From NCBI GenBank assembly GCA_946620645.1, contig CAMONN010000007.1, positions 1-32,182 of the forward strand: a stretch of 32,182 nt of DNA, read 5' to 3'. Both the position numbers and the translations under genes were made by a program. The stretch comes from an uncultured Clostridia bacterium. Lineage in GTDB: Bacteria > Bacillota > Clostridia > Oscillospirales > Oscillospiraceae. The notes beneath the pieces were generated by a model that was given only the letters and a program-made list of their open reading frames with translations, was not told the origin of the DNA and ran no database searches. Position 1 is the stretch's first letter; each line of letters begins with the position of its first letter. Below are positions 1 to 32,182 of this stretch, piece by piece.

Positions 1-44
1 CAGATAACAGGTTGTCTTAACCATAGGCGGCATGCGAAAGAAAA

Positions 45-64
45 GGACTCTGATCATAGAGTCC
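45..64 (-). terminator. Terminator-like hairpin downstream of the GyrI-like gene
   Basis: GGACTCT/AGAGTCC 7-bp arms; on the minus strand followed by TTTTCTTTC. Confidence 0.55.
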
Positions 65-150
65 CTCAATGGCAAATCATGCTGATAACGATACCACTGC
101 ACCCCGCGTGTCGCGCGGGGTGCAGTTTCACAGGTGGGATGCATCGACTG

Positions 151-783
151 TCATATTCTTTTAATCGGATGGCGAATAACGGTCTTCAGCTTATTTGATG
201 CAACTTTTCTTGCATCACTCAGATATATTTCGTGATGGCGGCGCTGATCTGTGATGTCCAGCGTATATCCCTGCTGTTCCATGAAATCATGCATCAGCGC
301 TACCGTTGCAGGTTCATCATCATAGGAGCCGATGTGCATACACTGAACACATAAGCCCTCATCATAAGTCATAAATTCAGCTTTTGAAAAGTCTGTACCT
401 TTCTTCCTGGCAGCCTCCTCAACAGCCCAGTCAAAATCAGCTTTTGTGACGAAATCCGGTAAACGAATAACAGAGACCCACTCAAAATTATCTTTGTGAG
501 CATAGTCAATCTCTGTGCTTTCTTCCTGCCACCAGAACCCCTCCAGCGGAGGAACAACGTAATCGAAGTACCCTTCGATCTGATGAGTTCCCTTTTTGCT
601 CATTTTTATAGTAAAAGCGATGCCGTAGAGCAAGCTGATAGATTGCTTGTACTCACCTTCTTCTGTGTTCGGATCACCATGTCCGTGAACCGCAATGAAG
701 TTCATGCTCGGCACCGTGATGATGGACGGTTTGTTCTTTGGCATGTAGTATTCCTTGTACTCTTTTTTATAATCAAACGGCAT
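151..783 (-). CDS. GyrI-like small-molecule-binding domain protein
   Basis: 210-aa ORF; features recalled for stand-alone GyrI-like proteins (KPSIITVPSMNFIAVHGHGDPN, EGFWW). RBS GTGGAGGAAAAG upstream of ATG. Confidence 0.8.
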   Translation of the reverse strand: MPFDYKKEYKEYYMPKNKPSIITVPSMNFIAVHGHGDPNTEEGEYKQSISLLYGIAFTIKMSKKGTHQIEGYFDYVVPPLEGFWWQEESTEIDYAHKDNFEWVSVIRLPDFVTKADFDWAVEEAARKKGTDFSKAEFMTYDEGLCVQCMHIGSYDDEPATVALMHDFMEQQGYTLDITDQRRHHEIYLSDARKVASNKLKTVIRHPIKRI

Positions 784-809
784 GATACTTTTCCTCCACG
801 TATCCCGGC

Positions 810-849
810 ATATTGGGATTAATATAACATACTAATCCCAATATTGCAA
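810..849 (-). promoter_or_regulatory. Promoter of the GyrI-like gene overlapped by a perfect 12-bp dyad
   Basis: Minus strand TTGCAA (844-849), 17-bp spacer, TATATT (821-826). Dyad ATATTGGGATTA (810-821) / TAATCCCAATAT (833-844). Confidence 0.6.
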
Positions 850-883
850 AAAAAGGACTCTGATCGTACCCTGATCAGAGTCC
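848..883 (-). terminator. Rho-independent terminator of tRNA-Pro
   Basis: Minus strand GGACTCTGATC-AGGGTAC-GATCAGAGTCC followed by TTTTTTT. Confidence 0.85.
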
Positions 884-888
884 CATTA

Positions 889-964
889 TGGTCCGAGTGG
901 AGGGATTTGAACCCCCGGCATCTTGGTCCCAAACCAAGCGCGCTACCAGCTGCGCTACACCCGG
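889..964 (-). tRNA. tRNA-Pro (anticodon TGG), CCA encoded
   Basis: Minus strand CCGGGTGTAGCGCAGCTGGTAGCGCGCTTGGTTTGGGACCAAGATGCCGGGGGTTCAAATCCCTCCACTCGGACCA; acceptor CCGGGTG/CACTCGG, anticodon loop TTTGGGA, T-loop GTTCAAATC. Confidence 0.96.
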
Positions 965-1013
965 ATTTCAGACCTGCAGAAGCACTCAGGCTCTGCAGGT
1001 CATGATCGCAGGT

Positions 1014-1042
1014 ATTATAACGTAAAATCCTTCGAGTTGCAA
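1014..1042 (-). promoter_or_regulatory. Promoter of tRNA-Pro
   Basis: Minus strand TTGCAA (1037-1042), 17 bp, TATAAT (1014-1019). Confidence 0.7.
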
Positions 1043-1069
1043 GATAATTGTGAATTCGCACGCAGCGAA

Positions 1070-2344
1070 TTATTTCCGTGATTCAGATTCCTCGTTCCGG
1101 ATCCTTTTCACCAGTACGCGGTCCACTCTTCTTCCATCCATGGACAGCACTGTAATCCTCAAATTCTCATGAACGAAGGTTTCACCTTCCTCGGGGAAAT
1201 GTCCACCGAGGGACTCAATCACCCAGCCGCCCAGCGTGTCACTGTCGGCATCAAAATCATCCTCCGACAAACCTTCCAGCTCCAGGAACTCCGTAATCGG
1301 CAGATCTCCGTCCAGCTCCAGCTCATCGGCAGAGCGCCGGACAACCTCGGGCTCCACCTGGTCCGTCTCATCCCAAATGTCACCGACAATCTGCTCCAGC
1401 ACATCCTCCATGGACACCACACCCAGCATTCCGCCATACTCATCGCACACTATGGCAAGATGCTGCCGCGCCCGCCGAAGCTGTGTCATCACATCGGGCA
1501 GCTTCATGGTTTTATAGACATAACAGGGTTCCATCAGCTGCGACCGGATTTCACGTTTTCCATCCGTCACCGCTTTCAGAAAGCGGTTCATATAGAGGAC
1601 TCCGATGACGTTGTCGATGCTGCCCTCGTATACGGGGATTCTGGAATAGGATGAGTTCTCAACCTGCGTGAGAATATCATCCCAGTCGTCGTCAACATCG
1701 ATCGCTTCCACATCAACCCGGGCTGTCATCACTTCAAACGCGGAAATTTCTGAGAAATCAATGGCAGCCTGCACAAGTTCAGAGCGGTCCTCATCCAGGA
1801 CCTCTTCATCCTCGGCAGTTTCAATGAGGCTTGAAAGCTCATCCACCGCCTCATCTTCCCCGACTTCCTCTTCCTTGATCCAGAACGTCAGCAGCCGTAC
1901 CAGCCCGACAACCAGCATGATCAGGGGCTTGAGAACGATCATAAGCGCCCGGATCACAGGCGCGTTCCGCTCGGCAAGCCGGTTGGCATTCTGCTTTGCA
2001 GCAATTTTCGGGATCGTCTCTCCGAAAATAATGACCAGCAGGGTAAGCAGAATGGTTGCGACCCAGGTCAGGCTGTCCTTCCCGGTCACAAGGATGACCA
2101 GGACGGAGGCGAGGGAAGAGCTGGCAATGTTCACCAGATTGTTTCCGATGAGTATTGCACTCAGCGCGTCGTCAAAACGCTGTATAATCTTCAGCGCGAT
2201 CGCGGCGTGCCGGGAGCCCTCCTGCGCTGAGTTTTCCAGCCGGAGCCTGTTGCAGGAGGAATAGGCCATTTCTGATGCCGAGAAGAAATTCGAAAACACC
2301 AGACACAGCAGAATCCCGGCAGAGATGATCAGAATATTCATCAT
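1070..2344 (-). CDS. CNNM/CorC (TlyC-type) hemolysin-family transporter
   Basis: N-terminal TM domain (FFSASEMAYSS), CBS pair (VMTARVDVEAIDVDDDWDDI; IVCDEYGGMLGVVSMEDVLEQIVGDIWDE), CorC_HlyC C-terminal domain. Confidence 0.92.
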   Translation of the reverse strand: MMNILIISAGILLCLVFSNFFSASEMAYSSCNRLRLENSAQEGSRHAAIALKIIQRFDDALSAILIGNNLVNIASSSLASVLVILVTGKDSLTWVATILLTLLVIIFGETIPKIAAKQNANRLAERNAPVIRALMIVLKPLIMLVVGLVRLLTFWIKEEEVGEDEAVDELSSLIETAEDEEVLDEDRSELVQAAIDFSEISAFEVMTARVDVEAIDVDDDWDDILTQVENSSYSRIPVYEGSIDNVIGVLYMNRFLKAVTDGKREIRSQLMEPCYVYKTMKLPDVMTQLRRARQHLAIVCDEYGGMLGVVSMEDVLEQIVGDIWDETDQVEPEVVRRSADELELDGDLPITEFLELEGLSEDDFDADSDTLGGWVIESLGGHFPEEGETFVHENLRITVLSMDGRRVDRVLVKRIRNEESESRK

Positions 2345-3621
2345 CCCTCACCCCCTTCCGGGAGCGCCGGATTCTTTACCGCTTTCAGCTTCAGAATACG
2401 GTTGTGATCCATTTCCGATACGGTGAAGGTCAGGTCATGATAACGGAAACTGTCCCCCACAGCCGGAATCTTATCAAACATGGTGTAGGCCCACTCGCCA
2501 AGGCGTGTGTCAACCAGTTCATCGTTATTTTCGGGATCTTCATAATCGAGATGTTCAAAAAGATCCGATACATGCTCGTCCGCATCCACGATGCATGCGT
2601 CATCGGAGATATCGGTGACGGGTTCTTTCACTACATCGTCCTCGTCCCAGATCTCGCCGACGATCTCCTCGACAATATCCTCCACTGTCACGATGCCCAG
2701 CGTACCGCCATAGTTATCCGTAACAACAGCCATGTTAATGCGCTGCCGGGACATCATGGGCAGCAGTTCTGAAAGCTCTGTACTTTTATGAACGAAGAAA
2801 GCTTCATCCAGAAGATCCCGCAGATCAGGCGCCCCTCCGCTCCGGAGCCATGCCTTAATATACTTTCGAATCTGCAGGATGCCGATAATGTGGTCAATAC
2901 TGCCCTCATATACCGGAAGACGGCTGTGATTCTGCGCCTTGATCTTCGCAAGAATCTCTTCCCCGTCCTCTTCCACGTCCAGCGCCGCCACATCCATGCG
3001 CGGCGTCAGGACACTTTCCACCGTAAGGTCCCCAAACTGCAGTGCGGATGAAATCAGTTCACCCTGCTCCTCGTCCAGGCTCCCTTCTTCGGTCATGTCC
3101 TCAATAATGTCATACAGCTCATCTTCCGTGACAGAAAGCTCCGGTTCCTGGCTGCTCAATCTGGCGGCAGTTCTCCCAATGAGGGTCAAAGCCCGGGAAA
3201 TCGGGTAAAAGACCGTCATAAAGAACCTCAGGCTCTGGGCGGTGGCCCTGGCCAGACGCTCCGGGAATTTCTTCGCAATGCTCTTGGGAAGCATTTCCCC
3301 GGCGAAAAACACCACCAGTGTTGTGAGAATCGTACTGACCGTCACTGCAGAGAGCCCCCAGCGCCTGGTCACGATCATCGTCACAAGGGCAGAGAGAAAC
3401 AGATGACACAGATTCGTACCAATCAGCAGTGTGCTGATTGCCTGATCAAAGTGATTTAAAACATAAACCGCCTGCTCTGCACCGTCTTCCCCACGCTCCG
3501 CCGCGGCGCGAAGCTTTGTCTTTGACGCCGAAGCAAAAGCTGTCTCCACCAGCGCAAAATACACAGCACCAAGCAGCAGGATAACTGTAAGTATGAGTGG
3601 CAATCGACTGCCATCGTCCAT
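2341..3621 (-). CDS. CNNM/CorC (TlyC-type) hemolysin-family transporter, second copy
   Basis: Same architecture (FALVETAFASAS; VLTPRMDVAALDVEEDGEEIL; VVTDNYGGTLGIVTVEDIVEEIVGEIWDEDD). ATGA overlap with the next gene; RBS AAGGAG. Confidence 0.92.
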   Translation of the reverse strand: MDDGSRLPLILTVILLLGAVYFALVETAFASASKTKLRAAAERGEDGAEQAVYVLNHFDQAISTLLIGTNLCHLFLSALVTMIVTRRWGLSAVTVSTILTTLVVFFAGEMLPKSIAKKFPERLARATAQSLRFFMTVFYPISRALTLIGRTAARLSSQEPELSVTEDELYDIIEDMTEEGSLDEEQGELISSALQFGDLTVESVLTPRMDVAALDVEEDGEEILAKIKAQNHSRLPVYEGSIDHIIGILQIRKYIKAWLRSGGAPDLRDLLDEAFFVHKSTELSELLPMMSRQRINMAVVTDNYGGTLGIVTVEDIVEEIVGEIWDEDDVVKEPVTDISDDACIVDADEHVSDLFEHLDYEDPENNDELVDTRLGEWAYTMFDKIPAVGDSFRYHDLTFTVSEMDHNRILKLKAVKNPALPEGGEG

Positions 3622-3660
3622 TTCGGATCAACAACTCCTTTTTTTGCAGAATCAGAGTGC

Positions 3661-3689
3661 ATTCTACCATATCACAGGCATGGCGTCAA
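3661..3689 (-). promoter_or_regulatory. Promoter of the tandem CNNM genes
   Basis: Minus strand TTGACG (3684-3689), 17 bp, TAGAAT (3661-3666). Confidence 0.65.
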
Positions 3690-3753
3690 CATCTGCTTAG
3701 AATTCTACCCAGTCAGTTTTATTATAAAAATCCCTGCCGACACAAATTTACTC

Positions 3754-3783
3754 TTGACTTGAAGGAGGGTTTTCACCTATAGT
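3754..3783 (+). promoter_or_regulatory. Candidate promoter of the histidine phosphatase
   Basis: TTGACT (3754-3759), 18-bp spacer, TATAGT (3778-3783). Confidence 0.5.
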
Positions 3784-3869
3784 TCAGTGATGCGGTTCTC
3801 ATCCGATCCCGGATACCGTCATCAGGTCTTATTTATCATAATCACTTAACAGGAGGAACCTGGAAGTTC

Positions 3870-4517
3870 ATGAAAGTCTATATTCTTCGTCACGGTGAAA
3901 CGGAGCTGAACACAAAAGGCGTCATGCAAGGGAGCCTGGACGCTCCGCTGAATCAGAACGGGCGGGATCTTGCCGCCGTCACCGGGCGGGCCATGAAAGG
4001 CATTCATTTTGACAGTTGTATCACGAGCCCCCTCTGCAGGGCGGCAGAGACCGCAGAAATCGTCCTGCGTGAAAGCGGCAACTCTGTCCCGGTAACGGTG
4101 GACCGCCGCCTCATGGAGCTCAGCTGCGGAGATATGGAGGGAAAACCGCTCTCAGATCTCGGAGATGCCGGGAAGATTTTCTTCACAGATCCTTTCAGGT
4201 TCATTTCTTTCCCCAATGGGGAGACCATCCGGGCGCTCTGCGACCGGACACAGGCCTTTCTGAAAGAGCTCATCGCCAGGGATGACGGCAAAACCTACCT
4301 GGTCAGCACCCACGGATGTGCCATGCGGGCGATGGTGAACTACCTGAACCCCAACCCACAGGATTTCTGGTTCGGCCATGTGCCGTACAACTGCTCAATG
4401 ACAATCCTGAATGCGGAAAGAGGGTCTGTGCAGATACTCGAGCTTAACAAGGTCTTTTACGATCTGAGCCTCACGGAGGATCCCATGAAGCGTTATGTTC
4501 ATTCATCGGAGAACTGA
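3870..4517 (+). CDS. Histidine phosphatase family protein (phosphoglycerate mutase-like)
   Basis: Starts MKVYILRHGETELNTKGVMQG (RHG motif), later STHGCAMRAM; RBS AGGAGG. Confidence 0.92.
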   Translation: MKVYILRHGETELNTKGVMQGSLDAPLNQNGRDLAAVTGRAMKGIHFDSCITSPLCRAAETAEIVLRESGNSVPVTVDRRLMELSCGDMEGKPLSDLGDAGKIFFTDPFRFISFPNGETIRALCDRTQAFLKELIARDDGKTYLVSTHGCAMRAMVNYLNPNPQDFWFGHVPYNCSMTILNAERGSVQILELNKVFYDLSLTEDPMKRYVHSSEN

Positions 4518-4531
4518 ACTGTCACAAAAGC

Positions 4532-4560
4532 AGCAGGGCCGGAAAACCGGCCCTGCTTTA
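4532..4560. terminator. Bidirectional terminator between convergent genes
   Basis: AGCAGGGCCGG-AAAA-CCGGCCCTGCT, then TTA; A-rich stretch on the opposite side. Confidence 0.8.
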
Positions 4561-4577
4561 TTCAACTGACGATCATC

Positions 4578-5288
4578 TCACGATACCGGCACGCCGTAAA
4601 GGGCTGCGAGCAGCGGCGGAAGCTCAGAAAGTTTGTCAATGCTGTAATCCGGCACAATATCCTCCCGCGGCTTTTTCTTTCGAAGGTTAAACCAGCATGT
4701 GGTGATCCCGGCGTTAATGCCGCCGCGAATATCGGAAGTGAGGCTGTCTCCGACGATAATCGCCTTTTCGCGCCTGAAACCTGGGATTTGCGCAAAGCAG
4801 CGTTCAAAGAACTCCCTGGCCGGCTTGTTAACACCAATCTCCTGTGAAATGAAGATCCGCTCAAAACAGTCTGAAATGCCCGCGCTTTTCAGCCGTCCCT
4901 GCTGTACTACAGCCGTGCCGTTGGAGACCAGAAAAAGTCTGCAAACCGGGAAAAGAGTTCTGAGCAGTTCCTCTGCTCCATCCACGAAGTAATGCCCCTG
5001 AGAAAGATTGACCTCATAACGGTCCCGCAGTTCAGAAGGATCCGCTTTTGATCCCATCTCTTCCAAAAGCTGAACAAATCGTCCCAAAAGAACCTGTTCC
5101 CGCGTAATTTCACCGTTTTCAAGCCGTTCCCAGTACAGAAGGTTTACCACACTGTAGCGGTCAAGCACCTTCCCGTCATGGTGAATACCCATCTCGGCCA
5201 GAGACTTTGAGAGTGCGCGGGCCTCGGCCTTTTTAAAGTCCAGAAGCGTATCGTCCAGGTCCAACAGAACAAACGGCCCGGAATTCAC
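4578..5288 (-). CDS. HAD-superfamily hydrolase, YjjG-like nucleotidase
   Basis: VLLDLDDTLLDF, LVSNGT, GVNKPAREFFERCF, IIVGDSLTSDIRGG motifs. GTG start at 5288 overlaps the murF stop (GTGA) with SD GAGGGG; the track's longer form starts at 5312. Confidence 0.85.
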   Translation of the reverse strand: MNSGPFVLLDLDDTLLDFKKAEARALSKSLAEMGIHHDGKVLDRYSVVNLLYWERLENGEITREQVLLGRFVQLLEEMGSKADPSELRDRYEVNLSQGHYFVDGAEELLRTLFPVCRLFLVSNGTAVVQQGRLKSAGISDCFERIFISQEIGVNKPAREFFERCFAQIPGFRREKAIIVGDSLTSDIRGGINAGITTCWFNLRKKKPREDIVPDYSIDKLSELPPLLAALYGVPVS

Positions 5289-6685
5289 AGCTTTCCCCTC
5301 TCCCCTGCGCACTCTGCGCCAGCATGCTGTTCTGCCAGCTTCCGGAGCGCTGCGGAGACCAGCTCAAAGTGGGAGCCCTTCGACGCCTTCACCAGCAGGC
5401 AGTCCCCCTCGGCAATCAGACGGGGCAGCGCTGAAATGAGAGCATCCCGGCTTTCAAAGCAGACACCGGCCTCGCCGGCCCCGGCTGCAGTGTCTCTTCC
5501 GTAGGTTCCCGCTGTCAGCACCAGCTCAACACCTTTTTCCGCGGCATAGCGGCCTACTCCCCTGTGCATCTCCCCGCTCTCTTTCCCGAGCTCCAGCATA
5601 TCCCCAAGGATACAGACATGCCGTTTCCCGGGCAGCTGTACGAGGGTATCAATCCCGCTTCGGACGGAATCGGGATTCGCATTGTAGCTGTCATCAATCA
5701 TGGTGATGAAGGCGGTTCGGACCAGTTCGGCTCTCCGCTCCACATTGTGAAAATCCGCAATTCCCGCAATGATTTCCTCATCGCTGAGTCCAAAGAAAAC
5801 ACCAACCGCTACGGCAGCGAGGGCCGCATAAACATGGTGCCTGCCGAAAGCCGGAATCCGGAGCCTGATTGTTCGGCCTCCGCCCGCAACATCGCACTGA
5901 ATTCCGCTGTCGTCTGTTTCACAGCTCAGCGCGCGAAAATCATTGTCCACTCCAAAGCCGTAACAGATTTTTCTCTGGCGGCACTTCAGTCCGCGCAGTT
6001 TCTCATCGTCGCCATTCAGAATGACAGGAGCCTCGTCTGACAGGTATTCCAGCATCTCCGTCTTGGCCTTCAGCACCCCGTCAAGGTCGTGCAGATATTC
6101 CAGATGGGCATGCCCGATGGTTGTAAACACCGCAACCGCAGGCCTTACAAGGTCTGCAAGCACACGCATTTCCCCGAAGTCTGAAATCCCCATCTCGATA
6201 ACCGCGGCTTCATAGCCGGAATCCAGCCGGGAGATCATCATAGGAACCCCGATCTGGTTGTTCAGGTTTCCGGCTGTCTTCAGCGTGCGCAGACGCCGGG
6301 ACAGAACCGCGGAGATCATCTCCTTGGCCGTTGTTTTTCCGACGCTGCCGGTAATGCCGATGATCGGGAGCTTAAACTGCTCCCGGTAAGCCTTTGCAAT
6401 CTGTTCGAGGGCCTTCTGCACGTCCGGAACCAGAATCAGCGGGCCCAGTCCGTCCGCGCCATCCGGGACACGTTCCACCAGACATCCGGCAGCGCCCCGG
6501 GCAAAAGCCGAAGCAATGTAGTCGTGGCCATCGACACGCTCTCCGCGGTAGGCTACGAAAAGGTCACCCGGCATCACCATTCGGCTGTCAATCACTACAT
6601 TTCCCAGCAGCGCAGAACTCTCCGCTTCCGGCAGCAGTGTGCCCCCGCAGAGCTGTGCCGCGCGGCTAACCGTCATTCTCTCCAT
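5285..6685 (-). CDS. murF: UDP-N-acetylmuramoyl-tripeptide--D-alanyl-D-alanine ligase
   Basis: IGITGSVGKTTAKEMI, NNQIGVP, ILGDMLELG; start at MERMTVSRAAQLCGG (6685) is likely rather than 6727. Confidence 0.93.
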   Translation of the reverse strand: MERMTVSRAAQLCGGTLLPEAESSALLGNVVIDSRMVMPGDLFVAYRGERVDGHDYIASAFARGAAGCLVERVPDGADGLGPLILVPDVQKALEQIAKAYREQFKLPIIGITGSVGKTTAKEMISAVLSRRLRTLKTAGNLNNQIGVPMMISRLDSGYEAAVIEMGISDFGEMRVLADLVRPAVAVFTTIGHAHLEYLHDLDGVLKAKTEMLEYLSDEAPVILNGDDEKLRGLKCRQRKICYGFGVDNDFRALSCETDDSGIQCDVAGGGRTIRLRIPAFGRHHVYAALAAVAVGVFFGLSDEEIIAGIADFHNVERRAELVRTAFITMIDDSYNANPDSVRSGIDTLVQLPGKRHVCILGDMLELGKESGEMHRGVGRYAAEKGVELVLTAGTYGRDTAAGAGEAGVCFESRDALISALPRLIAEGDCLLVKASKGSHFELVSAALRKLAEQHAGAECAGERGKL

Positions 6686-6857
6686 TTTCCTTCTCCATTT
6701 CCTGCAGGAATCGACCTGTTTGATCATATTTCCGGTATCATAGCACGAAGTCCCGTTTTTTTCAATGCGCCGGCTCTCATTTCCCCTTGTATATGCGGGA
6801 AACTTCCGCTATAATGGGGCACCGTATTTTTAAAAGATTTGATTGGAGTTTGTTTCT

Positions 6858-8234
6858 ATGGCCGCACAGAAGATCGATTCCCACCGCATGGGTGAGATGG
6901 CAGAGGGAAAGCTGCTTATCACACTTGCAATTCCGATGATTCTCTCCATGCTTGTGCAGGCTTTATATAACATTGTGGACAGTATTTATGTCGCCCGTGT
7001 TTCTGAAGACTGTCTTTCCGCCCTGTCGCTTGCATTCCCCGCGCAGAACATCATGATCGGCCTCGCCACCGGCACAGGGGTCGGCGTCAGCACCCTGGTT
7101 TCCCGGGCGCTGGGCCGTCGGGATGAAACAGAAGCCCGGCAGGTCACCGGAACCGCGATTTTTCTCTGTTTCTGCTGCTGGGTTCTTGTGGCGCTCTTCG
7201 GTATTTTCGGAGCCCGGGCCTTTATCCGTTCTCAGACTCAGGTGGAGAGTATCCGCGCTTATGCAGAGTCCTATCTGCAGATTGTGACCGTTGCGTCACT
7301 GTTTCTATATCTGGAGGTCTGCGTGGAGCGTCTGCTGCAGTCTACAGGACTGACAAAGCTCTCCATGTGGACTCAGATGATCGGCGCCGTAACCAACATT
7401 ATTCTGGACCCCTTCTTTATCTATGGTTGGCTGGGTCTTCCCGCCATGGGAACCGCCGGTGCTGCCGTCGCCACGGTGATCGGCCAGGCTGTTGGAGCCG
7501 CTGTCGGGTTTGTTCTGCATATCCGGGAAAACCGGGAACTGCCGATCACTGCTGCGGACATTCGTCCGCACGGAAGAATCATCCGTGAGATTTACCGGAT
7601 TGGTTTCCCCTCCATTCTGATGATGGGTATCGGTTCGGTCACCAACTATATGATGAACATTATTCTCGGCGCCTTCACATCCACCGCCGTTGCCGTTTAC
7701 GGTGTATACTTCAAAATTCAGAGTTTCTTCTTCATGCCTGTTTTCGGTATTAACAACGGTCTGATCCCGATTATCGGCTATAACTACGGGGCCGGGAAGA
7801 AGGAACGGATTTACCGCACCATCCGCTACGGCATTCTTTATGCCACCTGCTTCATGCTTCTGGGGTTTGCCGCCTTCCAGTTGATTCCGGAGGCACTGCT
7901 CGGCATCTTCAATCCCTCGGAGGCCATGCTGGCCATCGGGGTTCCGGCGCTTCGGAGAATCAGCCTCAGCTTTCTCTTCGCCGGGTTCTGCATTGTGGCC
8001 GGCTCCGCCTGCCAGGCTCTGGACCGCAGCATTAATTCCCTCTTTGTATCGATCCTCAGGCAGATACTTGCCCTGATCCCCTCCGCGTGGCTTCTCAGCA
8101 AAACAGGGGACGTGAGCATGGTGTGGTGGGCTTTCCCGATCGCCGAAATCATTTCCCTGACAGCAAGTTTCTTTTTTCTCCGTTCCGCCCTTAAAGGAAT
8201 GGAGCGTACTTTGGGGTCAGCAGCAAACTCCTGA
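6858..8234 (+). CDS. MATE family efflux transporter
   Basis: ~460 aa polytopic; MAEGKLLITLAIPMILSMLVQALYNIVDSIYVARVSEDCLSALSLAFP; GINNGLIPIIGYNYGAGKKERI. ATG at 6858. Confidence 0.94.
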   Translation: MAAQKIDSHRMGEMAEGKLLITLAIPMILSMLVQALYNIVDSIYVARVSEDCLSALSLAFPAQNIMIGLATGTGVGVSTLVSRALGRRDETEARQVTGTAIFLCFCCWVLVALFGIFGARAFIRSQTQVESIRAYAESYLQIVTVASLFLYLEVCVERLLQSTGLTKLSMWTQMIGAVTNIILDPFFIYGWLGLPAMGTAGAAVATVIGQAVGAAVGFVLHIRENRELPITAADIRPHGRIIREIYRIGFPSILMMGIGSVTNYMMNIILGAFTSTAVAVYGVYFKIQSFFFMPVFGINNGLIPIIGYNYGAGKKERIYRTIRYGILYATCFMLLGFAAFQLIPEALLGIFNPSEAMLAIGVPALRRISLSFLFAGFCIVAGSACQALDRSINSLFVSILRQILALIPSAWLLSKTGDVSMVWWAFPIAEIISLTASFFFLRSALKGMERTLGSAANS

Positions 8235-8282
8235 AGTCACAGCATTTTCCCTTCACCGGACGAAGAGTTTTCCGGATACAGG

Positions 8283-8320
8283 ACCCGGGATTCCAAATCA
8301 TCGGAATCCCGGGTTTTCTC
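8283..8320 (+). terminator. Terminator downstream of the MATE gene
   Basis: ACCCGGGATTCC-aaatcatc-GGAATCCCGGGT followed by TTTCTC. Confidence 0.8.
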
Positions 8321-8392
8321 ACAGTATTTATCCTTTTTTCTTTATGAAGGCGCTTCCGGCTGATTTAAAGCGGCCCGGGCTTCCCTCTTTGG

Positions 8393-9355
8393 TCATTCTT
8401 CCGGCAGAAGGCCAAACATTCTCCGCATATAATCCACCCGCTTCCGGCACATCAGCCGTGTGGTCGGCGCAGATACTTTCGTATCAAATCCGTGCATTGT
8501 CCCTCTGGTCTCGTGCAGCTCCACGGGGATGCCCTCCTGGCGCAGGAGATCTGCATAACAGATTCCGTCATCATGCAGGGGGTCGAACTCAGCCACCTCA
8601 ATATAAGCGGGAGGCAACCCGGTAAGGCTGTCAGCCTCCACAGGCGAACGATAAGCCAGCGGCGTTGCTGACGGGTCAGGGTTTGTAAGCGGACGCACCT
8701 TTCCTGACAGTGCAGAATTCCACATGGGTGTGTCCGTGTATTTCAGGCAGGAATCGCTGATATTCCGATCGTCCAGCCAGGGATAGATCAACAGTTGAAA
8801 CCGTGGATGAAGGGCGTGGCCGCGGTCCCGCGCCATCATGCAGGTTGTAACGGTCAGCGTGCCGCCTGCGCTGTCACCGCCGATTCCGATGCGCGAGGCA
8901 TCGATACCGAGTTCCTCCGCATGGTCACTCACCCAGCAGAATGCGGCATAACAGTCCTCCTGAGGAAAGGGGAAAGGATATTCCGGTGCAAGACGGTAGC
9001 GCACAAAGACAACTACACAGCCAAGCTCCCTGGCATAGGTGAGGGCGTGCCGATAATGACTGCCGGAGGCCTCAAAGACAAATCCGCCTCCATGGATGTT
9101 GATGAAGCAAGGCGCAGGCCTGTGAATGTTATCAGGTGTCAGAATCAGCAGTTCCATCACGCCTCCCCTGTAGGCCGGGATTTTCTGCAGGCGGGCTTTC
9201 ACATGCGAAGTTCTGAAAACGAAGGGCGGTATAATCATTGCCCTCTGAGCCAGGCGGACAAAGGGCCGGCTGACAGACGGGGTGAATCTGCTGTAGGGAA
9301 AGAACTCCCGCCTGATCGGGTATCTGGTTTTTGCCACATTATGCCCTCCCATCAT
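8393..9355 (-). CDS. Alpha/beta hydrolase, HSL-type esterase
   Basis: INIHGGGFVFEASGSHYRHA (HGGG oxyanion), GIGGDSAGGTLTV nucleophile motif. A GTG at 9337 with SD GGGAGGG is an alternative start. Confidence 0.88.
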   Translation of the reverse strand: MMGGHNVAKTRYPIRREFFPYSRFTPSVSRPFVRLAQRAMIIPPFVFRTSHVKARLQKIPAYRGGVMELLILTPDNIHRPAPCFINIHGGGFVFEASGSHYRHALTYARELGCVVVFVRYRLAPEYPFPFPQEDCYAAFCWVSDHAEELGIDASRIGIGGDSAGGTLTVTTCMMARDRGHALHPRFQLLIYPWLDDRNISDSCLKYTDTPMWNSALSGKVRPLTNPDPSATPLAYRSPVEADSLTGLPPAYIEVAEFDPLHDDGICYADLLRQEGIPVELHETRGTMHGFDTKVSAPTTRLMCRKRVDYMRRMFGLLPEE

Positions 9356-9373
9356 TTCTGATATTCCCTCAGG

Positions 9374-9414
9374 CGATGAGGGAAGGGCAGAAAACTACCG
9401 CCCTTCCCTCATCG
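9374..9414 (-). other. 15-bp hairpin between guaA and the esterase
   Basis: CGATGAGGGAAGGGC (9374-9388) / GCCCTTCCCTCATCG (9400-9414); no T-tract follows it on the minus strand. Confidence 0.6.
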
Positions 9415-9487
9415 TTTGACAGGAAACTTCAAACCGCAGTCGACAGAGTACCCTTTTCACCGCTCTCCTGACGGTCCGGATCTTCAG

Positions 9488-10468
9488 TTATTCGTACTCG
9501 ATCGTGGCAACAGGCTTGGGGCTCAGATCGTAGAGCACCCGGTTCACACCCTTCACTTCCGCAAGGATCCGGTCACGAATTTTGTAAAGCAGCTCGTAAG
9601 GGATCTCTTCAATGGTGGCGGCAGTGGCATCCACGCTGTTCACCGCACGGATAATGACCATCCAGTCATCCGTGCGCTTTCCGTTCTTGATGCCGGTGGA
9701 GGTAAAGGGCGGAACCACTGTAAAGTACTGCCAGACCTTTCCCTGAAGACCGGCGCCGGCAAACTCCTCCCGGAGGATTGCATCAGACTCCCGCACGGCC
9801 TCCAGACGGTCGCGGGTGATCGCACCGACGCAGCGCACGCCCAGCCCCGGGCCCGGGAAGGGCTGACGGAATACCATACTCTCGGGCAAGCCAAGAGCGA
9901 GACCGACCACGCGGACTTCATCCTTATACAGGAATTTGACCGGCTCAACCAGTTCAAAGTTCAGGTCCTCCGGCAGCCCTCCCACATTGTGGTGCGCCTT
10001 CACGCCGTCACTTTCCAGGATATCGGGATAAATGGTCCCCTGAGCCAAAAACTCTACGCCGTCCAGCTTCCGGGCCTCTTCCGCAAAGACATCGATGAAT
10101 TCTTTGCCGATGATCTTCCGCTTGGTCTCGGGGTCGGAAACTCCCGCCAGCTTGTCCAGGAAGCGGTCCACCGCATCGACATAGATCAGGTTGGCATTCA
10201 TCTGATTGCGGAACACCTCGATAACCTGCTCCGGCTCTCCCTTGCGGAGAAGCCCATGATTAACATGGACGCAGGTCAGCTGCCCGCCAACGGCACGAAT
10301 CAGCAGCGCCGCAACAACAGAGGAGTCCACACCGCCCGAAAGGGCAAGCAGGACCTTTCTGTTCCCGATCTGTCGGCGCAGAGCTGTCAACTGCTCATCG
10401 ATAAAGGCCCGGGCAAGTTCCGGAGTCGTAATCCTCTGCATGGATTCAGGGCGTTTGTTATTCTCCAT
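9488..10468 (-). CDS. guaA: GMP synthase ATP-pyrophosphatase subunit (stand-alone, no GATase domain)
   Basis: VLLALSGGVDSSVVAALL P-loop, VHVNHGLLRKGEPEQV, AQGTIYPDILES, GPGLGVRCVGAITRDRLE, C-terminus PVATIEYE. 326 aa only. Confidence 0.9.
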   Translation of the reverse strand: MENNKRPESMQRITTPELARAFIDEQLTALRRQIGNRKVLLALSGGVDSSVVAALLIRAVGGQLTCVHVNHGLLRKGEPEQVIEVFRNQMNANLIYVDAVDRFLDKLAGVSDPETKRKIIGKEFIDVFAEEARKLDGVEFLAQGTIYPDILESDGVKAHHNVGGLPEDLNFELVEPVKFLYKDEVRVVGLALGLPESMVFRQPFPGPGLGVRCVGAITRDRLEAVRESDAILREEFAGAGLQGKVWQYFTVVPPFTSTGIKNGKRTDDWMVIIRAVNSVDATAATIEEIPYELLYKIRDRILAEVKGVNRVLYDLSPKPVATIEYE

Positions 10469-10635
10469 AGTCAGTCCCTCTCTTATTTTTTGATGGCGTG
10501 AATTATATCACAGCATCCCCGCCGCTTTCAACAGATTTTTCGCGGATGGGAGCTGAAAATATACCTGCGTACCACTCAAAAAATGTTAACATTGACGACA
10601 GTTAAAATTTGCCAATTGTTCCGAAAGACCCGTTG

Positions 10636-10664
10636 CGCTCGCCCATGGAAAATGATAGAATGAG
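10636..10664 (+). promoter_or_regulatory. Candidate promoter of the ymdB-like operon
   Basis: TTGCGC, 17-bp spacer, TAGAAT read by eye upstream of 10720. Confidence 0.45.
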
Positions 10665-10719
10665 AACACAAGTAAACCGGCTCCCCTGGAGGGGAGCTCC
10701 CTGAGATTGAGGCAAAAGC

Positions 10720-11493
10720 ATGAAAATCAATATTCTTGCCGTCGGGGACGTTTGCGGCGTCCCCGGTCTGCAGTTTCTGGAAAGCAATCTGAAACAGTTT
10801 CAGCAATCCAATGAGATCGCCTTCACTGTTGTCAACGGTGAAAACGCCAACGTAGTCGGCGTCACCCCGAAACAGGCACAGCAGATTTTCCGCGCCGGGG
10901 CCGATGTCATCACCCTTGGCAACCACACCTGGGTCCGTACCGAGATGCAGGACTATCTGACCGTTGAACCCCGGATTCTGCGTCCCGTAAACTATGCTCC
11001 CCAATGCCCCGGACGCGGGATCTCCGTTTTCAGGACGGCTTTCGGGGATGTCTGCGTAATGAACCTCCTCGGTCGCTTCACCCTGGACAGCAACACCGAC
11101 AACCCCTTCCCCATCGCAGACGGCTATATGAGCGAGATTCGTGAGAAGATCATCCTGGTGGACTTTCACGCCGAGGGCAGCAGTGAAAAGCGGGCCATGG
11201 GGTACCTGCTTGACGGGAGAGCAACAGCAGTCTGGGGCACCCACACCCATGTACAGACCTCAGACGCCTGTGTGCTGCCAAAAGGCACCGGATATATTAC
11301 GGACCTCGGTATGACAGGTCCTGTTCACTCGGTGCTGGGTGTAGACCCGCAGCAGAGCATCGGGAAATTCATGGGCAACCCCCCTATGCGCTATGATTCG
11401 GCCAAGGGCCCGGCAAAAATGGAAGGCTGCATCTTTACGGTGGATACCGAAAGCGGGAAATGCCTGAACGCAGAGAGTGTGAGGCTGTTATGA
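10720..11493 (+). CDS. YmdB-like metallophosphoesterase (TIGR00282 family)
   Basis: INILAVGDVCGVPG, VVNGENAN, ITLGNHTW, WGTHTHVQTSD, GMTGP. Confidence 0.9.
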   Translation: MKINILAVGDVCGVPGLQFLESNLKQFQQSNEIAFTVVNGENANVVGVTPKQAQQIFRAGADVITLGNHTWVRTEMQDYLTVEPRILRPVNYAPQCPGRGISVFRTAFGDVCVMNLLGRFTLDSNTDNPFPIADGYMSEIREKIILVDFHAEGSSEKRAMGYLLDGRATAVWGTHTHVQTSDACVLPKGTGYITDLGMTGPVHSVLGVDPQQSIGKFMGNPPMRYDSAKGPAKMEGCIFTVDTESGKCLNAESVRLL

Positions 11494-12605
11494 GACATAT
11501 CAGAATTATCCATGCGGCGGATTTTCATCTTGATTCCCCCTTTGAAGGACTGTCAGCCGCCAAAGCAGCAGTCCGGAGGGGTGAGCAGCGGGATCTGCTT
11601 GCGGCACTGGTGAAGCTTGCCGCTGATGAAGAGGTCGACCTCATGCTCCTCAGCGGTGACCTGCTGGACAGCGAGACATCCTACCGTGAAACCGGCGAGG
11701 CCCTGGTTGCCGCCCTTTCGGAGGCCCCCTGCCCGGTTTTCATTGCTCCGGGCAATCACGACTATTACAACGGCCGCTCGGTTTATGCCCGGCTGAAACT
11801 TCCGGAACAGGTGCGGGTCTTTACAAAGAACTCCATTCACTTCTACTCTGTACCAGGCTGTGATGCCAGGGTTTACGGCGCCGCATTCACGGACCGGCAC
11901 AGCGCCCCCCTTCTTCGAGGCTTTCAGGCAGAACGGAAGGCCGGGATCTATAACCTGCTCTGCATGCACGGTGAAGTTGGGAACAGCGCCTCTCTTTATA
12001 ACCCCATCACAGTTGAAGATCTTGCCGCCAGCGGCATGGATTACGTCGCTCTGGGACACATTCACCAGGCTTCGGGTCTCCTGAAAAGCGGAAGCACCTG
12101 GTACTCCTGGCCTGGCTGTCCGGAAGGACGCGGCTTCGACGAGACCGGTGAAAAAACAGTAAACCTTGTTACCCTGGAGGGAACCTCTGCAACACTTGAG
12201 GCCCGCTCTATTGCCAGGCGGCACTATCACTCAATGGTTCTGGATGTAAGCGGAAAGGATCCCCTGCTGCTGATTCACACCTCGCTGCCGGAGGATCCCT
12301 CTGAGGACATTTACCGCATCACCCTCACCGGCAGCACCGAGCACTCTCCGGATCTGCTGCGCCTGCATCAGAATCTGGACGGAATGTTCTTCTCCCTCCG
12401 GTTGGAAGACCGGACTTCTCCCCCCGCCGACATCTGGGAATCCGCCGGGACTGACACCCTGCGGGGTCTCTTCCTTTCAAAGCTGAGGGCCCGCTACGAC
12501 GCTGCGCAGGACGACGAGCAGAAAATGCGGATTGAGCAGGCGGTGCGCTGGGGACTTGCTGCACTGGACAACGCTGAGGAGGTGGTCGTTCATGGTCATC
12601 CGTAA
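11490..12605 (+). CDS. SbcD/YhaO-like metallophosphoesterase (DNA repair exonuclease family)
   Basis: RIIHAADFHLDSPFEGL, LLSGDLLD, APGNHDYYNG, VALGHIHQ. ATG at 11490 overlaps the ymdB-like stop (ATGA). Confidence 0.88.
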   Translation: MRHIRIIHAADFHLDSPFEGLSAAKAAVRRGEQRDLLAALVKLAADEEVDLMLLSGDLLDSETSYRETGEALVAALSEAPCPVFIAPGNHDYYNGRSVYARLKLPEQVRVFTKNSIHFYSVPGCDARVYGAAFTDRHSAPLLRGFQAERKAGIYNLLCMHGEVGNSASLYNPITVEDLAASGMDYVALGHIHQASGLLKSGSTWYSWPGCPEGRGFDETGEKTVNLVTLEGTSATLEARSIARRHYHSMVLDVSGKDPLLLIHTSLPEDPSEDIYRITLTGSTEHSPDLLRLHQNLDGMFFSLRLEDRTSPPADIWESAGTDTLRGLFLSKLRARYDAAQDDEQKMRIEQAVRWGLAALDNAEEVVVHGHP

Positions 12606-14508
12606 ACTGCAGGCCTCCTTTGGAAAGCTGCAGGGCGAAACCCTTCGCTTTCATGACGGGCTGAATGTGATTTACGCCCCGAACGAAAGCGGCAAGTCCA
12701 CCTGGTGCGCCTTCATCCGCACCATGCTCTACGGCATTGACTCCTCTGAACGCTCCCGGGACGGATTCCTGCCGGACAAGCAGCGCTATGCACCCTGGTC
12801 CGGCGCTCCGATGGAGGGCCACATGGAACTTCGGGCCGACGGAGCCGACATCACACTGCAGCGGCGCACCGCCGCCCGCTCTGCCCCCATGCGGGATTTC
12901 AGCGCAGTCTACACCGGTACCAACAACCCCGTAGAGGGGATGACCGGTCAAAACTGCGGAGAACTTCTGACCGGCGTCAGCAGGGATGTGTTCCGGCGAA
13001 GTGCTTTTATTGCCCAGGGTGCGGTGGCAGTCTCCGGGAGCCCGGAGCTGGCAAAGCGCATTCAGGCCATTGTTTCCAGCGGTGATGAGCAAACCTCCTA
13101 CAGTGAGGCGGAGGCCCGGCTCAAGACCTGGCAGCACCGCCGGCGCTATCACCGGAAGGGACTGCTGCCGGCGCTGGAGGGCGAGATGGATGAAGCCCAG
13201 CGCCAGCTGAGCGATATCAGCACCTCAGCTGAAACCGTCCACAGCATGGAGCAGGAACTGCACGGAATGCTGCAGCGCTGCGAAGCACTGGAGGAGTCCG
13301 TAAATGACGCACGCCGGCGCCAGCGGAACGACGCGCTGAAGAAAATCCGGGATGGAAGAGCTGATGTGCAGCGCCGCAGTGACGATCATGATGCCGCTCT
13401 CGCAGAGCTTGCCCGCAGCCGGGAAGCTCTGCAGCGCAGCGATTTCGGCGACCGCAGCCGGGAAGCTCTGGAGGAAGAGGTCCAGCGTGACCTGGATGCA
13501 CTGGCGGATGCAGAGGAAGACAGCCGAAGCCGTCTCGCGCTCCTGCCTGCCGTGCTGTGCTCCATTCTGGCAATCGTGTTCGCGGGTCTCACGGGATTAC
13601 GAAGCAGTCTTCCCCTAATTCTTGGAGCGGGCCTCATGTGTCTGGGTGCGATCTTCTTCTTTTTCCGCTATTCCCGCATCCGTCAGGCCGCCCTGGAAGC
13701 TGAATCTGTCCGGGACCGTATCCTGCGGAAATACCGGGTTGCCGTACCGGAGGATATTCCCGGCATCCTCACGGAATACTATGCGATGGAGGATGCCATA
13801 CGGGCTGCGGAAAAGGAGGAGCTTCAGAGCCGTGACCGCCTGGACAGAACCCAGGAGGCCCTTCACCAGTTGGAAGAGGCCGCCGTCAGCGAGCTGGACT
13901 TTGCCGGCGGTGATTCCGAGGCAGCGCGCCTCAGCAGGGCACTGACCGCCGCAAGAAAAGACGCCTCCACACTTTCGGAGAAAATTTCCGGTCTGAAGGG
14001 ACGCCTCTCCGCCATGGGCGACCCATTGGTGGTAGCAAGCTCTCTCCGCCAGTTTCAGGAAAGCCACCGGCAGATTCAGGCGGAATACGACGCTATTACT
14101 CTTGCTCAGGAACTTCTGCGGGAGGCTGATCAGGAAATACAGAGCCGTTTCTCCCCCGCGCTCAGCAGCCTTGCGGCAAAATATATGAACGAGATGACCG
14201 GCGGACGCTATGAAGAGCTGATGGTGGGGCAGGACTTTTCCGCGCGTACCCGTATTCAGGGAGATACCGTTTCCCACGATGCGGAATATTTGAGCGCCGG
14301 TACCTCCGACCTCATGTATCTTGCCGTTCGTCTGGCCGTCTGCGAGCTGGCACTGCCTGAAGGCGAGCCCTGTCCGCTGATTCTGGATGACGCACTGGTC
14401 AATCTCGATGAAACCCGGGAGGCTCAGGCCATGAAGCTACTGAAGCGGATCGCCCTGCAGCGTCAGGTCATTCTTTTCACCTGCCGAAAGCCTGCCGGAT
14501 TCGAATAA
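12592..14508 (+). CDS. SbcC/YhaN-like AAA ATPase with internal hydrophobic hairpin
   Basis: Walker A YAPNESGKST, signature YLSAGTSDLMYLAVRLA, Walker B PLILDDALVNLDE; long charged coiled-coil regions; ATG at 12592. Confidence 0.87.
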   Translation: MVIRKLQASFGKLQGETLRFHDGLNVIYAPNESGKSTWCAFIRTMLYGIDSSERSRDGFLPDKQRYAPWSGAPMEGHMELRADGADITLQRRTAARSAPMRDFSAVYTGTNNPVEGMTGQNCGELLTGVSRDVFRRSAFIAQGAVAVSGSPELAKRIQAIVSSGDEQTSYSEAEARLKTWQHRRRYHRKGLLPALEGEMDEAQRQLSDISTSAETVHSMEQELHGMLQRCEALEESVNDARRRQRNDALKKIRDGRADVQRRSDDHDAALAELARSREALQRSDFGDRSREALEEEVQRDLDALADAEEDSRSRLALLPAVLCSILAIVFAGLTGLRSSLPLILGAGLMCLGAIFFFFRYSRIRQAALEAESVRDRILRKYRVAVPEDIPGILTEYYAMEDAIRAAEKEELQSRDRLDRTQEALHQLEEAAVSELDFAGGDSEAARLSRALTAARKDASTLSEKISGLKGRLSAMGDPLVVASSLRQFQESHRQIQAEYDAITLAQELLREADQEIQSRFSPALSSLAAKYMNEMTGGRYEELMVGQDFSARTRIQGDTVSHDAEYLSAGTSDLMYLAVRLAVCELALPEGEPCPLILDDALVNLDETREAQAMKLLKRIALQRQVILFTCRKPAGFE

Positions 14509-14526
14509 TCTACCTGGGAGTGTACT

Positions 14527-15225
14527 ATGATTGCAGTACTTGTCAACACTGTCGCCGTCCTTGCGGGCAGCATCATCGGGATTCTTTTCCGGAACCGTCT
14601 GAAGGAGTCCCTTCGCAACAGCGTCATGAAGGCTCTTGGCCTCTGCACGCTGCTCATCGGTATTATGAGCGCTGTTGAAACGAAGGAACTGCTCTGTATT
14701 ATTATCTGTATGGTACTGGGAACCCTGCTCGGTGAAGTACTGCATATAGATGACAGAATTGAAAATGCGGCGGACAGCATCAAAGGAAAGCTTCTGAAGG
14801 GGCGCTCCGGCGGGGCCGGGATGGAAAGCTTTACAGACGGTTTTGTTTCCGCCAGCATTCTCTTCTGTATCGGCTCCATGACCATTGTAGGCTCTCTCGA
14901 AGCCGGGATTCGTCACAATTACAGCATCCTTTTCGCTAAAAGCACCATGGACTTCATCTCATCTATGGCCTTCGGTGCCGCCATGGGGTACGGAGTCACC
15001 TGCTCAGCTGCATTTGTGCTCGTGTTTCAGGGGGCGCTGGTTCTTCTCTCCACCTGGATCGGATCCGCCCTCAGTGATGCCGTCGTTACCGAAATGTCCG
15101 CCGTAGGCGGAGTGATCCTCCTGGGGATGGCGCTGAACCTGCTGGGCTGCACCAGGGAGCGCATCAAAGTCGCCAATATGCTCCCGGCAATCTTTTTACC
15201 GATCCTCTACCTGGCGCTGTTTTGA
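14527..15225 (+). CDS. DUF554 family membrane protein
   Basis: MIAVLVNTVAVLAGSIIGILFRNRLKESLRNSVMKALGL...GSMTIVGSLEAGI, typical DUF554 size and hydrophobicity. Confidence 0.88.
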   Translation: MIAVLVNTVAVLAGSIIGILFRNRLKESLRNSVMKALGLCTLLIGIMSAVETKELLCIIICMVLGTLLGEVLHIDDRIENAADSIKGKLLKGRSGGAGMESFTDGFVSASILFCIGSMTIVGSLEAGIRHNYSILFAKSTMDFISSMAFGAAMGYGVTCSAAFVLVFQGALVLLSTWIGSALSDAVVTEMSAVGGVILLGMALNLLGCTRERIKVANMLPAIFLPILYLALF

Positions 15226-15257
15226 GCGCGCCCCCGAAAAGCTGTGCAAAATGCCAG

Positions 15258-15286
15258 TTGACAAAGGGAGTGCCTCCCGCTATAAT
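15258..15286 (+). promoter_or_regulatory. Consensus sigma-A promoter of the pyr operon
   Basis: TTGACA (15258-15263), 17-bp spacer, TATAAT (15281-15286). Confidence 0.88.
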
Positions 15287-15292
15287 CTTTGC

Positions 15293-15393
15293 AGCTTTAA
15301 GGCGATCCGGAGAGGTCGGCAAGGGTATGATAGGAATGTGGCGGGGTTTCCCGCTTTCTGTGTCCTGCCGTTTTCCGGCGGGGCACTTTTTTT
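15293..15393 (+). promoter_or_regulatory. PyrR-type attenuator leader
   Basis: GATCCGGAGAGGTCGGCAAGGGT (15304-15326) matches the PyrR binding-loop pattern (UCCnGnGAGGyU...GmAGGnU); terminator GTGTCCTGCCG-TTTT-CCGGCGGGGCAC-TTTTTTT (15360-15393) follows, just before pyrC. Confidence 0.85.
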
Positions 15394-15414
15394 GAGGTTG
15401 CGGAGGGCTAATCA

Positions 15415-16578
15415 ATGATGTTTCCTGAGGGAATCAAGAAATATGGCACAGAACCTGTATTCACTCCCAGTGCCGATTTCAGCTCCGTTCTCTCTTCTTT
15501 CTCCGGGCTGGACCCGGACAGGTTAATGTTTTTACCCGGCTTTTGCGATGTACACGTACATTTTCGCGAGCCGGGTTTTTCATATAAGGAAACCATCCGT
15601 ACCGGTGCCCGGGCCGCAGCCGCCGCGGGAACAACCGCCGTATGCACCATGCCGAACCTGAATCCCGTTCCGGACTCGGTGGAGCACCTGCGCCCTCAAC
15701 TGGAGAAGATTAAAGAAACCTGCATTCAGGTACTCCCCTACGGTTCCATCACTCGTGGTGAAAAGGGGCAGGAGCTGGCCGACCTTGAGGCCCTCGCCCC
15801 GTACGTCGTCGCTTTTTCGGACGATGGAGTCGGCGTGGCGGATGACGGACTGATGCGGGAGGCCATGCGGCGCAGCGACGAGCTGGGCAAAGTAATTGCC
15901 GGGCACTGTGAGGATATGCGCTATGAGGATCCGCGGGAGCGCGAATGGCGTGAGCTGGAGCGGAACATCCGCCTGTCCGATGAGACCGGCTGCGCCTTTC
16001 ACGCCTGTCATCTCTCTACGGTGGAGTCGGTTTCTCTGATCCGTGATGCGAAGAAATCCCATCTGAACGTCAGCTGCGAGACAGCTCCCCACTATCTGCT
16101 TCTGAACAGGGATCTTCTGGAAGATCACGGCCGGTTCAGGATGAATCCTCCTGTTCAGGCAAAAGCGGACCAGGAAGCCCTGCTTGAGGCGCTGTCAGAC
16201 GGTACCATCGATATGATCGCAACGGACCACGCGCCCCATTCCGCAGAAGAAAAAAGCCGTGGCTTTCGCGGCAGCCTGAACGGAGTGGTGGGACTGGAAT
16301 CCGCATTTCCGACACTCTACACCGGGCTTGTCAAAACCGGAATGCTCTCTCTTGAGCAGCTGGTAGAGCGGATGGCCTTTTCTCCCCGCAAGCGCTTCGG
16401 CATCCCCTTGGGGAAAGAATTCGCCCTCTGGGATCTTGGGACGGAATACGTACTGGATGCCTCCCGTTTTCAGAGTCTGGGGCACTCCTGCCCCTTTGAC
16501 GGATGGAAGGTTCTGGGACGCTGTCTGATGACGGTTATGGAAGGCTTTGTTGTCTTTACTGCGGATCCCGTTCTTTGA
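15415..16578 (+). CDS. pyrC: Dihydroorotase
   Basis: GFCDVHVHFREPGFSYKETIRTG, AGHCED, HACHLST, IATDHAPHS; PyrR-like leader; RBS CGGAGGG. Confidence 0.92.
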   Translation: MMFPEGIKKYGTEPVFTPSADFSSVLSSFSGLDPDRLMFLPGFCDVHVHFREPGFSYKETIRTGARAAAAAGTTAVCTMPNLNPVPDSVEHLRPQLEKIKETCIQVLPYGSITRGEKGQELADLEALAPYVVAFSDDGVGVADDGLMREAMRRSDELGKVIAGHCEDMRYEDPREREWRELERNIRLSDETGCAFHACHLSTVESVSLIRDAKKSHLNVSCETAPHYLLLNRDLLEDHGRFRMNPPVQAKADQEALLEALSDGTIDMIATDHAPHSAEEKSRGFRGSLNGVVGLESAFPTLYTGLVKTGMLSLEQLVERMAFSPRKRFGIPLGKEFALWDLGTEYVLDASRFQSLGHSCPFDGWKVLGRCLMTVMEGFVVFTADPVL

Positions 16579-16639
16579 TGCTTTTTCCTGAGCCTGTTTT
16601 TCACTGCTTCAGAATTATTATACCGGGAGGTTTTCAGTT

Positions 16640-19600
16640 ATGGCAAAGCGGACGGATATCAGAAAAGTTCTGATTATCGGATCAGGCCCCATCGTGATCG
16701 GGCAGGCGGCGGAGTTTGACTACGCAGGCACCCAGGCGTGTCTTGCCCTGCGGGAGGAAGGCTACGAAGTGGTCCTCGTTAACTCAAACCCGGCGACCAT
16801 CATGACGGACACCCAGATCGCGGACAAGGTATATATGGAGCCGCTGACGCTGGAATATGTGGCAAAAATTCTCCGCTACGAGAGGCCGGACGCCATTGTG
16901 CCCGGCATCGGCGGACAGACGGGTTTGAACCTTGCCATGCAGCTGGAGCGGAAAGGAATCCTGAGAGAATGCGGAACAAAGCTCCTCGGGACCAGCGCCC
17001 AATCCATTGAGCGGGCCGAGGACCGGGAGCTGTTCAAAGAAATGTGCGAGAGCATCGGCGAGCCGGTCATTCCTTCACAGATCACCTACAACCTGGAGGA
17101 GGCGAAATCCGCAGCACAGGCAATCGGATATCCCGTTGTCCTGCGGCCCGCTTTTACCCTGGGCGGTACCGGCGGCGGCTTTGCCAACAACGAGGAAGAA
17201 CTGGTCGAGCTCGGCACCAACGCCTTCCGGCTTTCTCCGGTTCACCAGGTGCTGATTGAGAAAAGCGTAAAGGGCTATAAGGAGATCGAATTTGAGGTCA
17301 TGCGGGATTCCGCCGACCACGCCATCACCATCTGCGGTATGGAAAACGTGGATCCGGTGGGTGTTCATACCGGGGATTCCGTTGTGGTGGCCCCGATACT
17401 CAGCCTGAGTGAAGAAGACCTGAAAATGCTGAACGACAGCGCCCTTCGCATTATCCGGGAGCTGAAAATTGAGGGCGGCTGCAACGTGCAGTTTGCCCTG
17501 AAACCTGAGGGAAAGGAATACTATCTGATTGAGGTCAATCCCCGGGTCAGCCGTTCCTCCGCCCTGGCCAGCAAGGCCTCGGGCTACCCCATTGCCCGGG
17601 TGACGGCGAAGATCGCCATGGGGATGCTGCTGGAGGAGATTCCGGTGGCGGGCGGCACTGCGGCCATTGAGCCATCGCTGGACTATGTTGTGGCGAAATT
17701 TCCCCGCTTCCCCTTTGATAAATTCCCTGACGCCCCCAATGTGCTGAGCACTCAGATGAAGGCCACCGGAGAAGTGATGGGAATCGGAAGCTGCCTGGAG
17801 GAGTGCATGCTGAAAAGCGTTCGGTCTCTCGAAACCGGTGTCAGTCACCTCCGGATGGCAGCCTTCGAGGCCATGACCGTAGAGGACATCGAGGCATATC
17901 TAGGAACCTTCCGGGCCGACGGGCTGTTTGCCGTAGCGGAGCTGCTGCGCAGAGGTGTCAGCATTGAGAGAATTCACGAAATCACCCAGATAACAGAACT
18001 CTTCCTGGAGGCTATCGAAAGAATCGTTGAGATGGAGCGTTTGCTCGCTGAAAAGCCCGGTGACCTTCAGGCCTTGAAAGCTGCGAAAAAACTGGGCTTC
18101 AGTGATGCGGAAATCGCACGTCTGTGGCGGCTCCGCTCCTGGACAGATGTGCGGAAACTGCGCATGGAAGCGGGAATCCGCCCGGCATTTCGCATGGTGG
18201 ATACTCTCCATACCGGGAAGTACATCGCCTATCTTTACTCCAGCTATACCGGGGAAAACCAGTCCCGCCTCGGAAACAAGAAAAAGATCATTGTTCTGGG
18301 TGCAGGGCCCATCCGTATCGGGCAGGGCGTTGAGTTTGACTATTCCACAGTCCACGCCGTGCAGACCATCGGGCGCAACGGGTATGAGAGCATCATCATC
18401 AACAACAACCCGGAAACTGTCAGCACGGACTACACAACAGCGGATAAGCTGTACTTTGAGCCTCTGACACCGGAAGATGTGATGGAGATTGTGGATTATG
18501 AGGAGCCTGAAGGCGTGGTGGCTTCCCTGGGCGGACAGACCGCAATTAATCTGGCGGAGCCTCTGGACGAACTCGGTGTCAGGATCATCGGAACCGACTG
18601 CGCCGCCATTGCGAGAGCCGAGGACCGGGATCAGTTTGAGAAGGTACTGGAAGAGCTGAACATCCCGCAGCCGCCCGGAGCAGCTGTGACCAGCGTTGAA
18701 GACGGCGTGAAAGCCGCGTCGGAAATCGGCTATCCGGTGCTGGTACGACCAAGCTTCGTGCTGGGCGGACGGGCTATGGAAATTGTCGGAGATGAGCAAA
18801 TGCTCCGTCATTATCTGAAGACCGCAGTCGAGATTGACGCTGAAAAACCCGTCCTTGTGGACAAGTATATTCAGGGCAAAGAAGTCGAGGTGGACGCCAT
18901 CTGTGACGGCCGGGACGTCTTTGTTCCCGGAATCATGGAACTGGTGGAGCGGACCGGAGTCCACTCCGGTGACTCGATCTCAGTTTATCCCGCCTTTTCG
19001 ATCTCTGACAAGGTCAAAGGAACCATCCTGAGTTTTGCCAAAAAGCTGGGGCCCGGAATCGGGATTGTAGGACTCTACAACATTCAGTTTATCGTCGACC
19101 GGGATGAAAACGTCTACATCATCGAAGTAAACCCCAGAAGCAGCCGAACTGTCCCCTTCCTCTCGAAAAGCACCGGCTGGGCGCTGCCTGACATTGCCAC
19201 AGAGGTCATCCTCGGTAAAAGCCTGAAAGAGCAGGGCATCTTCGACCTGTATCCTGAGGAGCGGAAACGGCACTTCGTTAAGGTACCGGTGTTCAGCTGG
19301 AGCAAGATCAGGGGCCTTGACGCCTATCTCTCTCCAGAAATGAAGAGCACGGGCGAAGCCATCGGCTATGATGATAAACTCTCCAGAGCCATGTACAAAG
19401 CCCTGCAGGCCTCGGGCATGAAGCTGCAGAATTACGGAACTGTTTTTGTCACCCTGGCAGACGAGGATAAGGAGGAGGCCCTGCCGCTGGTAAAACGCTT
19501 CTATGACATGGGCTTCAACATTGAGGCAACCATCGGAACCGCCAATTTCCTGAAGAAACACGGAATCCGGACAAGAGTAAAGCGGAAAATCTCTGAAGGC

Positions 19601-19840
19601 AGCGAGGAGATCCTCGACAGCATCCGGGCAGGATACGTCAGTTATATCATCAACACCCGGGCTCTCCACCGGGGCGCCGTACCGGGAGGGGTCAATTACG
19701 CCCACGCGGAGGACGGCGTCGCCATCCGGCGCTGCGCTACGGAGAATAATGTGACCATCTTCACCAGTCTTGATACTGTACGCGTTCTGCTGGACGTACT
19801 GGAGGAAACCACCATTACGGTCAGCACCATTGACAGCTGA
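16640..19840 (+). CDS. carB: Carbamoyl-phosphate synthase large subunit
   Basis: 1066 aa; duplicated GSGPIVIGQAAEFDYAGTQA / GAGPIRIGQGVEFDYSTVHA halves, two ATP-grasp domains, MGS-like C-terminus. Confidence 0.97.
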   Translation: MAKRTDIRKVLIIGSGPIVIGQAAEFDYAGTQACLALREEGYEVVLVNSNPATIMTDTQIADKVYMEPLTLEYVAKILRYERPDAIVPGIGGQTGLNLAMQLERKGILRECGTKLLGTSAQSIERAEDRELFKEMCESIGEPVIPSQITYNLEEAKSAAQAIGYPVVLRPAFTLGGTGGGFANNEEELVELGTNAFRLSPVHQVLIEKSVKGYKEIEFEVMRDSADHAITICGMENVDPVGVHTGDSVVVAPILSLSEEDLKMLNDSALRIIRELKIEGGCNVQFALKPEGKEYYLIEVNPRVSRSSALASKASGYPIARVTAKIAMGMLLEEIPVAGGTAAIEPSLDYVVAKFPRFPFDKFPDAPNVLSTQMKATGEVMGIGSCLEECMLKSVRSLETGVSHLRMAAFEAMTVEDIEAYLGTFRADGLFAVAELLRRGVSIERIHEITQITELFLEAIERIVEMERLLAEKPGDLQALKAAKKLGFSDAEIARLWRLRSWTDVRKLRMEAGIRPAFRMVDTLHTGKYIAYLYSSYTGENQSRLGNKKKIIVLGAGPIRIGQGVEFDYSTVHAVQTIGRNGYESIIINNNPETVSTDYTTADKLYFEPLTPEDVMEIVDYEEPEGVVASLGGQTAINLAEPLDELGVRIIGTDCAAIARAEDRDQFEKVLEELNIPQPPGAAVTSVEDGVKAASEIGYPVLVRPSFVLGGRAMEIVGDEQMLRHYLKTAVEIDAEKPVLVDKYIQGKEVEVDAICDGRDVFVPGIMELVERTGVHSGDSISVYPAFSISDKVKGTILSFAKKLGPGIGIVGLYNIQFIVDRDENVYIIEVNPRSSRTVPFLSKSTGWALPDIATEVILGKSLKEQGIFDLYPEERKRHFVKVPVFSWSKIRGLDAYLSPEMKSTGEAIGYDDKLSRAMYKALQASGMKLQNYGTVFVTLADEDKEEALPLVKRFYDMGFNIEATIGTANFLKKHGIRTRVKRKISEGSEEILDSIRAGYVSYIINTRALHRGAVPGGVNYAHAEDGVAIRRCATENNVTIFTSLDTVRVLLDVLEETTITVSTIDS

Positions 19841-19859
19841 GAAAAGAATACAGAGCCAG

Positions 19860-19899
19860 AACGGCAGCCGGTTCCAAAAAAGGAACCGGCTGCCGTTTT
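19860..19899 (+). terminator. Strong terminator downstream of carB
   Basis: AACGGCAGCCGGTTCC-aaaaaa-GGAACCGGCTGCCGTT, perfect 16-bp arms, then TT. Confidence 0.85.
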
Positions 19900-19962
19900 A
19901 TCGTTTGTGCCGTATTCACAGCTGTGCCACAGCCTCAATAACAAAACAGTCCTTACGATCCT

Positions 19963-20496
19963 CTATGCGGCGTAGTCCGCCAGAACATCATAGGCCTGAT
20001 CGGTAATCCCAATCAGAAATCCAAAGCCGAACAGGGATATCTCCACGACCGTTTTATCCGTCGCAGCAAGGTACAGCTCCGCCGTAACGGTATCCTTCAC
20101 ATCGTCCAAATAGAACTTCACACCCTTGTATTTCGCATTCAGCTCATTCAGGACTGAAAGAACCTCTTCCCTGTCCTCACGCCTGAAGCTGATGATGTTA
20201 TAGAGATACAGCATAACCTCTTCCCCATCCTCGGAGAAGTCCACATAAACCGTGTTAATGTAATCGGAAAGATCGCCTTCATAGCGAACCTCCACCCGCT
20301 CATACTCAAAGCCGGCATCTGCAGCCGCCTCTCTCACCCCAACCACCGTGTATTCCGCGCCTTCCACGCCGTCAAGCTCCGCAAGAAAGCGCCGCGTTAC
20401 ATCAAACTGCGCCTCATCCGCAAAAGCGGTAACGCCGAGACCGAGAATTAAAGCAAAAACCAGTATAAAGGCCAGAATCTGTGCTGCTTTTTTCAT
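19963..20496 (-). CDS. Secreted YbjN-like domain protein
   Basis: Signal peptide MKKAAQILAFILVFALILGLGVTAFADEA; YbjN-like body (LNELNAKYKGVKFYLDDVKDTVTAELYL). ATG at 20496 with SD GGGAGGG. Confidence 0.65.
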   Translation of the reverse strand: MKKAAQILAFILVFALILGLGVTAFADEAQFDVTRRFLAELDGVEGAEYTVVGVREAAADAGFEYERVEVRYEGDLSDYINTVYVDFSEDGEEVMLYLYNIISFRREDREEVLSVLNELNAKYKGVKFYLDDVKDTVTAELYLAATDKTVVEISLFGFGFLIGITDQAYDVLADYAA

Positions 20497-20767
20497 GACC
20501 ACCCTCCCTGATCAACGTTTTAAGCCGCGGGCCGCGGGCGGAAATCATAAACCGCGGATCCCCGGCAATTCGTGCTTTCCAGGACAGTATAAAGGAGTAC
20601 CTTCAAAAAAGCAAGAAGTGATTTTGTTGTATATTTTAAACAATATTGTTAACGCTTGTTTTTGAATTTTTGTTGCTTATTTGTGAAAAATAGCGTATGA
20701 TACCTCTTGCAAGGTTGACATAAATCATTGGTCTCAGGTTTGGACGTGAAAAAGGAGGCGTAATCCT

Positions 20768-20905
20768 GTGGAAGAGACTCTGAACAGGATCCTGCAGCAC
20801 CAGAAACTGACCTATGAGCTGCTGGCGGCCATGTACGGAGATGAACCGATCCGGGAAGATGAAAACGGCAGATGGCCGAGCATTTACAGAGACGAGTCAA
20901 AATAG
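20768..20905 (+). CDS. Small protein, 45 aa (not in supplied ORF track)
   Basis: GTG start; SD AAAGGAGG 8 nt upstream; MEETLNRILQHQKLTYELLAAMYGDEPIREDENGRWPSIYRDESK*; candidate TTGCTT-N17-TATGAT promoter upstream and hairpin downstream. Confidence 0.65.
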   Translation: MEETLNRILQHQKLTYELLAAMYGDEPIREDENGRWPSIYRDESK

Positions 20906-20919
20906 TATCCGACTGAAAT

Positions 20920-20956
20920 GACAGCAGCCCGATGGATGATCCATCGGGCTGCTGTC
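20920..20956. terminator. Probable bidirectional terminator hairpin
   Basis: GACAGCAGCCCGATGGAT-g-ATCCATCGGGCTGCTGTC, perfect 18-nt arms; weak T-tracts on both sides. Confidence 0.6.
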
Positions 20957-20985
20957 CTGTTGTATACAGGGCTTAAAGCCCCATC

Positions 20986-22185
20986 TCAGTCTATCTGGTC
21001 CGGGCCAAGGAGGCAGTCGCGATAAAAGCCCTCCAGACCTTCCCGGTTTGAAAAAGTAGCCAGGTAAACCTGATCGCCCATCGCATCGGAAAGCGCCTCC
21101 GGCATGCGCTCTACCATGCGCAGATTGCGCTCATAGAGCCGAAGCAGGTCCTCATGGCTGTAGCGGTATTTCCGCCCGTCCCGGCGTCCGACAAAGGCAC
21201 AGAAGGCGTGCTCCCCTTCCGGAATGTCGGTACGGTCATAGGCCACCATGTCTGCCCAGATTTTATAGACGTTGGTGCTGTGGGCAAAGTTGATCATATC
21301 CGGGGTAAAGCCGCCGCTGGGACGCATGTTTACCTCCAGTGCAACCAGCTCGCCCTTTTTCCCGATGTGCTGATCCTTATCCAGGCGGAAGAATTCAAAG
21401 TGCACAAAACGGCTTCTGACATCGAAGCTTTTCACCGCTGCACGGCCAAAGGCCCGGGTGTCCTCCGGAAGTTCCTTCAGAATGTGATACACCGCCTCAT
21501 CCCCGAGGTTCACACTGTCCATAATGGAGCAGACGGTAACGTTTCCGGTCTCAAAAATCGGTTCTCCCCGGGAGTCAATGATAGCGTCGTAGGAATTGAT
21601 CGTAGCGAAGATGAACTCCTCCATAATAAAGCGGATGCTGCCGTTCTGCTCCGCAAGAAAGTGCAGAAGCTCCTGCTCATTACTGAGCTTATAGGTGCTG
21701 CTGGCGCCGACCCCGTTATCCGGCTTTACAATGACAGGATAGCCCACTTCGTCAATAAACGCCCGGCATCCCTCCAGGTCGTCAACCAGATGCCAGCGTG
21801 CGGTAGGGATACCGGCCCTGCGGTAGTACTCCTTCATGCCGGACTTATAGCGGATGCGGTGAAGGTCCTCCACCTTAAAGCCGGGAATGTTGAAATCTGT
21901 ACGCAGATGAGCGTTCTGATCCAGCCAGTATTCGTTGTTGGACTCAAGGAAGTCAATCCGCCCGTATTTGAAGGCAAAGAAGGCTACTGCCCGGTAGACC
22001 TCGTCATAGTTTTCGAGATTGTCGACTTTATAGTACTCGGTGACACTGTTCTGCTGTTCCCAGGTCAGCTCATGGTAGGGCTGATCCCCGATACCGAGAA
22101 CGTTCACCCCGTCGTTTTTCAGTTCCTCGCAGAAATGCCAGTAGTTGGTTGGAAAATTGGGTGAGACAAAGACAACATTTTTCAT
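20986..22185 (-). CDS. ATP-grasp domain protein
   Basis: KVEDLHRIRYKSGMKEYYRRAGIPTARW, GYPVIVKPDNGVGASSTYKL, ALEVNMRPSGGFTPDM. ATG at 22185. Confidence 0.85.
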   Translation of the reverse strand: MKNVVFVSPNFPTNYWHFCEELKNDGVNVLGIGDQPYHELTWEQQNSVTEYYKVDNLENYDEVYRAVAFFAFKYGRIDFLESNNEYWLDQNAHLRTDFNIPGFKVEDLHRIRYKSGMKEYYRRAGIPTARWHLVDDLEGCRAFIDEVGYPVIVKPDNGVGASSTYKLSNEQELLHFLAEQNGSIRFIMEEFIFATINSYDAIIDSRGEPIFETGNVTVCSIMDSVNLGDEAVYHILKELPEDTRAFGRAAVKSFDVRSRFVHFEFFRLDKDQHIGKKGELVALEVNMRPSGGFTPDMINFAHSTNVYKIWADMVAYDRTDIPEGEHAFCAFVGRRDGRKYRYSHEDLLRLYERNLRMVERMPEALSDAMGDQVYLATFSNREGLEGFYRDCLLGPDQID

Positions 22186-22221
22186 AAACAATCACTCTTT
22201 CAGGGGAAATCCTCCGGCGGT

Positions 22222-22983
22222 TCAGCGGGCCTCCGCCTCCAGCAGCTGCGGCACAAAGTAGCGCACCTGCTTAAACCACCAGTCCCAGTCATGGGCCACG
22301 TCATATCCCCAGTAATCAACCCAGACATGGATCCCGTGATCGGTGAGGGCCTGATGGAGGGCGCGGGTGGAGTCCGGAATCTCCCAGGGTCCCTGTCCGG
22401 TGCAGACCACTCCATGGTGTTTATTGTAGAGTTCAATATACTCATGATCCGCCGGCATGTTCGGCAGGTAGTGCAGAGGGGAATTCAGGTAGACCAAATC
22501 GTCCATGTACCCGTCAAAGCCGTAGTCGGCATTGTAAATACCACTGAGGGCCAGCAGGGAATCAAAAAGCTTCGGGAAGCGGAAAAACAGGTTTACCGCA
22601 TGGGTTGCACCGAGACTCGCACCAAAGGCCATGACGCCCGGGTCCGTCTTCCAGCCCCGTTCCCGGCACATCCGCTGAATATACGGGACCACCTCATCCG
22701 TCAGATAGCGGATCCACTGCTCATGGCGGCGAATGCGCATATAGGGGTTCCCTGTCTTGTCGGACCAGGTCTCCCGGTCCATGGTGTCCACAGCATAGAC
22801 GGTGACCTGACCGTTGTCAATGAAAGGCGCCCAGCAGTCCGCCATGCCGAAGTTCTCAAAATCAAAAAAACGGCCATCCTGGCACGGGATGTAAAGCACC
22901 GGCCTGCCGGCATGTCCCCAGGACTTGCATTCCATATCCCGGCCAAGCGCCGGGCTGTACCATTTAATGTACCGGGTTTCCAT
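22222..22983 (-). CDS. Alpha/beta-hydrolase esterase (PF00756-like)
   Basis: VMAFGASLGATHAVNLFFRFPKLFDSLLALSG nucleophile motif, C-terminal AHDWDWW; ATG at 22983 with SD AGGAGG. Confidence 0.85.
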   Translation of the reverse strand: METRYIKWYSPALGRDMECKSWGHAGRPVLYIPCQDGRFFDFENFGMADCWAPFIDNGQVTVYAVDTMDRETWSDKTGNPYMRIRRHEQWIRYLTDEVVPYIQRMCRERGWKTDPGVMAFGASLGATHAVNLFFRFPKLFDSLLALSGIYNADYGFDGYMDDLVYLNSPLHYLPNMPADHEYIELYNKHHGVVCTGQGPWEIPDSTRALHQALTDHGIHVWVDYWGYDVAHDWDWWFKQVRYFVPQLLEAEAR

Positions 22984-23082
22984 GCATATTCCTCCTGTCC
23001 CAACAGATTCACTGTCCTCATTCAGTTTAGCACGCGTCGTCAAAAAAAGCAACGCTGAAGGCCCGCTGCTATTCCAGATGTT

Positions 23083-24024
23083 TCAAACTGCTGCAAGAAT
23101 ATGCAGGTTCCGCAGTTCACCGTCCCGGATGGCGGTGTTCACGGCATAGGCATGCCGTTCCAGCTCGCTGCCGTCGAGGTCAGACAGTCCCTGTGCCCGT
23201 AGAAGGTCCGCCACAGAACCCGCGACGGCCTCGATGATCTGCTGCTTTTCCTCCGCCTCCGCAGGCCGGTTTCCAGTCGTCAGAAGCTGCTCCAGAAGTG
23301 CCGCAAAGGCAGGCCCGTCCGGCAGCGATCTCAAAGCCCGGAACACCCATTTATAGTAGGGCTGATACCGCCGGTTCAGGAGGAAGAGCACGGAGAGTGT
23401 ACTCCGCACAAATTCTCCCGCCGCGAGCTGGGCAGCGCCAGACTCTCCGTGTTTCAGACAGCGGGTATAATTATACTGTCCGGCCTGCGCCATCAAAAGA
23501 AGGTACCCAGCCAGGCGCTTGCACCGCACATCTTCCGGATAGGTTCTAAGCGACTCCCGAATCCGGGTAAGCTCACCGAAATTATCCATAAAGAGCTCCC
23601 CGTTTGTTGCCTCGGCCAGTGCCTGTTCCGGCAGGGACAGCCACTGCATCAGGTTCAGCTCTCCGTCAGGCGCGCCCAGCGTTTTACTGAAATAATCCGC
23701 CATTCGGAGAACACCGTGCCGGTTACCGCCCACGGGTGAAAGCCTGCTGCGGGCAAATCCCCGGAAGGTCTTCGGAAGCGCCGCATAGGCCCGCTCCAGA
23801 AGGAAAGCATCCCGACGACTCACAAGGTCTTCTCCGGGAAGAAAAATGCAGAACCCCGGCTCAAAGTCATGATCCCGGGAGACCGTATCGTCATAGCCGA
23901 AGCACTCGGAGCCTTCACCGAACAGGCCAACTGCAAGAAACGGCAGGAGTGCCGGAAATTCTGTTTCCAGCATCGGCCTGCCGCATTCCTCATAATAAGC
24001 ACGGGATAACTCAAGTCCGTTCAT
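23083..24024 (-). CDS. DUF4037 protein, nucleotidyltransferase-like
   Basis: GLFGEGSECFGYDDTVSRDHDFEPGFCIF fits the MNT hG[GS]...DxD pattern. Confidence 0.8.
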   Translation of the reverse strand: MNGLELSRAYYEECGRPMLETEFPALLPFLAVGLFGEGSECFGYDDTVSRDHDFEPGFCIFLPGEDLVSRRDAFLLERAYAALPKTFRGFARSRLSPVGGNRHGVLRMADYFSKTLGAPDGELNLMQWLSLPEQALAEATNGELFMDNFGELTRIRESLRTYPEDVRCKRLAGYLLLMAQAGQYNYTRCLKHGESGAAQLAAGEFVRSTLSVLFLLNRRYQPYYKWVFRALRSLPDGPAFAALLEQLLTTGNRPAEAEEKQQIIEAVAGSVADLLRAQGLSDLDGSELERHAYAVNTAIRDGELRNLHILAAV

Positions 24025-24850
24025 AGATTACCTCCGCCTCCTGCAGCAGGTCATCCGCCACAGCGAACCAGCCGTAATAGCCGAAGGACGGCGCGCACTT
24101 TTCACAGACAAAAGCATAATAGCCGTCATGGGGCACCGAGGGATCATGAATGAACCTCTCCGCCCGCTCCAGCAGCTCCGAAATCCGGGACTCCCCTTCT
24201 TCCAGCCCCAGCTGAGCCGCTACCGCATCCGCGATATTGAGACATGTTATGGCCTGCTCCAAGGCTCCGCCGGGGACAGTCGCCATGGTTTCCATCGCCT
24301 TGTCATACAGCCGGAAAGCCTCATCGTAACGCTCCAGGTTTTTCAGCACCAGGGCCATATTGTTATAGAGCCCTCCCAGAAGATCCGCCCGGGTATGGGG
24401 AGTCGACTCATAGAGGGCCTTCGCCTTTTCAAAGAGCTCCAGTGCACGCCGGTTCTCGCCAAAGGCGCTGAAGGCCGTTGCGGCATTGACATAGGTGGTG
24501 GCGGCACTGATGCTGTTCTCAAACCCCATATCCCCGAGGAGCCTGATAGCACGCTCAGCATAGGGCAGAGCGTTTTCCCGGCTTCCGGCCTTGCGGTAAT
24601 AGCCGACCAGTTCGTTCAGGACAAGAAGTTCACCGCGGTGATCCCCCGCCAGTTCAGCCTCTTTCAGCCAGTAGAGCAGGTGCCTCTCGGCCCCGGCAAA
24701 GTCCCGGCGGCCCATATATTCATCGAGTTTCGCAAGTATGCGCTGCTGAGGTACAGGTCTGCCCCGGGACTGCGCTTCAAGAGGATTGCCGCACAGCGGG
24801 CAGTCGGGCTCCAGATACTCTTCGGGTCTCAGCGGACCATGGTGGCTCAT
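24011..24850 (-). CDS. Tetratricopeptide repeat protein with Cys pairs
   Basis: Repeated TPR-like helices (NMALVLKNLERYDEAFRLYDKAME); CPLCGNPL near the N-terminus and CEKCAPSFGYYGW near the C-terminus; RBS GGAGGG. Confidence 0.8.
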   Translation of the reverse strand: MSHHGPLRPEEYLEPDCPLCGNPLEAQSRGRPVPQQRILAKLDEYMGRRDFAGAERHLLYWLKEAELAGDHRGELLVLNELVGYYRKAGSRENALPYAERAIRLLGDMGFENSISAATTYVNAATAFSAFGENRRALELFEKAKALYESTPHTRADLLGGLYNNMALVLKNLERYDEAFRLYDKAMETMATVPGGALEQAITCLNIADAVAAQLGLEEGESRISELLERAERFIHDPSVPHDGYYAFVCEKCAPSFGYYGWFAVADDLLQEAEVIYERT

Positions 24851-24904
24851 ATAGGCTCCCTCCTGTTCAGTCAGTGTACCGGAAAAGAATAAAGGCTCAG
24901 CAGG

Positions 24905-26278
24905 TTATACCTTCATCTCTCCATTTGTCAGTTCCGTGATCTTCTCTTCCAATTCCGAATCCGCCATAGACGCCGTACGCCCATCCTCATACTGGGCGTC
25001 CACCCAGGTCTTCAGATCCTGCACCAGAGGGCTGTGCTTGGTCACCTGACGATCCCCTGCCAGGCCGTAGGTCCGGTTCACCCAGTAAGCGATCCCTGCC
25101 AGGCCGGAATTCTTGCTGACAGCCACGCCGGCAGGCCTGTGAAGAATCTTATCCGTGTTAAAAATGTTATAAATCTCTTCGTCTTTCAATAGTCCGTCCG
25201 CATGAATGCCCGCCCTGGTCACGTTAAAGTTTCTGCCCACGAAGGGCGTCATGGGCGGAACGGAATAACCGATCTCCTTCTGATAGTATTCCGCAATCTC
25301 CGTAATGACGGAAGGATCCATCCCATCAAGAGAGCCGCGCAGGGAGGCATACTCCATGACCATGGCCTCAAGAGGAACATTGCCGGTGCGCTCGCCAATG
25401 CCCAGCATGGTGCAGTTTACACCGCTGGCGCCATAAAGCCAAGCCGTGGAAGCATTCGCCACCGCTTTATAAAAGTCATTATGTCCGTGCCATTCCAGGT
25501 TTTCACTTTCCACACCGGAATAATGCTGAAGACCGTAGATGATGCCGGGCACACTGCGGGGCAGCGCCACCTCTGTATAAGGAACACCGTAGCCCATGGT
25601 GTCGCAGGCCCGGATACGAACCGGGATCCCCGCATTCTGGGAAAGCTTCATGAGTTCATTGACAAACGGCACCACAAAACCGTAAAAGTCGGCACGGGTG
25701 ACATCCTCCAGATGGCAGCGGGGCATGACACCGGCCTCGAAAGCGTCCTTTACTGTCGCAAGATACATGTCCATCGCTTCGCGGCGGGTTTTCTTCAGCT
25801 TTTTAAAGATATGATAGTCGCTGCAGGAAACCAGAATACCGGTTTCGCGTATACCCAGATCCCGCACCATACGGAAGTCCTCACGACTGGCGCGGATCCA
25901 TGTGGTTATCTCCGGGAAGCGCAGCCCCAGAGCCATGCAGCGCTCAATCGCCTCACGATCCCGTTTGGAGTAGATAAAAAACTCCGTCTGACGAATCAGC
26001 CCATAGGGTCCGCCCAGCCTGGACAGCAGTTTGAAAAGGGTTTCAATCTGCTCCGGCGTATAGGGGCGGAAGGCCTGCTGCCCGTCCCGGAAGGAGGTGT
26101 CGGTAATCCAGATATCCTCCGGCATGTTCATAGGCACACGCCGATGGTTAAAGGCAACCTTCGGAATCTCGTCATAGCTGTAGACATCCCGGTACAGGAC
26201 AGGATCCTGTACATCCTGCAGAGAATAGCGATAGTCATTCTCCTCCAGAAGGTTGGTTTTCTGTGACAGTTCAAGCAT
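24905..26278 (-). CDS. Re-citrate synthase-like protein (homocitrate/isopropylmalate synthase superfamily)
   Basis: DTSFRDGQQAFRPYTPEQIETLFKLL, GPYGLIRQTEFFIYSKRDREAIERC, MPRCHLEDVTRADFYGF, LPRSVPG, EWHGHNDFYKAVANA; lacks a LeuA regulatory domain. Confidence 0.75.
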   Translation of the reverse strand: MLELSQKTNLLEENDYRYSLQDVQDPVLYRDVYSYDEIPKVAFNHRRVPMNMPEDIWITDTSFRDGQQAFRPYTPEQIETLFKLLSRLGGPYGLIRQTEFFIYSKRDREAIERCMALGLRFPEITTWIRASREDFRMVRDLGIRETGILVSCSDYHIFKKLKKTRREAMDMYLATVKDAFEAGVMPRCHLEDVTRADFYGFVVPFVNELMKLSQNAGIPVRIRACDTMGYGVPYTEVALPRSVPGIIYGLQHYSGVESENLEWHGHNDFYKAVANASTAWLYGASGVNCTMLGIGERTGNVPLEAMVMEYASLRGSLDGMDPSVITEIAEYYQKEIGYSVPPMTPFVGRNFNVTRAGIHADGLLKDEEIYNIFNTDKILHRPAGVAVSKNSGLAGIAYWVNRTYGLAGDRQVTKHSPLVQDLKTWVDAQYEDGRTASMADSELEEKITELTNGEMKV

Positions 26279-26323
26279 AGGAGGCGGCTCCTTTAAAAGA
26301 GGTTAATGTGTGTATGTATGCAA

Positions 26324-26352
26324 TTATACAGCTGTAGGCAGGAAAAGTAAAG
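26324..26352 (-). promoter_or_regulatory. Promoter of the Re-citrate-synthase-like operon
   Basis: Minus strand TTTACT, 17-bp spacer, TATAAT; coordinates approximate to a few bases. Confidence 0.65.
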
Positions 26353-26421
26353 AGGATTTCTTTTCCGGCTTCTCCGCATTCAATTCCTTATCCGCAAAGT
26401 CTGGGGTGGGACGCTGCCGCC

Positions 26422-26835
26422 TCAGGGCTGCAGGTCCTCCACATCAATACAGCGAAACCCGTTCTCCATCAGGAGCTCCGCAGTCACACCGGCTCCGTAT
26501 GTCAGAGTCCCGGAAAAGGTGCCGTCATAGCGCTGCTTTACGCCGCAGCTGGGACTGCGTGACTGAAGAATGATCAGATCCGGCCGCTCGCGCAGGGCAA
26601 TCTCCAGGCACCTCTGAGCCCCGGCACGAAACTCCCGGTCCACAATCCGCCCGTCTCTGGCTGTAACAATGCCCTCCCGGATCTCGGAGGGCACGCGCGG
26701 TGTTGGAAGGCCTCCCAGCTGCTCGGGGCAGACCCTGATCACATCATTTTCCGCCATCAGCCGGAGGACCTTCTCATTTCGGTTATTCCCTCCGTCATAT
26801 TTGCAGTTCTCGCCCGCCAGGCAGGCACTGACCAT
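26422..26835 (-). CDS. DUF523 family protein
   Basis: VSACLAGENCKYDGG, VCPEQLGGLPTPR, SRSPSCG motifs. Confidence 0.9.
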   Translation of the reverse strand: MVSACLAGENCKYDGGNNRNEKVLRLMAENDVIRVCPEQLGGLPTPRVPSEIREGIVTARDGRIVDREFRAGAQRCLEIALRERPDLIILQSRSPSCGVKQRYDGTFSGTLTYGAGVTAELLMENGFRCIDVEDLQP

Positions 26836-26901
26836 AATCTTCAGGGAGAATCACAACCCCTCATCATCTTAATTATATGCAGCAGAAAAGACCATTATCC
26901 C

Positions 26902-27441
26902 CTATGTCATGCTGTAGGTTCGGAGGAACTGCTGCGGATCCGCTCCGCCTTCCATGTAGCGGATCAGAATCTCCGCAGCGGCGTGACTGTCACTGTCGGC
27001 CTGATGGTGGTTTAGGCAGATTCCGTAATAGTCGCAGAGATCGTTCAGGCGGTGGCTGATCCCCGGGAGCAGCTTCCGGCCCATAACGACGGTACACAGG
27101 CCCCGGACGGAGGACTTCCACGGGATCTCATAGGCCGCAAGACATCTGCGGAGAACCCCCATATCGAAGCCCGCATTATGGGCCACGAGGATCCCCGAGG
27201 ACATGAGCGTCTCGATCTGTTTCCACAGTTCCGGGAAGGTTGGCTGGCCCAGGACCGTCTCCTCACTGATACCGGTAAGGCGGGTATTAAACCAGTCGAA
27301 GGGCTGCTCCGGATCCACCAGAGAGAAAAATTCACCCGTGATGCTGCCGGACTCCACAATGCTGATTCCGATGGCGCTCATACGGTTATTGTAGCGGTTC
27401 GGCGTTTCGACGTCAAACACGATATAGCGTTCATCCGGCAT
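26902..27441 (-). CDS. DnaQ-like 3'-5' exonuclease
   Basis: YIVFDVETPN (ExoI), LVAHNAGFDMGVL (ExoII), HHQADSDSHAAAEIL (ExoIII, DEDDh type). Confidence 0.85.
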   Translation of the reverse strand: MPDERYIVFDVETPNRYNNRMSAIGISIVESGSITGEFFSLVDPEQPFDWFNTRLTGISEETVLGQPTFPELWKQIETLMSSGILVAHNAGFDMGVLRRCLAAYEIPWKSSVRGLCTVVMGRKLLPGISHRLNDLCDYYGICLNHHQADSDSHAAAEILIRYMEGGADPQQFLRTYSMT

Positions 27442-27473
27442 ATGGTCTCCCTCCGGTTGTTTACAGATAATTC

Positions 27474-27502
27474 AGTATACCACAGGGACGGATGCACGTA
27501 AA
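27474..27502 (-). promoter_or_regulatory. Promoter of the DnaQ-like exonuclease
   Basis: Minus strand TTTACG (27497-27502), 17 bp, TATACT (27474-27479). Confidence 0.6.
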
Positions 27503-27614
27503 CAGGAAGAGTACTTTCGTTCGGTGTCCGGTCAGAGAAATCATTTCCGACCCGGTATTTGCAGGTTTTTGCACTGGACTTTTTCGCACGGTTTACATAA
27601 TATTGAATCAGGAT

Positions 27615-27720
27615 AAAAAAAAGCCGCCCAGGAGGGCGGCCAATATAAAAACCGGACGGTCCCTGGAGGATCAGGAGAACCGTGCCGGGAAGGAGATCGG
27701 GCAATTGCGGCCTGATCCCG
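27615..27720 (-). ncRNA. Candidate small regulatory RNA, ~106 nt
   Basis: Own promoter TTGACT-N17-TACAAT at 27727-27755; terminator GCCGCCC-TCCT-GGGCGGC-TTTTTTTT at 27615-27640; strong internal hairpin; no credible ORF. Confidence 0.6.
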
Positions 27721-27726
27721 AATCAG

Positions 27727-27755
27727 ATTGTAGCAGAGTCGGCAGGCAGAGTCAA
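27727..27755 (-). promoter_or_regulatory. Promoter of the candidate sRNA
   Basis: Minus strand TTGACT (27750-27755), 17-bp spacer, TACAAT (27727-27732). Confidence 0.7.
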
Positions 27756-27902
27756 GGGAGAGGGCTGTGATTTTACGCCACCTGCTGTCTGCCCGGCCGG
27801 GCCAAGCTTCGAAAGGTTCCTGTTTTCCGCCATTGCCCCGGGTAAACCGGTGAATGTTCGTCCGCTGTTTTTCATACTTCCGGTGGATGCAGTCCGAAAC
27901 AG

Positions 27903-27942
27903 AAAAACGGGTACAGCAGCTGTTTGGCTGCCATACCCGTAC
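27903..27942 (-). terminator. Terminator downstream of lysS
   Basis: Minus strand ACGGGTATGGCAGCC-aaaca-GCTGCTGTACCCGT followed by TTTTCT. Confidence 0.75.
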
Positions 27943-27995
27943 ATTTTTAATCCATCATGCTGAAGCACATGACATCACTTGCCTGTTACCCGATT

Positions 27996-30005
27996 TTAGT
28001 ACAGCTTTGCACCGGCCGGGATGTGCGGATCCACCATCAGGAGGTGGAGCTTTTCCTCCCCGCCCTCCTTATGGACAGCACTTATGAGCATACCGCAGGA
28101 GTCAATGCCCATCATTTTCCTGGGAGGAAGATTCGTGATGGCGATGCAGGTCTTGCCGATCAGCTGTTCCGGCTCATAATAGGCATGAATACCGCTTAAA
28201 ATGGTGCGATCCGTGCCGCTGCCATCGTCCAGTGTAAACTGGAGCAGCTTCTTGCTCTTTGGAACGGCAACACAGTCCTTGACCTTTACGGCGCGGAAAT
28301 CGGACTTGGAGAAGGTCTCGAAATCGACGAGATCCTCAAACAGCGGCTCGATCACCAGGCTTGCAAAGTCAGGCTTTTTCGCATCAAAGATCGGCATGGA
28401 AGGATCGTCCGCATTCACCGCCGGAGCCTCTTCAGACGCCGTCTCTACTGTTGCAGCCTCCTCGGATTTCTGTACACCATTCTTGTCCTTTGGTGTATCA
28501 AGCGGTTTCATCGTCGGGAAGAGCAGCACATCGCGGATGGCCGCGGAATCGGTCAGCAGCATGCAGAGGCGGTCGATACCGTAGCCTATGCCGCCTGTAG
28601 GAGGCATACCGATCTCAAGAGCGTTCAGGAAATCCTCATCGGTGGAATTTGCCTCTTCGTCGCCCTTGGCCAGCATCTCCTCCTGCGCCCGGAAACGCTC
28701 ACGCTGGTCAATGGGGTCGTTCAGTTCGGAATAGGCATTGGCCATTTCCCAGCCGTTGATAAAGAGCTCAAAGCGTTCCACATACTCGGGATCGTCCGGT
28801 TTGCGCTTGGTAAGGGGAGAGATCTCCACCGGGTGCTCCGTAATGAAAGTCGGCTGAATCAGCTTGTCCTCCACAAACTCGTCAAAGAAGAGGTTCAGAA
28901 TGTCGCCCTTGCCGTGACGCTCCTCATAGGCCACGCCCTTCGCCTTTGCGGCGGCGCGGGCCTCCTCCAGACTGTGGATTTCAGAAAAATCAACTCCGGA
29001 ATACTTTTTAACCGCCTCGGTCATGGTGACGCGGGCAAAGGGCTTGCCCAGGTCAATCTCCATCCCGTTATAGGTGACCACATCGGTGCCGAGCACCTCC
29101 CAGGCCACGTGGCGGAAGAGATTCTCCGTCAGATCCATCATGCCGTGGAAATCGGTATAGGCCTGATAGAGTTCCATCAGGGTGAACTCCGGATTGTGAC
29201 GCGTATCCATTCCCTCGTTGCGGAAGACCCGGCCGATCTCATAAACCTTCTCCAGGCCGCCGACAATCAGGCGCTTGAGGTAAAGCTCCAGAGAAATGCG
29301 GAGCTTCAAATCCTGATCCAGAGCGTTGAAATGGGTCAGGAAAGGCCGCGCCGCAGCGCCGCCGGCGTTCTGTACCAGCATCGGAGTTTCCACTTCCAGG
29401 AAGCCAAGCCCGTCGAGGTAGCGGCGGATGCTGCTGATAATACGGGAGCGCCGAATGAAGGTTGCCCGGACATCCTCGTTCATGATGAGGTCGACATACC
29501 GCATTCTGTAACGAAGATCAGTGTTGGTCATGCCGTGGTACTTTTCCGGCAGGGGACGCAGCGACTTGGAAAGCAGCTGCAGGTTTTCCACATGGATTGT
29601 GATCTCACCGGTCTGGGTACGGAAAACATAACCGCTGACGCCGATAATGTCGCCGATATCAAACTTGCGGAAGTCCTGAAACTCCTGCTCGCTGACCGCG
29701 TCCTTCCGCACGTACAGCTGAATCTGTCCTTCCCGGTCCTGGATGTGGCAGAAAATGGCTTTGCCCATCCCGCGCTTGGAAAGAATGCGCCCCGCAACGG
29801 AGACCGTGCGGTTTTCAAAGGCATCATAATTGCGCTTAATCACCGCGGAGTCCGCGCTGCGAACATAGCTTGTCACCTTAAAGGGATCCCGGCCCTCATC
29901 CTGCAGGGCCCTCAGCTTGTCCCTGCGAATCTGAAGAAGCTCCGAAAGGTCCTCCGTTGCCTCTGTCCGGTTTTCGCTCTGGCGTTCCAGATTTTCCGTA
30001 TTCAT
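27996..30005 (-). CDS. lysS: Lysyl-tRNA synthetase (class II) with fused C-terminal tRNA-binding domain
   Basis: Class II motifs (IRRYLDGLGFLEVETPMLVQNAGGAAARPF, RNEGMDTRHNPEFTLMELYQAY, GIGYGIDRLCMLLT), then linker and Trbp111/MetG-C-like domain (KSDFRAVKVKDCVAVPKSKKLLQFTLDDG...GIDSCGMLISA). Start MNTENLERQ at 30005. Confidence 0.93.
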   Translation of the reverse strand: MNTENLERQSENRTEATEDLSELLQIRRDKLRALQDEGRDPFKVTSYVRSADSAVIKRNYDAFENRTVSVAGRILSKRGMGKAIFCHIQDREGQIQLYVRKDAVSEQEFQDFRKFDIGDIIGVSGYVFRTQTGEITIHVENLQLLSKSLRPLPEKYHGMTNTDLRYRMRYVDLIMNEDVRATFIRRSRIISSIRRYLDGLGFLEVETPMLVQNAGGAAARPFLTHFNALDQDLKLRISLELYLKRLIVGGLEKVYEIGRVFRNEGMDTRHNPEFTLMELYQAYTDFHGMMDLTENLFRHVAWEVLGTDVVTYNGMEIDLGKPFARVTMTEAVKKYSGVDFSEIHSLEEARAAAKAKGVAYEERHGKGDILNLFFDEFVEDKLIQPTFITEHPVEISPLTKRKPDDPEYVERFELFINGWEMANAYSELNDPIDQRERFRAQEEMLAKGDEEANSTDEDFLNALEIGMPPTGGIGYGIDRLCMLLTDSAAIRDVLLFPTMKPLDTPKDKNGVQKSEEAATVETASEEAPAVNADDPSMPIFDAKKPDFASLVIEPLFEDLVDFETFSKSDFRAVKVKDCVAVPKSKKLLQFTLDDGSGTDRTILSGIHAYYEPEQLIGKTCIAITNLPPRKMMGIDSCGMLISAVHKEGGEEKLHLLMVDPHIPAGAKLY

Positions 30006-30033
30006 ACAGTCTGACCTCAAATGATAAAGATTC

Positions 30034-30528
30034 TCAGGTGTTATCCACCGACAGAATGTGGATATGGACCGCTCCGGAAGGCGCTTCAATGGTGACCTCT
30101 TCCCCGGCACGGTGGCCGATCAGGCCCTTACCCACGGGGGAGTCATCCGAAATACGGCCTTCCCGGGGATTGGCCTCCTGGGAACCGACGATCTCATAGG
30201 TTTCCTCAAAGTTGTCATCCATGTCCTGCACATCCACACGGCTGCCCAGGGTGATGGCGTCGCGCGGAAGATTATGGTCCACATTGTCCACGATCTCAGC
30301 GTGCTCAATGAGGTCCTTGTATTCCGCAATTTTGGAATAGAGTCTCCCCTGCTCGGTTTTTGCTTCGTCATATTCGCTGTTTTCAGACAGATCGCCGAAG
30401 CTGCGCGCTTCCTTAATCTGCTCGGAGACTTCCTTGGCGCGGTCCGTCTCCAGATAATTCAGCTCCGCCTTAAGCTCCTCCAGGCGTTCCAGACTCATTT
30501 TGTAGCGGTTAGAATTTTGATTTGGCAT
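30034..30528 (-). CDS. greA: Transcription elongation factor GreA
   Basis: LEELKAELNYLETDRAKEVSEQIKEARSFGDLSENSEYDEAKTEQG; GSQEANPREGRISDDSPVGKGLIGHRAGEEVTI. Confidence 0.95.
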   Translation of the reverse strand: MPNQNSNRYKMSLERLEELKAELNYLETDRAKEVSEQIKEARSFGDLSENSEYDEAKTEQGRLYSKIAEYKDLIEHAEIVDNVDHNLPRDAITLGSRVDVQDMDDNFEETYEIVGSQEANPREGRISDDSPVGKGLIGHRAGEEVTIEAPSGAVHIHILSVDNT

Positions 30529-30573
30529 GCTTGTTCCTCTCCTGTTATCCTGTTTATCTCCGGGTATTTTTTG

Positions 30574-31821
30574 TCAGCTCAGGTAGCGCAGGGCCTCCAT
30601 CAGCTGAGTATCATCCGAGACGCTCGCCGTTCCCTCTTCTCCGCCGGTCGTTCCGGAGGTGGTTCCGGTGGCGGAAGCATCGCGGTTAAACACAATCATG
30701 TCGGGCACAACTCCGCCTGCAGCGGCAATGTCGGTTCCGTTCGGAGACAGCAGGCTGTGGGTGGAAAGCCGCAGCGCGCTGCCGTCCTGCAGGACAATCG
30801 TTTCCTGGGTGCGCGTATTGCCCGTAGTAGGCTCACCCATGATCGTCGCCCAGCGATAGTCCTTCAGAACCGCAGCAAATAGCTCTGCCTCGCGGTAGCT
30901 GCCGGAATTGATCAGCACCACCATCGGCAGCTGAAGACTCATGCTGTCAGACTCCGTTACACGCTCCGTTCCGTCCTTGCTGATATCTGAAAACAGCCGG
31001 CCGGCGGGTAGCAGATAATCCAGAAACACCGCTGCCTCCGACGTAAGGCCGCCCGGATTATCACGAACATCAATAACAAGGGACACCGCCCCCTGCTGGA
31101 GAAGGTATTCCACCGCATCCACACAGGCCTGGCCGCTTCCGGCTTCAAAATTGTGAATCTGAACATAAGCGGCGCCGGTTTTTTCAAGCCTGTACTGAAT
31201 CGCCTGGGAATTGGCGTTGGTACAGTCGATTTCAATGGGCTCTGAAGCGCCGGAAACCGTAAGCGTAAATTTTTCGTTCATTTTGGAACGAATCAGAACA
31301 CGAACCTCATCCGTGGAGTAGGATGAAACATTTTCTCCGTTCACCGCGGTAATGATCATCCCGACACTGACGCCGGCATAGGCCGCCGGTGAGTTGGGAT
31401 AGACCGTAACGATCTGGAATCCGCCGGTGGAGTCCTTCACGAGACTCATACCGATGTCGTTGTATTCATTGGAAGAGGACAGCTGATAGGTGCGATACTC
31501 ATCGTCCGTCAGGAAGCTGCTCCAGGCATCCCCCAGCCCCGCCACCATGGCGGTCGCTGCAGAATAGCCCATACTCTTACGGTCAACGTTCTCAATATAA
31601 CGCTCGTCAATGATGTCCTTGATTTCGATGTAGCGCATGGCTTCGTCATAGTCCTCGGATCCGCCCACCGCACGGATTACCTGGTTGCGGGTCATGACAC
31701 GAGTCGCAACCACGGAAATCAGCAGCAGAATAAGCACAATCCAGAGATTGACGCTGATACTCATCAGTCTGCGCAGAAAGATGCCGATGCCGCCAAGAAG
31801 GCGGCGAGAGAATCTATGCAT
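30574..31821 (-). CDS. S41 (C-terminal processing peptidase) family protein, apparently lacking the catalytic dyad
   Basis: TM helix, PDZ (GMSLVKDSTGGFQIVTVYPNSPAAYAGVSVGMIITAVNG), S41 fold (VIDVRDNPGG, VVLINSGSYREAELFAAVLKDYRWATIMGEPTTGN). ATG at 31821 with SD GAGGAG. Confidence 0.9.
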   Translation of the reverse strand: MHRFSRRLLGGIGIFLRRLMSISVNLWIVLILLLISVVATRVMTRNQVIRAVGGSEDYDEAMRYIEIKDIIDERYIENVDRKSMGYSAATAMVAGLGDAWSSFLTDDEYRTYQLSSSNEYNDIGMSLVKDSTGGFQIVTVYPNSPAAYAGVSVGMIITAVNGENVSSYSTDEVRVLIRSKMNEKFTLTVSGASEPIEIDCTNANSQAIQYRLEKTGAAYVQIHNFEAGSGQACVDAVEYLLQQGAVSLVIDVRDNPGGLTSEAAVFLDYLLPAGRLFSDISKDGTERVTESDSMSLQLPMVVLINSGSYREAELFAAVLKDYRWATIMGEPTTGNTRTQETIVLQDGSALRLSTHSLLSPNGTDIAAAGGVVPDMIVFNRDASATGTTSGTTGGEEGTASVSDDTQLMEALRYLS

Positions 31822-31831
31822 GGGAATCTCC

Positions 31832-32182
31832 TCAGCAATTGTAGTAAGACAGCCCTCCGAAGAACTGGGCCGGGTCGGTACGGCTGCCGTTAATAAAGAC
31901 TTCGAAGTGGCAGTGGGTGCCGGTGGCACGCCCGGTAGCGCCAAGATAGCCGATGGTCTGTCCCTTGGAGACTGTTGACCCGGCTCCGACCGCAAGGCCT
32001 GACATATGGGCATAGAGGGTCTGATAGCCGTTGCCGTGATCAATAATAATATAGTTGCCGTAGCCGTCGTTATAGGTTGCGGTGGTCACAGTGCCACCGT
32101 CAGAAGCGACAACCGGCGCGCCGTCATTGCCATAGCCGTCGATGTCAATACCGCTGTGGTAACGCTGCTCCCCGGTGAAGGG
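31832..32182 (-). CDS. M23 family metallopeptidase, 3' part only (5' end outside window)
   Basis: Reading frame open to the window edge: PFTGEQRYHSGIDIDGYGNDGAPVVASDGGTV...YGNYIIIDHGNGYQTLYAHMSGL...GTHCHFEVFINGSRTDP. Confidence 0.93.
   Translation of the reverse strand, partial: PFTGEQRYHSGIDIDGYGNDGAPVVASDGGTVTTATYNDGYGNYIIIDHGNGYQTLYAHMSGLAVGAGSTVSKGQTIGYLGATGRATGTHCHFEVFINGSRTDPAQFFGGLSYYNC

Follow-up and report, generated by a model that had tools for sequence, protein, structure and literature searches.

In the window, a stretch of 32,182 nucleotides from an uncultured Clostridia bacterium, a gene for an RNA of about 106 nt (27720-27615, minus strand, ends deduced from promoter and terminator) is flanked by lysS and by a gene for an RNase_T/DnaQ-like exonuclease. 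Its promoter, with a -35 box TTGACT (27750-27755, minus) and a -10 box TACAAT (27727-27732, minus) separated by 17 nt, matches 10 of 12 consensus positions, promoter-like sites occurring around the RNA at 6 per 4 kb versus 2.6 expected. The 3' end is formed by an intrinsic terminator, P3 (27615-27641, minus), consisting of an 8-bp stem (27641-27622), a TCCT loop and a T-run. An earlier reading of the sequence without database searches (hereafter the sequence-only reading) had described this promoter and terminator at these positions, and both are confirmed. A terminator scan places lysS's own terminator upstream of the RNA gene (27907-27940, minus), which insulates the RNA from lysS, and a promoter scan finds a separate promoter-like site, TTTACG-17-TATACT (27474-27502, minus), ahead of the exonuclease, as the same reading had argued against a leader role. 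The lysyl-tRNA synthetase-like protein (27996-30110, minus) carries an extra C-terminal tRNA_bind domain (PF01588) beside its anticodon-binding domain and class II tRNA synthetase core.

With a folding energy of -49.7 kcal/mol (z = -4.7), the window RNA is more stable than every one of 200 shuffled versions. Hairpin P1 (27693-27719, minus) arises from pairing of its 5' end, GGGATCAGGC, with GCCCGATCTC and has a 10-bp stem with one A/C mismatch in this copy and a 7-nt loop, CGCAATT (27709-27703). The 3' base of P1 and the following linker make up an anti-Shine-Dalgarno-like motif, CTCCTT (27690-27695, minus), marked by column counts and by complementarity to start regions; the CUCCU is partly base-paired within P1, and the UUC residues of the linker are unpaired in the computed fold ensemble. 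Hairpin P2 (CCGG...CCGG, 27652-27688, minus), already recognised by the sequence-only reading, is predicted by folding and by comparison of copies, and owing to a CU-rich insert, CTCCTGATCCTCC, it is larger in the window than in all other copies, where it spans about 16-22 nt. A single-stranded spacer, TTTTTATA (27644-27651, minus), kept among copies as a U-rich stretch with AUA, separates P2 from P3. The 8-nt match GGATCAGG/CCTGATCC between the 5' end and the P2 loop, from which a pseudoknot or a switch between two folds had been proposed, does exist, but neither structure is supported: the nested version of the alternative is 5.8 kcal/mol worse (-43.9 versus -49.7), CCTGATCC lies inside the P2 loop only in the window copy, and the 5' strand is part of P1, a covarying hairpin that had been overlooked. 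In a second alternative, CCGGUUU of P2 pairs with the 5' strand of P1; counting G-U, most copies can form 7-8 of 8 pairs, but this pairing was set aside as weak and inseparable from shared ancestry.

A DNA search of congeneric genomes gave one clear partial match, at an unrelated site in genome G015, which keeps the promoter, P1 and the P2 tail CCGG-TTTTTATA. A covariance model made from these two P1 regions retrieved further copies, and a second model was built from 11 copies; with E-values of 1e-15 to 5e-12 it recovers three copies in G015, two in G435, one each in G475, G476, G447, G024 and G455 and that of the window, all of them members of the model, and it also detects a diverged copy in G449 (E = 3e-5). 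A degenerate pattern run on the genome_contigs collection gave 15 matches, the true ones all in metagenome-assembled genomes, including RUG13128 (labelled Lachnospiraceae), whose genus has a second copy in G764. The family numbers 14 copies: 12 in the window's genus, where 9 of the 102 genomes carry at least one (the window genome has one, and eight others share 11), and two in the second genus. Further members were found neither in about 300 genomes of each of two families (in one search only 16 candidates per genome were scored) nor, as far as anything relevant to the RNA is concerned, in phage, plasmid and viral collections. The true pattern matches come from records titled as ruminant stomach samples or belonging to the RUG/RUI series, presumably rumen assemblies. 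The distribution points to a narrow lineage of a few ruminant-stomach bacteria, and the RNA is no core regulator, because most congeners lack it.

Several candidates were discarded. The pattern matches L034, L035 and L036 have neither promoter nor P2, and two of them, L035 and L036, fall within a coding frame; G010 (L096) is also missing promoter and P2; L100 and L097 have no P1 and fall short of significance; L102, L112, L115 and L116 match the degenerate pattern by chance; and L117-L120, with family-search E-values of about 0.002-0.009, do not have the architecture. L105, labelled Lachnospiraceae, is 100% identical to the RGIG1531 contig over 3,668 bp and was counted once; it is probably mis-binned.

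One architecture, shared to an extent far exceeding chance, recurs in all 14 copies: a promoter, P1 with its 10-bp stem and 7-nt loop (consensus C-R-N-N-AUU), a short linker leading to P2, then a U-rich/AUA spacer and finally P3. The -35 box reads TTGACN (once TTGCAT) in every copy, 17-18 nt upstream of a -10 box that is TATAAT-like in nearly all, and P3 is a G+C-rich hairpin throughout, usually with a T-rich tail. P2 and P3 occur in each copy with largely different sequences. For P1, the 11 copies show 97.3% of cells paired, with two-sided changes at six pairs and a covariation score matched by none of 500 shuffles, slid controls being 36-56% paired; across the 13 distinct copies, 127 of 130 cells are paired and 7 of the 10 pairs carry two-sided changes. 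The stem of the G449 copy, GAAGCUGUGC/GCGCAGCUUC, is completely paired despite many base differences. P1 is proven by covariation and forms the RNA's conserved core. Inspection spoke against a small coding gene, the lengths of linker and P2 varying out of frame across copies and the changes in P1 being compensatory.

Conservation of primary sequence is concentrated in two parts of P1. Loop positions C11 and A15-T17 and the closing pair C10-G18 are invariant in the 13 distinct copies, and so is CCT at or just after the end of the stem. The longer CTCCT is found in 12 of 14 copies (11 of 13 distinct ones), G449 having TTCCT and G447 CCCCT. Pair 2-26 is G-U and not G-C in 11 of the 13 distinct copies, and its remaining G-U suggests that the U is constrained by the CUCCU sequence instead of by the stem. 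Three CU-rich segments had been compared to anti-Shine-Dalgarno loops by the sequence-only reading; the comparison holds for the near-invariant CUCCU(U) of P1 and linker, but those in the P2 and P3 loops are not conserved across copies.

In Rfam 15, the window RNA has no match at the gathering cut-off (best sub-threshold scores 11-22 bits), and the 13 loci with the other copies likewise have none. The defining set of features (promoter, covarying P1 with C-R-N-N-AUU loop, CUCCU-type strand and linker, P2 and P3 terminator) was found, and on these comparative grounds the RNA is a previously uncatalogued family; we regard the family as solid and infer its mechanism.

The copies are scattered, with different neighbours in each case except for a recent block shared by G476 and G015c. 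It had been suggested that conservation be sought in the interval between lysS and the exonuclease; the stem does covary among the copies of relatives, found at dispersed loci, but exonuclease orthologues lie in other contexts and no RNA copy was recognised upstream of them. At least six copies (G015a, G015b, G475, G435b, G750 and G447a, the last judged from reading the sequence) run into a convergent gene, so that the RNA cannot be a leader there. Together with a promoter and terminator of its own in 14 of 14 copies and with the terminator of lysS, this bears out the proposal of an independent sRNA of about 106 nt. The RNA thus appears to be an independent transcription unit, and read-through into a gene may occur at a few sites. 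Only in G449 and in G476/G015c is P3 followed, about 60 nt away at most, by the start of a gene on the same strand, and in the latter pair RNA and gene form a single block, as would be expected of a cis-acting leader, akin to an attenuator or riboswitch, in which terminator read-through controls the gene beyond P3. We consider such a leader very unlikely, given the convergent genes, the lack of any function common to the downstream genes, and the promoter-like sites that precede the window exonuclease and can also be read before the antitoxin gene of G024.

The G476 (L076/L135) and G015c (L077/L131) copies share 642 bp, 94% identical, extending through an alpha/beta-hydrolase-like gene. The block begins inside the promoter spacer beside the -10 box, both -35 boxes being kept in unrelated upstream DNA, which suggests that DNA was exchanged through recombination at the RNA gene. 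Among the other loci, the RUG13128 copy (L139, RNA at 7984) adjoins a GmrSD_N (DUF262) gene and defence-island-like genes, G015a lies near an apparent AbiE-type pair, G024 near a toxin-antitoxin pair and G764 near an apparent IS110-type transposase.

Dispersed and patchy occurrence with at most three copies per genome, the proximity of some copies to accessory genes (AbiE-like pair, GmrSD-type gene, transposases, toxin-antitoxin) and a homology block starting within the promoter could also be the marks of a mobile, MITE-like DNA repeat, conserved through movement and not through RNA function. This is highly improbable: selection on a transcript is indicated by the compensatory substitutions in P1, by a promoter whose spacing is fixed and by a terminator hairpin whose sequence is unrelated in most copies, and inspection by eye showed no terminal inverted repeats that the copies have in common. 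Distinctly unlikely, if somewhat less so, is an RNA gene that spreads horizontally in gut Clostridia, moving with accessory genes between unrelated sites and acting via its invariant P1 loop, not as an ordinary chromosomal anti-Shine-Dalgarno regulator; it might, for example, tune defence or toxin-antitoxin genes, or titrate a translation or RNA-binding factor.

The RNA is probably an independent trans-acting sRNA of a new family whose CUCCU(U) blocks the Shine-Dalgarno sites of its targets, transcription, target pairing and repression all being steps that we infer. It would be transcribed from its own vegetative promoter and end at P3, its three hairpins (P1 at the 5' end, P2 and P3) giving it a stable scaffold. 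Target mRNAs would base-pair, through their GGAG-type Shine-Dalgarno sequences, with the CUCCU(U) that spans the foot of P1 and the linker, opening of the weak, G-U-containing base of P1 would allow a longer duplex, and the duplex would block ribosome binding and switch the genes off. In the window, the duplex of GAUCUCCUUCC with the exonuclease leader GGAGGGAGACCATATG, which holds the Shine-Dalgarno sequence GGAGGGAGA, has an energy of -16.1 kcal/mol and ranks second among the 27 start regions tested; about 0.5% of the window's 39-nt stretches reach comparable energies (-16 kcal/mol), so that the adjacent exonuclease leader is a candidate target only. Complementarity to Shine-Dalgarno sequences is generic to CU-rich segments.

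The anti-Shine-Dalgarno role does not account for the invariant AUU of the P1 loop or for the spacer UUUUUAUA, both of which could be protein sites. The RNA might accordingly be a sponge or scaffold, recognised by a protein through the C-R-N-N-AUU loop on its 10-bp stem and through UUUUUAUA, with CUCCU incidental or within the binding site. Invariance of loop residues A15, T16 and T17 and of C10-G18 in the 13 distinct copies on a stem whose bases covary, together with the conserved spacer TTTNTATA, fits this idea, which we nevertheless hold to be rather unlikely, since the CUCCU strand is conserved about as strongly as the loop and a suboptimal G-U at pair 2-26 preserves it.

Anti-Shine-Dalgarno RNAs present in several copies per genome are known from Gram-positive bacteria in the csRNAs of Streptococcus and LhrC of Listeria (PMC3091779, PMC4132741), to which the new RNA may be analogous while being unrelated in sequence. 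Like the csRNAs of the CiaRH regulon, it is dispersed and multi-copy, with a 5' hairpin, an anti-Shine-Dalgarno linker and a terminator hairpin, and the csRNA feature set of hairpin, single-stranded anti-Shine-Dalgarno segment and terminator is found in it (PMC3091779). The csRNAs, however, are driven by CiaR, carry mostly an anti-AUG (CAU) together with a conserved nonamer, and frequently fold into two hairpins, whereas the new RNA has three, with P1 as the conserved part. CiaR-dependent promoters are marked by a TTTAAG direct repeat. On reading the sequence of the window copy, neither such a repeat upstream nor a CAU beside the CUCCUU was found. LhrC1-5 of Listeria monocytogenes bind upstream of the start codons of their targets, which they thereby repress, and have three CU-rich sites (PMC4132741), as does the window copy, but three redundant sites are not present in every copy of the new family, where the one in P1 and linker alone recurs; no relation to LhrC was seen at the level of Rfam or of motifs, and part of the conserved site is taken up by stem pairing. 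A C-rich motif that pairs with Shine-Dalgarno sequences is also used by RsaE, FsrA and further Gram-positive sRNAs (PMC4132741); the new RNA differs from these in its hairpins, in having CUCCUU instead of UCCC and in its lack of an Rfam match. These comparisons suggest separate origins of multi-copy anti-Shine-Dalgarno RNAs in Streptococcus, in Listeria and in the bacteria studied here, and a covariation-supported sRNA family is added for uncultured gut Clostridia at loci where Rfam has no match. Its clear motif anatomy (P1 loop, CUCCUU and spacer) lends itself to simple targeted mutagenesis.

At the window copy itself, P2 (27652-27688) contains CTCCTGATCC, the linker string of G015a and G015b, as if a second anti-Shine-Dalgarno segment had been gained. 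A 16-nt string, CAATATTATGTAAACC, found at none of the other independent loci compared, lies 3' of the terminator both in the window (27590-27605, minus) and at the otherwise unrelated locus of G435a (L138 7816-7830).
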